Origin: Lachnoclostridium sp. Marseille-P6806
GTDB taxonomy: Bacteria > Bacillota > Clostridia > Lachnospirales > Lachnospiraceae
Direction of reading: 5' to 3'
NCBI RefSeq assembly: GCF_900625025.1
Contig: NZ_LR130577.1
Location: 186,001-250,000 of the forward strand
Length of the DNA stretch: 64,000 nucleotides
The position numbers were made by a program, and so were the translations under genes. This document shows positions 1-64,000 of the stretch, in pieces (within the stretch, counting starts at the first letter, position 1; every line of letters starts with the position of its first letter). The notes beneath the pieces are model-generated. The model did no database searches, was not told the DNA's origin, and saw only the letters and a program-made list of their open reading frames with translations.

Positions 1-271
1 TCCCGCAGGTGCTCCCGTTCACAAGGTAACGGCTCCACGGCACCCCGCAGAGCCGCGCCGTCCGTTCCATGGCAGCCCGCAGGATGCCGTCCGCCTCATG
101 AAGATTATCGGTGCCCGGAATCTCCGTAAAATCGATCCGGTACGGCAGCTCCTCCGGGAGAAGCCCCGCCGCGCGCCTCTTGTGCCCCGGCATGTGGAAC
201 GGATACGACGCCTCTCCCTGCCGATGCAGCGCATTGATAAGCTCCATTTCATGAGCTGTTTCAGAACTCAT
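1..271 (-). CDS. Orn/Lys/Arg decarboxylase family protein, N-terminal part (cut by window edge)
   Basis: The first 90 codons of a PLP-dependent aminoacid decarboxylase (fold type I, major domain family) are present; the rest lies beyond base 1. The start ATG at 271 follows a GGGAG box. The residues read PFHMPGHKRR near positions 23-32, then DFTEIPGTDNLHEADGIL and, at the edge, VNGSTCG. These match the family's HMPGHK entry motif, the D-x-TE-x-xGxDNL segment and the NGST segment that precedes the cofactor pocket. Family members act on lysine, arginine or ornithine to make polyamine precursors; the substrate cannot be told from this fragment. It is divergent from galK. Confidence 0.85.
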   Translation of the reverse strand, partial: MSSETAHEMELINALHRQGEASYPFHMPGHKRRAAGLLPEELPYRIDFTEIPGTDNLHEADGILRAAMERTARLCGVPWSRYLVNGSTCG

Positions 272-350
272 TTCAAACTCCCGTCTCAAATATGGTCGAA
301 TTTGCGCAAAAGAATGATTTTTGCAGATAACCGAACGCAGCAAAACAACG

Positions 351-356
351 TATAAT
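351..356 (+). promoter_or_regulatory. Candidate -10 box for galK
   Basis: A perfect TATAAT lies 48 bases before the galK start. No good -35 box sits 16-18 bases upstream (TTGCAG at 321-326 is too far). A 10-base palindrome, TTTGCGCAAA, lies at 301-310 in the same divergent intergenic region and could bind a regulator. Activator-dependent transcription is an inference. Confidence 0.4.
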
Positions 357-404
357 AGGTAGCAGTATAGTGCTCATTCACATATCTGCAAGGAGAACAA
401 CGCT

Positions 405-1652
405 ATGACACTTCCTTCCAAAGAAGCTCTGGGATGCATTTACGGTGCGGATGCCGAAAGAGCTGAAACCCGCTACGAAAACCTCGCCGCCGCATTCGAA
501 AAGCAATTCGGCAAAGCCGAGCCCGAGTTTTTCACTGCGCCGGGACGCACGGAAATCATCGGCAACCACACCGACCACAACGGGGGCCGGATTCTCGCCG
601 CCAGCATCTCGCTGGACACCATCGCTGCCGCGGCAAAAACGGACGGCACCGTCATCACCATCATCAGCGAAGGCTATGACCGGCCGATCGTCGTCGACAC
701 GGCAAAGCTCGATGAAGTACCGAAGAATCAGGGCAGCATCTCTCTCGTCGGCGGCATCATGACCGCGGCCATCCGTTTCGGCTACCGGATCGGCGGCTTC
801 AACGCCTATGTCTCCACGGAGGTCATCAGCGCCGCCGGCGTAAGCTCCTCTGCCTCGTTTGAAATGCTGGTCTGTTCCATCGTAAACTTTTTCTTCAACG
901 ACGGCGTCATTGACTGCGCGCACTATGCCCGCATGGGGCAGTATGCGGAAAACCACTTCTGGAACAAGGCCTCCGGCCTCATGGATCAGATGGCCTGCGC
1001 CGCCGGCGGAACGATACTCCTCGACTTCTCCGACGGCGTGCAGTGTAAAAAAGTGGATTTTGACTTTGACCAGATCGGCTATGATGAAGTCATCATCAAC
1101 ACGGGAAAGGGGCACGCGGATCTCAGCGCGGAATACTCCTCCATCCCGCTCGAAATGCGCTCCGTCGCTCACGAGCTCGGGGCAGACAATCTCTGCGGCG
1201 CCAGTGAGGAAGCGCTCCTCGCCGGTCTTCCCGCCATCCGGAAAAAGCTTGGCAACGACCGCGCCATTCTCCGAGCGCTTCATTACTTTGAAGAGTGCCG
1301 CCGCGTGGATCAGGCGGCCGCCGCTCTGACCCGGGGGGATGCGAAGCAGCTTCTCTCCATTATTGAGGAATCGGGCCGCTCCTCATGGGACTGGCTGCAG
1401 AACGTCTACTGCATCAATGACAGCTCCGAGCAGTCCATTCCGCTCGCCCTTGCTCTCACCCAGATCTTTACCGGCCGGATCGGAAAAGGCGTCGCCCGCA
1501 TCCACGGCGGCGGCTTCGCCGGCGTCATCATGGCCGTTATTCCGAAAGAGCACACAGCGGAATACGTCGATTTCATGACCGACTTCTTCGGTCGGGAAAA
1601 CATCTATGTCATGGGAATCCGGCAGACCGGCGCCGTACATGTGGGGCGCTGA
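405..1652 (+). CDS. galK: Galactokinase
   Basis: A GHMP-family kinase of 415 residues that phosphorylates galactose to galactose-1-phosphate in the Leloir pathway, in the cytosol. The galactokinase signature GRTEIIGNHTDHNGG is at about residues 47-61 (the usual form is GRxNLIGEHTDYNGG). The GHMP ATP loop GVSSSAS is near 143-150 and the C-terminal GGGFAG motif near 367-372. LMDQMACA near 190 carries the catalytic-base aspartate. An AGGAG box precedes the start by nine bases. It is monocistronic here, without galT or galE, and a terminator follows. The alpha-galactosidase at 6205-8421 and the GH112 enzyme at the right edge are plausible feeders. Confidence 0.93.
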   Translation: MTLPSKEALGCIYGADAERAETRYENLAAAFEKQFGKAEPEFFTAPGRTEIIGNHTDHNGGRILAASISLDTIAAAAKTDGTVITIISEGYDRPIVVDTAKLDEVPKNQGSISLVGGIMTAAIRFGYRIGGFNAYVSTEVISAAGVSSSASFEMLVCSIVNFFFNDGVIDCAHYARMGQYAENHFWNKASGLMDQMACAAGGTILLDFSDGVQCKKVDFDFDQIGYDEVIINTGKGHADLSAEYSSIPLEMRSVAHELGADNLCGASEEALLAGLPAIRKKLGNDRAILRALHYFEECRRVDQAAAALTRGDAKQLLSIIEESGRSSWDWLQNVYCINDSSEQSIPLALALTQIFTGRIGKGVARIHGGGFAGVIMAVIPKEHTAEYVDFMTDFFGRENIYVMGIRQTGAVHVGR

Positions 1653-1672
1653 TACAGACTACGGATTCTGAA

Positions 1673-1721
1673 AACGCCCGCCAGAGGCGCCGGATCGGCG
1701 TTCCCTGACGGGCGTTCTTTT
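1673..1721 (+). terminator. Rho-independent terminator after galK
   Basis: An AACGCCCG arm (1673-1680) pairs with CGGGCGTT (1709-1716), extended by CAG/CTG across one mismatch, and is followed by CTTTTC. It lies between the convergent galK and mscL genes and could serve both. Confidence 0.75.
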
Positions 1722-1808
1722 CAAAATTAATACAGGCGGATCCGCTTTTTCCTGCGCTCACGGAGGCCGCATCGGACAGCCTGTCACTGCCGTCCCCGCC
1801 ACTGCGTC

Positions 1809-2210
1809 TTATTTCTTCTCTTTCAGAGTTTTCAAAATATCCGCGAGAAGCTGCTCCGTCGTGGGACCTGCCGGAGCGGCCGCTGCCGCCTCTTTCTTCT
1901 GCAGCTTCTCCGCTCTCGCCTTGACCGAATTGATGGCCTTTACGATACAGAACAGAACAAACGCCATCAGGATAAAATTGATAACCGCAGAGATAAACGC
2001 GCCGATTCCCAGCGAAACGTTGTCCGTCATTTTGATGGCGACATTGCTGAAATCGGTCTGAAACACCAGTCCGATCAGCGGATTGATGATATTTTCAATC
2101 AGCGCCGTGATGATGGACTGAAACGCGCCGCCGATGATCACGCCGACCGCCATGTCCATGACGTTGCCTTTCAGAGCAAACTCTCTGAATTCCCCCAGAA
2201 ACTTCTTCAT
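1809..2210 (-). CDS. mscL: Large-conductance mechanosensitive channel MscL
   Basis: A 133-residue pentameric channel subunit that opens under membrane tension and releases solutes on osmotic downshock. The N-terminal helix FLGEFREFALKGNVMDMAVG is the family signature, followed by GVIIGGAF in the pore-lining first membrane helix. The second helix is near residues 70-95, and the charged C-terminal helix ends in LADILKTLKEKK. The length is typical. The ribosome site GGAGG is supplied by a partial R1 repeat that ends seven bases before the ATG. Confidence 0.96.
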   Translation of the reverse strand: MKKFLGEFREFALKGNVMDMAVGVIIGGAFQSIITALIENIINPLIGLVFQTDFSNVAIKMTDNVSLGIGAFISAVINFILMAFVLFCIVKAINSVKARAEKLQKKEAAAAAPAGPTTEQLLADILKTLKEKK

Positions 2211-2216
2211 AACAAT

Positions 2217-2257
2217 CCTCCATGCCGAAGCACTTTAGTGCGAAGCACGCGCCGCAA
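2217..2257 (-). repeat. R1 intergenic element, start-proximal end only
   Basis: This 41-base stretch matches the start-proximal end of the R1 family: CATGCCGAAGCAC, then a GTGCGAAGCACGCGCCG segment on the plus strand. The GCTTCGGCATGG end faces the mscL start and runs into its GGAGG box. The core and the distal hairpin are absent. Confidence 0.7.
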
Positions 2258-2310
2258 TTATTTGCCTGTGATCTGACCTGAAGTAAGTATATGCGAGCAG
2301 CACAGGCTTT

Positions 2311-3225
2311 TCAAGAAATTGTTTCCTGCGGCTTCGCGGAAATGATCGCCATCATCGCGAAGATGCAGGCAAAGCCCGCCGCGTCCCAGCCCGTGAACGG
2401 ATTGCCGAGAAACAGTGTCCCGATAAGGGCCGCCGTGACCGGCTCCGAAAAGCCGTAAAGAATCCCTTTCTGCGGGCCGATCATCTGCACGCCTTTCATA
2501 TAGACCGTAAAGGCGAGAACATTGCCTACAAGTACGACAAATGCAATCCCGAAAAGGCCCGCCGCCGTAGGAGTATACGCCGCGCGCCACGGACGGAAAA
2601 GCAGTGCCGTCACCGCGCTCCCGAGAAGAAACGCCCATGTCTGGAGCACGGTGACCGGGTATTCTCCGACAATCGGCTCCATGTTGTAAACAGTGACGCA
2701 GCATACGCTGATCAGCCCCGCCGTCAGCGCTGCCGCCGGAATGCGGAGGGCTCCGAAGCTCCCGTGCGTCGTGATCAGCAGAACGCCGGCCAGCGCCAGC
2801 AGGATGCTGATGAGCTCGAACCGTTCCGGCCTGCGCCGCCGGATCACGCAGGTCACCGCCAGAATCAGGGCCGGCGAAAGCTCCTGCATAATGGTTCCGA
2901 TCACCGCCGTGGAAAATTGAATGGTTAGAAAATACGTGAACTGACAGAATGTGACGCCAAGAATTCCATAAATCAGGAGATGCGCCCGGTCCCGGCGGTT
3001 TTTCCACGGCCGAAACAACAGCTCCCTCTCCCGCAGAAAGCACCAGACAAACAGAATCACCCCCGCACAGCCCAGACGAATCGGCACCAGCCACCGGCTG
3101 TCCATATGCTCATGATGGAACAGATATTGTCCCATCGTTCCGGAGGCTCCCCAGCTCATGCCCCCGACAAGCGTCAGCAGTGCGCCGGCAAGCCCGTCCC
3201 GCCGGACTCCGTGATTCTGATTCAT
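2311..3225 (-). CDS. EamA/DMT family transporter
   Basis: A 304-residue inner-membrane protein with about ten hydrophobic segments in two similar halves, the layout of EamA-domain (drug/metabolite transporter, RhaT-like) exporters. The first half starts with GGMSWGASGTMGQYLF and contains CQFTYFLTIQFSTAVIGTI; the second half contains the family's GFSEPVTAALIGTLFLGN segment. The substrate cannot be read from sequence; amino acids or metabolites are usual. It starts nine bases after the ABC ATPase gene stops, so it may be the last gene of the operon that begins at 6011. Confidence 0.85.
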   Translation of the reverse strand: MNQNHGVRRDGLAGALLTLVGGMSWGASGTMGQYLFHHEHMDSRWLVPIRLGCAGVILFVWCFLRERELLFRPWKNRRDRAHLLIYGILGVTFCQFTYFLTIQFSTAVIGTIMQELSPALILAVTCVIRRRRPERFELISILLALAGVLLITTHGSFGALRIPAAALTAGLISVCCVTVYNMEPIVGEYPVTVLQTWAFLLGSAVTALLFRPWRAAYTPTAAGLFGIAFVVLVGNVLAFTVYMKGVQMIGPQKGILYGFSEPVTAALIGTLFLGNPFTGWDAAGFACIFAMMAIISAKPQETIS

Positions 3226-3234
3226 GCGCCCTCT

Positions 3235-4044
3235 CTATCTGCTCAGCAGCGCCTGATCATTGGAAAACTCCTCCTCCGTCGCCACGCTGAATTTGTGGAG
3301 CAGATCCTCCACCGTCAGATTTTTCTTCTCCTCGCCCCGGATATCCAGCGCGATTTTTCCCTCATTCATCATGATGAGACGATTGCCGTGATGAATCGCG
3401 TCCCTCATGTTGTGTGTGATCATCAGTGTGGTCAGATGCTCCTGCCCTACGACCTTTTCCGTCGCATTCAGCACCTTTTCCGCGGTCTTCGGATCGAGCG
3501 CCGCCGTGTGCTCGTCAAGAAGCAGCAGCTTCGGCTTCCGGAGCGTCGCCATAAGGAGAGTCAGCGCCTGCCGTTGTCCGCCGGACAGAAGCCCTACCTT
3601 GGCCGTCATTCTCTCCTCCAGCCCGAGCTCGAGAATCCGGAGGCGCTCCCGGTACTCCTCGCGCTCCGCGCGGGTAACGCCCCAGCGGAGCCCCCGCCGT
3701 TTTCCCCTCCGCGCCGCGAGAGCAAGGTTTTCCTCGATCTGCATGGTTGCCGCCGTCCCTGTCATCGGATCCTGAAACACTCTTCCGATGAGGGCCGCCC
3801 TCTTATAATCCGGCAGCCCTGTGACGTCGATTCCTCCCACAAGAATCGAGCCCTCATCCACCGGCCAGACGCCCGCAATCGCATTGAGCACCGTGGATTT
3901 GCCTGCGCCGTTCCCGCCGATCACGGTGACAAAGTCGCCCTCCTCCAGAACGAGGTCCACGCCGCACAGCGCGCGCTTCTCATTGATGGTTCCGGGATTA
4001 AAGGTTTTGCTGATGTGCCTCAGCTCCAGCATCGCAGCACTCAT
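3235..4044 (-). CDS. ABC transporter ATP-binding protein (TrpZ-like)
   Basis: A 269-residue nucleotide-binding subunit. Walker A is GGNGAGKST near residue 43-51, the Q-loop FQDPMTG near 90, the signature LSGGQRQAL near 154, Walker B LLLLDEHTAAL near 174 and the switch histidine in MITHNM near 207. The LSGGQRQ plus DEHTAALDPKTA pattern is typical of the ATPase that accompanies PF04392 binding proteins (TrpXYZ-type importers). Its start overlaps the permease stop by four bases (ATGA), so the two are probably translationally coupled. Confidence 0.9.
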   Translation of the reverse strand: MSAAMLELRHISKTFNPGTINEKRALCGVDLVLEEGDFVTVIGGNGAGKSTVLNAIAGVWPVDEGSILVGGIDVTGLPDYKRAALIGRVFQDPMTGTAATMQIEENLALAARRGKRRGLRWGVTRAEREEYRERLRILELGLEERMTAKVGLLSGGQRQALTLLMATLRKPKLLLLDEHTAALDPKTAEKVLNATEKVVGQEHLTTLMITHNMRDAIHHGNRLIMMNEGKIALDIRGEEKKNLTVEDLLHKFSVATEEEFSNDQALLSR

Positions 4045-5024
4045 GGTTCCTCCCCTTTCTCCGCGCTTCTGCCGCCTTTTCCATCCGCCCGTCTTGCATT
4101 TTTCTCCGCTCGCTTAAAGGAGGCCTTCGAGTGGGAACGCAGATACGGCACCGCAAGGAACACTGCGACGACGACGGCCGTGAGGAGCTTCAGATAATTG
4201 GAGTTGAGCTTCATCCAGAGCACCAGCACGACGACGAGATAGTAAATCACGCCGCCCAGCGCGACAAAGCTCAGCCTGCCGAAGAAATTGAGATATTTGC
4301 CGAGCAGCGCCTCGCCCAGAACCTCCCCGATGATGACCGCCGCGAGCCCGATGACAATCGCGCCGCGCCCCATGTTGATATCCGCAAAGCCCTGAAACTG
4401 CGCCATCAGCCCGCCCGCGTAGGCGACGACGCCGTTGCTGATCGCAAGCCCCAGAATCTTCATGAATCCGATGTTGATTCCCTGCGCCTTGCTCATCTCC
4501 GGATTACAGCCGGTCGCCCGCATGGCCGACCCGCTCTCCGTCCCGAAATAGATATACAGAATGCAGATGATGACAAAAATCAGCAGCACGCCGGTGGCGA
4601 TCGCAGGCGGAACCCTGCGCGAGCTGATCGACAGGGAAAACTTATCGACGCTGACCGCCTGATTGGCTTTCATCCCCATAATCGCAAGATTGATGGAATA
4701 AAGCGCGAACTGAGTCAGTATCCCCGCAAGAATCGCCGGGATTCCCAGCAGAGTATGAAGTATCCCCGTCGCCGTACCGCACAGAAGCCCGACAACAAGC
4801 GACGCAAGGAGCGCGGCCCATGGATTCCAGCCCGCAAGGATCAGCATGACCGCGACCGCTCCCCCCGTCGTAAAGCTCCCGTCGACCGAAAGATCCGCGA
4901 TATCAAGAAGACGGAACGTGATATAGACGCCCAGCGCCATCACGCCCCAGATCAGCCCCTGTGCGATGCCGGCCGGCATGCTGGACAACAGCGTCGCCGG
5001 ATTCAGAGATGCAAAATAGCCCAT
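4041..5024 (-). CDS. ABC transporter permease (TrpY-like, branched-chain permease superfamily)
   Basis: A 327-residue integral membrane subunit with about eight to nine hydrophobic helices. It begins with GIAQGLIWGVMALGVYITFR, continues DLSVDGSFTTGGAV and has AGGLMAQFQGFADINMGRGAIVIGL, features of the LivH/BPD_transp_2 fold used by the PF04392-associated importers. The C-terminal 30 residues are basic and hydrophilic. It lies between the binding-protein gene (18-base gap) and the ATPase gene (4-base overlap), so the three form one transporter operon. Confidence 0.88.
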   Translation of the reverse strand: MGYFASLNPATLLSSMPAGIAQGLIWGVMALGVYITFRLLDIADLSVDGSFTTGGAVAVMLILAGWNPWAALLASLVVGLLCGTATGILHTLLGIPAILAGILTQFALYSINLAIMGMKANQAVSVDKFSLSISSRRVPPAIATGVLLIFVIICILYIYFGTESGSAMRATGCNPEMSKAQGINIGFMKILGLAISNGVVAYAGGLMAQFQGFADINMGRGAIVIGLAAVIIGEVLGEALLGKYLNFFGRLSFVALGGVIYYLVVVLVLWMKLNSNYLKLLTAVVVAVFLAVPYLRSHSKASFKRAEKNARRADGKGGRSAEKGEEP

Positions 5025-5042
5025 GAGTCCAATGTCCCTTTC

Positions 5043-6011
5043 TTACTCCTCCGCCGTGTATGCCGTATAACCCTCCGGCACGGTAATGCCAAGGGCGGCA
5101 CAGCGATCGGCGTCATACTCCTTGACCGGATTCTGATAATATTCCACCGGCATGGAGGAAATCTGCGCCTCGCCGGTCAGAATTTTCACCGCCATCTCGC
5201 CGGTCGTTCTGCCGAGCTCATAATAATCGATGGAAAGCGTGGCGATGCCGCAGCCGGCCATGATGCCCTCCTCGCCGCAGACGATCGGAACGCCCGCCGG
5301 CTGCGCCACATTATCGATGGCCGCCGTGCAGGATGCCGCCACATTGTCCGTCGGGATGTACAGCGCGTCGTTGTCATTACAGGCCGTCTGTGTGACCGAG
5401 GCGACATCGTTGGAATCCGCAAAGGTATAGACCGTGACAGTCTTCCCGGCTTTTTCGAGAGCCGTCCTGACCTCCTCGGCCTGATAAACGGAATTCGGCT
5501 CCGCCGAGCAGTAAAGAATACCGATGTTCTTCGCATCCGGCAGCAGCTCGTCAAAGATGGCAGCCTGCTGATCGAGGGGTGCGAGATCCGACGTTCCGGA
5601 GACGTTGCCGCCCACCGTGCCGTCAAAGCCGTCGATCGAGAGCGCCGTGCCGTACTCTGTAACCGCTGTCCCGAGAATCGGAATTTCCGCCGTCGCAGCC
5701 GTCGCAGCCTGCAGCGCCGGCGTCGCATTGGCCAGAATCAGGTTGACATTAGAGGAGACAAAGCCGCTGACAATCGTCGTGCAGGTCGCGGAATCGCCTG
5801 CCGCATTCTGTTCGTCAAAAGTGACCTGTCCCGGAAGCGCTTCGTCGATGGCGTCACGAAAGCCCTTCGTCGCAGCATCCAGCGCCGGATGCTGCACGAG
5901 CTGGCAGATTCCGACCGTGTAGGAGCTTCCCTTTGCCGGAGCCCCGCAGGCCCCGAGACTTACTGCCGTCAGAACAGAAAGAACCGCCGCTGCAAATTTT
6001 ACCCTCTTCAT
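5043..6011 (-). CDS. ABC transporter substrate-binding lipoprotein (PF04392 family, TrpX-like)
   Basis: A 322-residue secreted lipoprotein. The signal peptide ends in the lipobox LGAC with Cys22. The mature protein has the ABC_sub_bind layout: YTVGICQLVQHPALDAATKG at the start, then NVNLILANATPALQAATA, NIGILYCSAEPNS, and YIPTDN near residue 217. In this family the best studied members are predicted aromatic amino-acid importers (TrpX); the substrate here is inferred from family membership and is not shown by a T-box in its own leader. A strong promoter lies upstream, and the start has a GGGAGG box provided by an R2 repeat. Confidence 0.85.
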   Translation of the reverse strand: MKRVKFAAAVLSVLTAVSLGACGAPAKGSSYTVGICQLVQHPALDAATKGFRDAIDEALPGQVTFDEQNAAGDSATCTTIVSGFVSSNVNLILANATPALQAATAATAEIPILGTAVTEYGTALSIDGFDGTVGGNVSGTSDLAPLDQQAAIFDELLPDAKNIGILYCSAEPNSVYQAEEVRTALEKAGKTVTVYTFADSNDVASVTQTACNDNDALYIPTDNVAASCTAAIDNVAQPAGVPIVCGEEGIMAGCGIATLSIDYYELGRTTGEMAVKILTGEAQISSMPVEYYQNPVKEYDADRCAALGITVPEGYTAYTAEE

Positions 6012-6016
6012 CTCTA

Positions 6017-6080
6017 ACCTCCCTTGCCGCGTTTTTTGCGGCTTCGCAAGGAGAATTTCGCGCAGGCGAATTCTCCTTTG
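6017..6080 (-). repeat. R2 5'-UTR repeat, copy a
   Basis: On the minus strand this leader segment folds into GGAGAATTCGC/GCGAAATTCTCC and then GCCGC-aaaaaa-CGCGGC, followed at once by the AAGGGAGG ribosome site of the binding-protein gene. The same two-hairpin-plus-ribosome-site order occurs before 12151 and 57455. Confidence 0.55.
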
Positions 6081-6162
6081 CGATCAAAATCGATGACGCC
6101 ATGCGTGCGCTTCCCTGCGCCAACGCTTTAACGCTTTGTGTTACTAAAGCGGCATTTCCATC

Positions 6163-6191
6163 ATATTAAAAGTTCCGGTCAGAAATGTCAA
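6163..6191 (-). promoter_or_regulatory. SigA-type promoter of the TrpXYZ-like operon
   Basis: Reading the minus strand, TTGACA (6191-6186) is followed after exactly 17 bases by TAATAT (6168-6163). This leaves a leader of about 145 bases before the ATG at 6011, which contains the R2 hairpins but no T-box motif. Confidence 0.75.
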
Positions 6192-6204
6192 ATGCTATAT
6201 TCCG

Positions 6205-8421
6205 TTAGATTCTCTTCAGATAGACCTGCGTACTGGTAAAGTCTCCGCGGTTCGGGAAACGAAGACCGCAGCACAGCAGCTCCTCACCGGAGCGCTCGCC
6301 CTCCGCAGCGCCATCACGCTCGACCGCGTAGCGTGCCTCCGGGTCGAGCCCCCGGAGCTTTATGATGCGGCTCCGGAAATTGGGGCGTCCGAGCACCTGC
6401 ACAAAGGTCAGGAGCGCCTCGCTCCGATCCTTACGGACCGACATCCAGCAGTCAAAGGGATCGCTGTCCGACCATGAGCTGAGCCGGTAATAATCCCCGT
6501 CCGCCACAATCCCGTGGAAGCGGTGATAATCCGCCACCTGACCGGGAATCTGCGTTCTCTCCTCCGCCGTCAGCTTCGCAATGTCGAGTTCATAGCCGAA
6601 CGTTCCGGACATCGCCACATCGCCGCGGGTCTTGAACGGCGTGCTGCGCCCCACCTGCTCGTTCGGGCAGATGCTGACATGCGCGCCCATCGAGGAGAGC
6701 GGAAATACCATCGCTGTTCCCTCCTGTATCCGCAGACGCTCAATCGCATCCGTATCGTCCGAGGTCCAGATCTGAGGGCTGTAATACAGCTCGCCCGCAT
6801 CAAAGCGCGCCCCTCCGGAGGAACAGTTTTCCAGCAGCAGCTCCGGAAATTCCGTGACCAGACGTTCCTGCATCTCATACAGAGCCAGCACATAGCGGTG
6901 CAGAAGCTCTCCCTGCCGGTCCGACGGAAGAACGAGATTGCCGACGTCCGTGAGAGAGCGGTTCATGTCCCACTTCACATATTCGATGTTCGCGCTGTGC
7001 AGTATCGACAGCAGCTGATCCATGATGCAGTCCCGGACCTCCTGCCGCGTGATGTCCAGCACAAGCTGCATGCGCCCGCAGGAGGGCTTACGGCCGCAGA
7101 GCTGCAGCGCCCAGTCGGGATGCGCGCGGAAGATCTCCGAATCCGGAGACACCATCTCCGGCTCGAACCAGATGCCGAATTTAAGGCCGATCCGGTTCAC
7201 CTCCTCTACAAGATACGAAAGACCGCCGGGCAGCTTTTCCTCATTGACAAACCAGTCGCCGAGCGAACGGAAGTCGTCCTTTCTGTCCCCGAACCAGCCG
7301 TCGTCCATGACAAGCATCTCGATGCCTGCGCTCTTTGCCTCCCGCGCAAGCGTCAGAAGCCTCTCCGTATTGAAGTCGAAATACGTCGCCTCCCAGTTGT
7401 TGATGAGAATCGGTCGGTCCCTGTGCAGATACGGGCTGCGTATCATATGCCCGCGGAAGAAATCATGAAACTGGCGGGTCATCTGCCCGGTCCCCTCTGC
7501 CGAATAGCTGAGGACGACCTCCGGCGCATCGAAGCTCTCTCCCGGCCGAAGCTCCCAGTCAAAGCCGTCCGGATGAATCCCCATGACCAGACGGATCTGA
7601 TCCATCTGCGACCACTCCGTCTCCGCAAGGAAATTACCGGAATAGACAAAGCTCAGGCCGATCGCCTCGCCCTGTTCCTCGTTCGTATCGTGCCGCACCA
7701 GAGCCGCAAAGGGCTGATACTGGTGACTGGATTCCCCGCGGAGGGAAAATACGGACTGACGCCCGCGCCGAACCGCACTCCGCTGCACATGGCGCTCCCG
7801 TCCCCATGCGCCGGGCAGTGTGATGAGCTCATATCCATTTTGACCGTCTTGGTCAACATCTAAGCAGGCGCTGAGAACCCGCCCGATGTGCAGCGTCTCT
7901 CCGCCGTTTTCCATGCCGGTATTGGCGAGCATCACACTGCGGGTGATGATGTTCTCACGCGGAAAAGCAGAATAAAGAAGCGTGACGGTCAGACCGAGAA
8001 CCTCGTCTTTCAGATTGAGGTACAGAGTCTGAACCGCATCGTCCTCACCGGGAAACGAGCAGGGAAGACCCTCGAGACGGGGCTTGCCGCTCTCAATCGC
8101 ATACGAGTCATAGACAAGCTCGCAGCCCCTCTGTCCGCGCGCGTTCCTGACCTCAAGACAAGTGGGACGGAAATCTCCCACACCGCCTGTCGGGAACTCA
8201 AACAGATAATAATCCACAAAGGAAATCTTGTCCCGCGGCGTCACTGAGGGCGGGTACGGATACTCATCCGCGCGCAGCATATCCATCCCGCAGGCATGGT
8301 TCAGCTTCGGCCCGTAATAGATATGTCCCAAAAGTCCCCCCGGCCCGATGCCGATAAGGTACGTCGTTCTGTCCGTATCCAGCTTGAAAATCTGTTTTTG
8401 TTCGTCAAAAGAAATCGGCAT
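6205..8421 (-). CDS. Alpha-galactosidase, glycoside hydrolase family 36
   Basis: A 738-residue enzyme of the GH36 size class that releases terminal alpha-linked galactose from raffinose-type or mucin/plant oligosaccharides. An N-terminal beta-sandwich (about 1-320) precedes the TIM barrel. VMDDGWFGDR is near residue 369, WFEPEMVSPDSEIF near 420, the nucleophile aspartate lies in KWDMNRS near 484, ENCSSGGARFD near 530 and the acid/base aspartate in SDDTDAIERL near 554. All are in the order of characterised GH36 enzymes. No signal peptide is seen, so it should act in the cytosol on imported oligosaccharides. The start has a GGAGA box eight bases upstream. Confidence 0.95.
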   Translation of the reverse strand: MPISFDEQKQIFKLDTDRTTYLIGIGPGGLLGHIYYGPKLNHACGMDMLRADEYPYPPSVTPRDKISFVDYYLFEFPTGGVGDFRPTCLEVRNARGQRGCELVYDSYAIESGKPRLEGLPCSFPGEDDAVQTLYLNLKDEVLGLTVTLLYSAFPRENIITRSVMLANTGMENGGETLHIGRVLSACLDVDQDGQNGYELITLPGAWGRERHVQRSAVRRGRQSVFSLRGESSHQYQPFAALVRHDTNEEQGEAIGLSFVYSGNFLAETEWSQMDQIRLVMGIHPDGFDWELRPGESFDAPEVVLSYSAEGTGQMTRQFHDFFRGHMIRSPYLHRDRPILINNWEATYFDFNTERLLTLAREAKSAGIEMLVMDDGWFGDRKDDFRSLGDWFVNEEKLPGGLSYLVEEVNRIGLKFGIWFEPEMVSPDSEIFRAHPDWALQLCGRKPSCGRMQLVLDITRQEVRDCIMDQLLSILHSANIEYVKWDMNRSLTDVGNLVLPSDRQGELLHRYVLALYEMQERLVTEFPELLLENCSSGGARFDAGELYYSPQIWTSDDTDAIERLRIQEGTAMVFPLSSMGAHVSICPNEQVGRSTPFKTRGDVAMSGTFGYELDIAKLTAEERTQIPGQVADYHRFHGIVADGDYYRLSSWSDSDPFDCWMSVRKDRSEALLTFVQVLGRPNFRSRIIKLRGLDPEARYAVERDGAAEGERSGEELLCCGLRFPNRGDFTSTQVYLKRI

Positions 8422-8524
8422 AATCTGTGTCTCCCTGTGCGCTCCTGCGCCCTCTCCCTGTCCGGTTCTGTTTCGTATACTTCTTAAATGAACAGCTCTT
8501 TCTGTCTGTCCCTGCCGGAGGCGG

Positions 8525-9145
8525 TCAGTTCTCCAGCGCTTTCAGCTCCTCATACACCCGGCAGACCGGAAGCCCGACCACATTGCTGTAATCGCCCCGG
8601 ATGCCCCTCACAAACGCAGCGAACGCTCCCTGTATCCCATAGGCTCCTGCCTTGTCCATCGGCTCCTCGCTGTCAGCATAGCGGAGAATCTCTTCGGCCG
8701 TCATGGGCGCGACCTCCACCTCCGTGCGCTCTGCAAAGGTCTTTGCGCTCCAGCGCTCCGCGCCGCCTGTCCGCTCCTTGGCCGTACTGATGCGGAGCAG
8801 CGTCACGCCGGTGAGCACCTCATGCGTTTTCCCCTGCAGGCTCCGTATCATTGCCGCCGCCTCCTCATGACTCCCCGGCTTGCCGAGGATCCGTCCGCCC
8901 GCCGATACAACAGTGTCCGCGCCGAGAACGATCACCGGCGCCTCCGGGTCGGGGACACGGAGAAGAATCTGTTCCGCAACATCCTCTGCCTTTCTCCGTG
9001 AGAGCTCCCGAACCACCCGCTCCGGATCGGTTTCCTCCGTCATCTCATCCGCAAAGCTCGGGACGACGCCTGGCTCCAGTCCGATCTGCTCTAGGAGCTG
9101 TCTGCGCCGCGGCGACGCCGAGGCAAGAATTATTTCTGTAATCAC
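8525..9145 (-). CDS. maf: Maf-like nucleotide pyrophosphatase
   Basis: A 206-residue house-cleaning enzyme that hydrolyses non-canonical or surplus nucleoside triphosphates such as dTTP/UTP to monophosphates. SASPRRRQLL at residues 9-18 is the Maf signature, with ADTVVSAGG and KPGSHEEAAAMI in the middle and a C-terminal DKAGAYGIQG. The start was set at GTG 9145 because AGGAG lies seven bases upstream and the protein then begins as family members do; an in-frame ATG at 9163 is a weaker alternative. Confidence 0.92.
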   Translation of the reverse strand: MITEIILASASPRRRQLLEQIGLEPGVVPSFADEMTEETDPERVVRELSRRKAEDVAEQILLRVPDPEAPVIVLGADTVVSAGGRILGKPGSHEEAAAMIRSLQGKTHEVLTGVTLLRISTAKERTGGAERWSAKTFAERTEVEVAPMTAEEILRYADSEEPMDKAGAYGIQGAFAAFVRGIRGDYSNVVGLPVCRVYEELKALEN

Positions 9146-9297
9146 TGTGCTTCTCCTGTCCATACCGTCATGCCGCCGGCCCCGGACCGTCCCGGAGAAC
9201 CGCCTGCATGCACATCGCTTTTTTCATTATATGCAAAATCTTCCGGAAAGCATATGATAAAAACTGCTTTCCGCTTTCACCCTGTCAGGAGGCCTCC

Positions 9298-9477
9298 ATG
9301 CACCAGTCTTTTAGCTCAAAAATCCCTGCATCGACATCCCGCGAAGTCCCCTCGCCGGAATCCGTCGAAGATATTCTTCTGCGCCATTCACAGCGCGGTA
9401 TGTGGGAGCTCCGCGCACAGCAGCGCGCGGCGAAGTTGCCGCTGCAGGCGTCCTCTAAGCCCCATACCAGCTCGTAA
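9298..9477 (+). CDS. Small ORF with strong ribosome site, unknown
   Basis: A 59-codon frame whose ATG follows AGGAGG by five bases. I do not recognise the product; it is serine- and arginine-rich without membrane segments or a clear motif. Its 3' part overlaps, on the opposite strand, a fragment resembling a response-regulator DNA-binding domain, which argues that the frame may be accidental. Confidence 0.25.
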   Translation: MHQSFSSKIPASTSREVPSPESVEDILLRHSQRGMWELRAQQRAAKLPLQASSKPHTSS

Positions 9478-9560
9478 ATCCATTCCCGGCAAAAGACACC
9501 TGCATTGACGGAAAGCAATTCCATAATATCGAATTCTTTTTGACAATACCTATCTTTCAC
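9455..9560 (-). pseudogene. Fragment of an OmpR-type response regulator DNA-binding domain
   Basis: The minus-strand translation reads KEFDIMELLSVNAGVF then REWIYELVWG, which matches the winged-helix region of OmpR/PhoB regulators (usual form KEFxILxLL...GxVFSREQIYExVWG). Only about 30 residues are recognisable. The receiver domain and the C-terminal recognition helix are missing, so this is a remnant. Confidence 0.5.
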
Positions 9561-9567
9561 AGATAGG
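9549..9567 (+). promoter_or_regulatory. Inverted repeat before the AbiEi gene (candidate operator)
   Basis: CCTATCT and AGATAGG are perfect 7-base arms around a 5-base centre. They lie just downstream of TTGACA (9540-9545) and 19 bases before the antitoxin start. AbiEi antitoxins are known to bind inverted repeats in their own promoter, so negative autoregulation here is an inference from family knowledge and position. Confidence 0.4.
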
Positions 9568-9585
9568 AGCAGGATAATATCTCAT

Positions 9586-10179
9586 TTGTTCATCCGACAT
9601 ACACACATTACTACATATCAATTGTCGAAAGACGGCACGATCACCGCTGCACAGGTAACGGAATCCGGGCTGCACCGCAGCATCCTGCAGGAGCTTGTTA
9701 AAAGCGGCGAAATATATCGCTTCGGGCGTGGGCTGTATGTGCGGAGCAGCGCATGGGAGGATGATTTCTACCTCTTGCAGCGTAAGTATGGACGCGGAAT
9801 TTATTCGCACGATACCGCTCTTTATCTGCTGGGCTATTCAGACCGTACCCCTGCGAAATATACAATGACCTTTCCCAAGGGCTACAATACGCTGTCCCTG
9901 AAGCGGGAAAACCTGATTGTCAAACGCGTTGTGCCGGAAAACTACGAGTTCGGCAGGATTGAAACAGAATCCCCATCCGGCAATCCGATTCGTGTTTACG
10001 ATCTGGAACGGACACTGTGCGACATCCTGCGCGGCACCGGCAGTGACATCCAAATCGTCGGGGAAGCCATGAAGCGCTACGCGGCATCCAAGAACAAGAA
10101 CATTCACAAGTTGATGCAGTACGCAGCTCAGCTTCACGTTACGTCCAAAGTACTGCGCTATATGGAGGTTTTGCTATGA
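9586..10179 (+). CDS. AbiEi-family antitoxin (type IV toxin-antitoxin)
   Basis: A 197-residue protein with the AbiEi layout. An N-terminal winged-helix part (DGTITAAQVTESGLHRSILQ at about 17-36) is followed by the antitoxin body with GIYSHDTALYLLGYSDRTP near 78, VYDLERTLCDILRG near 138 and a C-terminal helix ending VLRYMEVLL. AbiEi proteins repress their operon and counter the AbiEii nucleotidyltransferase toxin. The start is TTG at 9586, with a purine-rich AGGAGCAGGA stretch 11-20 bases upstream. It overlaps the toxin frame by four bases. The frame appears whole, while the toxin is broken. Confidence 0.88.
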   Translation: MFIRHTHITTYQLSKDGTITAAQVTESGLHRSILQELVKSGEIYRFGRGLYVRSSAWEDDFYLLQRKYGRGIYSHDTALYLLGYSDRTPAKYTMTFPKGYNTLSLKRENLIVKRVVPENYEFGRIETESPSGNPIRVYDLERTLCDILRGTGSDIQIVGEAMKRYAASKNKNIHKLMQYAAQLHVTSKVLRYMEVLL

Positions 10180-10851
10180 TAACTAAAAATCCAATGCAGC
10201 TGAAAGCTTTTATCAAAAAGAACGCGGCGGAGAAGCATATCTCGGCACAGCTCGTTATGCAGAACTATATGCTGGAGCGTCTGCTGGAACGAATCTCACT
10301 CTCACCCTATAAATACAATTTCATTCTCAAAGGCGGATTCCTGATTTCTGCTATTGTGGGACTGGATACACGGGCAACTATGGATCTGGACACGACGATC
10401 AGCATACCGCTGACTGTGGACGTTACTACGGGCGATATGATAACGCCCCGCGAAGTGGAATACACATGCTCCCTGCTGTTTGATGACCGCACAATCAATA
10501 TTCCTGCCTACAACCTTGAAACAATACTGGCCGAAAAGCTGGAAACCGTGCTGTCCCGCAGCATTGCCAACACCCGTCCGAGAGATTATTACGACATATA
10601 TACTGTATGCACTGCACGGCGCGGAGTACAGCAGAGCAACGCTGCACTGCGCGCTGGAACGAACGACACAGAAACGCGGCAGCGGCACGATTCTGATAAA
10701 CTGCCCGGATATTATAAAAGAAATCCGCGAAAGCGATACTCTCCGCAAGCCGTGGGAGAAATACAGCCGCGAGTACGAATACGCAAAGGACATTTCCTTT
10801 GAAGATACCTGCCATGCCATTCAGACGATTATGGACGCAATCATGGCGTAA
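10176..10851 (+). pseudogene. AbiEii toxin, degenerate (internal deletion and frameshift)
   Basis: The N-terminal part reads NFILKGGFLISA then TRATMDLDTTI, the nucleotidyltransferase entry of AbiEii toxins, and later TPREVEY, YNLETILAEKLETVLSR and RPRDYYDIY. Two lesions are visible. DTTI runs almost directly into SIPLTVDVTTGD, so a segment of about 50 residues found in full-length relatives is missing. After DYYDIY the frame is lost at an AT run (10596-10602), and the expected continuation (ALHGAEYSRATLHCALERT, KPWEKYSREYEYA, SFEDTCHAI) appears one frame over, to a stop at 10851. Loss of one AT pair would explain the shift. The toxin should be inactive. Confidence 0.8.
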
Positions 10852-10984
10852 ACAAGTCAAATACTCCGCAGCAGGCTACGGGGCATGACCTGGCTTGTTT
10901 CTGGATTTGTACGCCCCAAGGGGCGGGTATCCCGCCCTCGCAGCATTCGCCAAATGGACATGCAAGCATGTTCCGCCCCGCTCA

Positions 10985-12151
10985 TTACCCGCGGGAATAG
11001 AGCGTTTTCAGCAGATACAGGAACAGCAGCACATAGAGATAGCCCGGGATGCAGGACAGCACCGCACCGCGGAAAACAGCCGCTTTTCTCACCGCAAGGC
11101 TGATGAAGAAGCCGCAGAGCCAGATGAGCCCCATGGTCATGACGACCGCCATGGAGGAGCTGAGCCCCCCGGTGACGACCATCAGAGCGAGCATGATCCA
11201 GATAAAGCGTTTTTCTCTCCGAAGCGCCGCGCGCTCCTCCGGAGCAGCTCCGCCGTCCTGCCGCCCCGCCGGACGCTCTCCGTACAGCTCTGCGGCCCAG
11301 AGAAACATCCAGAACACCGCCGGAATGATGAAATTCACAAACAGAGATTTCCCCTGCCACGAGCGCATCATGAGAAAGGTTTCGGGCGTGTAGATCGACA
11401 CATTTCCGAAAATCTGCAGCAGCGCCGTCAGAATCATGAACAGCGGAAACGCTGCGCTGCGCTTCCCGTCAAAGACCTCCCTCCGCAGAATATGCTTCAC
11501 CGCACAGGCCACGGAGAGGTCCGCGAGAGGGATCATAAGGAGCGGCATCACGGAGTGCGTGACGGCGGTCGGGTGCATGCCCGCGATGCCTGCGATATAA
11601 GAAATCCACATCGGAAACAGCGCCAGCGCATGGCGGACATCCAGCTTCGTTGAACCGCCCGTGTAGGGAAGAACGCGGTACATGGTGCCTTTCTGGTTTG
11701 TGATGACCGAGGAGGCCGCATAATATGCATCGTCGCCGTCAAAGGACAGATTGGTAAAGGCCATATAAAGTTCAAACAGGAGGAACACGCCGAACACCGC
11801 CCACAGAATGAAGCCGGCAATCCGCGCCCCCTGCCCCTCGCTCTCCTCGGTAAGCCCCGCAAAGGAGAGCCCTTTCGCTCCGCCGCACAGGACGAAGCCG
11901 AGCACCGCCATGAATACGCTCACCACAGAAAACACACGGGTCAGCAGGGAAAAATCCCCCCCGTAAGTGAACAGCAGGATGGGGAGTGCGATCATCTCAA
12001 AGACCGCAAAGGTCATAAAATATCCCGCGAGAATCAAAACCCCGGGCGTTCTCTTCTGTCTGGGGAGCAGCGAGCAGGGAAGAAGCCCTGCAAGCGCCGG
12101 GGCAAGCGCCATCCACACGATCAGTGCCGCCAGTTTTGCCAAAGCATTCAT
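10985..12151 (-). CDS. DUF6077-like polytopic membrane protein
   Basis: A 388-residue protein with roughly ten hydrophobic segments and a mostly extracytoplasmic-type loop containing NLSFDGDDAYYAASSVITNQ. This pattern resembles DUF6077 proteins, whose GT-C-like fold suggests a role in cell-surface glycan assembly; no enzyme activity is established. The start ATG at 12151 was chosen over a long upstream extension because AAGGAG lies seven bases before it and helix 1 begins at once. The upstream stretch is leader DNA with an R2 repeat. It is divergent from the GT2 gene, so the surface-polymer theme is shared. Confidence 0.65.
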   Translation of the reverse strand: MNALAKLAALIVWMALAPALAGLLPCSLLPRQKRTPGVLILAGYFMTFAVFEMIALPILLFTYGGDFSLLTRVFSVVSVFMAVLGFVLCGGAKGLSFAGLTEESEGQGARIAGFILWAVFGVFLLFELYMAFTNLSFDGDDAYYAASSVITNQKGTMYRVLPYTGGSTKLDVRHALALFPMWISYIAGIAGMHPTAVTHSVMPLLMIPLADLSVACAVKHILRREVFDGKRSAAFPLFMILTALLQIFGNVSIYTPETFLMMRSWQGKSLFVNFIIPAVFWMFLWAAELYGERPAGRQDGGAAPEERAALRREKRFIWIMLALMVVTGGLSSSMAVVMTMGLIWLCGFFISLAVRKAAVFRGAVLSCIPGYLYVLLFLYLLKTLYSRG

Positions 12152-12155
12152 TCTT

Positions 12156-12221
12156 ACACTCCTTGCGGCGTTCTCTGCCGCATCCGCGAAAAGAATTCCG
12201 CGCCGACGGATTCTTCTCTGC
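12156..12221 (-). repeat. R2 5'-UTR repeat, copy b
   Basis: On the minus strand AGAATCCG...CGGAATTCT is followed by GCGGC-agagaa-CGCCGC and then the AAGGAG ribosome site of the DUF6077-like gene. Order and spacing match copies a (6017-6080) and c (57461-57514). Confidence 0.5.
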
Positions 12222-12345
12222 CGGAACCTCCATATCAGAAAGTGTATCGCAGTTTCCGGAGCATGTCCACGTGCCGGGTCCCCGCGCTCTGCCTCTCGCC
12301 CCGCCGAAGCACACTTCCTGAGAGACAAGACCCTCCGGATAGCGT

Positions 12346-12375
12346 ATAATAACAGGGAGATGTCCGCTCCCGCAA
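12346..12375 (-). promoter_or_regulatory. Candidate promoter of the DUF6077-like gene
   Basis: On the minus strand TTGCGG (12375-12370) is followed after 18 bases by TATTAT (12351-12346). The predicted leader is about 190 bases. The rest of the 12222-12445 interval holds only a short GC hairpin (CTGCCCG/CGGGCAG near 12402-12427) and no gene I can support. Confidence 0.4.
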
Positions 12376-12445
12376 GGGTATGCGGCAAAGGACGGAAAAC
12401 ATAATGCTGCCCGAGCTCTTCGGGCAGACGGCATGTCAAGAGATC

Positions 12446-12587
12446 TTAGTGTGAAAAATCACGCTGATGCGCTGATTTTTCGCACAGCCATTTGTGCCGA
12501 AGCCCAAATAGCCCCTGAGCGCAGCCGCAAAACCGCATTCGCGGATTTTACGGCGCGTGCCTCGCACAAAGCGCTTCGGCATGGTGA
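12446..12587 (+). repeat. R1 intergenic element, full copy
   Basis: A complete element in plus orientation, starting TTAGTGTGAAAAATCACGC and ending GCTTCGGCATGGTGA. Hairpin 1 is GTGTGAAAAATCA against TGATTTTTCGCAC. The middle hairpin is GCCGCAAAACCGC against GCGGATTTTACGGC. The outer arms GTGCCGAAGC and GCTTCGGCA can also pair. It ends five bases before the GT2 start codon and supplies the GGTGA ribosome site. Confidence 0.8.
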
Positions 12588-12592
12588 TTATT

Positions 12593-13537
12593 ATGGATAA
12601 AATCGCAGTTCTGATTCCCTGCTACAACGAAGCGCAGACCATCACAAAGGTCGTCCGGGACGCCGCGCGGGCGCTCCCCGACGCCGTAATTTACGTATAC
12701 AACAATAATTCCACCGATAATACCGCCGCTCTCGCAGCGGCCGCGGGGGCCGTCGTCCGGAATGAGTACATGCAGGGCAAGGGCAACGTCATCCGGCGGA
12801 TGTTCCGTGAGATCGACGCGCAGTGCTACATCATGGTCGACGGGGACGACACCTACCCCATGGAGGCCGCGCCGGAAATGGTCGAAAAGGTTCTTCATCA
12901 CAACGCCGACATGGTCGTCGGCGACCGCCTCTCCTCCACCTATTTTACGGAAAACAAGCGTCCCTTTCACAATCTGGGCAATTCCATGGTGCGCGCCTCC
13001 ATTAACCGCCTCTTTCACTGCCGCGTCCGCGACATCATGACCGGCTACCGCGCGTTCAGCTATGAGTTCGTCAAGACGTTCCCGGTGCTGTCCCACGGCT
13101 TTGAGATCGAGACGGAGATGACCATTCACGCCGTCTATAATAAGATGCAGATCGAAAATGTCGTCGTCAGCTACCGTGACCGGCCCGAGGGCAGCGCCTC
13201 CAAGCTGAACACCTTTGCCGACGGCTTCCGGGTCCTCAAAACCATCTTCAACCTGTACCGGGGCTACCGGCCGCTTCAGTTCTTCAACGGGGTCGCTCTT
13301 CTTCTGGCTGCCATTTCCGTAATTTTTCTTATTCCGGTCCTCACCGGCTACCTTTCGACCGGTCTGGTAGCAAGATTTCCGACTCTGTTCGTATGCGGCT
13401 TCGTCATGCTCGCTGCGGTGCAGTCCTTTTTTGCGGGCCTCATCCTGTCGAACATGGAGCGCAACAACCGGAGACAGTTCGAGCTCCATCGCTGCGAGCT
13501 GAGCCGCCTGTACCGGCAGGAGCTGGAAAAGCATTGA
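12593..13537 (+). CDS. Family 2 glycosyltransferase with C-terminal membrane helices
   Basis: A 314-residue GT-A fold enzyme. IAVLIPCYNEAQTI opens the Rossmann-like donor site at residue 4. NNNSTDNT is near 40, the metal-binding DGDDTYP near 83, and GYRAFSYEFVKTFPV near 150. Two hydrophobic segments (about 235-260 and 270-295) end the protein, the arrangement of polyprenyl-phosphate glycosyltransferases that load a sugar onto undecaprenyl phosphate. Neighbouring DUF6044 protein parallels the Bacillus subtilis ykoT-ykoS pair. The start at 12593 follows GGTGA; the longer upstream frame is R1 repeat sequence and was rejected. Confidence 0.88.
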   Translation: MDKIAVLIPCYNEAQTITKVVRDAARALPDAVIYVYNNNSTDNTAALAAAAGAVVRNEYMQGKGNVIRRMFREIDAQCYIMVDGDDTYPMEAAPEMVEKVLHHNADMVVGDRLSSTYFTENKRPFHNLGNSMVRASINRLFHCRVRDIMTGYRAFSYEFVKTFPVLSHGFEIETEMTIHAVYNKMQIENVVVSYRDRPEGSASKLNTFADGFRVLKTIFNLYRGYRPLQFFNGVALLLAAISVIFLIPVLTGYLSTGLVARFPTLFVCGFVMLAAVQSFFAGLILSNMERNNRRQFELHRCELSRLYRQELEKH

Positions 13538-15570
13538 AAAATCGAGTACAAAACACACTTCATACGCTTGCATGCGGCTGGTACTATGCCCTCATCGCAC
13601 TCTTCCTTGCCGCCGCGGCGGCTCTTTACCTGCTGTGCGGAGAGAATTCCCACATCGCCGTCCACGACAACCTCGAGCTCTTTCAGGCCCAGTATCAGAT
13701 GATGAAAAATCAGGGCAGCTTTTTCCGTCACGGGAGCGCCGCGCCGTTTCTGGGAGGCGTAAACCGCGATCTTCTGCCGTCGGAGTTTTCTCTGACGACG
13801 CTTCTGTATGTCCTGCTGCCCTCCTCCTTTGCCGCCTATATCGCGAACTGGTTCGTGAAGCTCCTGCTCGCCGCCGTCTCCTTTTCGCTTCTGGCGGGGG
13901 AGCTCCTGTGCGCCCCGGCTCCTGCGCACGGCGCAGGAGCAGCATCCGCCGCTTTCACGCCAAGGGAGCGCAGCATCGTCGTCCTCTGCGGCTTCGCCTA
14001 CGGTCTCCTCAATCTCTTCCCGAATTTCGGCATTCCGTTTGCCTCCATCCCACTGTACATCTGGTTCTTTGTCCGCCTGTACCGCGCGCAGACGCGCCGC
14101 AGCGCCGCGCCGTATCTTACCGGACTTTTTCTCTATCCGTTCCTCTCCTATTTTTCATACTTCGGCCTGTTTCTTCTCGCCTACTCCTCCGCGGCGTTTC
14201 TCCTGCTCTGGTTCCGGAGCCGCAGGCCTCCTCTCCGGCTCCTTTGCGGAATTATCGCGGCGTCCGCGGGCTTCATGCTCTTTGAGTACCGCCTCTTCGG
14301 ACAGATGCTTTTTTCCGACACGGTCACCATCCGCTCAAGCTTCGTGGCGGGGGATCTCTCCGCTCCCCGGATTTTCTCTGAAATTCTCACGGTGTTCCGG
14401 AACGGCATCTTCCATGCCGACAGCCTGCAGGCAAGGCTGGTGCTCCCCGTCTGCGCCGTCTATTTCCTGTACCGCAATTTCCGGAACGTCATCACAGGAA
14501 AATGGCGGGACAGCTTTCATGATCCTTTTAATCTGTGCATGGCGCTGCTTGCCTTCAACGCCGTCGTCTACGGACTGTATTATTCCGCACCGTGCCGCGA
14601 CGCCGTCGAGATGCTTCTGCCGCCGCTCCGGGGCTGGCAGTTCAACCGGACGGTATTTTTCAGTCCTTTTCTCTGGTATGCGGCATTCTGCCTCGTCTGT
14701 TTAAGGCTCTGCCGCTTCGGGGAAAAACGCCGGTTCCGCCCGGCCGGGCCTCTCGCCTCCGCGCTCTGCCTCGCCGCCTGCGCCGTAATTCTTTTAAGCG
14801 GCACCAGATATAACGATCTCTATTCCACGGCAAGAGCTCTCGCCATGGAAACGCTGCGCGGGTCGGAGCCCGACGAGCTCTCGTACCGGGAATTTTATTC
14901 CACGGAACTGTTCGAGGAGATCAAAAAGGATCTGAACTACCGCATCGGCGATCTGAGCACCGGCGAGCGCTCCCCCTCCGGAGAAATCGAGGCGGCCGCC
15001 GTTCGCGCCGGTCAGAATTCCGGACGCGGTCAAAACGCCGTTCGCCCGGCGCAGGATGACGACGCCGCAAAAGCGCAGACCGGCCACGACGATGACGGCG
15101 GCAGAGAACGCGGCGTGCAGGTCTCCGGCGCAGACGGAACCGACTGGGCGGTCGCCTACGGCCTCAATCCGGCCATTCTGGAATACAACGGCATCGCCAC
15201 GCTGGACGGCTACCTCGGCTTCTATCCGCAGAGCTACAAGGATGCGTTCCGGGCCGTGATCGCGCCCGCGCTGGACCGCCGCCCCGCCTCCGCGGCGTAC
15301 TATGACGAGTGGGGTGCAAAATGCTTTCTCTACTCGGGCGACGAGGACAGCATCGTGCAGGCAGTGCGGAACTATCAAAGCATCAGCAGCCGCATCTATA
15401 TTGATGCGGAGGCGCTCCGGGCGCTGGGCTGCCGTTATGTATTCTCGCGCATCGAGCTTTCCAATGCCGGCGAATCGGGCCTCGTTCTGCGGGGGACCTA
15501 CACGGAGCCGCATTCCCCCTACACCGTCTATGTGTATGAATTTTCCCGGACGGCGCGGGGCGCATTTTAA
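13534..15570 (+). CDS. DUF6044-like polytopic membrane protein
   Basis: A protein of about 678 residues with some ten to twelve hydrophobic segments in the first 440 residues and a soluble C-terminal domain. The first loop contains HIAVHDNLELFQAQYQMMKN and a FLGGVNRDLLPSEFSL segment, a pattern I associate with DUF6044 (YkoS). Start is taken as TTG 13534, overlapping the GT2 stop by four bases, with AGGAG upstream. A hydrophilic stretch at about residues 485-540, rich in Gly, Asp, Gln and Arg, interrupts the C-terminal domain. Likely partner of the GT2 enzyme, transferring a lipid-linked sugar on the outer face (inference). Confidence 0.65.
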   Translation: MKNRVQNTLHTLACGWYYALIALFLAAAAALYLLCGENSHIAVHDNLELFQAQYQMMKNQGSFFRHGSAAPFLGGVNRDLLPSEFSLTTLLYVLLPSSFAAYIANWFVKLLLAAVSFSLLAGELLCAPAPAHGAGAASAAFTPRERSIVVLCGFAYGLLNLFPNFGIPFASIPLYIWFFVRLYRAQTRRSAAPYLTGLFLYPFLSYFSYFGLFLLAYSSAAFLLLWFRSRRPPLRLLCGIIAASAGFMLFEYRLFGQMLFSDTVTIRSSFVAGDLSAPRIFSEILTVFRNGIFHADSLQARLVLPVCAVYFLYRNFRNVITGKWRDSFHDPFNLCMALLAFNAVVYGLYYSAPCRDAVEMLLPPLRGWQFNRTVFFSPFLWYAAFCLVCLRLCRFGEKRRFRPAGPLASALCLAACAVILLSGTRYNDLYSTARALAMETLRGSEPDELSYREFYSTELFEEIKKDLNYRIGDLSTGERSPSGEIEAAAVRAGQNSGRGQNAVRPAQDDDAAKAQTGHDDDGGRERGVQVSGADGTDWAVAYGLNPAILEYNGIATLDGYLGFYPQSYKDAFRAVIAPALDRRPASAAYYDEWGAKCFLYSGDEDSIVQAVRNYQSISSRIYIDAEALRALGCRYVFSRIELSNAGESGLVLRGTYTEPHSPYTVYVYEFSRTARGAF

Positions 15571-15666
15571 AAAACTGTGATACACTGTAAAGAAATTCAA
15601 ATCAAGGAAATTCCATGCCGCGCGCATCCGGAAAACGGATATCCGGCGGCGGAAAGGACACCGTCC

Positions 15667-16653
15667 ATGCCAGTGCGGATTTCAAACTTTCTGGGCCGTT
15701 TCGGCTGGGAGATGCAGAAAAGATTTCCGAAGCTCTCCTCCGGAGCCTACCTGAAGCTCCAGTTCCTTGCGAGGAACCGGCTGCAGAAAAAATATATCGA
15801 GTGGTTCATGCAGAATCCGGATGAGGTTCCTTATCCCAACGTCGTCAATATCGAGACCGTCAACCGCTGCAACAATAACTGCGCGTTCTGCACAGCCAAC
15901 CGCTTCGCCGAAAAACGGCCCTACAAATATATGAGCGACGAGCTGTACCGGAAGTGCATCGACGATCTGGCGGACTGGGGCTACCGGGGCCACCTCACCC
16001 TGTACGGGAACAACGAGCCGTGGCTGGATCAGAAGATCGTGGAGCGCCACCGGTACGCGAGGGAAAAGCTCCCGGACTGCTATCTCTTTATGTCCACCAA
16101 CGGGCTGCTTCTCACCGTCGACAAGCTCCGTCAGATCGCGCCGTACCTCGATCAGCTTGTGATCAACAATTACTGCGAGGATATGAAGCTGCATCCCCTG
16201 ACCAGACAGTGTTACGATTACATCCGCGCAAATCCGGAGGAATTCCGCCATGTCGAGGTTCTGATTCAGATCCGCTATGTCAAGGCCGTGCTGACAAACC
16301 GGGCGGGCTCTGCGCCGAATAAGCAGGGCGCGTCCAAAATCATCCGGGAAACCTGCCTCATGCCCTATACCGATATGTGGATCACGCCGGACGGACGTCT
16401 GGGCTACTGCTGCTGCGATAATTTCGAAGTCACGGAGCTCGCCGACGCAAGCCAGTTCCGTCTGAAGGACGCGTGGAATACCGAAAAGTACCGCGCGTTC
16501 CGCGAGAGCGTGCGCGAGAGCCGCGCGGGCAACGATTTCTGCAAATACTGCGACTTCATCGACGCAGGGCTCCGCATGCGGATCGTTGAAAACGTACTCG
16601 AGGGAAAGGACGCCAATCAGGCCTCGAACGGCTATAAGATTATCGGAAAGTAA
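15667..16653 (+). CDS. Radical SAM/SPASM domain protein
   Basis: A 328-residue iron-sulfur enzyme. The radical SAM cluster motif CNNNCAFC (CX3CX2C) is near residue 66, after VVNIETVNR, and the SAM-binding LYGNNEP is near 115. The C-terminal part has further cysteines in ETCLMPY, YCCCDN and FCKYCDF, as in SPASM/twitch domains that hold auxiliary clusters. Family members modify peptides, proteins or small molecules; the substrate here is unknown. It lies 96 bases after the DUF6044 gene, so a cell-surface pathway is possible. The start at 15667 has AAGGA eight bases upstream; a GTG at 15577 is in frame. Confidence 0.85.
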   Translation: MPVRISNFLGRFGWEMQKRFPKLSSGAYLKLQFLARNRLQKKYIEWFMQNPDEVPYPNVVNIETVNRCNNNCAFCTANRFAEKRPYKYMSDELYRKCIDDLADWGYRGHLTLYGNNEPWLDQKIVERHRYAREKLPDCYLFMSTNGLLLTVDKLRQIAPYLDQLVINNYCEDMKLHPLTRQCYDYIRANPEEFRHVEVLIQIRYVKAVLTNRAGSAPNKQGASKIIRETCLMPYTDMWITPDGRLGYCCCDNFEVTELADASQFRLKDAWNTEKYRAFRESVRESRAGNDFCKYCDFIDAGLRMRIVENVLEGKDANQASNGYKIIGK

Positions 16654-16688
16654 GCTTCTCCGCGCTTTATCATATGCGCGCCGCCCCG

Positions 16689-17813
16689 TCAGATCCATAT
16701 TCTGCATCGGAAGCCGTGCGGCTCCTCGCTGTCGAAGCGCACCCGCCACCCGTGATACCGGGCGATCTGCTTCACGAGCCGAAGCCCCAGCCCGTGCTCT
16801 CCGAGTCTCCGCGGGCGGAGATCATCCCTGCTGTTCAGCCGGGCCAGAGTGTCCGTGTCCGTCCCTTTCCCGTCGTCGGCAAGCTCAAGACAGTACCTGC
16901 GCCGCGGGCTTTTTGCCTCATCGAAGCGCAGGCTGATCCGGCAGCCGTCCGGATTGTGCCGCACGGCATTGTTGATCAGGTTTTCCAGAAGTCTGCGCGT
17001 CAGCTCCCTGCTGCAGCGGACACGCGTTTCGCAGGGCTCCTCCGCGATGACAAGTTCGAAAGTGTAGGGCTCCTCCCCGCGGGCGTTTACGGTGTCGGCC
17101 ACCACCTCCCGCAGGAGTCTCCCAAAGCTGAATTCCGTTTTCTCATAGCTCCCCATGCCGAAATCGAGCTTGCTCGACATGTTCAGATTCGCGACAAGAG
17201 AGCGTATTCTCAGCCCCTGCTCCTCCACAGCCGCCGCACGGGCCGCATTCCCCGGCTCCTCCGGATGCTTGCGGATATAGTCCGCATTGCCCAGCATCAG
17301 CGTGAGCGGCGTCCGTATGTCATGCGATACCCCCGCGATCCACTCTGTTCTCTCCTCCTCTCTTCTCCGTATCCATCTTTTCTGCAGGGCGAGCGGCGCC
17401 ATGATGAGCAGACAAATATTGAGAAGAAAAAGAAGCGGTATATATTTCATGAGCATATTCAGAAGAGAAATCTCAAACTCCAGATTGTACTTCCACACGG
17501 AGTTTTTCGGCCCGCCGATCACGAGGATGCCGCGATCCGCCACATAACTTTGCACCGGGTAATCGTCCAGATAATAGCGGGTAAAGCGCACGACATCCTG
17601 CAGCGTATAATCCCTGCGCAGCTCCTCCGGCAGCTCGTAGGCCGCCCCTGCCGCAGAGACATCCTGCACAATCGCGCTGTATTCCACAGGCTTCCCGTCT
17701 TCCCCAAAGAGAACCAGAAAGAAAAAAATCGCAATATCCGCAAACACCAGCAGCACCGCTATGAAGAGAAGCGCGATGACGATATATGCCGCATTTTTCA
17801 TATTCCTTATCAT
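16689..17813 (-). CDS. Sensor histidine kinase
   Basis: A 374-residue membrane kinase. TM1 is at about 7-32, an extracytoplasmic loop of about 90 residues follows, TM2 is near 125-145, then HisKA with VSHDIRTPLT near 167-176. HATPase_c follows, with the N-box ENLINNAVRHN near 268, ADDGKG near 305 and GLGLRLV near 332. The sizeable sensor loop resembles kinases that detect envelope-active peptides (NsrK/CprK type), not the loop-less BceS type. It follows the regulator gene; a mini R1 element fills the gap and provides GGGGA before the ATG. Start was set at 17813; TTG 17822 is in frame. Confidence 0.9.
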   Translation of the reverse strand: MIRNMKNAAYIVIALLFIAVLLVFADIAIFFFLVLFGEDGKPVEYSAIVQDVSAAGAAYELPEELRRDYTLQDVVRFTRYYLDDYPVQSYVADRGILVIGGPKNSVWKYNLEFEISLLNMLMKYIPLLFLLNICLLIMAPLALQKRWIRRREEERTEWIAGVSHDIRTPLTLMLGNADYIRKHPEEPGNAARAAAVEEQGLRIRSLVANLNMSSKLDFGMGSYEKTEFSFGRLLREVVADTVNARGEEPYTFELVIAEEPCETRVRCSRELTRRLLENLINNAVRHNPDGCRISLRFDEAKSPRRRYCLELADDGKGTDTDTLARLNSRDDLRPRRLGEHGLGLRLVKQIARYHGWRVRFDSEEPHGFRCRIWI

Positions 17814-17825
17814 AGATACCAATCC

Positions 17826-17861
17826 CCATGCCGAAACGCATCAGCGTGATTTTTCACACTA
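17826..17861 (-). repeat. R1 intergenic element, internally deleted mini copy
   Basis: Plus strand CCATGCCGAA is joined directly to ACGCATCAGCGTGATTTTT and CACACTA, so both termini of R1 are kept and the core is lost. Its distal end carries the TAG stop codon of the response regulator, and its proximal end reaches to 12 bases before the kinase start. Confidence 0.75.
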
Positions 17862-18569
17862 CTTCTCCAGCTTGTAGCCGAGCCCTCTGACCGTCAGAAG
17901 ATAGCGGGGCTTTGAGGGATCCTCCTCGATCTTTTCGCGCAGGTGACGCACATGCACGATGAGGGAGCTCTCAAGGCCGTAGCTTCCCTCCGGCCAGAGT
18001 GCGTCGCACAGCGCGTCGATGGTAACGATCCGCCCCCGGTTTTCCGCGAGCTTATGGAGCAGCGCATGCTCCTTGGCCGTGAGCCTCTGCTCCCCGTCCG
18101 GGCGCTTCACACTGCCCGCGTCAAAGGAAACCTCCGTATCGCCGAGCAGAAGCAGCTCTTCCTCCTGCTCTCTGCCCCGCGCCGTCCGACGCAGCACCGC
18201 CTTGACCCGCAGCAGAAGCTCCATGGGAAGAAACGGCTTCGTGATATAATCGTCGGCACCCAGTCCCAGTCCCCGCAGACGGTCGGCGTCCTCATCCCGC
18301 GCGGACAGAAAGATCACCGGCATCTCGCCGCATTTTCCCCCGCTCTGCAGCTCGCGGTACAGCGAAAATCCGTTTCCGTCCGGCAGCATCACGTCAAAGA
18401 TCGCGAGCTGATACTCCTTTTCCATGAGCCTGCGCCTTGCTCCGCGGCAGCTCGAGGCCGTATCAACAGAAAGTCCGTCCTCCGCCTCAAGGAGTTCCTT
18501 TACCATATCCCGCAGACCCGCCTCATCGTCGACGAGCAAAATCTCCATTGCACGCTTTCCCATCCGCAT
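17859..18569 (-). CDS. OmpR-family response regulator
   Basis: A 236-residue regulator. The receiver domain has the acidic pair in LLVDDE (about 11-16), the phosphoacceptor aspartate in AIFDVMLPDGNG near 60, and the lysine in DYITKPF near 111. The winged-helix domain shows LTAKEHALLHKLAEN near 170, LCDALW near 194 and VHVRHLREKIEEDP near 209, then VRGLGYKLEK. It is transcribed away from the exporter operon at 18780. Four 11-base-spaced AAGG repeats lie before that operon, which suggests it activates it. Its stop codon lies inside the mini R1 element. Confidence 0.93.
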   Translation of the reverse strand: MRMGKRAMEILLVDDEAGLRDMVKELLEAEDGLSVDTASSCRGARRRLMEKEYQLAIFDVMLPDGNGFSLYRELQSGGKCGEMPVIFLSARDEDADRLRGLGLGADDYITKPFLPMELLLRVKAVLRRTARGREQEEELLLLGDTEVSFDAGSVKRPDGEQRLTAKEHALLHKLAENRGRIVTIDALCDALWPEGSYGLESSLIVHVRHLREKIEEDPSKPRYLLTVRGLGYKLEK

Positions 18570-18695
18570 CGTCCTCTCTCCGCGCCATCTCTTTTCTCTG
18601 CGCCATCCTTTTTCCGCGCCGGCAGACCCGCGCGGAAAGCACGCTTACAGCATAGCCTCCCCTCCCCGCGCAATCCATGCCGCACGGGGATTCTT

Positions 18696-18739
18696 AAGGT
18701 AACGCTAAGGCAAACGCAAGGTTTTCGCAAGGGAGATTC
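18696..18739 (+). promoter_or_regulatory. OmpR/PhoB-type direct-repeat operator
   Basis: AAGG starts at 18696, 18707, 18718 and 18729, an exact 11-base period, with CGC shared between the first three repeats. A TATTCT box follows at 18742-18747, ten bases after the last AAGG. Tandem 11-base direct repeats replacing a -35 box are the usual binding sites of activating OmpR-family regulators. Confidence 0.65.
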
Positions 18740-18779
18740 TGTATTCTGTCCTTGACATCAATCATCACGGAGGATTCCT

Positions 18780-19501
<722 letters not shown>

Positions 19502-19505
<4 letters not shown>

Positions 19506-21028
19506 AAACATTCGGCGCATGGAAGAGCTTTCGTCTGGAATTTCTGAAATTCCGAAGAAAGCCCACCATTCTTCTGGTGCTCGCACTCGCCGTCATCGAC
19601 GGCCTCTATCTGTACGCGGGAAACAGGACAGGCCGCAGCTCCAAGGCCCCGTCATGGCAGTCCCTGCTGTTTGCCCTCTCCATCATCAACGGAATATTTC
19701 TTTCCATTCTGGCCGCCGTTCTCGCGAGCCGGAGCATGGATCTGGAACACAAGGGCGACACATGGTATCTTCTACACACGCTCCAGTCCGGGCCGTCCCT
19801 CTACGGGGGCAAGCTCCTGTCCGGTCTGTTCTGGCTCACGCTGTTCTGCCTGCTGCAGGATGCCGCCCTGCTGCTCCCCGGAAAGCTCCTCGGCACGCCG
19901 GAGTTTCCTCCCGCGCGGATGCTTCTGCTCCTGAACCTCGGCGAGCTCGCCGCCGCGATGGTGCTCTATGAGCTGCAGTGCATTCTCTCGCTCATTCTGC
20001 CGAATCAGTTTGCCGCACTTTCCGTCAGTATGGGAGGAACGCTCGCCGGTCTCTTCCTGATGTTTGTGAGCCGCAGCGCCTCCATCCCGTGGACGCTGAT
20101 CATCTCTCTGGGCGTCGTGCGGATGAACTATGACGAGCTCTCCCGCAGCGCCTCCTATTATTGGGAGCTTCCCCCGGCGTCCGCGTATATCGTCACCGCG
20201 CTCTATCTCGTTCTCTTCCTCCGGGGCGGGCTGGCCCTGTACACCCGCATGGAGGAGGGCTCGGTCCTGCGCACGTCCGCCGTGCTCCGGAAGTCCCGCT
20301 CCGTGCACACCCTGTGGCCGGCAGAGCTCATCAAGCTCCGGCGGTCTCCGGTCTGGATCGCATTCTTTGCGCTTCCTCTCATTTCCGCATTCATCGGGAC
20401 CATAAATTTTATGCAGAATCAGGGCGTGCTGAGCTTCACATGGGACTCGCTCTGGACGCAGCACTCCCTCTTTCTGGGGATATTTTTTCTGCCCCCTCTC
20501 ATTGGGATATTCTGCAGCCTCCTCTGGCGCATGGAGCACACGGGGACAAACTGGAACCTCATCCTCACGCTGGAGTCCGCCGCAAAGCTCGTGCGGGACA
20601 AGCTCCTTGCCGCCGCGGGCGTCTCCGCCCTGTGCATACTTTGGACAGCCCTGCTCTTTGTCCTGTGCGGAAAGCTGCTCGGCCTTAGCGACCCGGTGCC
20701 TGCCGCGTTCGGGCAGCACCTCCTCTTCGGCATTCTCGCCTGTGCGGTGATCGCCTCGTTCCAGAGCTTTCTCTCACTCGTCATCCGCTCCTTTGCCGTT
20801 CCGGTCGGCATCGCGGCCGCCGGGAGTCTCGCCGGGATGATGTGCCTCGTAAAGGGCTGGGATTACGCACTGCCCTTTTCGCTCCTCCAGCTCGGCATGG
20901 GGAGCAGCAATCTCACGGAAAGCGTCCGGGCTCTCCCGTTTCTTCTTGCCGGCATGATCTATATTGCGCTGTGCTTCGGCCTCAGCGTGCTGTACATCCG
21001 GCGCACGGACGTGAAAACACATGAATAG
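19502..21028 (+). CDS. ABC-2 permease, two lantibiotic-immunity permease units fused
   Basis: A 508-residue membrane protein made of two similar halves. Residues about 1-250 open with SFRLEFLKFRRKPTILLVLA, and residues about 262-508 open again with LWPAELIKLRRSPVWIAFFA. Each half then has about six hydrophobic helices. In the lantibiotic self-protection exporters (EpiEG, MutEG, SpaEG) these two units are usually separate genes of about 240-250 residues. Here they form one chain. It is translationally coupled to the ATPase gene and ends inside a perfect terminator stem. Confidence 0.85.
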
Positions 21029-21060
21029 GAGCGCCGCGGCGCTCCTATTCATGTGTTTAT
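21015..21060 (+). terminator. Perfect 22-bp stem terminator shared by convergent genes
   Basis: AAACACATGAATAGGAGCGC pairs without mismatch with its complement through position 21058, followed by TTTATTTC. The permease stop codon TAG lies in the left arm. The minus-strand gene ends at 21067, so it may work in both directions. Confidence 0.8.
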
Positions 21061-21066
21061 TTCACT

Positions 21067-22635
21067 TTACTCAATCTCGTTTTTCTTCTCCTCCTCGTGA
21101 TACTCTTTCTCCGTGTTGACGTTCCACACATTGCTGTGATCGGTGCTGCCGGAGAGAATATCCTTTACCGCCTCGAAGCTCGTGCACATGGAATGATCGA
21201 TATTGTTGTAGCGGTGCTGCCCGTTCCGTCCCACGCAGAACAGGTTCGGAATCGTATCAAGATACGCCCGCAGCTCATCCATCTGCGCATAGCTGTCAAA
21301 ATAGGCGGGATAGGCTTTCCGGACGCGCTCCACATGATAATCCAACACCTCGTCCGGGGAGCCGATGAGCTTCAGCCTGACCATCTCCGAGATCCCGAGC
21401 CCGGCAAATGCATCGTCGCTCATGCTCCACATCGCGTCGCCCTCGTTGCAGAAATATTCAAGTCCCATCCAGACCGTGTGCTCCAGATCCTTTACCATAT
21501 AGGGCGACCAGTTGTTGTAAATCTGAAAGCGTCCCATCTGCACGGAGCGGTCGTGCACATAGACCCAGTTGTCGGGCACGATGTTCCCGACCGTCTTCCT
21601 GCCCGTCCGGTTTTCGAGCCCGAGACGCGGAATCAGCACGCCCACCGTCATATAATCCCGGTAGGGCAGCCCCCCGGCGATTTTTGCCGCGTTCTCCGGC
21701 ACGTCATTCATCCCGGCCACAAGATCCCGGATCGGCATGGAGGAAATGACGACGTCCCCCTCCATCTCGTGCGTCTCTCCGTCCTGCTCATAGAGAAGCG
21801 TCGTCAGCCGGTTCTCCGCGTTCTTCCTGAGCCCGGTCACGCGGGCATGACGACGTATCGTCCCTCCCCGCTTCTCGATCTCCGCCGCCGTGACGTCCCA
21901 CAGCTCGCCGGGCCCGAGCTTCGGATAGGAAAATTCCTCGATGAGCGAGGTCTCCACTTTCCGGTTCTTTCTCCCGAGCTGCTTCTCAAGCGCATTTTTC
22001 AGAACCGCACGGATTGAAACACCCTTGACGCGCTGCGCCCCCCACGACGGGTCGATCTGGCTCGGGTGGCGTCCCCACAGGTTCTCGGTGTAGTGCTCAA
22101 AAAACATGCTGTACAGCCTGCGCCCGAAGCGATTGATATAAAAGTCCTCAAGAGAGCGCTCCGGCCGCTTGCGAAGACAGACCGCAAGATAGCTGCACCC
22201 GGCTGCAATCGTCGCTTTCAGCCCCATGTTGCGGAACGTCTCGGCCTTGATCGTGATCGGATAGTCAAAAAATTTCTGATTAAAGAAAATGCGGGAGACG
22301 CGGCTCCTGCGGAGCATGACGCGGTCCTCTTTCTCCGGATCGGGCCCTCCCGGCTGCAGGGTCGGCACTCTCCCCAGCAGTCGGTCGTCCAGCGCCGGCG
22401 CCCCCTGCATCGGCAGCATATTCTGCCACCACGCATTGACCTCCGGCACCTTGGAGAAAAAGCGATGCCCGCCCATATCCATCCGGTTCCCGTTATGGCA
22501 GACGGTCCGCGAAATTCCGCCGAAGCTCCCGCTCTCCTCAAATACGACGACCTCGTATTCCCCGGAGCGGACGAGCAGTTCATAGGCGGCAGTCAGACCG
22601 GCAGGCCCGGCGCCGATAATAAGAGCTTTTTTCAT
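21067..22635 (-). CDS. FAD-dependent oxidoreductase, UDP-galactopyranose-mutase-like superfamily
   Basis: A 522-residue flavoprotein. The N-terminal dinucleotide-binding motif is [15 protein letters not shown] at residues 6-20, then [17 protein letters not shown] and [31 protein letters not shown] is near 190, and the C-terminal flavin segment [16 protein letters not shown] near 483. The arrangement matches the NAD(P)-binding_8 amine-oxidase/UGM superfamily often found in polysaccharide clusters; the reaction is unknown. The start at 22635 has GGAGA six bases upstream, and the 14-residue N-terminal extension in the longer frame was rejected. It is the distal gene of the acyl-modification cluster. 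Confidence 0.8.
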
Positions 22636-22777
22636 AAGTAATCTCCACACCAAAGCGTTTCCCGGCAAAACACGCAAAGCACTTGATAAAACAACACTTG
22701 TTTTATTCTACCATCGAAAAAAAGGAAAGGAACCCGCCGCCCCCGCCGCAGGCTCCCGGAAATATGGACCGGCCCCG

Positions 22778-24304
22778 TCAGAAGCCGGCATAAATAAACG
22801 CGCCCGAGCTGTAACCCGGTCCGTAATTGCCAAAAATAATGACAAAGAACAGAAGTCCCATCCACAGGCACCAGCGAAGCGGGAGCGGCTTCCCGGCAAT
22901 GCGCTCCCGCACATCTCCCGTTCCTCCGCCCCGGAGCGGCCTCTGCTCCATGACCGACACCGCTCCCAGCGCAAGAACGGAGAGCGCGAGGATCACGAGC
23001 TCCGCCCCGTCGAGCCCCAGAGAGAGAATGCTCCTCCGTTCCGCGCTCAAAAAGTCCGCTCCCCGGACCGCCGTGCGCTGCCAGCCGTTTGCCAGCATAC
23101 CGAGCGCGTCGCCGGCCGATGCGGCGCGGAAAAACACGTTTCCGATGTTAACAAGAAAAAAGGTGCGCGCCACGCGGAAGCCGTCCGCCGCCCGGCCCTT
23201 GGTCGGAATATGGCATTTCGGGAGGAGCTTCTGCCAGAACGGGAGCGTCGCCTCGCCGAAAACCATGTAAAACCAGTGCAGAAGACCGGAGCCGATCACA
23301 TATTTCACATCGCCGCCGTGCCACAGACCGATGGCCAGCCAGAGAAGAAACATCGCGGCATATGTTGTGAGCTGCTTGCCCGCTTTTTTCCCCAGTCTCC
23401 TGCGAAGCGTCTTTCCCAGACGGATGAAAAGAGCCGTGCGCAGCAGCGGATAAAACACGTAGTTCCTCATCCACACGCCGAGGCTCGCATGCCATCTGCG
23501 CCAGTATTCCGCAATCGACTTTGAGAAAAAGGGCTGTGAAAAGTTTTCCGGCAGCGTGATGCCGAACGTCTCCGACACACCCAGAACGATGTCCATGCAG
23601 CCGGAAAAATCAGTGTAGAGCTGAATCGTGAACATGACGGCGCCGAACCAGATCCATGCGCCCCGGTATTGTTCATAGTAATCGAACACCGCGTTTGCCA
23701 GCACCGCCGCCCGCTCCGCAATCACGAGCTTTTTGAAAAATCCCCAGAGCATCCTCTGAAATCCGCGGGTCACGCGGAGATAATCCAGCGTGTGGGCCTC
23801 AAAAAGCTGACTGCCGTGTTCGCGGAACACCGTGATCGGCCCGGACGTCATCAGCGGGAAAAAGAGCCCGTACAGTGCAAGACGAAAGGGATTCGGCAGA
23901 AACTCCGCGATGCCGTTGTACACGTCGATCAGATAGCCCGTGAGAATAAAGGTATAATAGGAAATGCCGAGCGGAATGGCGAGCCCGCCGCCGAAGCGGA
24001 GATATTTCAGAAGCGCCAGCGAGCCGAGGAGAAGAAAAACGCCGAAAAACAGCGCCGCTCTTCGCCGTCCCGCCGCCTCCGCCGCGCTGCTCCGGACGAT
24101 CATGAACGAGCAAAACCATGTGACCAGCACCGCGGAAACCGGCCAGAGTATCGCCGCTCCTCCGCCGCCCGCCTGATAGAACACCGCGCTCGCAAGGAGA
24201 AGAAGCACCCACTGCAGTTTTTTCTTCCACGGATCGGGAATCAGATAATAGAGCAGCAGCACCGCCGCATAAAATATCAGAAAAAAGAACGAGGTGATTT
24301 CCAT
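22778..24304 (-). CDS. MBOAT family O-acyltransferase (copy 2 of cluster)
   Basis: A 508-residue polytopic membrane acyltransferase of the AlgI/DltB type. SFFFLIFYAAVLLLYYLIPD opens the protein, FTIQLYTDFSGCMDIVLGVS is near 240, YWRRWHASLGVWMRNYVFYP near 275, and the catalytic histidine region LWHGGDVKYVIGSGLLHW near 345. These enzymes pass an acyl group from a carrier through the membrane to a wall or capsular polymer. The ATG at 24304 follows AAGGA by nine bases. It is related to the MBOAT at 26438-27859 but clearly not a recent duplicate. Confidence 0.9.
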   Translation of the reverse strand: MEITSFFFLIFYAAVLLLYYLIPDPWKKKLQWVLLLLASAVFYQAGGGGAAILWPVSAVLVTWFCSFMIVRSSAAEAAGRRRAALFFGVFLLLGSLALLKYLRFGGGLAIPLGISYYTFILTGYLIDVYNGIAEFLPNPFRLALYGLFFPLMTSGPITVFREHGSQLFEAHTLDYLRVTRGFQRMLWGFFKKLVIAERAAVLANAVFDYYEQYRGAWIWFGAVMFTIQLYTDFSGCMDIVLGVSETFGITLPENFSQPFFSKSIAEYWRRWHASLGVWMRNYVFYPLLRTALFIRLGKTLRRRLGKKAGKQLTTYAAMFLLWLAIGLWHGGDVKYVIGSGLLHWFYMVFGEATLPFWQKLLPKCHIPTKGRAADGFRVARTFFLVNIGNVFFRAASAGDALGMLANGWQRTAVRGADFLSAERRSILSLGLDGAELVILALSVLALGAVSVMEQRPLRGGGTGDVRERIAGKPLPLRWCLWMGLLFFVIIFGNYGPGYSSGAFIYAGF

Positions 24305-24385
24305 GAAACGGAATCCTTCCGATTGAAAAATCAGAGCGGCCGATATATCCTGTTGCCAGAGCGTCAACCATCTGATAAAGGAATA

Positions 24386-24420
24386 GCGTAAAAAATCAGC
24401 GCATCGGCGTGATTTTTTAT
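24386..24420 (-). repeat. R1 distal hairpin only
   Basis: Minus strand TAAAAAATCACGCCGATGCG followed by CTGATTTTTTACGC matches hairpin 1 of R1. No core or start-proximal end is attached. It lies directly before the VOC gene. Confidence 0.6.
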
Positions 24421-24432
24421 ATGGTAATTTCT

Positions 24433-24855
24433 ATGCTGGATCTGAACATACATCATATCGGTTATCTGGTAAAAAAGGGAGGCCCCGCACTGCAGGCGTT
24501 TCTGGCGCTGGGCTATACGCTGCGTCAGGACTGGGTCCGCGACACGCTCCGGGGCATTGATATCTGCTTTGTGGAAAAGGACGGCGTGCAGCTCGAGCTG
24601 GTCTGCCCCTTTACAAAGGACTCGACCGTTTCCGGTCTCCTGTCGCGCTGTAAGAACACGCCCTATCATATCTGCTATGAGAGTCATTCCCTCGCGGAGG
24701 ATCTCCCGGTGCTCCGGGAGGCAGGGTATCTGCCCGTCACCGAGGCCAAGCCGGCTCCCGCCTGCGGCGGACGGCCCGTCCAGTTCTTTCTGCACCCGGC
24801 GCTGGGAATGATCGAGCTTGTGGAGAAAGACGGAGGCCCCGCTCTCTCCACATGA
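24433..24855 (+). CDS. VOC (glyoxalase/methylmalonyl-CoA epimerase-like) family protein
   Basis: A 140-residue protein with two beta-alpha-beta-beta-beta units. It begins LNIHHIGYLVK (first metal-ligand histidine), continues IDICFVEKDGVQLELVCP, TPYHICYESHSLAEDL for the second unit and GMIELVEKDG at the end. VOC enzymes bind a metal and act on small carbonyl or CoA/ACP-linked acids. It is the only plus-strand gene in an otherwise minus-strand cluster and is flanked by R1 fragments. The start could instead be ATG 24421; neither has a clear ribosome site. A role in acyl-group chemistry is inferred from context. Confidence 0.75.
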   Translation: MLDLNIHHIGYLVKKGGPALQAFLALGYTLRQDWVRDTLRGIDICFVEKDGVQLELVCPFTKDSTVSGLLSRCKNTPYHICYESHSLAEDLPVLREAGYLPVTEAKPAPACGGRPVQFFLHPALGMIELVEKDGGPALST

Positions 24856-24856
24856 T

Positions 24857-24898
24857 TCTCCATGCCGAAGCACTTTGTGCGAGGCACGCGCCGTAAAA
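24857..24898 (-). repeat. R1 intergenic element, start-proximal end only
   Basis: Plus strand CCATGCCGAAGCACTTTGTG then CGAGGCACGCGCCGTAAAA is a near-exact match to the start-proximal end of full R1 copies, but its GCTTCGGCATGGAGA end faces no minus-strand gene. The VOC gene lies there in the opposite direction. Confidence 0.75.
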
Positions 24899-24998
24899 GC
24901 ACCCTGCGCCGGCGCGCAGAGATGCGAGCCGCTCTGCAGTTCATATCCGGTAATGCGCCATGCTCTCTGAATCATACGGATGTGCACTGTCGGGGGCA

Positions 24999-25253
24999 TT
25001 ACGATACGGGAATCGACCCCTTTGCCGCGATGATCTCCGCCATTTCTCCCACATTCTTCATGGTCACGATCTGTCCCATGGCAAACTTCACGCCGAATTC
25101 CTGCTCGACCGCCGCAATCAGATTGATGTGCTCGAGAGAGTCCCAACCGTCGATATCCGCCGCCGTCGTATGCTCGTCCACGGTGATGTCCTCGTCGTCG
25201 AATACATCCCGGAACACCTCGTTCAGCCTCCTGTAAATTTCATTCCTGTCCAT
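24999..25253 (-). CDS. Acyl carrier protein
   Basis: An 84-residue acidic carrier. The phosphopantetheine serine lies in GWDSLEHINLI at about residues 37-47, the canonical DSL motif. Helix I reads NEIYRRLNEVFRDVFDDEDI. It is too far from any fatty-acid synthesis genes to be assumed the housekeeping carrier. Its position after AlgX-like, MBOAT and FkbH-like genes suggests it carries the acyl or glyceryl unit made by the HAD-IIIC protein for the MBOATs. The gene starts 20 bases after the AlgX-like gene stops. Confidence 0.9.
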   Translation of the reverse strand: MDRNEIYRRLNEVFRDVFDDEDITVDEHTTAADIDGWDSLEHINLIAAVEQEFGVKFAMGQIVTMKNVGEMAEIIAAKGSIPVS

Positions 25254-25273
25254 GAATTTTCCTTTCCTTTCCG

Positions 25274-26422
25274 TCAGTCCGTGACGGAAATTCCGCCCGA
25301 AACCGAAAATCTCCCGAGATTCGCGATATAGCGCTCCACTGTTTCGTATACGACCACGTCCGGCTTTTCCCTCTCCAAATCCTCCGGACTGTATTTGTAA
25401 TAGAACGCATCATACATATGATTGAAATTCGCCGCCACGTAGAGAGAAAGCATCGAGGAGAACGAATCGCCGATCATCATGACGTTCCGCGGATCGCCGT
25501 CCATCGCCGGGTTGTTGTAGCTGAACACCGTGCTCATATCGTCAGTAGTCATTTCAATGCTGTGCAGGGTATAGCCGCGCAGCGTCTCCGCCGGGTCATC
25601 CTTAAGCACATTTCCGAGATGAAGAAGCCGCGCCAGATCGTAGACCGGGATCGGGCCCTCGTCGACCGCCAGCGCCTCCAGCGGAGGAATGTCGTGAATC
25701 CCGAGCTGCGTGTTCAGAGCATAGGCGCCCAGAAAAGCGCCCTTATGATTCCAGTGCGTATCGTACTTGAAATAGAGCTGCGTCTCCGGATGCAGGGTCC
25801 GGTACTCCCGCAGCGACTCATAGGCGTTGACGACCGGCACATCCGTATTCTGTCGCAGATAGTCCGTCACCTGCTCCAGCCGTCCGTAGGAGGTGAGAGC
25901 TCCGTAGACCTCCGGCATCTGATCCGCATAGGCTCTCTCCTTGTTCGGACAGAGCATAACCACGAACTGCTGCACGCCCTGCGCCGCAAAGTCCGCTTTC
26001 ATCTGCATGACGTTCGCCGCGATCTGCTGCAGCTCCTCCTGCGAAAAAAGATTCGTCCCCTGATAATCAGCGATCGGATCCTCTCCGTTTGCCTGCGAGC
26101 CCTTGTAGAAGAGCCAGCCGTCCTTTCCGATGATGACCGTGTCCGAGGCCGTGCTCCTGAAGATCCGGTAATCAATAAGGCCGCTCAGCATGCCGAGCTG
26201 ATTGCGGAAAGGAAGCGCGTCCTTAAAGTAGCTCTCGAACGCCGCGGGAAAGCTCTGCAGGCTCTCCAGACTGATGGAAAGCACCGGCCGCGGCGCGAGC
26301 CGCCGATTTTCATAATTTGCCGAATCGACCAGATGCTTCCCCACCGTCCGGAAGAACACCACCGGCAGGGCAAGAAACACGACAAAGACTGCAATATAGA
26401 AAAACTGAACCGCTTTTTTCAT
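25274..26422 (-). CDS. AlgX/AlgJ-like SGNH acyltransferase, membrane anchored
   Basis: A 382-residue protein with one N-terminal signal anchor (about 5-25) and an extracytoplasmic SGNH-like domain. DGWLFYKGS near 102, KYDTHWNHKGAF near 218 and MIGDSFSS near 318 match the Asp-His pair and the catalytic Ser block of alginate O-acetylation proteins AlgX/AlgJ. It should finish transfer of an acyl group handed over by the adjacent MBOAT onto a surface polymer. The start lies 15 bases after the MBOAT stop, so the genes are co-transcribed. Confidence 0.85.
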   Translation of the reverse strand: MKKAVQFFYIAVFVVFLALPVVFFRTVGKHLVDSANYENRRLAPRPVLSISLESLQSFPAAFESYFKDALPFRNQLGMLSGLIDYRIFRSTASDTVIIGKDGWLFYKGSQANGEDPIADYQGTNLFSQEELQQIAANVMQMKADFAAQGVQQFVVMLCPNKERAYADQMPEVYGALTSYGRLEQVTDYLRQNTDVPVVNAYESLREYRTLHPETQLYFKYDTHWNHKGAFLGAYALNTQLGIHDIPPLEALAVDEGPIPVYDLARLLHLGNVLKDDPAETLRGYTLHSIEMTTDDMSTVFSYNNPAMDGDPRNVMMIGDSFSSMLSLYVAANFNHMYDAFYYKYSPEDLEREKPDVVVYETVERYIANLGRFSVSGGISVTD

Positions 26423-26437
26423 CCGACTCCGTTCTCC

Positions 26438-27859
26438 TCAGAACCGTGTATAAATGAACGCATTATAGCTGCTCCCCGCCGTCAGGACAAAGGAGAGAAA
26501 CAGCACGCAGGCAAGGAACACCGCTTCCGGAAGACTGTTCTTCCACCGCGCGGCGAGCGCCGCCCCGCGCCCCCGCTCCGAGAGCCTGTGAAGAACGCCG
26601 GCCCCGAGCACGGCGAGGACGCAGGCAAAAACCGCCTGCGCCGGAACGAGCGCCGCGAGCTGCGGGTCGGCCTCCGTATAGAGCCACGGCAGGAACATGC
26701 GCTTCACCATCTGCAGCCCCTGTCCCAGACTGTCCACGCGGAAAAACACCCAGCCCACGACAAACGTCAGTATTCCGTAGATATGGCCGATCAAGGCAAA
26801 GCGGTCGAGCACCCTTTTGCGCAGCCCCATGCGCTCGATAATGACAAAGAACGCATTGTAGAATCCCCAGCCGACGAAGCTCCAGCTTGCCCCGTGCCAG
26901 AGTCCGGTCGCCGCAAACACCAGAAAGAGATTAACATAGGTGCGCAGCGTGCCTTTCCGGTTGCCGCCGAGCGGGATATAGAGATACTCGCGGAACCACG
27001 TTCCCAGCGTCATATGCCACCTGCGCCAGAACTCCGTCACCGAACGGGACAGATAGGGATAGTTAAAATTCTCCGGAAAGCGGAAGCCGAACATCTGCGC
27101 GATGCCGATCGCGGAATCGGAATACCCCGAAAAATCATAATAAAGCTGCAGCGTATAGAAAATCGCGCCGGTCCATGCCGCCGCGCCGTTCATCGCCGCC
27201 ATATCCATGCCGAAGATCCGGTCCGCCGCAATGCCCAGCGTATCCGCGAGGATGACCTTTTTTCCAATACCGTAGAGGAAGCGCCGCAGCCCCGCCGCGA
27301 ACATACCGGCCGACGGTGCGGGGCGGTGATCCAGCTGATCCCCGAACTCCGCGTAGCGGATGATGGGGCCGGACATGATGCGGGGGAAGAACGCCATGTA
27401 AAGGGCAAAATCCGGCAGGCTGCGTCTTGCAGGGAAACGTCCCCGATACAGATCGATCAGATAGGTCAGGGCCTGAAAGACAAAAAAGGATATCCCGATC
27501 GGAAGCGCCACCCCCAGACGGGGAAGCTCCCCCGGGAGGATATGATCGAGCGTATTCAGAAAGAAATCGGCATATTTGTAATAGCCGAGCGCCCCCAGGT
27601 TCAGCAGCACCCCGAGCGAGAGCAACGCCTTTGCCGCAGCCGTTCCGGGCGCGGCGCGTCCCAGAAGAATTCCCGTTCCCCAGTTCGCGAGAATCAGCAG
27701 CAGAAGCAGAGGAAAATAGCGGACATCGCCCCACGCGTAAAACACGAGGCTCGCCAACAGAAGAAACAGATTTTGCAGACGGGTTCTGCGGATAAGCATT
27801 CCCGGGATCAGCACCAGCGGGAAAAACACCCACAGAAACAGCATGGAGGAAAAGGCCAT
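26438..27859 (-). CDS. MBOAT family O-acyltransferase, AlgI-like (copy 1 of cluster)
   Basis: A 473-residue polytopic membrane protein with about eleven hydrophobic segments. AFSSMLFLWVFFPL opens it, YYDFSGYSDSAIGIAQMFGF is near 232, FWRRWHMTLGTWFREYLYIP near 267, and the catalytic histidine segment TGLWHGASWSFVGWG near 318. This is the standard AlgI signature. The start at ATG 27859 has GGAGA six bases upstream. Its AlgX-like neighbour gives the usual AlgI-AlgX pair. Confidence 0.93.
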   Translation of the reverse strand: MAFSSMLFLWVFFPLVLIPGMLIRRTRLQNLFLLLASLVFYAWGDVRYFPLLLLLILANWGTGILLGRAAPGTAAAKALLSLGVLLNLGALGYYKYADFFLNTLDHILPGELPRLGVALPIGISFFVFQALTYLIDLYRGRFPARRSLPDFALYMAFFPRIMSGPIIRYAEFGDQLDHRPAPSAGMFAAGLRRFLYGIGKKVILADTLGIAADRIFGMDMAAMNGAAAWTGAIFYTLQLYYDFSGYSDSAIGIAQMFGFRFPENFNYPYLSRSVTEFWRRWHMTLGTWFREYLYIPLGGNRKGTLRTYVNLFLVFAATGLWHGASWSFVGWGFYNAFFVIIERMGLRKRVLDRFALIGHIYGILTFVVGWVFFRVDSLGQGLQMVKRMFLPWLYTEADPQLAALVPAQAVFACVLAVLGAGVLHRLSERGRGAALAARWKNSLPEAVFLACVLFLSFVLTAGSSYNAFIYTRF

Positions 27860-27938
27860 GTGCATTCTCCAATCAATTTGCCGCCGGACAGCTCATCCGG
27901 CACGGTGCCGCCGGACAGCGGACTCTCCCGCAGACCGG

Positions 27939-29777
27939 TCATTCCGGCAACACTCTGATGTGACGGTTCTTATTCGTATATACCGGCGGAATGCGGAACT
28001 TCCATGTCGTGCTGCCCCTGTCATCCTCACCGGCCTTTTCAAAGCCGAGCTCCCGGTAAAAATCCTTCACCATTCCGTTTTTCGCCGTCGGATAGTAGTA
28101 GCCAAAGATCGAATCCACGCGAAGACGCCGGCACGCGGCGACCAGCGCATCCATCATAGCGTATTCCATGTCCCGTTTCAACACGCGGCAGCTCATGAGC
28201 CAGAGATCGACGAGCAGCGCTTTCTGCCCGGTAATAACCGGTCTGCCGCCGTTTTTCGCCAGATCTGCCGGTTCATCGGACACGGTCATGGCAAGGCTCC
28301 CGATAATCAGAGAAACGATGCCGTTGTCCCCGAATTTATCCTCAAGACGCCCGCAGAGCGTGAGGGTGTCCGGATCCTCGGCCGCCGCCCGGATCTCTTC
28401 CTCATTGTAGCGCTTCGTCGTGAGATTGAATTGATTGCTTTTATTCGTAAGCTGCGTGATCCGGGGATAATACAGACTCTCAAAGGGCCTGATGTTCGCC
28501 GTCATCTCGAGAGAGTCCAGATACTCGCCGTAGTCGGCAAAGCCCGTCGCCGCCGCCTTTCTCTGCGCATTGGCGAGGTACATCTGACTGCGCCGCGCAT
28601 CGTCCCCGGAAAAATCCGTGACCTCAAAGAAGCCGGAGCGGTCGAGAATGCGGATGTACTCCTCGGGGCGCGTGAGCTCCGGAACCGCGACGCCCGGAAG
28701 CTGCTGCCGGACGAGCTCCCGCTCCGCCGGATTATCGTCCACAAAGACGAACGCCTCGGGCAGAATATTCAGCTCCCCTGCCATGCTGAGGAGATTTTCG
28801 CTCTTCGACTCCCAGTTGGCCCGGAGCGCGACAAAATCCTCCGGCCGAAGCACTCCCGAGGGATGCCGGAGACCCGCGAGCGCGTTCTCCTCCTCGTTCT
28901 TGGAATCCACCGTGAGGAGAACGCCGATATCTTTCTGCTCCTTGAGATACTGCTGAAATTCCCGGTAGGTCTCGCCGACCGGCGTCTCCTCGCCGATCTC
29001 AAGCCCGTCCACACCGTCGTCGCCGACAACGCCGGCCCAGAGCGTATTGTCGAGATCGAGCGCAAGCGCTTTCCGGTTGCGCCCGTAGAGCGATTTGATG
29101 ATGTTGGAAACGCTCCACGCCAGCACCGGAATCGCCCGCAGGGAGAGCGCGTATTTGTACATATTCCAGAACGCGTCGTCGAGCCATTCGTCCAGCCCGT
29201 ACGCGGCGGACAGATAGCAGAGATCGTGGATATAGAAGCTGTCGTGCTCCTCAGCATACTGCGCGAAGCGCTCATTCAGACGGTTCACGAAGCGGACCCG
29301 CCCGCCCGCATCCCACGCCTCCCGGTTTCCCATGACGCGGTACATGGGGTACTCGAAGTTGTTCTGGATCACCGGGCAGCGGAATTTTGCCGCCGCACTC
29401 TCCCAGAGCGAAACGAAACGCGCAAAGCTTTCCTCCAGCAGCTCGTCCGCCTGCTCCCGGGACATTCCGGCCCGCGGCAGCTCCCTGAGATTCCGGCAGC
29501 TCGTATGAATATAGATCACGTCCGGATGAAACACAGCCAGCGCCTCGCTCCCGAACACCGCATCCTCGTAATACCGGCCGTATTCCGACTCATAGAACTC
29601 CGGTTCAATCCCGCTGCGAAGCAGAAAAATCTCCAGCATGCGGATGATGTCATGGGTGGTCGAGCCGCCCAGAATCGCAATTTTCTTATGGATCCGCTCC
29701 GTGCCGTCCGCAAGGAGCTCCCGCCGGAGCCTTTTGGATTTTTTCAGTAATTCGTCGCTGTCAAAGGGATAAAACAT
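27939..29777 (-). CDS. FkbH-like HAD-IIIC family protein
   Basis: A 612-residue protein with the FkbH/HAD-IIIC layout. An N-terminal SGNH-like part holds KIAILGGSTTHD near 32-43. The HAD core has ALDLDNTLWAGVVGDDG near 237-253, LLTVDSKNEEE near 286 and VFVDDNPAERE near 334. The C-terminal acetyltransferase-like domain contains FGDNGIVSLIIG near 480. FkbH proteins dephosphorylate 1,3-bisphosphoglycerate and load glyceryl onto an acyl carrier protein. With the ACP and two MBOATs downstream it suggests glyceryl- or derived acyl-ACP supply for polymer decoration (inference). It is the first gene of the cluster. Confidence 0.85.
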   Translation of the reverse strand: MFYPFDSDELLKKSKRLRRELLADGTERIHKKIAILGGSTTHDIIRMLEIFLLRSGIEPEFYESEYGRYYEDAVFGSEALAVFHPDVIYIHTSCRNLRELPRAGMSREQADELLEESFARFVSLWESAAAKFRCPVIQNNFEYPMYRVMGNREAWDAGGRVRFVNRLNERFAQYAEEHDSFYIHDLCYLSAAYGLDEWLDDAFWNMYKYALSLRAIPVLAWSVSNIIKSLYGRNRKALALDLDNTLWAGVVGDDGVDGLEIGEETPVGETYREFQQYLKEQKDIGVLLTVDSKNEEENALAGLRHPSGVLRPEDFVALRANWESKSENLLSMAGELNILPEAFVFVDDNPAERELVRQQLPGVAVPELTRPEEYIRILDRSGFFEVTDFSGDDARRSQMYLANAQRKAAATGFADYGEYLDSLEMTANIRPFESLYYPRITQLTNKSNQFNLTTKRYNEEEIRAAAEDPDTLTLCGRLEDKFGDNGIVSLIIGSLAMTVSDEPADLAKNGGRPVITGQKALLVDLWLMSCRVLKRDMEYAMMDALVAACRRLRVDSIFGYYYPTAKNGMVKDFYRELGFEKAGEDDRGSTTWKFRIPPVYTNKNRHIRVLPE

Positions 29778-29852
29778 GCGCCGCCTCTCCGTTCTTTCAT
29801 CGTCCGGCCGCCTGCTCTCCGGACAGAGGCGCGCAGCCGTGCTTTCAGATCA

Positions 29853-30100
29853 TTATAGCATTTCTGCCGCCGGTTCGGGACAGAGAGCTCCGTTTTCCTC
29901 CGCCTCTCCCTCTTCCATGATCCGGTACAGCTCCTGAAAACGCTCGGGGATGACGCCGATATGTTCCCCCATCTCAAAAATACGGGCGGCATCTGTGCTC
30001 GACTCCCACCGGGGAAGCCCCTCTCCGTTCAGATTTCCGTACTTTGCAAAATTCGCCCAATAGCCGGTCAGTTTTTTATGATCAGATAAATATATTCTGC
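29853..30100 (-). pseudogene. Carboxylesterase type B, C-terminal fragment
   Basis: The minus strand encodes LSDHKKLTGYWANFAKYGNL, then GEGLPRW and FEMGEHIGVIPERFQELYRI. This is the C-terminal tail of type B carboxylesterases (usual YWANFAxTGDPNG...LPxW). Only about 75 residues remain and the catalytic Ser, Glu and His regions are absent. The 5' side is replaced by the thioredoxin promoter. The rest of 29778-30193 holds nothing else recognisable. Confidence 0.7.
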
Positions 30101-30104
30101 GTAC

Positions 30105-30132
30105 TTGATAAGTTTTGCGTACCATCTATAAT
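30105..30132 (+). promoter_or_regulatory. Promoter of trxA
   Basis: TTGATA (30105-30110) and TATAAT (30127-30132) are separated by 16 bases, about 60 bases before the trxA start. Confidence 0.7.
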
Positions 30133-30193
30133 AAAGTCATACAGAACAGATCAATCATCGCTGTTGCTTAACATAATAACGGAGGACGGAAAA

Positions 30194-30511
30194 ATGGAAT
30201 ATCATTTTAATGAAGAAAATTTCAACAACGAAGTAATAAAGAGCGACAAGCCCGTCATGATCGACTTCTACGCCGACTGGTGCGGGCCCTGCCGGATGAT
30301 GGGGCCGGTGGTCGCACAGCTTGCGGACGAATACGACGGCAAAGTCAAGATCGGCAAAGTGAACACCGACGAGCATCCGCAGCTGGCGTCCTCGTTCCGG
30401 GTCGAGACCATCCCGTTCATCGCTTTCCTGAAAGACGGCAAGCTGGTCGACAGCTCCATCGGCGTCGTTCCGAAGTCGGTGCTGGAGGACAAGCTGAACA
30501 AGCTCCTCTGA
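30194..30511 (+). CDS. trxA: Thioredoxin
   Basis: A 105-residue cytosolic disulfide reductase. The active site is ADWCGPCRMM at about residues 28-37, and the cis-proline loop is VETIPFIAFLKDG near 72. Length and fold are standard, and no signal peptide is seen. A GGAGG box lies eight bases before the ATG, and a good promoter is visible upstream. The longer frame that begins at 30044 runs through the promoter and was rejected. No thioredoxin reductase gene is adjacent. Confidence 0.95.
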   Translation: MEYHFNEENFNNEVIKSDKPVMIDFYADWCGPCRMMGPVVAQLADEYDGKVKIGKVNTDEHPQLASSFRVETIPFIAFLKDGKLVDSSIGVVPKSVLEDKLNKLL

Positions 30512-30611
30512 TTCTGACCGCTCCCCCGCACAGCTCCCGGACTCACACAGCTCCCGGAGTGCGGATCCCCCACCGGCTCTGTCATTGCAGTATGAGCGTC
30601 ACGATCACCCT

Positions 30612-30665
30612 GCCACATTGAAAATCGAGACTCCCGCATAGAGGAGCCTCGATTTTCAGCGTGGC
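30612..30665. repeat. Long imperfect palindrome between trxA and the NADAR remnant
   Basis: GCCAC then GAAAATCGAG, with CTCC/GGAG inside, is mirrored by CTCGATTTTC and GTGGC. A U-run is missing on both sides, so this is not a clear terminator. It marks the point beyond which the NADAR-like reading frame no longer shows homology. The interval 30512-30611 holds nothing I recognise. Confidence 0.5.
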
Positions 30666-30724
30666 GGACATCGTGGGCAGAAATCACCGGCACAGCTTGT
30701 TTCGCACCATCATCAATATCAAGT

Positions 30725-30891
30725 ATTTCTGATGCTGTTTTCTCATCATGGAAGCAGGAGGCTTTCTGGTACATCATATACTGCTCCATCGAAGAAAATT
30801 CTTTATCTGCATAGACAAAGCCCGAGAGATATCAGTTGCTTAAGAATCCGTTCTCTTCGTCCGGATTATGGAAACAAATGACGTTCATCAT
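30725..30891 (-). pseudogene. NADAR (YbiA-like) N-glycosidase, broken
   Basis: From ATG 30891 the frame reads ICFHNPDEENGFLSN, a TGA stop, then YLSGFVYADKEFSSMEQYMM and YQKASCFHDEKTASEILDID, ending DGAKQ. This is the N-terminal half of a NADAR domain (usual GxLSNWYxSxFxxDGxxFxSVEQYMMYQKA). The stop replaces the conserved tryptophan codon, and the C-terminal half is missing after about 30725. NADAR enzymes act on ADP-ribose or related N-glycosides, including removal of ADP-ribose from DNA guanine in DarT-linked systems. Its ATG overlaps the upstream gene's stop by four bases. Confidence 0.75.
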
Positions 30892-31313
30892 ACCTCACCA
30901 ACTTTTTTCACCGCCAACTCAAGATCCAGATCATGAAGGCCTCGATAGGCTTTTATAAGAAAATCCACCGGTATCTTTCTGATGATCTCAGCGCTCGGCA
31001 TGTTGTAGTACCACTGATAATAGGCATAGAACTCGCCCATCCAATCAGGCGCAAAACCCTCAATGGCCTTTCCGGTCTTGAGAGCATAGTTCTCAGTTCT
31101 TGCAAAATACCGCCAAAGCTCTCCGGCATCCATCGTATTCGTATACGCTTTTGCCTCATCAATGCTCTTTCTCGTTTTACTGAGCATGTAGGCATTGATG
31201 AAGTCGCTGGTGTCTTTATCCGGATAGTTCTGCGCGATCATATCAAACAGTTTTCCCTGATTCTCCACCACATCATTCAAATAAGCTCTCGCATAGGCCT
31301 GCATAATCATCAT
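30888..31313 (-). CDS. Conserved protein of unknown function, partner of DUF3990-like and NADAR genes
   Basis: A 141-residue, largely helical, acidic protein with no signal peptide or membrane segment. Notable stretches are YARAYLNDVVENQGKLFDMI, AEGFAPDWMG-like FAPDWMGEFYAYYQWYYNMP near 90-110, and IPVDFLIKAYRGLHDLDLEL near 117. I recall similar proteins beside DUF3990 genes but cannot name a function. The frame is intact. It overlaps both neighbours by four bases (ATGA), a tight translationally coupled trio, which suggests it once worked with them as an antitoxin or carrier (inference). Confidence 0.7.
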   Translation of the reverse strand: MMIMQAYARAYLNDVVENQGKLFDMIAQNYPDKDTSDFINAYMLSKTRKSIDEAKAYTNTMDAGELWRYFARTENYALKTGKAIEGFAPDWMGEFYAYYQWYYNMPSAEIIRKIPVDFLIKAYRGLHDLDLELAVKKVGEV

Positions 31314-31771
31314 CTCCCGAACAACGTGCTGAATACTTTCATAACCTTATTCGCATCGGAATCCACAAGCTTCCTCATATTCTGTCCGGCCATGGAATCA
31401 CGTTCATTATATTTCATGTTAAATTCTTCATACTCGACCGAAACAAGGTCTTTGGTAACTTCTTTCAGCTGAGAATATGCCTTTTCCGACCTGATGCAAT
31501 ATTGAATCCCAAGATCGCCGAGAGAAAGCAGTTCCTCCAAAATATCAATATCAACGTTATCCCTGACAAATTCTCTTGCGATATAAAAATAGGATGCATC
31601 GGCGCGCCATCCTCTAATTACATCGTATCCGGCTGTATCAATACCATACTTTTCAATGAACTGCCCGGCCAGCATATGATATCTTCTGGAATCTGCCGCA
31701 TCTCTATGCTTCATAAGTTCCGCCAGCCAGCACAATACATTTATTCTCTGAAAATCAAGGGCGCTGCACAA
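31310..31771 (-). pseudogene. DUF3990-like protein, N-terminally truncated
   Basis: The 153-codon frame matches the C-terminal two thirds of DUF3990 proteins: VLCWLAELMKHRD, then YDVIRGWRADASYFYIAREF near residue 49-68 (family form DxIxGYRADDSYFxFA), ILEELLSLGDLGIQYCIRSE near 77, and a long basic/acidic tail. The N-terminal YHGS-type entry and first ADP-ribosyltransferase-like half are missing; the frame instead begins with a TTG next to the trp leader promoter. From memory DUF3990 is placed with ADP-ribosyltransferase-like folds, which should be checked. Confidence 0.6.
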
Positions 31772-31786
31772 AGAGCCAAAAATGTA

Positions 31787-31816
31787 TTGACTTTCCGGAG
31801 AATGCTGTGCTATAAA
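31787..31816 (+). promoter_or_regulatory. Promoter of the trpBA leader
   Basis: TTGACT (31787-31792) and TATAAA (31811-31816) are 18 bases apart. Transcription would start near 31823, at the beginning of the T-box leader. Confidence 0.65.
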
Positions 31817-31834
31817 TCATGTTAATTTCATATT

Positions 31835-32142
31835 CTCCAAACCGTTGACGCGGAGATAACGGCAATGATGCCTTTACAGAGAGCCTGTGTTGCTGAGAGA
31901 CAGGCAGGAAACAAGTTGTCAAATGGACCGCTGAGGGCGCAGTCAACAGAGAAGCGCTGCTTCTCCCAGTATTCTGCGACGTTGCAGGCAGACGTCATTT
32001 GCCGGGGATATATCGGTATCCTGCTGAGCGCACGGGGCGACCCGTGAATCAAGGTGGCACCACGGATAGTGTCGTACTTTCAGATAAGTACCTTATTCGT
32101 CCTTGACAGATTAATATGATCTGTCAGGGACGTTTTTTATTC
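31835..32142 (+). promoter_or_regulatory. T-box riboswitch leader, tryptophan-specific, with terminator
   Basis: The 300-base leader has a long stem I region. The specifier TGG (31924-31926) lies in AAATGGACC on its 3' side. The conserved T-box AAGGTGGCACCACGG is at 32051-32065. A terminator follows: CGTCCTTGACAGAT pairs with ATCTGTCAGGGACG (32098-32132), then TTTTTT. Uncharged tRNA-Trp would pair with UGG and with the T-box and favour read-through into trpBA. The specifier assignment comes from position and base context. Confidence 0.9.
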
Positions 32143-32182
32143 CCGCGGCATTCGCTGCAGACGCCAGAAAGGAAAACCAAAC

Positions 32183-33373
32183 ATGACAAATCCAAACGGA
32201 CGCTTCGGCATTCACGGCGGTCAGTACATTCCCGAAACGCTGATGAACGCAGTCATTGAACTGGAAGAAGCCTATAATCATTATAAAAACAATCCCGAAT
32301 TCATCCGGGAGCTTTCCGCGCTGCTCCATGAATATGCAGGAAGACCCTCCAGACTGTATTTCGCCGAGAAGATGACGCAGGATTTAGGAGGCGCAAAGAT
32401 CTACCTGAAGCGTGAGGACCTGAACCACACCGGCGCTCACAAGATCAACAATGTTCTCGGGCAGGCGCTTCTCGCAAAGAGAATGGGAAAAACCCGATTG
32501 ATCGCCGAGACAGGAGCCGGGCAGCACGGCGTTGCGACGGCGACCGCCGCCGCTCTGATGGGAATGGAATGCGTGGTCTTTATGGGCGAGGAGGACACCA
32601 TTCGGCAGGCTCTTAATGTGTACCGCATGCGCCTGCTGGGGGCTAAGGTAATCCCCGTAAAGACAGGTACGGCGACGCTCAAGGACGCCGTATCGGAGGC
32701 CATGCGTGAATGGACCTCCCGCATCAGCGATACTCACTACTGCCTCGGCTCCGTGATGGGACCTCATCCGTTTCCCACCATTGTCCGTGATTTTCAGGCG
32801 GTCATTTCCATGGAGATGAAAGCGCAGATCCTCGAGAAAGAAGGTCGGCTGCCGGACGCGGTGCTTGCCTGTGTGGGCGGCGGCTCCAACGCCATCGGAA
32901 GCTTTTATCATTTCATAGAAGATAAAAGCGTTCGCCTGATCGGCTGCGAAGCGGCGGGCAGAGGCGTTGATACCTTTGAGACGGCCGCCACCGTGAACAC
33001 CGGCAGAGTAGGAATCTTTCACGGAATGAAGTCATATTTCTGTCAGGATGAATACGGTCAGATTGCTCCCGTCTATTCGATCTCCGCAGGGCTTGACTAT
33101 CCCGGAGTCGGTCCCGAGCATGCTTACCTGCATGACATCGGCAGAGCGGAATATGTGCCCGTCACCGATGAGGAAGCCGTAGAGGCCTTTGAATATCTGG
33201 CAAAAACCGAGGGCATTATCCCTGCCATCGAATCGGCTCACGCCGTCGCTCACGCGATGAAGATCGCGCCGGCAATGAACAGGGACAAAATCATCGTGAT
33301 CACCGTCTCCGGCAGAGGCGACAAGGACTGCGCCGCCATCGCCCGATACAGAGGGGAGGATATACATGAGTAA
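32183..33373 (+). CDS. trpB: Tryptophan synthase beta chain
   Basis: A 396-residue PLP enzyme that joins indole and serine to tryptophan. [14 protein letters not shown] starts at residue 8, the Schiff-base lysine lies in HTGAHKINN near 81-89, [12 protein letters not shown] is near 112, the cofactor phosphate loop GGGSNAIG near 233-240, and the serine-binding [14 protein letters not shown] near 349. It overlaps trpA by eight bases and is governed by the Trp T-box. No trpE, G, D, C or F lies nearby, so the operon here covers only the last step. Confidence 0.97.
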
Positions 33374-34136
33374 TATCCGGAAAGCATTTGAAAACGGGAA
33401 AGCGTTCATCGCTTTTATTCCCTGCGGCGACCCTGAGCTGGACACCACCGCTGCCGCTGTCCGCGCCGCCGCGGCGAACGGCGCAGACCTCATCGAGCTT
33501 GGCATCCCGTTCTCCGATCCCACCGCCGAGGGGCCCGTCATGCAGGGGGCGAGCTTTCGTGCGCTGCGCGGCGGTATCACCACGGATAAAATCTTCGCCT
33601 TTGTCAAAGAGCTTCGCCGGGATGTGACGATTCCGATGGTCTTTATGACTTATTCCAATGTTGTATTTTCTTACAGCGCAGACCGCTTCTTTTCTGCCTG
33701 CAGGGATCTCGGAGCGGACGGGGTCATCCTGCCTGACCTGCCCTTTGAGGAGAAAGAGGAATTTTTGCCGTTTTGCCATAAATACGGCATTGAATTAGTG
33801 TCTCTGATCGCGCCTGCCCCCGAGAGCCGTATTGCTGCGATCGCAAAAGAAGCGGAGGGGTTCTTATATATCGTCTCCGGCCCCGGCGCGGCGGGTGCGA
33901 AAAATGAAATAAAGACAGACCTTGCTTCCATTGTCAGCGTGATCAGAAAAAACACCGATGTGCCCTGTGCTGTCGGGTTCGGCATTTCCACGCCTGAGCA
34001 GGCAAAGGAGATGGCGGACATTGCCGACGGCATCATTGCCAATTCGGCCATCGCCAAACTTCTTGAAACCTGCGGAGCAGATGCTCCCGGCCACATAGGG
34101 AGGTATGTGAAATCCATGAAAGCTGCCATGCAATAG
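33366..34136 (+). CDS. trpA: Tryptophan synthase alpha chain
   Basis: A 256-residue TIM-barrel subunit that cleaves indole-3-glycerol phosphate to indole, channelled to TrpB. The catalytic glutamate and aspartate lie in [19 protein letters not shown] at about residues 39-57. PDLPFEE is near 121 and the phosphate site [10 protein letters not shown] near 203-212. Length is typical. A strong terminator follows. Confidence 0.96.
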
Positions 34137-34220
34137 GGTATGATCGGAAGTCTTGCCGTGGTGTGCCGCTTCAACCGATTTTCCTTTTCCACCACCCCGT
34201 ATAAAACGAAAAAGAAAACT

Positions 34221-34268
34221 CCCCTCCCGCCGGACAGGTCACAGCCTGCCGGCGGGAGGGGCTCTTTA
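34221..34268 (+). terminator. Terminator after trpA, probably bidirectional
   Basis: CCCCTCCCGCCGG-A-CAGG pairs with CCTG-CCGGCGGGAGGGG (34245-34261), followed by CTCTTTATTT. On the minus strand the same stem is followed by a TTTTCTTTTT run, suited to the convergent beta-helix gene. Confidence 0.85.
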
Positions 34269-34349
34269 TTTACTCCATATGATATTTACCTACTCCGCAC
34301 GTCGTCTGCCCACAATGTCAGCTTCCGTACTGCACCCCCGCCATTCGCC

Positions 34350-36335
34350 TCAGCAGAGGCTCTTCGCCGCGGCCTCCGCCGTGGCAAACGGTCCGGGCAG
34401 AACATCCACGCCGCGGTGTGCGCCGAAATAGTCCGCGTCAAAGATGATCGGCGTGCCGTCCGGATTTTCAAATGCCTGATCCGGCTCGAAAACCCTGCCG
34501 AGACTCTCCGTATTCACCATCCCGCAGCGGAAGCCTTTGATCACCTCATATACATTCGTGTCCAGCGTAAGGGCGCCGTCCCGTTCCACCAGCTCCACAC
34601 GGATCGGCGTCTCCTGATCCACAAAGCCGTTCTTCTCCTTGTCCCATGCCTGCGCTCCCGCAAGATAGCAGTTCCCCTCCGACCAGACGGGAAGTTTTCC
34701 GAAATGCGCCTCCTCGAGCTTACGCATATTCGGAATCTCCTCCTCCGGATCAAAACGGAGCTTCCATTCCTCTGCCGTCGGATACTCGTTCCAGACGTGC
34801 GTGCCGACCTCACGATTCTCACTCTCTTTCCTGTCTTCGCTGTCGCTGCGGATCACAAACGGCTCCGACGGCCACTTCTGCACAAAGATGTTATTGCAGA
34901 AGCGGTCGTCGCCGTGCAGAATCGTCATGAAGCCCATGACCTCTGTGCGATGCGGCATGTGATAAGGCGTATACCGCCAGCCCGTCCCCGCGCCTACGCT
35001 GGTAAAGGAGCCGCAGAGCAGATTGTGCACCATGGCCACCCCCTGTGTCGCCACGCGCAGCGAAACATCCGAAAGCAGGATATTGTTGTCGATCAGCGTG
35101 GGTCCATGGCTCACCTCCACAAAAATATCCTGACACATCATGCCGCCCTCAAGCTGCTTCGCATAGGGCGGGCGCTGGTTGTCGTGCAGGAGATTCTGTG
35201 TGATCCGCGTTCCCTGCGCCTCCCAGTCGCACCAGATACCCATTGTGCTGTGATGGATATGATTGCGCCGCATTGTCACATCGATGGCCGCGTGCAGCTT
35301 GATGCCGGATATCTCCGCGCCGCCCAGCTCCATCATGTTGTTGATGTGATGGATATGGTTGTCCTCGATGGTGCTGAACACCGCACCCATACGGCCGATG
35401 ATGCCGCCCTGCTCGCAGTGATGAATGTTGTTGCGGCGGATGATGTGGCTGCCCACATTCTCCTTGAGCCAGCCGTGGTACTGCCCGCGGCAGACCGCAT
35501 CGCGCTCCATCTGCGTGGGGCTCTTCACATGGTGACGGGTGAAGAAATGATCATTCGCCGGATCATAATACTTGCCCAGGGAAATACCGGCGCACTTGCT
35601 GCCCCAGATCTCGCAGTCCTCGATGATCCATCCTTTTGACCAGTGCGGCCCAATCATGCCGTCCTGATACGCCGCCGGAGGCGCCCATGTCGTCGCCGCC
35701 TTGTTGATATTGAAGCCGCTGACCGTGATGTACCCGATGCCGTTTTCCTGTGGCAGGAAGCATTCCCGGCGAGCCGTGATTTCGACTTTTTCCGCCGTCG
35801 GATCCGCCCCCTGGAAATTAGCGTAAATCACGGTTGCATCGCCATCCTGCTCAGTGCACCATTTGCGCCGCGACGCCTCCGGATCCCATGCGCAGGGATA
35901 GACCTCCCCCCCAAGGCACTCCTCGACGGTCGAGACCTCATAGAGCGCCTCGTCGTTCATCCACACGCAGCCGGTGTGCTTGTCCCGCTTCGCAAAATAC
36001 CAGTCACCGAACACATAGGTCGTGTACGGATTATATGTCCCGAACACGCTGTTCGGAATTCTTGTCCTCCATACATTCCCCTCATAAGGCGTCCAGTTCG
36101 TCACCGGCTCCGCTCCGGTGATCTCCGCACCGAGCGGCTCGGTGCTGCGGTAGCAGATCCTTGCTTCCTCGGTTCCCGCATGTACCGGCGCGACATTCTC
36201 GCGGTATGTGCCGGGCGCAACCAGAACCTCATCTCCCGGCATGGCGATCCGGGCCGCCTCGCTGATGCGGCGGAACGGTCTTTTCTCTGTGCCGTCTCCG
36301 TCAAATGCCGCGTTTCCATTTACATAAATCGTCAT
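34350..36335 (-). CDS. Right-handed beta-helix glycosidase, GH120-like
   Basis: A 661-residue protein. The start reads MTIYVNGNAAFDGDGTEKRP, then MPGDEVLVAPGTYREN. After an inserted lectin-like domain (about 95-210) come beta-helix turns such as NNIHHCEQGGIIGR, DNHIHHINNMMELGGAEISG and RNHIHHSTMGIWCDWEAQGT, then QDIFVEVSHGP. The layout and size resemble GH120 beta-xylosidases, where Asp and Glu act as nucleophile and acid/base; CDWEAQG and FVEVSHGP are my candidates for them. No signal peptide, so cytosolic. The start at 36335 follows GGTGA from an R1 element; the longer frame is repeat sequence. Confidence 0.65.
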   Translation of the reverse strand: MTIYVNGNAAFDGDGTEKRPFRRISEAARIAMPGDEVLVAPGTYRENVAPVHAGTEEARICYRSTEPLGAEITGAEPVTNWTPYEGNVWRTRIPNSVFGTYNPYTTYVFGDWYFAKRDKHTGCVWMNDEALYEVSTVEECLGGEVYPCAWDPEASRRKWCTEQDGDATVIYANFQGADPTAEKVEITARRECFLPQENGIGYITVSGFNINKAATTWAPPAAYQDGMIGPHWSKGWIIEDCEIWGSKCAGISLGKYYDPANDHFFTRHHVKSPTQMERDAVCRGQYHGWLKENVGSHIIRRNNIHHCEQGGIIGRMGAVFSTIEDNHIHHINNMMELGGAEISGIKLHAAIDVTMRRNHIHHSTMGIWCDWEAQGTRITQNLLHDNQRPPYAKQLEGGMMCQDIFVEVSHGPTLIDNNILLSDVSLRVATQGVAMVHNLLCGSFTSVGAGTGWRYTPYHMPHRTEVMGFMTILHGDDRFCNNIFVQKWPSEPFVIRSDSEDRKESENREVGTHVWNEYPTAEEWKLRFDPEEEIPNMRKLEEAHFGKLPVWSEGNCYLAGAQAWDKEKNGFVDQETPIRVELVERDGALTLDTNVYEVIKGFRCGMVNTESLGRVFEPDQAFENPDGTPIIFDADYFGAHRGVDVLPGPFATAEAAAKSLC

Positions 36336-36342
36336 CTTCATC

Positions 36343-36477
36343 ACCATGCCGAAGCACTTTGTGTAAGGCGCGCGCCGCAAAATCCGCAGAAGCGGTTCTG
36401 CGGCTGCGATCATAGGCGATTTGGGCTTCGGCACAAACCGCCGCGTAAAAATATCACATCAGCGTGATTTTTTACAC
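36343..36477 (-). repeat. R1 intergenic element, full copy
   Basis: Minus-sense order is hairpin 1 (TGTAAAAAATCACGC...TGATATTTTTACG), GTGCCGAAGCCC, middle hairpin GCCGCAGAACCGC/GCGGATTTTGCGGC, and GCTTCGGCATGGTGA. Compared with 12446-12587, a T-G pair in the middle stem becomes C-G. It begins about eight bases after the MBL remnant's stop and ends seven bases before the beta-helix start. Confidence 0.8.
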
Positions 36478-36479
36478 GA

Positions 36480-36726
36480 ATCACCTCATGTACAGATATC
36501 GTTCTCCCGGCGCGAGCATATGGTATCTCCGATCCTATGTTTCGAGAATATATAATCTGCAAAATGCGCCGGATTCTCGCCGTTGCCCGTCATCGTGTCA
36601 AAATGATGCCGCCCAGCGCACAGGGATCCAGATGATCCTTATGATCGTGCGTGCAGAGCAGATAGTCGAAGAGATCCCCAACATCCTCCGGAGCAAAGGG
36701 CTGCAGCAGCTTCCGTCACAACCGTA
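36480..36726 (-). pseudogene. MBL-fold hydrolase (UlaG-like), internally deleted
   Basis: The minus strand has a metallo-beta-lactamase piece, PFAPEDVGDLFDYLLCTHDH then KDHLDPCALGG, with the metal motif THDHKDHLDP. After GG the frame breaks, and one frame over it continues HFDTMTGNGENPAHFADYIF, SKHRIGDTICSRREN and a stop. These are the start of the metal site and the C-terminal end of a UlaG-type hydrolase brought together, so most of the middle is gone. Confidence 0.7.
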
Positions 36727-36737
36727 CCGCTCATAAT

Positions 36738-36890
36738 TCAGAAAATACGTGTCACTTCATCCCGCGGCTTCCGCGGTCTCGCCGGAGTATCCTGCGCGCG
36801 TTTCCCGACCGCAATGACCGATACGATCTCTTCCTCATCCGCATAGCTCCGAATACTTTTCCGTCTCTCGATCAGCTCTCTGAACTCCAT
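36738..36890 (-). pseudogene. Nitroreductase, in-frame internal deletion (50 codons left)
   Basis: From ATG 36890, after an AAGGAG box, the frame reads MEFRELIERRKSIRSYADEE, the N-terminal FMN-binding signature of nitroreductases, then directly EIVSVIAVGKRAQDTPARPR and KPRDEV, the C-terminal end. About 110 central residues are missing, yet the frame is open from start to stop. It is not expected to bind FMN. 36891-37050 holds no gene; a TTGACA is present at 36992-36997 on the minus strand. Confidence 0.75.
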
Positions 36891-37050
36891 TAAAATATTC
36901 TCCTTTCCCTGCCCTCATCCCCCACGGATGCGGAAAACATACGGCAGTATTTTGTCCGCCTTAATCGTCGCGCAATTCACCTGCCCTGTCAATCGGTGAG
37001 TCTATGTATTTATTGCTTTCTTTCTCCGCAGTTTTCCCGCCGCTTCACAC

Positions 37051-37095
37051 AAAAAACCGCCCGGGGCACCGCAAAATGCGAATGTCTCCGGACGG
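37051..37095 (-). terminator. Terminator of the nan/nag operon
   Basis: On the minus strand CCGTCCGG pairs with CCGGGCGG, with an inner CGCATTTTGCG, and is followed by TTTTTTGTG. It lies 20 bases after the nagA stop. Confidence 0.8.
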
Positions 37096-37115
37096 CAGTC
37101 CTCTTTCCTTTCGTC

Positions 37116-38282
37116 TTATGCAATTACGCGTCCGTCCTTGACGACCCTGCGGACTGCGAGGCTCTCATCCCTTGAGAGCAGCACGACGTTTCCTTTCTTC
37201 CCCGCCTCGATGGAGCCGTAGCGGTCCTCCACACGGATCGCCCGCGCCGGATTGATCGTCGCGCAGGCCACGGCCGTCTCCAGCGGAATTTCCATCGTCT
37301 GTACCGTATTGCGCAGGCAGTCCATCAGATTCGACACGGAACCGGCGATGTTTCCGCCCTCTTTCAGGGTGCAGAGCTTCCCCTCTTTCCGGACGATCTG
37401 CCCTCCGAGAATATATTCCCCGTCCGGCATCCCGGCGCAGCGGAGACTGTCGCTGATGAGAACCATGCGCTCCGCGCCGTTCATGCGGAACGCCGCGCGC
37501 ACGGCGGCGGGATGGATGTGAACGCCGTCGCAGATGATTTCCGCATACACATGGCGCGCATCGGACACCGCGCCGATCATCCCCGGCTCCCGGTGCGAGA
37601 GCCCCCGCATCGCATTATACAGATGCACCGCGTGGCCCGCGCCCGCCCGGAACGCCCGCATCGCCGTGGCATAGTCGGCGTTGGTGTGGGCGAGCGATAC
37701 GATCACCTTGTCCTTTACCGCCCGGATGTATTCCTCAAAATCCGGATTTTCCTCCGGCGCGAGGCCGATGATCTTCAGAAGTCCCTCCGATGCCTCGATA
37801 AACTGATCCACCACGGCCGGATCGCAGGGAATGATATAGCTCTCATTCTGCGCTCCTTTTTTCACATGGCTGATGAAAGGGCCCTCCATGTTAAAGCCCA
37901 CGAGATCGGCGCCGCCGGTCTGCGTCCTCGCAAACTCCGCGCCGGTACGAAGCACCGCCGCGAGCTCGTCCGTCGCCAGCGTGAGCGTCGCCGGGCAGAC
38001 CGCCGTCACCCCCTGCCGCGCCTCGTAGTCCGCAATGCTCTGGTACGCCTCCCGCGTGCCGTCGCAGACATCCATGCCCAGCGCTCCGTGAAAGTGAAGA
38101 TCCAAAAGTCCCGGGATCACATAGCATTCCGAGGCGTCGATAACCTCCTCCGCCGCGTCCTGTCCGCCTCCGGGCACGGCCTTTCTGTCCGCCTCCTCCG
38201 CAAAAACACCGTCCCGGATCACCACGTCGCGCTCCGCAAACCGCTGATCCGCGCCGAATACCATTCCTCCCGTAATTCTCAT
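37116..38282 (-). CDS. nagA: N-acetylglucosamine-6-phosphate deacetylase
   Basis: A 388-residue amidohydrolase that removes acetate from GlcNAc-6-P, giving GlcN-6-P. DLHFHGALG near 60 carries the N-terminal HxH, NMEGPFIS near 127 the metal glutamate, VSLAHTNADY near 194, HLYNAMRGLSHREPG near 216, and the catalytic aspartate is in LISDSLRCAGMPDG near 273. The start overlaps the ROK kinase stop by four bases. It is the last gene of the sialic acid operon; nagB is not in the window. Confidence 0.95.
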   Translation of the reverse strand: MRITGGMVFGADQRFAERDVVIRDGVFAEEADRKAVPGGGQDAAEEVIDASECYVIPGLLDLHFHGALGMDVCDGTREAYQSIADYEARQGVTAVCPATLTLATDELAAVLRTGAEFARTQTGGADLVGFNMEGPFISHVKKGAQNESYIIPCDPAVVDQFIEASEGLLKIIGLAPEENPDFEEYIRAVKDKVIVSLAHTNADYATAMRAFRAGAGHAVHLYNAMRGLSHREPGMIGAVSDARHVYAEIICDGVHIHPAAVRAAFRMNGAERMVLISDSLRCAGMPDGEYILGGQIVRKEGKLCTLKEGGNIAGSVSNLMDCLRNTVQTMEIPLETAVACATINPARAIRVEDRYGSIEAGKKGNVVLLSRDESLAVRRVVKDGRVIA

Positions 38283-39163
38283 TCCGTCCGCCTCCCGATA
38301 AAGTGATAGTATGCTCCCAGCATTCCCGCGCTGTTCCCGTTCTCCGCCATGCGCAGCGCCGTATGCTCCGCCATCGACGGAATCAGCGCGTCGTCAAGAC
38401 TCCGGCGCAGTTTCGGATACAGCATCTCTTTCTGCGCCATAATACCGCCGCCGAGCACGACCACCTCCGGATTGAGGACATAGCAGGTATTCGCAATCCC
38501 CTCCCCCAGAATGCGGCACATCTCGTCGATGGCCCCGATGCAGATTCTGTCCCCGCACTTCGCCTCTTCAAAAACGCGCCTCCCGTCCCAGTTCTCCGCC
38601 GCTTCTCCCCGGCGTTCCGCCACCCGCTTTGCCAGAACGCTCGCCGCTCCGAGCTCCTCAAAGCTGCTGCCCTCCATGTGCATATAGCCGACCTCGCAGG
38701 CGCCCCCCGTAAAGCCGCGCCAGACCTTTCCGCCCAGAATCGCACAGCCTCCGATTCCCGTTCCGACGGTGAGACACAGCAGACTGGATGCGCCCCGCCC
38801 GGCCCCCGCATAATATTCCGCCAGACCCGCGCAGTTCACATCGTTCTCAATTTCACAGGGAATGCCGAAGCGCTCCTCGACCGGACGGCGGAACTCCACA
38901 CCGCTGTATTCCGGAATCGTCGGCCCGGCATCGCCGATGTTTCCGTTTTCCACATCCACAATCCCGGCGGAGGATATTGCAACGCCGCGGATCGTTTCGT
39001 CTTTCATGGAAGCGATGAGCTCCAGCACCTTTTTCTGAATGGCAGCGCCGCCCCTCTCGCTCTCCGTCGGCGTCTCATGACGCGCAAGAATGCGGCCGTC
39101 CTCACCGAGGATCCCGTATTTGATCGCCGTTCCGCCAATGTCAATCGCTATATACCGTCCCAT
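38279..39163 (-). CDS. ROK family sugar kinase, probable N-acetylmannosamine kinase
   Basis: A 294-residue kinase. The ATP phosphate loop is IDIGGTAIKYGIL at residues 7-19, the catalytic region ENDVNCAGLAEY near 107-118, and LTVGTGIGGCAILGG near 129-143. The zinc-binding CxCGxxGC motif of many ROK proteins is absent: the region after EVGYMHME goes straight to SSFEELGAASVL. Its position between nanA and nagA, with nanE in the same operon, points to ManNAc phosphorylation (NanK role). It overlaps nanA by 23 bases. Confidence 0.85.
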   Translation of the reverse strand: MGRYIAIDIGGTAIKYGILGEDGRILARHETPTESERGGAAIQKKVLELIASMKDETIRGVAISSAGIVDVENGNIGDAGPTIPEYSGVEFRRPVEERFGIPCEIENDVNCAGLAEYYAGAGRGASSLLCLTVGTGIGGCAILGGKVWRGFTGGACEVGYMHMEGSSFEELGAASVLAKRVAERRGEAAENWDGRRVFEEAKCGDRICIGAIDEMCRILGEGIANTCYVLNPEVVVLGGGIMAQKEMLYPKLRRSLDDALIPSMAEHTALRMAENGNSAGMLGAYYHFIGRRTE

Positions 39164-40073
39164 GCTTCTCCCGGGCCGCGCAGATCATGGCCGCCGCCTC
39201 CTCGCAGACCGCCCTGTCCTCTTCTGCAAGAGGCGCGAGCGGAAGACGGACTCCTCCCAGATCAAGCGCCTCATTGATCCGCAGAATCTCCTTGATGACC
39301 GCGTACATGTTGCCGTGTGCGGAGCACATCTTATAAATCACCTCGTTCGCCGCGTACTGAAGCTCGCGCGCCTCCGCGAGCTTCCCCCCGGCAAGCAGCC
39401 CGTCCATTCGCAGGAAAAGCTCCGGCATCACACCGTAGGTTCCGCCGATGCCGCCCTCCGCGCCGATAATCCGCCCGGAAATGAACTGCTCGTCCGGTCC
39501 GTTGAAGATAATGTATTCTTCGCCCGCCTGCTGCCGGAACATCTGGATGTCCTGCACCGGCATCGAGGAATTCTTGACGCCGATCACGCGGGGATTTTCC
39601 CGCATTTTCGCAAACAGCGGCGCCGTCAGGGCCACGCCGGCGAGCTGCGGAATGTTGTAGATCACAAAATCCGTATCGGGCGCCGCGCTGCTGATGTCGT
39701 TCCAGTACTGCGCCATCGCGTGCTCCGGAAGATGAAAATAGATCGGAGGAATGGCCGCGACCGCATCGACGCCGCAGGCCTCGGCATGCGCGGCAAGCTC
39801 CATGGAGTCCCTCGTGTTGTTGCAGGCCACATGGCAGATCACCGTGAGCTTTCCCCTTGCGACCGCCATCACATTTTCGAGAATGCGCTTTCTCTCCTCC
39901 ACACTGAGATAGATACACTCGCCGGAGGAGCCGTTTACATAAATACCTTTCACCTTTTTATCAATGAAATACTGCGTGAGCTTTTGAACCGCCTCCGGAC
40001 TGACATTGCCCCCGCTGTCGTAGCAGGCGTAAAACGCCGGAAGAATTCCCTTGTATTTATCAAGATTTCTCAT
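39141..40073 (-). CDS. nanA: N-acetylneuraminate lyase (DHDPS/NAL family)
   Basis: A 310-residue TIM-barrel aldolase. VNGSSGECIYLS near 47-58 is the carboxylate-binding motif (GSTGE class), YNIPQLAGV near 139 holds the catalytic tyrosine, and the Schiff-base lysine is in VIGVKNSSMPVQD near 160-172. It splits sialic acid into ManNAc and pyruvate; the context of nanE, ROK kinase and nagA supports this over other DHDPS-family reactions. The start at 40073 was chosen because homology begins there; the frame upstream to 40127 has no family match. Confidence 0.9.
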   Translation of the reverse strand: MRNLDKYKGILPAFYACYDSGGNVSPEAVQKLTQYFIDKKVKGIYVNGSSGECIYLSVEERKRILENVMAVARGKLTVICHVACNNTRDSMELAAHAEACGVDAVAAIPPIYFHLPEHAMAQYWNDISSAAPDTDFVIYNIPQLAGVALTAPLFAKMRENPRVIGVKNSSMPVQDIQMFRQQAGEEYIIFNGPDEQFISGRIIGAEGGIGGTYGVMPELFLRMDGLLAGGKLAEARELQYAANEVIYKMCSAHGNMYAVIKEILRINEALDLGGVRLPLAPLAEEDRAVCEEAAAMICAAREKHGTVYSD

Positions 40074-40123
40074 GAAGCCCTGACCTCTTTTATCCGTAAT
40101 ACAAATGCTGAAAGATAAAACTT

Positions 40124-40747
40124 TCAAAACGCCCTCAGAAAATTTTTATTACAGACATTCTCAGGCATTTTCCCGTTTGCATACTGCTCAATATTGTCTG
40201 CCATGATTTTCTGTGAACGAAGACCGCTCTCCCGTGACTCGGCTCCCATGTGGGATGAAATAAATACGTTGTCCATCTTCATGAGCTCATTATCGCTCTC
40301 CGGCGGTTCTTTTGTAAGAACATCCAGTCCGGCTCCGGCAATTTTCCCGCTCTTCAGCGCCGTGATCAGATCCTCTTCCCTGAGCACATCCCCCCGGCAG
40401 GTATTGATCAGATACGCCCCGTCTTTCATCAGGGAAAACAATCTGTTATCAATCGATCCCTTTGTCTCCGGCGTACTGGGAATATGCAGGCTCACAATGT
40501 CGCTCCGGCGATTCTGAATCAAACGCACTTTCCCGTCTACGGCAGACAGCTTTTCTTCATCCCAGCGCTCCATGGAGGCAATGATGACATCCGCCTGCTC
40601 TGCCTTTTCCAAAACCGCGGCTGCGTCTGTGACATCCGCCGGTTCGGGATGAAATTCATAGCCCGACTGATGAAATCTCTCATATAAATACGTAGTATCT
40701 ACTTTCGCCGGGTCTATGTTCATCCATATCCTGACACTCCTATTCAC
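40124..40747 (-). pseudogene. D-2-hydroxyacid dehydrogenase, large in-frame deletion
   Basis: The 207-codon frame is open but short for a family of about 320. The first about 75 residues (RIWMNIDPAKV to VDGKVRLIQ) match the N-terminal catalytic domain, then NRRSDIVSLHIPSTPETKGS jumps to the late Rossmann segment. LINTCRGDVLREEDLITAL near 115 and the histidine region SSHMGAES near 168 follow. The stretch with the GxGxxG loop and catalytic arginine, about 110 residues, is absent, so it should not bind NAD. It overlaps the binding-protein gene by four bases and sits inside the nan operon. Confidence 0.75.
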
Positions 40748-42102
40748 TGCGGCTCCTCTCCCTTTACCTGATCCTGAAAATCCTCCATGTCACGGATCAT
40801 AGACTGAATTCCCTCATCCAAGGAAGTCGTTTCTGTCGCCACCTGATTATAGAGTTTGCCCACCGGGAAAGTGAAATAATGCTTCGCCGCCGTCGCTCTG
40901 CCTTCGATCGTCCCGACAGGATAGCCGTAATAGCCCGTCGCACTTTCTGCATATTTCAGAGCCTGCGCATTAACCGGGTTCTCGGTCCATGTCGGATTTT
41001 CTTTTTCATCCTGAAATACCGGAGCATAGATCGGCGCAATACTGTCCAGATATTCATCGTACCATTCTTTCTCAACCAGATATCGGATGATATCCGAAGC
41101 AAGCGCTGTATCCTTACAGGTATTCATTATACTGAAGCCGACTGGGAAAGCCATATAGACCTGATTGACCTCACCGGCCGGAGGAGCCAGAACCTCGGTA
41201 TTCTCCAGCAGCTCCTTGTATTGTTCATCGCCTCTCATCGCATTATACAGGGTCGGAGCATTAAATACGATCCCGGTGCGGCCCGCAAGATAGGAGCCGT
41301 TATTGCCTCCGGCATCCCATGTCGTTGCATCGGCCGGAATAACTCCCGCGCGGTAAAGCTCCGCATAGTGATTCACGCACGCTTTCAGAACGTCATTGTT
41401 CGCGGTAATATTCCCGTCCTTGTCAAAGAGATATCCGCCCATATTCCAGCAATATTGGCGAAGCGTATTTTCGTCATCGTCGTCGTTGGCACCGCATCCC
41501 ATTCCCAGACCGTAGAAATCATGATCCGGGTCGCTTATTTTTTCGGCGGCTGCAAATACTTCTTCCCACGTCTCGGGCATTTCCGTAATCCCTGCCTCCG
41601 CAAGCTTATCCTTTCTGACGAACATTAAGCAGGAAGAATTATCAAACGGCACATAATAATGAACGTCTCCGATTTTTGTCCCGGCGAGACTGGCCTCAAG
41701 AAACGGCCTTTCCTTATGGATCTCTTCCACCACCTCCGAGACATCCATACAGGGGATATTCGGATAATAGTTCAGAACCTTTGTCGTACTGGAAGAAATG
41801 ATATCCGGCACTCCCTGCTTGGCTTCAATCGCCGCATTCAGCTTGGTCATGAAGTCCGTGGCCCCGATCTGCTCGACATGAACCGCTACGCCCTTTTCCT
41901 CTCCATACTGTTTCAGTCTCGCCTCCATTTGCATATTGGCATCTTCACTGAAAATTTTCTCAATCCAAACGGTAATCTCTTTGCCCTCAGAGCCCGTCTC
42001 TGCTGTCTGCGCATCCGCGGAAGAAGTGCCTGCTCCGCCGCACCCGATCAGCGAAAAAATCATCACCATTACCACCATAAACGCAGCGAATCTCTTTTTC
42101 AT
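40744..42102 (-). CDS. Sugar ABC transporter substrate-binding lipoprotein (CUT1)
   Basis: A 452-residue lipoprotein with signal peptide and lipobox LIGC (Cys21). The mature protein starts with an ITVWIEKIFSEDANMQMEAR segment and has YVPFDNSSCLMFVRKD near 131, the family 1 extracellular solute-binding fold. With two permeases upstream and nanA, kinase and nagA downstream it should bind sialic acid or a sialylated sugar (SatA-type role, inference). Unusually the binding protein follows the permeases. The ATPase is not encoded, which is common for CUT1 systems that share MsmX-type ATPases. Confidence 0.85.
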   Translation of the reverse strand: MKKRFAAFMVVMVMIFSLIGCGGAGTSSADAQTAETGSEGKEITVWIEKIFSEDANMQMEARLKQYGEEKGVAVHVEQIGATDFMTKLNAAIEAKQGVPDIISSSTTKVLNYYPNIPCMDVSEVVEEIHKERPFLEASLAGTKIGDVHYYVPFDNSSCLMFVRKDKLAEAGITEMPETWEEVFAAAEKISDPDHDFYGLGMGCGANDDDDENTLRQYCWNMGGYLFDKDGNITANNDVLKACVNHYAELYRAGVIPADATTWDAGGNNGSYLAGRTGIVFNAPTLYNAMRGDEQYKELLENTEVLAPPAGEVNQVYMAFPVGFSIMNTCKDTALASDIIRYLVEKEWYDEYLDSIAPIYAPVFQDEKENPTWTENPVNAQALKYAESATGYYGYPVGTIEGRATAAKHYFTFPVGKLYNQVATETTSLDEGIQSMIRDMEDFQDQVKGEEPQ

Positions 42103-42149
42103 TGCATCCTCCTCACCTGTTCAGACAAACTTCACGCAGTTAAAACACC

Positions 42150-42980
42150 TTATCCCTTTACGCCCCCTGCCGTTCTCCCTCCTGTCAGAACTCCGGACGC
42201 CAGTATATAAATGAGAATCACCGGTATTCCGGCCAGCACGGCCGCCGCCATAAGCTGATTCCACGGCGGCATGTCCCCGAAAATCAAACCAGAAATAACA
42301 ATAGGAAACGTCTGCACCTCTTTCGACGTCAGATTTACCAGCGCATAAAGATATTCTCCCCAGCACATGGCAAAGGTAAAAATCGTCGTTGAAACAATTC
42401 CCGGTAAAGCTAAAGGAAAAACAATTCTGTACATCGTCTGCAGTTTTGTACATCCATCCACCTCCGCCGCCTCCTCCATCTCCGCCGGCACAGACGCAAT
42501 ATGCGGAATCAGAATCCATGCAATATACGGAAGTGTAAACGTCGGATAAATCACCGCCAATCCCCATATCGTATTGGTGAGATGCAGCTTTGACACAAAC
42601 AGGTACAAAGGAATGTAAAGAACCGATGTCGGCAGCAAATACATGAACAGAATCGTCTTCGAGAAAATTTTTCTTCCCCTGAACTTCAATCTCGCCAGCG
42701 TATACGCCGCAGGATACGCAATCAAAATAGAAAAGATCGATACCATGCCCGCTATAACCACACTGTTCTTCATACTGTTTACAAAATTCGTTTCCCGAAT
42801 CAGATACGCATATGCTTCCAGCGAGAACCGGTGAGGATATAAGGTCGGCGTTTTGCTGTAAATCTCATAATCCGTCTTAAAAGACGTATTCATCATCCAG
42901 TAAATCGGAAATAACGCCGTAACAAGACAGATTACGATGAAAAATCTTTCCAGAATTTTACTCATGGTCTTCTTTTTCAT
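42150..42980 (-). CDS. Sugar ABC transporter permease (MalG-like)
   Basis: A 276-residue permease with six hydrophobic segments. The N-terminus reads FPIYWMMNTSFKTDYEIYSK, typical of the MalG side of CUT1 systems, and the EAA loop is EMEEAAEVDGCTKLQTMYRI with VFPLALPG near 185. The start at 42980 has GGAGG six bases upstream. It begins 12 bases after the partner permease stops. Confidence 0.92.
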   Translation of the reverse strand: MKKKTMSKILERFFIVICLVTALFPIYWMMNTSFKTDYEIYSKTPTLYPHRFSLEAYAYLIRETNFVNSMKNSVVIAGMVSIFSILIAYPAAYTLARLKFRGRKIFSKTILFMYLLPTSVLYIPLYLFVSKLHLTNTIWGLAVIYPTFTLPYIAWILIPHIASVPAEMEEAAEVDGCTKLQTMYRIVFPLALPGIVSTTIFTFAMCWGEYLYALVNLTSKEVQTFPIVISGLIFGDMPPWNQLMAAAVLAGIPVILIYILASGVLTGGRTAGGVKG

Positions 42981-42991
42981 CCGTCTCCTCC

Positions 42992-43873
42992 TCACTCATT
43001 TTCATCGGGCAGCATTCGTCCGGTAAGAACTCTTATCAGAAGCATCAACACCGGCATGGCAAGAATGGATACGGCAATTCCACGCCCGAGCATCATGGAT
43101 TTCATCGCGGTTTTATAGCTGTAAACATTCATGACCTCCGTAGAACCGTTCGGTCCGCCTCCCGTAAGAAGCCAGACCGTTTCAAACTCATTGATGGTCC
43201 AGATTGTGCTCATCAGCGCAGACAGAATCGCGACGTCCCTGACCTCCGGAAACGTAATATGCCAAAACCTTTGAAATATCCCCGCTCCGTCAATTTCCGC
43301 CGCCTCATAATAATCAGGAGGTATCGTCTGCATCTTTGCCAGAATGGAAATTCCAAAGAAAGGAGTCCCCCTCCAGACATTGGCCACAACAATACAGAAC
43401 ATCGCCAGCCCTGCAGAGCCAAACCACACCAGATCCCGGCTGATGAGCCCTGCCGACTTCAAGAGGTGATTGGCAATTCCCCCGGACGCGTTAAATATCC
43501 ATCGCCAGTTGTAAACCACTACAATGTTCGGCAATGTCCACGGAATCATCAGAAGAGCCCTGCAAAGGTTTCTCCCCCTGAAATTCTGATTCAGCGCAAG
43601 CGCCATCAGCATGCCAAAAATCATCTTGAAGAAAATGGACAACGCCGTAAATTCGATGGTATTAAAAATGGATCTCCTGTATTCCGGATCCCCGATCAGA
43701 CGGATATAATTTGTAATACCGATAAATTTTGCCGTTCCTCCGACCGTCTTGTTCGTAAAGCTGATGCAAAATCCCCAGATCATCGGAAAAACCAGAACAC
43801 AAGCCAGATAAAGAATGAGCGGAAGATTCACCGCATATGCAAATCGTAGATTTTTCTTTTCTCTGCCTCTCAT
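42992..43873 (-). CDS. Sugar ABC transporter permease (MalF-like)
   Basis: A 293-residue permease with six hydrophobic segments. It starts with a basic cytoplasmic stretch and AYAVNLPLILYLACVLVFPM; the EAA loop reads YYEAAEIDGAGIFQRFWHI then TFPEVRD near 200. FKMIFGMLMALALNQNFRGR near 85 is typical of CUT1 permeases. It pairs with the 42150-42980 permease and follows nanE by about 70 bases. Confidence 0.92.
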   Translation of the reverse strand: MRGREKKNLRFAYAVNLPLILYLACVLVFPMIWGFCISFTNKTVGGTAKFIGITNYIRLIGDPEYRRSIFNTIEFTALSIFFKMIFGMLMALALNQNFRGRNLCRALLMIPWTLPNIVVVYNWRWIFNASGGIANHLLKSAGLISRDLVWFGSAGLAMFCIVVANVWRGTPFFGISILAKMQTIPPDYYEAAEIDGAGIFQRFWHITFPEVRDVAILSALMSTIWTINEFETVWLLTGGGPNGSTEVMNVYSYKTAMKSMMLGRGIAVSILAMPVLMLLIRVLTGRMLPDENE

Positions 43874-43945
43874 GACCGATCGTCCGCTCCTCGTACTGTC
43901 TGTTCTCTTTTTACGAAAACTGTCTGTTCTCTTTTTATGAAAATT

Positions 43946-44662
43946 TCAATTCATCGGTTCCGCCTCACGCAGCGCATCCGTGAACCGCTTCGTGATCAGC
44001 TGAGGTCTTGTAATCGCAGAGCCCACAACCGTCGCATAAACGCCGAGCTGCGTGACCCGCACCAGCTTCTCCGGCGTGTCGATGTTGCCCTCCGCGATCA
44101 CACGCCGCTTCACGCCGGCAAGGATGCGGCGGAGAATCTCAAAATCGTTCTCCTCGATCCGGCTGCCGCAGCTCTCCTCGGTGTAGCCCACCATCGTTGT
44201 TCCGATAAAATCAAAGCCCAGCGCATCTGCACGCAGCGCCTCCTCCACGGTGGAGCAGTCCGCCATATAAAGCTGATCCGGATATTTTGCCCTGACCTCC
44301 CGGAAGAAAACCTCCAGCGTCACGCCTCCCGGCCGCAGCCGGTTCGTGGCATCCATGGCAATGATCTCGGGCCTCACCTCCATGAGCTCGTCGATCTCTT
44401 TCATCGTCGGCGTAATATAGACGGCGCTCCCCGCGTAGTCCCGCTTCACAATGCCGATCACCGGAAGCTCGACCTCTTTCTGAATCTCTGCGATATCCTC
44501 TTTCGTATTGGCGCGTATCCCTCTTGCTCCGCTCTGGAATGCCGCTCTCGCGAAGCGTCCCATAATAAATGATGAGTGCATCGGCTCATCCGGAAGAGCC
44601 TGACAGGAAACGATCAGCTCTCCTCTCAGCGCCTCTATCTTTTCTTTTGTTATGCTGTCCAT
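43946..44662 (-). CDS. nanE: N-acetylmannosamine-6-phosphate 2-epimerase
   Basis: A 238-residue TIM-barrel epimerase converting ManNAc-6-P to GlcNAc-6-P. LIVSCQALPDEPMH near 16-29 holds the phosphate/substrate loop, GIRANTKEDI near 46, IGIVKRDYAGSAVYITPT near 68 the catalytic lysine, DATNRLRPGG near 103, and VIAEGNIDTPEK near 187. It is the first gene of the nan operon, preceded by a candidate operator-promoter. Confidence 0.95.
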   Translation of the reverse strand: MDSITKEKIEALRGELIVSCQALPDEPMHSSFIMGRFARAAFQSGARGIRANTKEDIAEIQKEVELPVIGIVKRDYAGSAVYITPTMKEIDELMEVRPEIIAMDATNRLRPGGVTLEVFFREVRAKYPDQLYMADCSTVEEALRADALGFDFIGTTMVGYTEESCGSRIEENDFEILRRILAGVKRRVIAEGNIDTPEKLVRVTQLGVYATVVGSAITRPQLITKRFTDALREAEPMN

Positions 44663-44743
44663 TCTTTTTCTGTCCCCTCGCAGAGTCAGTGATTTTTTCT
44701 GACAGATGCAGTGTAGTATTTTCGATAATATTTTTCTATTGTG

Positions 44744-44766
44744 ATTATATGATGAAAATTATTTTC
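44744..44766 (-). promoter_or_regulatory. Candidate nan operon promoter and palindromic operator
   Basis: A minus-strand TATAAT (44749-44744) lies about 80 bases before nanE. Directly upstream is the 13-base palindrome GAAAATAATTTTC (44766-44754), where a repressor would block the promoter; a similar AT-rich block, GAAAAATATTATCGAAAA, lies at 44721-44738. No good -35 is seen. The nearby MurR/RpiR regulator is the natural candidate. The remainder of 44663-44992 holds no gene; a TTGACA on the plus strand (44779-44784) points into empty sequence. Confidence 0.45.
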
Positions 44767-44992
44767 TATTTTGTGCATATTGACAGCCCACATAGGTGAC
44801 CACCCTTTTTGTCCCATATCACACCTTACAAATCCCAGACCATCTCAAGTAAAATCTCAGACAAAAATAAGAACCACGCAGACAGAGCCGATTTTACATT
44901 GCTTCTGCCTGCGCGGCCCGTATGTCCGGCGCCCGGCCTGCTTGGCGCTGCGCCGCCCGATTCCGGCATACCGCCGCATCGGTATTAAGGTA

Positions 44993-45853
44993 TCAGTGGT
45001 CCTCGAACTTATCCAGTGTTGCCTCCGCCGTCCTCTTGTTATTGCACCGGGACGCCTCCAGATTTTCACGATAATAGCACTGGAACAGCACCTCTATGAT
45101 ATGGAGCTGGCTCATCTTCGCCCCCATCGAGCCGCCTTCCAGAGGCCCCTCCTTGGAACCGCAGATAATGACGGCATCGGCGCATTTTGTGAGCCTCGAC
45201 CGGGGGAATCTGGTGATGACCGCAATCTTTGCTCCCTGCTGCCGCGCGATCTCAGCGACGCGGATATTGTCCGTGGTCGCCCCGCTGTATGAAATGAATA
45301 CCAGCATATCCTCCTGCGTCACCATGGACGCCGCCATCGCCTGCATATGCGTATCCTTGATGTACTCGACCTTGGGCGTAATATGGAGAAATCTGCCCTG
45401 CGCCTCCTCAGCCGTGACCATCGAATTTCCGACGCCGACAAAGATGATCTTCCGCGCCTCGCTCATCATGCGCACGGTCTTCTCCACGACCTCCGCGTCA
45501 AGAAGCGCGTCAGTCTCCCGGATCGCCGCCATGTGGTTTTCCAGAATTTCCTCAAAGAGGTTCTCTCCCTTTTTCTTCGGAGAAGCGGCACGGTTCTTTT
45601 CCGCGGCCTCCTCCTGCGAATTGACGCTGATGGAAAGACGCATCTTGAATTCCTGATAGCCCTTGACCTTGATCGCGCGGCAGAAACGGTGCACGCTGGC
45701 CTCCGCGACCCCGCAGGCATCGGCAAGCTCTGTGATCGACATGAACGGCACCTCCTGCGCATTGCCGATCACGTAATCCGCTATTTTTTTCTCCGTTCTC
45801 GTAAACTGGTTGTAGCTCAGCTGTATCGCCACCAATAAATTGCTGACCTCCAT
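44993..45853 (-). CDS. MurR/RpiR family transcriptional regulator (NanR-like)
   Basis: A 286-residue regulator. The N-terminal HTH_6 domain contains TRTEKKIADYVIGNAQEVPF, ITELADACGVAEASVHRFCR near 41-60 and VKGYQEFKMRLS. The C-terminal SIS sugar-phosphate domain has IIFVGVGNSMVTAEEAQGRF near 134 and VFISYSGATTDN near 182. It lies directly before the nan operon on the same strand but with its own 5' region. ManNAc-6-P as effector is an inference from NanR-type relatives. Start 45853 follows GGGGAGG; TTG/ATG codons further upstream are less likely. Confidence 0.9.
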   Translation of the reverse strand: MEVSNLLVAIQLSYNQFTRTEKKIADYVIGNAQEVPFMSITELADACGVAEASVHRFCRAIKVKGYQEFKMRLSISVNSQEEAAEKNRAASPKKKGENLFEEILENHMAAIRETDALLDAEVVEKTVRMMSEARKIIFVGVGNSMVTAEEAQGRFLHITPKVEYIKDTHMQAMAASMVTQEDMLVFISYSGATTDNIRVAEIARQQGAKIAVITRFPRSRLTKCADAVIICGSKEGPLEGGSMGAKMSQLHIIEVLFQCYYRENLEASRCNNKRTAEATLDKFEDH

Positions 45854-45973
45854 CACGCCTCCCCGCAGAAGCATTCCGCGTCTCTGTTTTCTATTAGGTT
45901 AAATTTCATTCTGGAACGTGTCAATCTATTAATGAAAATCAACTTCTCTTTCCAGCCGCAATAGACAGCTTCT

Positions 45974-46018
45974 GCCGACAAAAATGCCCCCTGAGGAGCA
46001 CTGCTCCCCAAGAGGGCC
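45974..46018 (-). terminator. Terminator after flotillin gene
   Basis: On the minus strand GCCCTCTTGGGGAGCA pairs imperfectly with TGCTCCTCAGGGGGC and is followed by ATTTTTG, 15 bases past the flotillin stop. Confidence 0.7.
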
Positions 46019-46032
46019 GCCAGTTGGTATTA

Positions 46033-47691
46033 TTACGATTTCTTCTCCGGATTTCCCGATTCCGCAGCCACCGACACCGTCTCCGCCGCAGACCCGGCCG
46101 GAGCAGCCGTCTCCTCCGCCGCAGGCTCGACAGGAGCAGGCGGAGCAATCGGCACAGCGGGCGCAGTCGGCGCGGACGCAGCCTTATCCGTCATTCCCTC
46201 AAGACCGGTCACATGAATGTTGCGGTTTACTTTGGCATCATAGGTTCCGGCCCGCATCACCTCGCCCAGATCGATACCGGTCGTCTCTTTCATGGATTCA
46301 AACAGCTTCGCCATCACGGCGGGCACATTGGAAGCAATCTGCGAGACGCCGTTTCCGTCGCCCTCGCCCCCGATGATCGTGATCTTGTCGATCTGCGCCA
46401 GCGGCTTCGCTATCTCGCCCGCGATATCCGGCAGCACGCGGATCAGCATTTCCGCCATGGCTGCATTATTGTATTTCTGGTAGGCCTCCGCCTTTTTCTC
46501 CATCGCCTCGGCTTCTGCAAGGCCCACGGCGCGGCGCGCCTCCGCGTCGGCCTTTCCTTTCAGTGCGATTCCGGCGGCCTCCGCCTCATACTTCGCGCGG
46601 ATTCCGGCGGCCTCCTGCTCTGCGGAATACTTTGCGGCATCCGCGACGGCCTTCTTCGCCTCCGCCTCTTTCTCCTGCTCGTACTTGCGGGCCTCAGCCT
46701 CCCGCTGTCTCCGCGAGAGAGCCGCGGCAGCCTCCTGCTCGACACGGTACTTCTCCGCATCCGCTTTCTTGTTGACCTCCGCATCCAGAGCCTGCTCCGT
46801 GACAAGAACCTCCTGCCGCTTGAGCTCGGAATCTCTCTCCGCCTTTGCAATCTGCGCGTTTACCGTCGCAATCTCGATATTCTTCTGCTGCGCCTGCTTC
46901 TGAATCTCGTAGGCCGCGTCCGCCTCCGCTTTCTTAGTATCGGAAATCACCTTGAGTTCGGACTGACGGATCGCCAGCTCGTTGTTCTTCTGCGCAATCT
47001 CCGTCTCGGACAGAACTCTCGCGTCATTGGCCGCGCGCGTCGCCTCTGCCTGCGCGATCGCGACGTCACGGTCCGCCTGCGCTTTGGCAATGGCCGCGTC
47101 TTTCTTGATCTTGGAGGTGTTGTCCGCTCCGAGATCGTTGATGAGTCCTTTCTCGTCGGTCACATTCTGAATATTGCAGGAGAGAATCTCAATACCGAGC
47201 TTCTCCATATCCTTGGCCGCTTTCATCATCACCTGATCCGAAAAAGAATCCCGGTTCGTGTTGATGTCCTTGAGCGTCAGCGTGCCGATGATCTCACGCA
47301 TGTTTCCCTGCAGAGAATCCTGCAGATCCATGGCGATCTGTTCCGGCTTCTTGTTAAGAAAGTTCCGGGACGCTTTTTCAATCCCCTCGCCGTCCGGAGA
47401 GATCCTCACCTTGGCAACGGCGTCCACATTCACGTTGATGAAATCCGTCGTCGGAACGGACTGCTCCGTCTTGATATCCACCGTCATCTGCCCGAGGTAC
47501 AGGATGTCAAGTCTTTCGAGGAAAGGCACCTTGATCCCCGCGCGCCCGATCAGAATCTTGGGCTTTTTACGGAAGCCCGAGATAATATACGCCTTGTCCG
47601 GCGGCGACTTCACATAGCCGCTCAGCACAAGCACAAGCAGAACAGCAATAACCAAAACAGTGATAAAGAATTCCGGTTCAAATATAAACAC
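46033..47691 (-). CDS. Flotillin-like SPFH protein
   Basis: A 552-residue membrane scaffold protein. An N-terminal membrane hairpin (about 7-25) is followed by the SPFH domain with KAYIISGFRKKPKILIGRAG near 33 and LNKKPEQIAMDLQDSLQGNM near 112. A long Ala/Glu/Lys coiled coil (about 190-400) and a proline/alanine-rich tail follow. Flotillins organise membrane microdomains. Start is GTG 47691, which has AAGGAG nine bases upstream and gives MFIFEPEFF. It closes an ECF-sigma operon, recalling the SigW-controlled flotillin operon of Bacillus subtilis. Confidence 0.92.
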   Translation of the reverse strand: MFIFEPEFFITVLVIAVLLVLVLSGYVKSPPDKAYIISGFRKKPKILIGRAGIKVPFLERLDILYLGQMTVDIKTEQSVPTTDFINVNVDAVAKVRISPDGEGIEKASRNFLNKKPEQIAMDLQDSLQGNMREIIGTLTLKDINTNRDSFSDQVMMKAAKDMEKLGIEILSCNIQNVTDEKGLINDLGADNTSKIKKDAAIAKAQADRDVAIAQAEATRAANDARVLSETEIAQKNNELAIRQSELKVISDTKKAEADAAYEIQKQAQQKNIEIATVNAQIAKAERDSELKRQEVLVTEQALDAEVNKKADAEKYRVEQEAAAALSRRQREAEARKYEQEKEAEAKKAVADAAKYSAEQEAAGIRAKYEAEAAGIALKGKADAEARRAVGLAEAEAMEKKAEAYQKYNNAAMAEMLIRVLPDIAGEIAKPLAQIDKITIIGGEGDGNGVSQIASNVPAVMAKLFESMKETTGIDLGEVMRAGTYDAKVNRNIHVTGLEGMTDKAASAPTAPAVPIAPPAPVEPAAEETAAPAGSAAETVSVAAESGNPEKKS

Positions 47692-47777
47692 GCCGACACG
47701 CTCCTTTCGCATACTGCGCAACGGTAAAGGCCTACGCTCCCATTATAAAGGATTGTGTCTCGTTTGTCCCCTGCGGA

Positions 47778-48080
47778 TCACGGGCAGGAAAAGCTCGAGG
47801 GGAAGCACTCCATACACATCGACGCGCCTCCCAGCGCCATCGTGAACAGCAGGAGCAGCGCCGTCATCACCACCGCTGCGCCGTCGATCCGAAACGAATC
47901 CTTCCATTTTGTATTCGCGGCAAGAACCTCAATTCCCAAAAGAATCAGCACGCAGGGCCAGAGCTTCATGACAAACCGGACCGGCAGCTTTTCCCACACA
48001 AGCGATACCAGATACAGCACTCCGAACACGATCAGCGTAAGACCCAGCGTGATTCCTCCCACTCTATGCTCATGCTTCAT
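47778..48080 (-). CDS. Small membrane protein, LiaF/DUF5668-like
   Basis: A 100-residue protein with three hydrophobic segments. RVGGITLGLTLIVFGVLYLV at 5-24, VMKLWPCVLILLGIEVLAA near 39-57, and AAVVMTALLLLFTMALGG near 70. The GxxLGxxLIxxGxxxL and WPxxLIxLGxE pattern matches the toast-rack/LiaF transmembrane family linked to envelope stress responses. The start overlaps the previous gene's stop region by 11 bases, and AGGA lies five bases upstream. Flotillin follows after about 85 bases. Confidence 0.75.
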   Translation of the reverse strand: MKHEHRVGGITLGLTLIVFGVLYLVSLVWEKLPVRFVMKLWPCVLILLGIEVLAANTKWKDSFRIDGAAVVMTALLLLFTMALGGASMCMECFPSSFSCP

Positions 48081-48723
48081 ACTTTTCCTCACTTTCTGTC
48101 CCCTCTTCTGCTTTTTCTTCTGTCTTTCCCTCTGCCTTTTCTTCCGCTTTTTCCGTCTTCTCTTCCCGGACCGGCAGCGTGCCTGTCCCGGAAAAAAGCT
48201 CAGCCTCCGCCTCCGCTTCCTGCGTCAGCTCCCTTTTCCTGCCGCGAATCAGACGAACGCCGATCCAGATGATCGCCACGCCGAACGCCAGTCCCGGCAG
48301 CGCATCATAGACTCGTGCCGCCGGCTCCCACAGCCATTCCGGCAGAGCCCATGTCACAAGATCCCAGAGGACGCGGATCAGTATCCATGCGCCGCCCGCA
48401 ATCAGCACAATGGCGATGCCGCGGTTCTTCTGCACACGATCCAGCTTCCAGTCCGAAATATGGAGAAGATACTCGTCCTTTACCGCAAACAGCTCCTCGT
48501 CGCTCATGGCGGCCATATTCCTTGCATGGAAGAAGCCGTAGAACCAGACCACCGGCAGGGTCATCACCAGCGGGCCGATATTCGTCATGACCGCGATAAA
48601 GCAGGCCGCCATAAACACCGTCAGAAGCGATATTCCCTGCTTCATCAGGCCCCAGTACATTTCCGCACAGCCCGGAATAAAAGAGAATATAAAGGTCCAA
48701 AATCTGTTCTTTTTCTTATACAT
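48070..48723 (-). CDS. Membrane protein of the ECF sigma/flotillin operon, unknown
   Basis: A 217-residue protein. The N-terminus, KKNRFWTFIFSFIPGCAEMY then WGLMKQGISLLTVFMA, is like TM2-type small membrane proteins. Four hydrophobic segments in total, then a tail of about 60 residues rich in Glu, Lys and Ala. Between them lies a cytoplasmic-type loop with MSDEELFAVKDEYLL. I do not know its function; the operon suggests an envelope-stress role. The ATG at 48723 follows GGAGA from an R1 element. The 49 codons upstream in the same frame are R1 sequence and were rejected. Confidence 0.75.
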   Translation of the reverse strand: MYKKKNRFWTFIFSFIPGCAEMYWGLMKQGISLLTVFMAACFIAVMTNIGPLVMTLPVVWFYGFFHARNMAAMSDEELFAVKDEYLLHISDWKLDRVQKNRGIAIVLIAGGAWILIRVLWDLVTWALPEWLWEPAARVYDALPGLAFGVAIIWIGVRLIRGRKRELTQEAEAEAELFSGTGTLPVREEKTEKAEEKAEGKTEEKAEEGTESEEKYEA

Positions 48724-48732
48724 GATCCGTCT

Positions 48733-48873
48733 CCACGCCGAAGCACTTTGTGCGAGGCACGCGTCACATACACCCTGCGCGGGCGATTTTGTGACTTCGG
48801 CCAAAAACGATTTGGGCTCCGGAACAAATCGCCGTGTGAAGCAAATCAGCGTATCCGCGTGATTTTTCACACT
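48733..48873 (-). repeat. R1 intergenic element, full but diverged copy
   Basis: Minus-sense order is AGTGTGAAAAATCACGCGG (hairpin 1), a CGATTTGT/GGGCTCCGG region, a GC-rich core unlike the other full copies, and CGCACAAAGTGCTTCGGCGTGG. It starts seven bases after the anti-sigma candidate's stop and ends ten bases before the next ATG. Confidence 0.75.
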
Positions 48874-48880
48874 GCCTCCT

Positions 48881-49237
48881 CTAATAGTTCACCAGTCCGT
48901 CTGTAAATTCCCTCACGCCGGCAGTCAGCCGTCCGCTGTCCTCACCGATTGATTTGAGCTGCCGCTCTACCCCTGCCGTCCGCCGTCCCGGTCCCGGCTG
49001 CCGCGGCGACGCCGAAAGCAGAAACGTTGACAGCGCTATGAAAAAGATCGCCGCCGCGCCGGCCGCACAGACCTCCAGAGAGTACAGAAAAAGCTTCCGG
49101 CGAATTTGCCTCTCCCGCTGTCTTTGTCTCTCCAGAATCTCCCGCTTCATGTGGCCGGGCGCTTCGAGAAGCCCGCCGCTCTCAATGTCCGAGATCAGCT
49201 CCGACAGTTCCTCGCCGCTCAGATATTCTTCTTTCAT
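48881..49237 (-). CDS. Membrane anti-sigma factor candidate
   Basis: A 118-residue protein with a cytoplasmic N-terminus (about 1-50, ELSELISDIESGGLLEAPGH then basic RQRQRERQIRRK), one membrane helix near 52-76 (EVCAAGAAAIFFIALSTFLL) and a short outer part. Size, topology and position after an ECF sigma gene fit an anti-sigma factor, though no ZAS zinc motif is visible. Start ATG 49237 overlaps the sigma stop by four bases, with AAGGAGG ten bases upstream. Confidence 0.7.
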   Translation of the reverse strand: MKEEYLSGEELSELISDIESGGLLEAPGHMKREILERQRQRERQIRRKLFLYSLEVCAAGAAAIFFIALSTFLLSASPRQPGPGRRTAGVERQLKSIGEDSGRLTAGVREFTDGLVNY

Positions 49238-49725
49238 ACGCCCTGCGCCTCCTTTCTGAAATTTCGGTAAACCTCGCGGAGCATTTCCCTCGCCCGGCTG
49301 ATCTGCGTCTGCGTCGTCTTGAGCTTCCGGCCGCAGAGCGCCGCGATCTCCGCCGGACTCCGCTCCTCGCAAAAATAATAAAATGCGATCTCCGCGTAGG
49401 GCTCCTTCAGCCTGAGACAGTTCTCCCGGAGCTGCTCCCGCAGCTCCCTCTCCTCGGCATAGACAGACGGCGTCTCCAGCCCGCCCTCGCGGCGATCCAT
49501 CTGCTCCGCCTCGGTGGGCACGAGCCGCTCCTGCGACCGCAGATAATCGACGCACTTATTCGCCGCGATCCTGCAAAGCCACGCCTTTTCATTGTCTCCG
49601 CGGAAGCGGTCCATGCTCCGGAATGCGGACAGAAACGTCTCCTGCGCGAGATCCTGCGCCGCAAAATAGTCCGATGTCATCCGGTAACAGAGAGAGAAGA
49701 TCAGGCTCTGGTAACGGTCTATCAT
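49234..49725 (-). CDS. ECF-type RNA polymerase sigma factor
   Basis: A 163-residue sigma factor with region 2 (YRMTSDYFAAQDLAQETFLS at 14-33, then FRGDNEKAWLCRIAANKCVD) and region 4 (PYAEIAFYYFCEERSPAEIA near 110, then KTTQTQISRAREMLRE). It heads an operon with a coupled anti-sigma candidate, two membrane proteins and flotillin. The start is uncertain: ATG 49725 has no good ribosome site, while GGGGGAGGA lies about 30 bases upstream, followed in frame by ACC ATC GAT and CTG codons. Confidence 0.92.
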   Translation of the reverse strand: MIDRYQSLIFSLCYRMTSDYFAAQDLAQETFLSAFRSMDRFRGDNEKAWLCRIAANKCVDYLRSQERLVPTEAEQMDRREGGLETPSVYAEERELREQLRENCLRLKEPYAEIAFYYFCEERSPAEIAALCGRKLKTTQTQISRAREMLREVYRNFRKEAQGV

Positions 49726-49862
49726 CTGTTCCAGCTTATCCCGTGTATCGATGGTATCCTCCCCCTCTCCGGAACCGCAGTTCCTGTTTCTGTAAGAGCT
49801 CTCATTAACTATAACGAACGACGCCGGGAAAAATCTTCAAAAAAATGAAAAAAGAGTTGATT

Positions 49863-49897
49863 GAAAAAGAAAAAGCGACCCGTTTTCTCCGGATCGC
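49863..49897 (-). terminator. Terminator at the end of the zinc uptake operon
   Basis: On the minus strand GCGATCCGG pairs with CGGGTCGC over an AGAAAA loop and is followed by TTTTTCTTTTTC. Confidence 0.8.
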
Positions 49898-50137
49898 CTG
49901 TATTTCAATATGTTTAGCGCATAGGCCCCTGTCAGGCGCCAGCATGAACACCATGCCCGCATGAACGAACATGTCGGCATTTGACAGGGCGACAGATATG
50001 AGCAGGCAGGACGATAGTCCGGATTGCAAATACCTGTCGGATTGCGGGGGCTGCCCAAAGCAGAGGAGCAGTCCTCAGCTTATAATGATGCGGTGCCGCA
50101 AAATGCGGCATGCGGGTACGGAGAACAGCGCAGGGGC
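49898..50137 (-). other. Long 3' untranslated stretch with nested hairpins, no gene seen
   Basis: Between the lipoprotein stop and the terminator lie about 240 bases without a supported gene. Two structures are visible: TGCCGCA-AAA-TGCGGCA (50094-50110), and outer arms CCCTGTCA (49927-49934) and TGACAGGG (49982-49989) enclosing nested ATGCC/GGCAT and CATG/CATG pairs. Short frames here cross the terminator and show no family. Confidence 0.4.
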
Positions 50138-50875
50138 TCATTTCCCCTGCTGCGATCCGGCCTCTGCCGGCACGCGCTCCAGCTCCGCGTTTGCGATATG
50201 ACAGTACAGGCTCTCGTCGCCCTCCTCCTGATAAGTCTCAAAGGTTCCCGTCACAATCACCTCGCTGTCAAGCGGCGGATATTCATCCGGATAAACATGC
50301 GTACCGTCGCCCCAGATAAATTCCATTCCCTGCTTGCAGCAGCCCAGCGCATCCGCGATGATGCAGAAATGATAGTTCTGCCCCGTCGGTTCATAGTAGG
50401 AGGAATAGTACTGCCCCTCCATACGGAACGTCTTCCCCTCGTAGGAAAGCGGGTCCTGCATCAGCTTGAATACCGTGGCGTACACCATGTCGCTGCCCAT
50501 CGCCGTGAGGTCATAATCCACATCGCCTGCCGCAGGCTGCTCCGGCGCGTCCGAGTCTGCCGATTCCTTTTCTACCGCAGCGGTTTTCTCCGTTTCCGGT
50601 TCTCCCACTGCGTCCGGTTTCTCCGCCGCGGCCGCGTCCTCAGCGGCAGCAGCCCCGGCCGAACCCGCCTCCGGTTTTTCTCCCTCATCCGCGGCTTCGG
50701 CCGATTTTTCCGAAGCTGCGCCGGACGCCACAGCCGCCTGACGTTGCAATGTCTCCTCCACCGCGTTCGCACCGGTTCCCGTCCTTGCTTTCGCGCCGGC
50801 AGCGCCGCAGCCCGCCGCGCAAAGCAATACAGCCAGAAGAATCCATATCGGAAAACCACGTCCGCCTTTCCGCAT
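50138..50875 (-). CDS. Lipoprotein-like protein of the zinc uptake operon
   Basis: A 245-residue secreted protein. The signal segment ends LLCAAGC (Cys23, an imperfect lipobox). Residues about 30-115 are a low-complexity Ala/Glu linker. The C-terminal domain (about 120-240) reads MGSDMVYATVFKLMQDPLSY, HFCIIADALGCCKQGMEFIW near 170-189 and SEVIVTGTFETYQEEGDESL. The cysteine pair and strand pattern recall the OB-like C-terminal domain of TIGR03943/YcgQ proteins, which are Zur-regulated in Bacillus. A zinc chaperone role is inferred. It starts 11 bases after ZnuB stops. Confidence 0.65.
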   Translation of the reverse strand: MRKGGRGFPIWILLAVLLCAAGCGAAGAKARTGTGANAVEETLQRQAAVASGAASEKSAEAADEGEKPEAGSAGAAAAEDAAAAEKPDAVGEPETEKTAAVEKESADSDAPEQPAAGDVDYDLTAMGSDMVYATVFKLMQDPLSYEGKTFRMEGQYYSSYYEPTGQNYHFCIIADALGCCKQGMEFIWGDGTHVYPDEYPPLDSEVIVTGTFETYQEEGDESLYCHIANAELERVPAEAGSQQGK

Positions 50876-50886
50876 CGCTTCCTCCC

Positions 50887-51723
50887 TTACTCCCGCGCTC
50901 TGCCGATCACAAGGTGAATCAGAAACAGAAGCAGGTCAAAGACCACGATCGTCGACCCCACCGGCGTCGACGCAAGAATCGACACGATGATCCCGGCAAC
51001 CGCCCCCAGCACCGACAGAACCCCTGAGTAAATCATCACGCCGCGAAAGCTTCGCAGCACCCGCATCGCCGACAGCGCGGGGAACACCAGCAGAGCCGTG
51101 ATGAGAAGAGAGCCCACAAGGTTCATGGCCAGCACAATGATCACCGCGGTGATCACCGCGATCAACGTCTGATAGAGATCGGTATTGACGCCGGTCGCCC
51201 GGGCAAAGCTCTCGTCAAAGGTCACCGAGAAAATCCGATTGTACAGGAACGTAAATATCAGAAGCGTCAGCGCCGACAGCACGATGCAAAGCCACACCTC
51301 GCCCCGCGTCAGCGTGAGAATTGAGGTGGAACCGAACAGCGTGGTGCACACGTCGCCGGAAATATTCGCGGAATTGGAAAACACATTCATAAGGAGATAA
51401 CCGATGGCCAGAGCCCCGACCGAGAATACCGCGATCGCCGCATCCCCCCGGATTCTCGCCTTTCCGCCCCGCAGAAGCAGCACCGCCGTAAAAATCGTGG
51501 CCGGCAGGATCAGCAGCATGCGGTCCGTGAGCTTCAGCACCGAGGCGACCGCAAGCGCGCCGAACGCCACATGAGAGAGGCCGTCGCCGATGTAGGAAAA
51601 GCGCTTCAGCACCAGAACCACGCCGAGGAGCGAGGCGCACAGCGCGATCAGCACTCCGACAATAAAGGCGTAGCGCACAAAAGGAAATCCGAAATAATAC
51701 TGCAGTTTTTCAAACAGCGCCAT
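50887..51723 (-). CDS. znuB: Zinc/manganese ABC transporter permease (ZnuB-like)
   Basis: A 278-residue ABC-3 family permease with eight to nine hydrophobic segments. AFIVGVLIALCASLLGVVLV begins helix 1, RFSYIGDGLSHVAFGALAVA near 41-60 is the family signature, and LNLVGSLLITALLVFPALSA-type MNLVGSLLITALLVFPALSA lies near 200. GGAGG precedes the ATG. It follows the ATPase gene in the operon. Zinc is favoured over manganese by the Fur-type regulator at the head of the operon. Confidence 0.92.
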   Translation of the reverse strand: MALFEKLQYYFGFPFVRYAFIVGVLIALCASLLGVVLVLKRFSYIGDGLSHVAFGALAVASVLKLTDRMLLILPATIFTAVLLLRGGKARIRGDAAIAVFSVGALAIGYLLMNVFSNSANISGDVCTTLFGSTSILTLTRGEVWLCIVLSALTLLIFTFLYNRIFSVTFDESFARATGVNTDLYQTLIAVITAVIIVLAMNLVGSLLITALLVFPALSAMRVLRSFRGVMIYSGVLSVLGAVAGIIVSILASTPVGSTIVVFDLLLFLIHLVIGRARE

Positions 51724-51786
51724 AGCCGCCTCCTGTCAGCGCTCTGCACGGACCGGGCTCTCCCGTCCTGCCGCGTCCCGCCCTCC

Positions 51787-52491
51787 TCAGGGCTTCTCCT
51801 CCTGCTCCCGGAGCCTGTCCCAGAGCGGGCTTTTCATATATTCCTCTTTCGTGCCGTAAAAGCTGTGTCCGCTGTCGATATGCAGAATATGCGTCGCATA
51901 GCCGATGGCCGCCAGATCATGGGTAATCATCAGAACAGCGATGCCTTTCCGGTGGAGACTGTCGATCTGGTGATAGAACTCCGCCGTGGCCGCCGGGTCC
52001 AGTCCCGTCACCGGCTCGTCGAGAAGCAGGAGTCGAGTTGTTGCGCACAGAGCCCTTGCCAGCAGCGTCCTCTGCTGCTGACCGCCGGACAGCTGCCGGT
52101 AGCTGCGCCCGCGAAGCTCCCACATGCCGAGCTGCCGGAGCATGCTTTCCGCCAGCAGCTTCTGCTCTTTCGTATAGAACAGCGTCCGCTTCTTCCGCGT
52201 AAGCGTCCCGGAGAGCGCGACCTCCCACACACTCGCGGGGAAATCCCTCTGGACCTCGGTCTGCTGGGGAAGATAACCGATTTCCATCGGAGAAAGACCG
52301 TCCCCCACAGAGATCTCTCCGGCGCAGGCATCCTGAAGATGGAGCAGCGTCTTCATGAGCGTGCTCTTTCCCGCACCGTTCTGGCCCACAACGCAGAGAT
52401 AATCCCCTCGGTTCACTTCAAAGCTGAGCCCCGTGACAATCGGCTTTCCATTATAGCCCAGCGCAAGATCCCGGCATGTAATATAGGCCAT
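51787..52491 (-). CDS. znuC: Zinc ABC transporter ATP-binding protein (ZnuC-like)
   Basis: A 234-residue ATPase. Walker A GQNGAGKST is near 37-45, the Q-loop YLPQQTEVQRDFP near 78, signature LSGGQQQRTLLARAL near 135, Walker B LLLLDEPVTGLDP near 155 and the switch histidine in MITHDLAA near 189. The start at ATG 52491 has GGAGG five bases upstream. The frame continues 43 codons further upstream without family match and was trimmed. Confidence 0.93.
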   Translation of the reverse strand: MAYITCRDLALGYNGKPIVTGLSFEVNRGDYLCVVGQNGAGKSTLMKTLLHLQDACAGEISVGDGLSPMEIGYLPQQTEVQRDFPASVWEVALSGTLTRKKRTLFYTKEQKLLAESMLRQLGMWELRGRSYRQLSGGQQQRTLLARALCATTRLLLLDEPVTGLDPAATAEFYHQIDSLHRKGIAVLMITHDLAAIGYATHILHIDSGHSFYGTKEEYMKSPLWDRLREQEEKP

Positions 52492-52649
52492 TTCCGCCTC
52501 CGTTTCCGCAAAGGAATTTTCACTTATGACAGCAGGTTTCCGGCTGTGCCGCCTCATAAAGCTGCAGGAGGACCCGGAGCCGCCGCACCGGCGGCTGCCC
52601 GGATCCCTCCCCCTTTGCACTGATTCCGATCAGTTCTTTCTTAATTCCC

Positions 52650-53762
52650 TTACTGCTCTGCGCCGAGCGCCGCCGTCAGAGTCCCGAGATTGCTCTCCAT
52701 GGCGCCGAGGAAGCTCCTGCCCGTCGCAATATCCTCCGCCGAAACCGACTGCAGAGAATCCATGATCAGAATCTTCTGATCCTTGCTCTCGGTATTGTCC
52801 CGGATGGTTTCCGCAATCTTCTGATCCGAATTCTCAATGACCAGAATCGCGGGGAGCTTTAACTCGTCGGTCTTGCCGGCAAGGAACGTTATCGTCTCAA
52901 AGCTGGCCTCGGTCTCCGCGCTGCAGCCGACGAAAGCCGCATAATAATTCAGTCCGTAGTCGTCCACCAGATAGCGGAACGGGAAACGGTCGCCGAAGAG
53001 CACCGTGTCAAGCTTCGCCGATCCGACCACATCCGCATACTTCGCGTCGAGCTCCGCCAGCTCCGCCACATAGGCCTCACAGTTTGACTGAACCGCGTCC
53101 GCCTGCTCCGGCGCGATCGCCTCCAGCTCTGCGGCAATGCTCTTTGTCAGCTCCTGCGCATTTTTCAGCGAGGTCCACACATGCTCGTCATACTCGGGGC
53201 CCTCTTCCTCTTCTCCGGCCTCCTCTTCTTCCTCTTCCTCGGCCTCCATGCCCTCGACCAGCTCTTCCTCTTTCACCGCGTCGCCGAGCGCCTCCAGCAT
53301 GTTGATGGATCTGAGCTCCGGATTCACGGCGTTCGCCAGAGTGTCCTCCACCCAGCCGTCCGACTCGCCGCCGACATAGATGAAGAGATCGGATTCGCCG
53401 ATCTCTGCGATGTCCTCCGCACTCGCCTGATAGCTGTGCAGATCCACGCCGCTCTCCATCAGATAGGTCACATCGAACTGTTCCTCCATGCCTTTCACAA
53501 GCTGCATGGTCCAGTCATACTGGGGGAACGTCGTGCAGACGATCGACACTTTGCCCGCCTCTGCATCCGCTGCCGCCTCCGGCGCTTCCTCCCCGGCCGC
53601 TTCCTCTCCGACGGCTTCCTCCTCCGTTTCCGCCGCGATCTCCGCATCCGAAGTCATCACGCTGTCCGACGGCTTCTCTGACGGCGTGCTGCCGCAGCCC
53701 GCAAAAATCCCGGCCGCCAGCAGCGCCGCCGTCCCCGCCGCGATAAACTGTTTCATCTTCAT
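52650..53762 (-). CDS. znuA: Zinc-binding ABC transporter lipoprotein (ZnuA-like)
   Basis: A 370-residue cluster A-I binding protein with signal peptide ending IFAGC (Cys23). VSIVCTTFPQYDWTMQLVKG starts the fold near 73, ESGVDLHSYQAS near 103 has the first metal histidine, DEHVWTSLKNAQ near 190 the second, and FGDRFPFRYLVDDYGL near 257 the third site, where a histidine is usual. Instead of the His-rich loop of many ZnuA proteins there is a run of glutamates near 168-188. It follows the Fur-type gene and starts the transporter block. Confidence 0.9.
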   Translation of the reverse strand: MKMKQFIAAGTAALLAAGIFAGCGSTPSEKPSDSVMTSDAEIAAETEEEAVGEEAAGEEAPEAAADAEAGKVSIVCTTFPQYDWTMQLVKGMEEQFDVTYLMESGVDLHSYQASAEDIAEIGESDLFIYVGGESDGWVEDTLANAVNPELRSINMLEALGDAVKEEELVEGMEAEEEEEEEAGEEEEGPEYDEHVWTSLKNAQELTKSIAAELEAIAPEQADAVQSNCEAYVAELAELDAKYADVVGSAKLDTVLFGDRFPFRYLVDDYGLNYYAAFVGCSAETEASFETITFLAGKTDELKLPAILVIENSDQKIAETIRDNTESKDQKILIMDSLQSVSAEDIATGRSFLGAMESNLGTLTAALGAEQ

Positions 53763-53874
53763 ACTGATACTTCCCTTTCCGCCCGCCTACGCCGCAGGCA
53801 ATACCACAACTTCCGGCAAAGCATCCGAAACCGGGGAAGCCGCTCTTCCGGAACCGGAAAAGCCCAAAGTCCCG

Positions 53875-54297
53875 TCACCCGGCGCTCCCCGCCTTTTCGC
53901 GGCATTCGCGGCACAGCCCCATAATGACCGAACCGTCGCAGAGAATTGAAAAGCCGTGTTCCTGCAGAAGATGCTCCTCGACCTCCTGCATGAAGCCGCA
54001 GTCGAGATGTGTGATCTTTCCGCAGTCCCGGCACTTGAGATGCAGATGATGATGACACTCCTCGTGCCCCTCGATGTACTGATAGGTGCTCATGGTCTGA
54101 TCGGCGCTCCGGTATTTGAGAAGCTGCCCCTCCTGCACCATGCGCTCCAGATTGCGGTACACCGTGGCCTGATTGATATCAACCTGCTCCGCCTCGAAAT
54201 AGCGGCACATGTCCGATGCCGAAAAGCATCGGGACGCGATGCTGCGAGCATACGCCAGTATGATTTTTCTTGATCTGGTATTATACGTTCCTGCCAT
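53875..54297 (-). CDS. Fur-family regulator, probable Zur
   Basis: A 140-residue metal-dependent repressor. The winged helix has FSASDMCRYFEAEQVDINQA then TVYRNLERMVQEG at about 26-58. The dimerisation domain has CHHHLHLKCRDCGKITHLDC near 80-99 and the final CRECREK, two CxxC pairs for structural zinc. The operon context of ZnuACB suggests Zur. Start 54297 (MAGTYNTRS) matches family N-termini; ATG 54327 is in frame. A strong promoter and an inverted repeat lie upstream. Confidence 0.92.
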   Translation of the reverse strand: MAGTYNTRSRKIILAYARSIASRCFSASDMCRYFEAEQVDINQATVYRNLERMVQEGQLLKYRSADQTMSTYQYIEGHEECHHHLHLKCRDCGKITHLDCGFMQEVEEHLLQEHGFSILCDGSVIMGLCRECREKAGSAG

Positions 54298-54325
54298 GGC
54301 CGCACCTGCCGCATCGGTTCTGTCC

Positions 54326-54355
54326 ATTCGCAATTCCGCTCCGCAATTTGCGAAT
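54326..54355 (-). promoter_or_regulatory. Inverted repeat, candidate Zur operator
   Basis: ATTCGCAA and TTGCGAAT are perfect 8-base arms with a 14-base spacer, located just after the promoter of the Fur-family gene. Further TTGCAA-like half sites occur upstream (54414-54434). Autorepression is inferred. Confidence 0.4.
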
Positions 54356-54370
54356 GCTTTGCGAAATCGA

Positions 54371-54400
54371 ATTATAATAGAACCCTGCCTTGTTTGTCAA
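54371..54400 (-). promoter_or_regulatory. SigA-type promoter of the zinc uptake operon
   Basis: On the minus strand TTGACA (54400-54395) is followed after 18 bases by TATAAT (54376-54371). Confidence 0.8.
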
Positions 54401-54513
54401 TAGATCTGCGAAAGAGTTGCAAATTCAGATGCAAAGGATGCAGCTGATCCGCCAATGGTTCCGGTGGAAAAATTCCGGGCGGATCCTCTGTGCCGTTTCT
54501 CCGGGCCTCCGCT

Positions 54514-55170
54514 TCACAGAACTTTCTGTCCGTTCGCTTTCAGCCGGAATGTCACGCCCAGCACCTCCGCGGCGCGGCGGCACATGACCATGCGGTTCAG
54601 AAAGATCTCGAAATAATCGTACATCGTGCAGATTGACTCGTCGATCTGAAGATTCAAGGTAATCGTATTTTTTTCTTTGTCGTACAGAAGATTCTGCCCC
54701 GTCACGGCATAGTTTACCCGGTCGTGGATATCGAACTGTACGGGATCCTTGGTACGCACGCGGTTCCGCCGCACATCCGTCTTGTCCGCAATGATGAGCG
54801 CCGCCGAAACAGGGTCCGAGGCGGTTCCCGTCGATTCGTCGTGATTGGCGATGGCCGCCACGACGGTCACGCGGTCCTCGAGCGGCATATCGTATTTCCG
54901 CAGGATATCATTCACCAGCAGCGCGCCGTACTCCGCGTGATGGGAGCGGTTCACTGCATTTCCGATATCGTGCAGAAAACCGGCGATCCGCGCAAGTTCC
55001 ATTTCATGCTCCGGATAGCCCAGCTCCGCAAGAAGCTGCGCCGCCTGCTTCGCGACAAGCGCCGCATGTCCCGCCGAGTGATCCGTGAAGCCCAGATGCC
55101 CGAGAATCTCGTTTCCTTTCCGGTAATAGGCCAGAATCTCCGGATCCTGCATCAGCTCTCTGTAATCCAT
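54514..55170 (-). CDS. HD domain phosphohydrolase
   Basis: A 218-residue cytosolic HD protein. Metal ligands lie in DHSAGHAALV near 29 (first His), GFLHDIGNAVNRSHHAEYGA near 63-82 (the HD pair) and IANHDEST near 107, then the aspartate in IADKTDVRRNRVR near 125. The conserved DIHDRVNYAVT segment follows near 146. Substrate unknown; relatives hydrolyse nucleotides or cyclic nucleotides. The ATG 55170 has AAAGGA eight bases upstream. Confidence 0.85.
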   Translation of the reverse strand: MDYRELMQDPEILAYYRKGNEILGHLGFTDHSAGHAALVAKQAAQLLAELGYPEHEMELARIAGFLHDIGNAVNRSHHAEYGALLVNDILRKYDMPLEDRVTVVAAIANHDESTGTASDPVSAALIIADKTDVRRNRVRTKDPVQFDIHDRVNYAVTGQNLLYDKEKNTITLNLQIDESICTMYDYFEIFLNRMVMCRRAAEVLGVTFRLKANGQKVL

Positions 55171-55228
55171 AGGTATCGTCCTTTCTCCATGTTCCGCTTT
55201 CGCACTTTCCGCCTGCACCTCACCGCAG

Positions 55229-56698
55229 TCACGGCTTCATTCCGCTTCGAATCAGATTTTTATAGAAATCCACGCAGCCCGGCAGACAGAGATATTCGAT
55301 GTTTTCGTCCAGTCCATGCATCCCCTTCATCTGCTCCGGCCCGTAGATCACCGGGGCAAAGCGCACGACGCTGTCACAGATTTCCTGATAGCAGCGGGCG
55401 TCCGTCGCGCCGGTCATGACATAGGGGCTTCCGGGAAGCCCCGGGAATGTCTCCCCGATCACACGCTGCAAAAGGCGAAACGCCTCTCCGTGAATATCGA
55501 CCGGCGGCGTGTAGTCATCCGCATGCTGCACCGTCATGGCAAGGCCGTGCTTTTCCGCTCTTGCCCGGATGAGAGAGAGGCTCTCCTCCTTTCCCTGATG
55601 CGGGATAAAGCGCATATTCGCGCCCAGCGTCGCCTCCTGCGGCAGAACGTTGAACGCGTTCGACCCTTTCTGCATGGTGAACGCGATGGTCGTCTGCAGC
55701 ATGGCCCTCGCCTGAGCCGAAAGCGCCGGCAGGAGCCGGAGAAGAAGCGGGCGGAACAGCCACAGGTTTCCGAACACCAGCCGCAGCCCGAAGCTCCCGT
55801 AGGGCGCAAGCGCCTCGAACATCGCCTGCACCTCCGGCAGCATACGCCGCCGGAACGGCGAATGATGCTCTGTCTCGTGGACAAAATCCGCAAGGCGCGC
55901 AATCGGCGAATTTCCTGCCGGAGCGCTCGCATGTCCCCCGCGGCTCTTTGCCGTAAACACCACATCCGCCTTTCCCTTTTCAAAGACGCCCACCATCGCG
56001 AAATTGCCGCGGATGCCGCCTATCGGATCCGTGATGATGCCGCCGCCTTCATCGCACACAAGCCACGGCCGCACGCCTCTTTGCTTCAGCTCCTCCACCA
56101 GCTTCGGGCAGCCGTCTCCCGCCCATTCCTCCGTGCAGGAGGAGGAAAGCCAGACATCCTGCTCCGGGACATAGCCCTCCCCCAGAAGCTCCTCCACCGC
56201 CTGAAAAAAGCCCATGAGCGAGCATTTGGTATCGGACGCGCCGCGCCCCCACACCTTTCCGTCCGCAATATCGCCGGAAAACGGCGCATGCTTCCATTCG
56301 CCCTCCGCCGGAACCACATCCTGATGGCTCATGAGAACCAGCGGACGGTCATGTTTTTTCCCGCGCCAGTAAAACAGCAGATTTCCGTCAAGCTCCGTTT
56401 TTTCGAGCGCCGCATGCACTCGGGGAAAGAGCTCCGCAAGGACTGCATGAAAGCGGAGAAATTTTTCCCTGTCCCGCACTCCCGCCTGCGACACCGTCTC
56501 GCAGCGTATCATCTGCGCCAGCGTTTCCGCATAACGGCGCGCACGGGCCTCCGTTTCCGCATCCCCGGACGGCCGGTAAGCCGATTGCTTCGCCGGGGTA
56601 AAAAGCGTGCGGAGAAGAGCCGCGAGAAGCAGGAGCACCGGCACGCAGAAAATGATCAGAACACCATACAGAAGCACAGACAGAACACCCCTTTCCAA
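55229..56698 (-). CDS. M20 family metallopeptidase, membrane-anchored
   Basis: A 489-residue M20 peptidase with one N-terminal membrane helix (about 6-30). Metal ligands: LMSHQDVVPA near 115 and GRGASDTKCSLMG near 139, then the catalytic glutamate pair in SSCTEEWAGDG near 172, a ligand in CDEGGG near 201, and the final histidine in KGMHGLDENIEY near 462. It resembles the PM20D1/carboxypeptidase S group acting on N-acyl amino acids or dipeptides. The DUF5058 pair upstream may move the substrate (inference). Confidence 0.9.
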   Translation of the reverse strand: MERGVLSVLLYGVLIIFCVPVLLLLAALLRTLFTPAKQSAYRPSGDAETEARARRYAETLAQMIRCETVSQAGVRDREKFLRFHAVLAELFPRVHAALEKTELDGNLLFYWRGKKHDRPLVLMSHQDVVPAEGEWKHAPFSGDIADGKVWGRGASDTKCSLMGFFQAVEELLGEGYVPEQDVWLSSSCTEEWAGDGCPKLVEELKQRGVRPWLVCDEGGGIITDPIGGIRGNFAMVGVFEKGKADVVFTAKSRGGHASAPAGNSPIARLADFVHETEHHSPFRRRMLPEVQAMFEALAPYGSFGLRLVFGNLWLFRPLLLRLLPALSAQARAMLQTTIAFTMQKGSNAFNVLPQEATLGANMRFIPHQGKEESLSLIRARAEKHGLAMTVQHADDYTPPVDIHGEAFRLLQRVIGETFPGLPGSPYVMTGATDARCYQEICDSVVRFAPVIYGPEQMKGMHGLDENIEYLCLPGCVDFYKNLIRSGMKP

Positions 56699-56777
56699 AA
56701 TTCAAAACACTCGTTTCACGTCGCATATACCGGCCGGAGAACAGGCTTACCACACAGAAAAACTGCTTTCCTGCGCT

Positions 56778-57455
56778 TTATGTCGATCTGCGGAAGCCAA
56801 GATAGCCCAGACCGATCGTGACGGCGCCCGCCGGCAGAATCAGAATGCTGGTCTGCGACGCCAGCGACGGCACAAAGAGAAAAAGCAGACTCATCATCAG
56901 CAGAGGCACCAGCGCAAGGCGCAGATTTCTGCGGTAATACTGATACCCCATTGCGCCGAACAGCGCCGGAACCACATTAGCAAAGGCGGGCGCAAGCGTC
57001 TCGCTCCGAAGCACCGGCTGGAGCGGCGCAAGAAGAAGCACGCCGAGGGCAAGCACCACGATCGTCACAAGGCTCGAGGCCGCGATGGAGAGCGTGGAGA
57101 CGATCTCATTCTCCGCCGTTCCCGTCCTTGTCCCCGCAATGTCCCGCGCATTCATGGCGCAGGGGATTTTCAGATTGATGAGATTCCCTGTGATGAACGC
57201 GAGGTACCCGCCGCCGGAGCCGAGCATCGGCGTGTAGACCAGAAATTCCGCGACGCTTGAAACCGTCCAGACGATCCCCACGGAGAGAAAAGCCCGTCCC
57301 GCCGCAGGAAGGTCCGGCATCGCGCCGAATACCGCGCCGATAAGAAACGGCGCGCCAAGGAGCAGCACCAGCGTCGCCAGAGAAGCAAATCTTCCGATGC
57401 GGTGCGTCTTATCCGTGTACTGTTCTAAATATTCTGTTCTCTGCTTTTCGTCCAT
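56778..57455 (-). CDS. Polytopic membrane protein, partner of DUF5058 protein
   Basis: A 225-residue protein with about six hydrophobic segments after a charged N-terminus (QRTEYLEQYTDKTHRIGRF). LVYTPMLGSGGGYLAFITGN near 72-91 and KIPCAMNARDIAGTRTGTAE near 96 are notable, the latter a polar loop that could face a substrate. I cannot name a family number for it, but it pairs with the DUF5058 protein upstream as a probable two-component transporter. GGGGGA precedes the ATG by five bases, next to an R2 repeat. Confidence 0.75.
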   Translation of the reverse strand: MDEKQRTEYLEQYTDKTHRIGRFASLATLVLLLGAPFLIGAVFGAMPDLPAAGRAFLSVGIVWTVSSVAEFLVYTPMLGSGGGYLAFITGNLINLKIPCAMNARDIAGTRTGTAENEIVSTLSIAASSLVTIVVLALGVLLLAPLQPVLRSETLAPAFANVVPALFGAMGYQYYRRNLRLALVPLLMMSLLFLFVPSLASQTSILILPAGAVTIGLGYLGFRRST

Positions 57456-57460
57456 TTTTA

Positions 57461-57514
57461 TCCCCCTCGCCGCGTTCTTGGCGCATCCGCGGCGATTTCA
57501 TCCGATTCGTCGCT
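57461..57514 (-). repeat. R2 5'-UTR repeat, copy c
   Basis: Minus strand GCGGATGCGCCAAGAACGCG then GCGAGGGGGA ends directly in the ribosome site of the 56778-57455 gene. It shares GCGGATGCG-C-AAGAACGC-GGC with copy b. Confidence 0.45.
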
Positions 57515-57533
57515 TCAAAGCCCTTTTGCGGCT

Positions 57534-58256
57534 CTATGCAAGCACAACCGCCGCGAGCATCCCGATCAGCATGCTCCCCGCGACGGAAAAGCTCTCAAGC
57601 CATGACAGGCGCCTGTGCTTTGAAAGAGCGGTAAACAGCGCCATCGCCGCGGCAGAAGCCGCGCAGACCGCCAGAGGCACAATCCCGCTTCCCGTCGCCG
57701 CGCCGCCGATATAGCTGCCGAGGTAACAGCTGATGAGGCCGATGAACATCGCGGTCATCGCCGTATCCGCAAAGCCCTTCTTTCCCTTTTTCGCGTTTTC
57801 CTCTTTCGTCCCGAGCTTCTCCGTATAGCGCCGGTTGAAAAACAGGGAAAGAACCATGCCCCACATGATGCAGCCGCTCATAAGGAGGGCGATCGTCGCA
57901 AAGGCGCGCGGCGTCATGCCCTGCGCGGAAAGCCCTCCGATCCCGACCTGCTCCGCCGCAGCCTGCGCAACCTGCGTCTCATAGTGCAGCGCGCCGATCA
58001 CCGACAGGCGAAGCCACGGCCACGGCGTGCCGAGGCTCCCCGAAAGCGCGATGACGCCGAGCAGAATCCCGACGCTCGGAAGAACCGTAAACGCCGCGCT
58101 CGAGGTCACAGCGCGCCGCAGTCTGCCCGGCTCCATTCCGATCGCAAGCCCCGCGCGCCACGCGCGAAACAGGAAAATCACGCAGATCGCCGCGACGAAC
58201 AGAATGATCGCCCCGCAGATCAGGTACAGCACCGGACTGTTCAGTTGTTCCTGCAT
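57534..58256 (-). CDS. DUF5058 family membrane protein
   Basis: A 240-residue protein with about six hydrophobic segments. The start reads SPVLYLICGAIILFVAAICV; VTSSAAFTVLPSVGILLGVI near 49-68 and the loop LGTPWPWLRLSVIGALHYE near 74 are the parts I associate with DUF5058. The central loop is basic (KEENAKKGKKGF). Function unknown; with its membrane partner and the M20 peptidase it looks like an uptake-plus-hydrolysis unit. The ATG 58256 has GGAGG eight bases upstream; longer upstream frames were rejected. Confidence 0.8.
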   Translation of the reverse strand: MQEQLNSPVLYLICGAIILFVAAICVIFLFRAWRAGLAIGMEPGRLRRAVTSSAAFTVLPSVGILLGVIALSGSLGTPWPWLRLSVIGALHYETQVAQAAAEQVGIGGLSAQGMTPRAFATIALLMSGCIMWGMVLSLFFNRRYTEKLGTKEENAKKGKKGFADTAMTAMFIGLISCYLGSYIGGAATGSGIVPLAVCAASAAAMALFTALSKHRRLSWLESFSVAGSMLIGMLAAVVLA

Positions 58257-58333
58257 GGAAAACTCCTCCTTGATATACATTCTGCCTTTCTTATGGTAAA
58301 ATTTCGCACAAAGCGCCGTCACGGAGGATTCCT

Positions 58334-59713
58334 ATGCTGAAAACGATCGAAACAATAAACAGCGCCGTCAATAATTTTATCTGGGGCGTTCCGGCCATGA
58401 TCTGCATTCTCGGCGTCGGACTTCTTCTCAGCATACGCACCCGCTTCATACAGGTGCGGAAATTCCGCTACGCAATCCGGGTCACCATCGGACGGATGTT
58501 CCGCAGGCGGGAGGCAGAAGACGGCGCAATCACGCCGTTTCAGGCAGTGTGCACGGCGCTCGCCGCAACCATCGGCACCGGAAACATCGCCGGCGTCGCC
58601 GGAGCCATCGCCATCGGCGGGCCGGGCGCCGTCTTCTGGATGTGGATCTCCGCCTTTCTCGGGATGTGCACAAAATTTGCGGAGGTCACGCTGGCTGTCC
58701 ACTTCCGGGAGACCGGCAGAAACGGAGAGTACGTCGGCGGTCCCATGTATTATATCCGAAACGGCCTCGGCCGGCACTGGCAGTGGCTCGCCGTGCTTTT
58801 CTCCGCATTCGGCGTTCTGACGGTCTTCGGCACCGGCAACGCAACACAGGTCAACACCATCATCACCGCCATCAACGAAGCGCTCCTCAATTACGGCGTG
58901 ATCGGAAAGAACAGGCTCCCTGCCGTCAATCTGTGCACCGGCATCGTCATCACGCTCCTTGTCGCCGCAATCCTCCTCGGGGGCATCAAGCGGATCGGGC
59001 GTGTCGCGGAAAAGCTTGTTCCGTTCATGGCGCTCCTCTATGTCATTCTAGCTCTCGGCGTCGTCTTTGTGAACCTCCGGTCCGTTCCCGCTGTGTTCAT
59101 CTCCATTTTCCGGGGCGCATTCCAGCCCGCCTCCGTGACGGGCGGCATCGTGGGGAGCTTCTTTCTCAGCATGAAAAAGGGCGTCTCCCGGGGAATTTTC
59201 TCCAATGAGGCCGGCCTTGGAACCGGCTCCATCGCCCATGCCTGCGCCGATACGCGAAAACCCGTAAAGCAGGGCTTCTTCGGTGTCTTTGAGGTCTTTG
59301 CCGACACCATCGTGATCTGCACCCTGACGGCTCTGGTCATTCTGTGCAGCGGCGTCCCAATCCGCTTCGGCGAGGCCGCCGGCGCGGAGCTGACAATCAG
59401 CGGCTTCACCGCAACCTACGGGAACTGGGTCTCGATCTTCACGGCCGTCGCGATGTGCTGCTTCGCTTTTTCCACGATTCTCGGCTGGGGACTGTACGGC
59501 GCCCGCTGCATCGAATTTCTGTTCTCGGCAAAGGCCGTGCGCCCTTTCATGGTCGTCTACTCTCTGGTCTCCATCCTCGGCGCCACCGTGAAGCTGGGAC
59601 TGATCTGGGATATCGCCGACACGTTCAACGGTCTGATGGCGATCCCGAACCTGATCGCACTGATGCTGCTGTCCGGAACCGTTGTAAGACTGGTGCGGGA
59701 ATACAGAGAATAG
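58334..59713 (+). CDS. Sodium:alanine/glycine symporter (AGCS family)
   Basis: A 459-residue symporter with about eleven hydrophobic segments. The family motif TALAATIGTGNIAGVAGAIA near 74-93 and GGPGAVFWMWISAFLGMCTK near 95-114 identify it, with GIFSNEAGLGTGSIAHACAD near 289-308. It imports alanine or glycine with sodium or protons. A GGAGG box lies six bases before the ATG. It is divergent from the DUF5058 gene. Confidence 0.95.
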   Translation: MLKTIETINSAVNNFIWGVPAMICILGVGLLLSIRTRFIQVRKFRYAIRVTIGRMFRRREAEDGAITPFQAVCTALAATIGTGNIAGVAGAIAIGGPGAVFWMWISAFLGMCTKFAEVTLAVHFRETGRNGEYVGGPMYYIRNGLGRHWQWLAVLFSAFGVLTVFGTGNATQVNTIITAINEALLNYGVIGKNRLPAVNLCTGIVITLLVAAILLGGIKRIGRVAEKLVPFMALLYVILALGVVFVNLRSVPAVFISIFRGAFQPASVTGGIVGSFFLSMKKGVSRGIFSNEAGLGTGSIAHACADTRKPVKQGFFGVFEVFADTIVICTLTALVILCSGVPIRFGEAAGAELTISGFTATYGNWVSIFTAVAMCCFAFSTILGWGLYGARCIEFLFSAKAVRPFMVVYSLVSILGATVKLGLIWDIADTFNGLMAIPNLIALMLLSGTVVRLVREYRE

Positions 59714-59722
59714 GATTTCCTC

Positions 59723-59751
59723 TTTACAAATTTTCTCTCTCCGGCTATGAT
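59723..59751 (+). promoter_or_regulatory. Promoter of the FMN riboswitch-ribU unit
   Basis: TTTACA (59723-59728) and TATGAT (59746-59751) are 17 bases apart, about 20 bases before the riboswitch begins. Confidence 0.75.
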
Positions 59752-59772
59752 TAAGCTGTTCCAATACAACTT

Positions 59773-59896
59773 AGATCTTCGGGGCGAGGTGAAATTCCTC
59801 ACTGGCGGTATAGTCCGCGACCCGTAAGGCACTGCGCCTGCGGCTGATTCGGTGCAACTCCGGAACCAACAGTACAGTCTGGATGAAAGAAGATAT
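59773..59896 (+). promoter_or_regulatory. FMN riboswitch (RFN element)
   Basis: The sequence carries the RFN core: ATCTTCGGGGCGAGGTGAAA, TTCCTCACTGGCGGTATAGT, CCGCGACCCG, GATTCGGTGCAACTCCGGAA then CAACAGTACAGTCTGGATGA, closing with AGAAGAT against ATCTTC of P1. FMN binding should terminate transcription at the hairpin downstream and lower ribU expression. Confidence 0.97.
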
Positions 59897-59959
59897 TCTG
59901 CGCGTTGTTCCCGTCTGTTTTCAGACCGGCGGCACCGCGAAGCACAGATGATGACAGAA

Positions 59960-59996
59960 GCCGCCCCGGATCATACGATCCGGGGCGGCTTTTCTC
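59960..59996 (+). terminator. Regulatory terminator of the FMN riboswitch
   Basis: GCCGCCCCGGAT pairs perfectly with ATCCGGGGCGGC around CATACG and is followed by TTTTCTC. It lies between the aptamer and ribU. Confidence 0.88.
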
Positions 59997-60059
59997 TCTA
60001 TCCGCTCCCCTGATCCCCACACGGGCACGTAAGCGCCCCGCATGAGAGGAGAACACAAT

Positions 60060-60704
60060 ATGACAGACATTCATTCCACACAGGGCAGCAATCCGTCCGG
60101 CCGCGGCGGGACGCAGGCTGCGGGACGCACGCGCTACATGGCCGTAACGGGCGTCCTCACCGCGATCGCACTGGTTCTGCAGGCAATCGAATTCCCGCTT
60201 CCGATGCTGATGCCTCCGTTTATCAAATTTGATCTCTCAGATCTCCCGGCCCTCATCGGCGCCTTTGCCATGGGCCCGCTCTGCGGCGTCATCATCGAGC
60301 TGCTCAAAAATCTTCTGCACGGCCTGATGATGAGTCAGTCGGTCGGTGTCGGCGAGCTCTGCAACTTTCTGCTCGGCGCGGTCTTTGTCGGCGTGTCCGG
60401 CGCGATCTACCGGAGGCACCGGAGCAAAAAAACCGCTCTCATCGCCTCGCTTGCCGGCGCAGCGTCCATGGCGGTCCTCTCCCTGCCGATCAACTACTTC
60501 ATCGTATATCCGTTCTATTATCAGTTTATGCCCGAGGAGGCGATTCTGCAGGCCTATCAGCTTATTCTCCCGTCCGTGAAAAGCATACTGCAGAGCCTTG
60601 TCATCTTCAATCTTCCGTTCACCTTTGCAAAGGGCATGGTCGACGTGCTGATCACGTTCCTGATCTACAAGCGGATCTCGCCGCTGCTGAAAGGGCATGC
60701 GTAA
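60060..60704 (+). CDS. ribU: Riboflavin ECF transporter S component
   Basis: A 214-residue membrane protein with about six hydrophobic segments. After a 30-residue polar N-terminus comes YMAVTGVLTAIALVLQAIEF, then PPFIKFDLSDLPALIGAFAM near 57-76, the riboflavin-binding signature of RibU, and LLKNLLHGLMMS near 86. FNLPFTFAKGMVDVLITFLI is near 180-199. The FMN riboswitch confirms the substrate. AGGAG precedes the ATG. The EcfA/T energising module is encoded elsewhere. Confidence 0.95.
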   Translation: MTDIHSTQGSNPSGRGGTQAAGRTRYMAVTGVLTAIALVLQAIEFPLPMLMPPFIKFDLSDLPALIGAFAMGPLCGVIIELLKNLLHGLMMSQSVGVGELCNFLLGAVFVGVSGAIYRRHRSKKTALIASLAGAASMAVLSLPINYFIVYPFYYQFMPEEAILQAYQLILPSVKSILQSLVIFNLPFTFAKGMVDVLITFLIYKRISPLLKGHA

Positions 60705-60740
60705 GCGGAGATATACGTCGGGCTGCGCCTGATGGATGGG

Positions 60741-60774
60741 GCTGCATCTTTGCCTGCGGCAAGGATGCAGCTTA
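60741..60774 (+). terminator. Hairpin between convergent ribU and GH105 genes
   Basis: GCTGCATCTTTGCC pairs with GGCAAGGATGCAGC around TGC, followed by a weak TTA tail. Both flanking genes end here, so a bidirectional terminator is likely although the U-run is poor. Confidence 0.5.
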
Positions 60775-61824
60775 CAGCGCGCCGTCCGCCCTCTCTTCAT
60801 CCATGTCGATCAGATGTGCAAAAAAAGCGAGCACCAGTCCCTGTCCCCAGCCCTGGATCCAGTCGCGGGAAATGTTCCGGTAGCCCGCAATGTCTTTCAT
60901 GACTGCGGTTCCGCCGGACACATTCATCACTCTGCCATCCGGAGAAATCTGATTCATTATCCCGCCCAGCGCTTTCTGCACATAGCGGTAATGAAGAGGA
61001 TTCCCCCGGGACACCATGGCCGCGGCGATCCCTGCCGATGCGGAAACCTCCTCGTAGGACGCCCCGTCATCCAGCACCGTTCGCCAGAGTCCTCCGTCCG
61101 TCTGCAGGAGCTTCAGCGCCGCAAGCTGATCATTCAGCGAACCGGCAACATCCATATACCGCGGATACAGATATGCCTTAGGGAGAATTTTTCCCACCTG
61201 TGCCATGGTATATACGGCCCACGCATTGGCCCTGCCCCAATAGATCCCCGACATATGATCTCCGGCGAGATTGTCATAGCCGTGATACCACAGCCCCGAA
61301 TCCGGATCCTGCAAATAGCGGATATGCCAGTAATATTGATTCAGCGCATCCTCGATCAGCTCCTCCCTCCCGAGCTTCACACCGACCCGCAGAAGAAAGA
61401 ACGCCGCCATGAACAGCGTATCCGCCCAGCACTGCTCGGGAAAATCATTGTCCGGCGATACGGTATGCTGGAGAACATGGTCCCCGAAGCGAAGCGCATG
61501 ATCCCGGAGATATTCCGTCTTTGACAACACCAGCTCCCAGTATTTTTCCTCTCCTGTCGCCTCAAAGAGAGAAATCAGACAGTGCCCCATGGCACAGGCG
61601 TTTACCGTCCACTCCGCCGGAAGCCCCAGCCGGATCAGCTCGTCCACTCTCTCTTTCATCGGCTGAAGATAGCGCTCGTCTTTCGTGATTTCATATGCCT
61701 TGCTGATCCCGTAATACGCGACGCCGCAGGGCCAGTCCCATGTCAGATCCATCCGCATGGTTCTGTCCGCCACTCTACCCATCTGTTCTTTCAGATGATC
61801 AACATCAAATTCCAGCGCTCTCAT
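60772..61824 (-). CDS. Unsaturated glycuronyl/rhamnogalacturonyl hydrolase, GH105
   Basis: A 350-residue six-hairpin (alpha/alpha)6-barrel enzyme. DLTWDWPCGVAYYGISKAYE near 26 carries the catalytic-type aspartate, PEQCWADTLFMAAFFLLR near 130 the second aspartate region, YHGYDNLAGDHMSGIYWGRA near 178 and GNAWAVYT-type RANAWAVYTMAQVG near 196. GH105/GH88 enzymes remove the unsaturated uronic acid left by pectate or rhamnogalacturonan lyases. The ATG 61824 overlaps the GH112 stop by four bases. No signal peptide, so it acts inside the cell. Confidence 0.9.
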   Translation of the reverse strand: MRALEFDVDHLKEQMGRVADRTMRMDLTWDWPCGVAYYGISKAYEITKDERYLQPMKERVDELIRLGLPAEWTVNACAMGHCLISLFEATGEEKYWELVLSKTEYLRDHALRFGDHVLQHTVSPDNDFPEQCWADTLFMAAFFLLRVGVKLGREELIEDALNQYYWHIRYLQDPDSGLWYHGYDNLAGDHMSGIYWGRANAWAVYTMAQVGKILPKAYLYPRYMDVAGSLNDQLAALKLLQTDGGLWRTVLDDGASYEEVSASAGIAAAMVSRGNPLHYRYVQKALGGIMNQISPDGRVMNVSGGTAVMKDIAGYRNISRDWIQGWGQGLVLAFFAHLIDMDEERADGAL

Positions 61825-64000
61825 CACACCCTGCCTCCTGCTGCCTCTTCCATGGGCACATCTGCAAACACAGCTCCAAAGGGCGGAAGCTCCGCAGAGA
61901 TGCGTCTTCCTGCCGCCGTCGCACAGCTTCTCTGCGGCGCTTCGCTGTTATTGATCAGAACCAGTTTCCCGCTGCCCGGAAAGTACGCGCATTCCGTCTC
62001 CGGATTATCCGTCACGCACGCTGCCTCCGGATCGATTCCGGCTCCGAAAAGAATCAGATTCAGCAAAAGCCTCGTATTGGCATTGCTGATCCGGAATTCC
62101 GACAGATAAATTCCTCTGCCTTTTCCAAAGGAGTGAACGGACAAAGCGGGCACTCCGTCCTCCGCAAGCAGAACTCTCGCCATCCCGTCCGTCAGAAAGC
62201 GGTTTTCCTTAGCCGCAATCGAAGCTCCCTCGGGGATCAGTCCCGGAACCGCACAGAGATCAAACCTCCATTTTCCGTGGCAGACTCTCGCCCCGGTATC
62301 CTCATCCACTCCCAACGCCGGAGCGAGGCGGAAATAATCCATGTGCCCTTCTCTCGCCGAGGGCTCGTTTACACCGATCAGTGTTCCGCCCTCCCACACC
62401 CATCGGTGAAATGCGGCGACGAGCTCCGGATCATCCCACGCGGCTCCGCCGCTCCACGCCGTCCCCGCTCTCCCGGCATTGACAGCGACCTGTACGCCTT
62501 TCAGGCCTCCCTGCTTCACTTCCTCAAAGCTGATGAATTTTACCCGCACCGGCAAACCGGACAGCGCTTCGTTGATATGAATCAGATCATGCGCCGCAGT
62601 CTCGTGAAAATGTCCGGACAAGGTCCAGCTTCGGAGCGCCCCCCACGCATGCACCACGGCGACCGTCACCGGAAGCGTATACACCGGCCCTGCGGCATGC
62701 AGAGCCCGGATTGTCCGGAACTCATCCGCCAGCTCCTCGATCCTGCTGCAGAACTGCGGATACGCCTCCAGCAGATGCAGATAACCGCCCAGTCCGATCC
62801 GATCCACCGGCTCTCTTAAAAGCGCCCGGCGAACCGATCTCCAATACTGCGCCGCATCCGCCTCCGGATCCCCTCCCTCCGAGAACGTAGGCTTTCCTCC
62901 AAGTCCCACGGGGAACAGATACGGATGCAGACGGATCTCATGAACCGCCGCTTTCACCCCCGCGCAGAGCCTCGCTTCAAAGCCGGAAAACACACATTTG
63001 ATCAGACCGTCAAAGCCGAATTCTTCAAACAGATCAGAATACGGCTCTACGCCGATCCAGCTGTCGTCATAGAAGACATACGCTTTCTTGCCGTGCGTAT
63101 GGACAAGCTTCACCAGCTCTCTCCCGAAGCGGACAACAAAACGGTTGGTAAAGCGCATATAATCCCGCTGCTTCTTTTCCGGAGGCATATGCGTGACATG
63201 AAAGCGTCCCCGGTTGATGAAATCCTCAGCAGTAAGAGCATAACCATACTCCTCTTCAAAGCTCTCCAGAGCCTCCGGACTCACGGTAAAGTCATAGCTT
63301 CCCCAGTCCGTAAAAAGATTCCGGTTTCTTTCATCCGCTCCCCAGATCCACACAAAATTATAGAACATTGAGGTGAAGCGAACCACATTCGTATGCGGAT
63401 GCTCCCTGCACCATCGGTCGAGCCAGCTGTACAGGTAGCGCTGCGCTTCCGGGCTCCGCGGATCCACCGGCATCAGGTGTTCGCTCTCCCAGTCGTTCGT
63501 CACATGGTTATACATGGATATTTCTTCCCAGATCCGGTAAACAAGAAAATTCACCGTATACTCATGAAAAGGAAGCGGATCCGGAATCACGACACTGCCG
63601 GTTCCCTCCTCATAGCGCCAGAGTGATCTATCTTCTTCCCGGTCCTCCGTCCGGTCAAAGACCTGCCAGAAGCGCATGGCCCGGGGCTCCGCGTTGATCC
63701 GGAACTGCTCCTCATCATAGCCGGACAGCAGGCGGATGCGACAGGTGCCCTCTCCTGCCATGACCGGCGCTGACATCAGAAAGGTCTGCTGCAGATGCTC
63801 CGGATGCTTTCGCGCCCACTCGTTGTGATCCCGGATAATGCACAGCGTCGAGTAAATATCATACCCCGCCTTCATGAGCTCCTCTGAGAGCGCCGTGCCA
63901 TCGGAATCGCGGATGACGTCCGCGCCCCACTGCCGGGCAAGACGGAGCGTCAGCTCCTCATAGCCTGCTTCGCCGGGCAGTGTGAACCCGCCTTTCTTCA
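61824..64000 (-). CDS. GH112 beta-galactoside phosphorylase (galacto-N-biose/lacto-N-biose or galactosyl-rhamnose type)
   Basis: About 725 residues are visible, with the first base of the start codon just outside the window. The N-terminus reads KKGGFTLPGEAGYEELTLRL then WGADVIRDSDGT. VRFTSMFYNFVWIWGADERN is near 205, the acid aspartate lies in AYVFYDDSWIGVEPY near 311, KCVFSGFEARLCAG near 334, and LHPYLFPVGLGGKPTF near 356. These are hallmark GH112 blocks. The enzyme phosphorolyses a beta-galactoside to galactose-1-phosphate. Family members use lacto-N-biose/galacto-N-biose or Gal-beta-1,4-rhamnose; the coupled GH105 gene favours the pectin-derived substrate (inference). Confidence 0.92.
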   Translation of the reverse strand, partial: KKGGFTLPGEAGYEELTLRLARQWGADVIRDSDGTALSEELMKAGYDIYSTLCIIRDHNEWARKHPEHLQQTFLMSAPVMAGEGTCRIRLLSGYDEEQFRINAEPRAMRFWQVFDRTEDREEDRSLWRYEEGTGSVVIPDPLPFHEYTVNFLVYRIWEEISMYNHVTNDWESEHLMPVDPRSPEAQRYLYSWLDRWCREHPHTNVVRFTSMFYNFVWIWGADERNRNLFTDWGSYDFTVSPEALESFEEEYGYALTAEDFINRGRFHVTHMPPEKKQRDYMRFTNRFVVRFGRELVKLVHTHGKKAYVFYDDSWIGVEPYSDLFEEFGFDGLIKCVFSGFEARLCAGVKAAVHEIRLHPYLFPVGLGGKPTFSEGGDPEADAAQYWRSVRRALLREPVDRIGLGGYLHLLEAYPQFCSRIEELADEFRTIRALHAAGPVYTLPVTVAVVHAWGALRSWTLSGHFHETAAHDLIHINEALSGLPVRVKFISFEEVKQGGLKGVQVAVNAGRAGTAWSGGAAWDDPELVAAFHRWVWEGGTLIGVNEPSAREGHMDYFRLAPALGVDEDTGARVCHGKWRFDLCAVPGLIPEGASIAAKENRFLTDGMARVLLAEDGVPALSVHSFGKGRGIYLSEFRISNANTRLLLNLILFGAGIDPEAACVTDNPETECAYFPGSGKLVLINNSEAPQRSCATAAGRRISAELPPFGAVFADVPMEEAAGGRV

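Follow-up and report, generated by a model that had tools for sequence, protein, structure and literature searches.

A short structured repeat of Lachnospiraceae, lying between two Shine-Dalgarno sequences, as a probable non-autonomous mobile element

Copies in the window and anatomy of the element

The stretch of DNA analysed here (the window, 64,000 nucleotides) contains three full copies of an element of roughly 140 bases, which a first-pass annotation had located correctly; their extents are about 12446–12594 on the plus strand and about 36334–36480 and 48723–48875 on the minus strand. The copy at 12446–12592 (+; 175.6 bits against a covariance model, CM) ends one base before the ATG at 12593–12595, and GGTGA at 12583–12587 (+) is read in the sequence as an element-borne Shine-Dalgarno (SD) motif; its 5′ flank, agagatc, is without a strong SD. 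The copy at 36336–36480 (−; 146.9 bits) carries its SD, GGTGA, at 36341–36345 and has gaggtga before its 5′ side; the ATG at 36333–36335 was taken as the start, and another in-frame ATG lies 6 nt farther upstream. The third copy, at 48724–48875 (−; 117.1 bits), has the SD GGAGA at 48730–48734, an ATG at 48721–48723 and gaggag before its 5′ side.

Pieces of the element are also present on the minus strand. The mini copy at 17826–17861, recognised as such at first pass, is an internally deleted form in which the first half of the first hairpin, P1, runs into the 3′ SD end. The ends noted earlier near 2217–2257 (more fully about 2208–2257) and at 24857–24898 are both 3′ ends: the remnant at 2211–2257 provides the SD for a frame starting at 2210, and the one at 24857–24898 is adjoined on its upstream side by a remnant of an ~85-nt module. 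What had been listed as an end at 24386–24420 proved to be a P1-like remnant of 27 nt (24391–24417, −), possibly P1 only, and its membership of the family is unsure.

From 5′ to 3′ the element reads (T/A)TA, P1 with a single bulged base, P2, P3, a short linker and GCTTCGGC-ATGG-(T/A/G)GATT. In the 12.4-kb copy (plus strand throughout), P1 (12449–12485) lies just within the 5′ end and is a long hairpin with a single bulged C; the hairpins P2 (12486–12513) and P3 (12519–12556) follow. The P2 loop, GCCGAAGC at 12496–12503, is exactly complementary to the 3′ GCTTCGGC at 12573–12580, and these two strands are predicted to form an H-type pseudoknot, P4. Many copies of the own genome have an additional structured module of ~85 nt set into the P1 tip, the P3 tip or both, and in two sister species, G021 and G035, the P1 tips of one orthologous copy differ by an additional small hairpin (L334 versus L349); the hairpin tips thus tolerate growth. 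The ~85-nt module (L009 3297–3527, L030–L032, L037–L039, L041–L044 and others in the own genome) was met solely in or beside the element, in a sample that had been drawn for the element.

To assess the fold, 62 elements chosen by hand from many genomes were aligned by sequence alone, and a structure written from one row was applied to them. Three hairpins and the pseudoknot between the P2 loop and the 3′ end are paired in 93.6% of cells, compared with 38–46% when partners are slid, and two-sided changes occur in 39 of 48 pairs, including eight of the nine P4 pairs. P1 is paired in 96.1% of cells, a value biased in the panel because the P1 search pattern pre-selects this hairpin; P2–P4 are not pre-selected. 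In addition, five single copies (two from the window, one from elsewhere in the own genome and two from other genomes) are predicted to fold with z-scores of −4.7 to −6.8 relative to shuffled sequences. The conserved pairing noted at first pass for the middle hairpin holds across the family, and three hairpins plus a pseudoknot are well supported, on covariation and predicted stability, as a real conserved fold. Rfam matched only two RNAs in the window, both away from the element: an FMN riboswitch at 59771–59898 (RF00050) and a Clostridiales-1 RNA at 49921–50083 (RF01699), the latter seen also at locus L050 and, below the gathering score, at L065. A permissive Rfam search of six plus five further loci gave nothing over the gathering score on the element, and group II intron domains, although found by Rfam in an intron locus, were not found on it.

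Copy number, distribution and placement

A blast search with one copy returned at least 53 pieces in the 3.13-Mb own genome, a lower bound with the best 40 of 167 candidates scored, and a CM built from 26 insert-free copies found at least 88 matches at E ≤ 1e-3, again a lower bound as 150 of 2105 candidates were scored; all 88 were located on the retrieved genome sequence. Under strict filters, the CM search of the genome and its relatives that the first-pass annotation had proposed found the element in 25 of 61 genomes, counting the own genome, and some of these had tens of listed matches. In a class-wide draw of 245 genomes, two match under strict filters, one of them being the own genome, so the element is not a general feature of Clostridia.

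A scan for the P1 hairpin in a collection of 84,980 species yielded at least 117 loci, and a CM match at E ≤ 0.01 is present in 114 of the 117 listed (79 among the first 80, 35 among the remaining 37), although in a few of the 114, truncated at a contig end or masked, little is seen beyond P1. The 80 titles examined are mostly of Lachnospiraceae or other Clostridia, with Robinsoniella peoriensis, Lachnospiraceae bacterium 10-1 and strain C-53 among the carriers; a few read Bacillus sp. or Bacteroides sp. and may be mislabelled metagenome-assembled genomes. There were no matches to the P1 pattern in the viral_contigs set and none to a single query in the plasmid set. Three matches in the ‘phages’ set (MT836788, MT837007 and MT838414) are to unverified ‘Bacteriophage sp.’ gut scaffolds, where chromosomal-type genes adjoin the element, one of them for what we take to be an enolase-like protein; these records are probably bacterial scaffolds.

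The 3′ end is readable in 82 of the 88 own-genome matches, and its relation to genes bears out on a genome-wide scale the fixed orientation and start-codon proximity first noticed in the window. An ATG opening at least 60 codons lies 5–11 nt downstream in 62 of the 82 copies, compared with eight of 82 in the mirror control; any start codon is found 2–21 nt downstream in 71 of 82 (control, 21 of 82), and a laxer cut (at least 30 codons, any start) gives 76/88 against 32/82 in the mirror. Beyond the own genome we used a panel of 73 rows from 71 loci, drawn from the first 80 P1 loci with the 37 later ones outside it and with 12 of 85 matches omitted (contig-end cuts, second or weak matches). Here 60 of 73 copies have, correctly placed downstream, a frame of 60 codons or more; in the control six of 73 do. 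The genes downstream, among them what their translated starts suggest to be pyrB, pyrI, pyrE, lepA, glmM, ylxR and those for IMP dehydrogenase and TrpRS, have unrelated housekeeping functions and fall into no consistent class.

The SD at the 3′ end belongs to the element. Among 34 of the 88 own-genome copies, sorted into sequence classes drawn by the analyst, the variants GGTGA and GGAGG follow the internal sequence type (13/6 versus 2/13; Fisher p = 0.002), and therefore the 3′ SD travels with the element. The bases ATT after the 3′ SD are also commoner among element copies than among native leaders, in a comparison of 29 copies with 77 leaders that splits into small classes.

A second SD usually lies on the other side. 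A strong SD motif occurs in the 14 nt before the 5′ end in 40 of 53 own-genome copies, compared with seven and eight in the next two upstream windows, the 53 ends including one opposite-strand artefact (C6 36018 +) that was kept in the count. The 5′ side directly follows an SD in 55 of the 73 panel copies, with five and five in the controls. The usual order is therefore host SD, element, element SD, start codon, with 13 of 53 own copies (the 12.4-kb copy included) and 18 of 73 panel copies showing no strong motif at the 5′ side. Copies nest in tandem: five of the 53 own copies come after the 3′ end of another copy, and these, together with several in the panel, inflate the 5′ SD counts, since they stand behind another copy's 3′ SD.

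Weighing against a 3′ SD brought in by the element, the two SDs flanking a single copy are more alike than shuffled pairs, with a mean shared stretch of 4.90 versus 4.13 in the panel (reached in 0 of 500 shuffles) and of 4.32 versus 3.84 in the own genome (9 of 500). Nested copies account for part of this likeness, and in part of the copies it may reflect a short target duplication. The first-pass annotation had also noted that in three places the distal end adjoins the previous stop codon, a point that receives weaker support: by a crude frame-based test, 11 of 53 copies have the longest frame of the same strand either running to its end within them or stopping no more than 6 nt ahead of them. 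A subfamily at L055, L058, L067 and L149 (genomes G027, G010, G018 and G076) has a GGAAGAGTGAAA-like sequence at its 5′ end, which in L058, L067 and L149 recurs at the 3′ end; it is tied less clearly to start codons and may target gene ends.

Empty and occupied sites in two sister species

The comparison of empty and occupied orthologous sites, likewise proposed at first pass, was made between G021 and G035, which are 95.2% identical over one shared site, and it reveals insertion polymorphism. This polymorphism, the 5′ SD that places the element between two SDs and the pseudoknot go beyond what the first-pass annotation had described. The flanks of seven G021 insertion sites were joined and searched in G035. 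Five of the seven insertions are empty in G035 when read base by base (L331 twice, L332, L335 and L336); at L333 the joined flanks match through the junction at 80% identity, a reading taken from the match alone, and at L334 the site is occupied also in G035. When six G035 sites were looked for in G021, one proved empty (L338), one occupied (L343) and one reduced to a remnant (L339); the other three were not found in the G021 genome, which is incomplete.

The cleanest case is L332, where the empty site reads CATGGAGG|CATACATGG and the occupied site CATGGAGG|CAAGAGTG...GCATGAAAGG|CAAACATGG, the element ending in AAAGG; a duplication longer than GG is not required. At L336 the empty site GAAGAGG|CTCAACATGG corresponds to GAAGAGG|CCAGAGTG...GGTGG|TAAACATGG, with a few bases differing beside the junction, and at L338 the empty site CAGGAGGTGACGATATG corresponds to CAGGGGGT|GAAGAG...AAGGAGGT|CGATATG. 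The L335 insertion follows the SD carried at the 3′ end of an older copy, and for the first copy at L331 the host sequence AGGGA is present in the empty site but not in the occupied one. These sites reveal that the SD was present before the insertion, that the element enters 3′ of it and that the element's own SD takes over. Precise losses could in principle produce the same empty sites. At L339/L353 the copy is full in G035 and G021 retains only ...AAGCTCAGGCAGGAGG, the 3′ SD end, before a gene that looks to us like rpsO.

Two gene junctions were followed more widely, pyrB-pyrI and nusA-ylxR, with 30 loci each. CM matches are confined to the own genome and L149, i.e. to one of 58 loci outside the own genome. 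The CM misses diverged forms, as inspection by eye showed: L123 has a truncated copy and L120 a shorter cousin. At L120 (G026, pyrB-pyrI) a hairpin element that differs from the present one and is shorter is repeated three times in tandem, with CATGGAGG (GGAGG) at the end of every unit; it is possibly a distant cousin family.

Interpretation and rival explanations

The element is multicopy, non-coding and insertion-polymorphic, and is thus a small interspersed mobile repeat. With 88 CM matches and sites that are empty in a sister species, it is one spreading family rather than random REP debris, as had been proposed from the window. More specifically, we consider it likely that it is a short non-autonomous element which, probably folded as a single strand, inserts in sense just 3′ of an SD and replaces the SD that it displaces. 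Its 3′ end would bring a new SD suitably spaced from the start codon, and with this the entered gene would probably stay translatable and the insertion would be nearly neutral. The three hairpins and the pseudoknot would be maintained by selection for mobility. After insertion the host would need the 3′ SD alone, and the remainder would decay towards it. The L339 remnant and the 82 readable 3′ ends against 53 five-prime ends (on the same retrieved sequence, from differently tuned searches) are consistent with a decay that generally spares the 3′ end. Position and orientation would both be explained if the SD itself is recognised as the target, and selection against insertions elsewhere must add to the placement.

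The conserved pseudoknot adjoining an SD also recalls translational riboswitches such as preQ1, in which a pseudoknot lies close to the SD, and the element might instead be a host regulatory RNA, a translational riboswitch or attenuator, copied before many genes. In keeping with such a role, 37 of 62 tabulated sequences allow 4/4 pairing between the SD and the P4 3′ strand (CTCC/CTTC). However, the element is mobile and without an Rfam match, occupancy is not kept at orthologous sites of the two junctions tested, the downstream genes are unrelated and copies nest in tandem. Locking the pseudoknot strands gave no significant change in predicted SD accessibility (58 of 62 sequences; p = 0.47 and 0.17), and an anti-SD switch is on this coarse enforced-helix run unsupported rather than refuted. 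We regard a regulatory origin as quite improbable, and of the intra-operon 5′-UTR module suggested at first pass it is the spreading that stands and not a conserved regulatory role.

The route of mobilisation can be weighed in the same way. REP/RAYT and IS200/IS605-derived elements have hairpins and an orientation set by a short target, and a REP-like repeat moved by a Y1 (HUH) transposase of either type would account for the fixed orientation to a short target, the bulged hairpin at the 5′ end and the lack, by inspection, of terminal inverted repeats. Unlike in those systems, no Y1 match was found in three carrier genomes (own, G021 and G035; drafts, 87–97% complete), the element is present in none of the 26 Y1 loci examined, a subset of the Y1 matches, and a RAYT-like gene in G007 appears to sit among a different repeat, which leaves this explanation a small chance. 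That gene (L304, 2019–2912) has nearby frames that repeat a short SQGDCP-like peptide, and its enzyme may move a different multicopy repeat. We give a somewhat larger, still small chance to an RNA route, in which the folded sense RNA recognises the SDs of mRNAs, inserts there and is copied back into the chromosome by a reverse transcriptase acting in trans, its own SD hiding the insertion from the host. The sense orientation, the placement in translated leaders, the conserved single-strand structure with its pseudoknot and a group II intron with reverse transcriptase in the own genome all fit; if true, such an RNA-borne parasite of translation start sites would represent a new class among bacterial retroelements, one lacking a protein of its own. 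Yet target choice and selection explain the orientation equally well, single-stranded DNA would give the same pairing, and the single reverse transcriptase match lies in an ordinary group II intron, the only one of the own genome, beside which no element was found. A classic MITE of a DDE transposase, to which size, copy number and the absence of coding sequence would be suited, is highly improbable: the ends TTAGTGTG... and ...GCATGGNGATT are not complementary by inspection, the inverted repeats are internal hairpins and L332, the cleanest base-resolved site, requires no duplication beyond GG. The greater-than-chance SD likeness within panel copies may nevertheless point to a target duplication in some.

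Among known repeats, bcr1 of the Bacillus cereus group is a mobile repeat of ~150 bp whose RNA-like structure is conserved; it has another target and is not known to end in an SD. We set the present element apart from it by this description rather than by sequence. The BOX, RUP and SPRITE repeats of pneumococcus (PMC3049150) are short, multicopy, structured if transcribed, nested and judged probably parasitic; they occur in excess between convergent genes, and terminal inverted repeats and target duplications are features of BOX and RUP. The Lachnospiraceae element is likewise short, multicopy, structured and nested; unlike all three it lies in sense between an SD and a start codon, with an SD and a pseudoknot of its own, and unlike BOX and RUP it is without evident inverted ends. 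The SD target, the replaced signal and the pseudoknot were not encountered in the open-licence literature searched, where no listed title or abstract opening describes such an element.

If insertion behind and replacement of an SD is right, SDs are a target of mobile elements, and this element persists in dense operons by replacing the very signal that it interrupts. Perhaps 3% of the genes of the own genome would then use element-borne SDs (from the 88 matches and a rough estimate of gene number), a point of importance when leaders are annotated, riboswitches sought or expression studied in Lachnospiraceae. The element also offers a defined system in which to seek the mobilising activity. The own genome encodes five serine recombinases in frames of 532–604 aa, none of them linked to the element and none IS607-sized. 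Three large serine recombinase genes lie in a row at G000 C10:16432–20222 (L361–L363).
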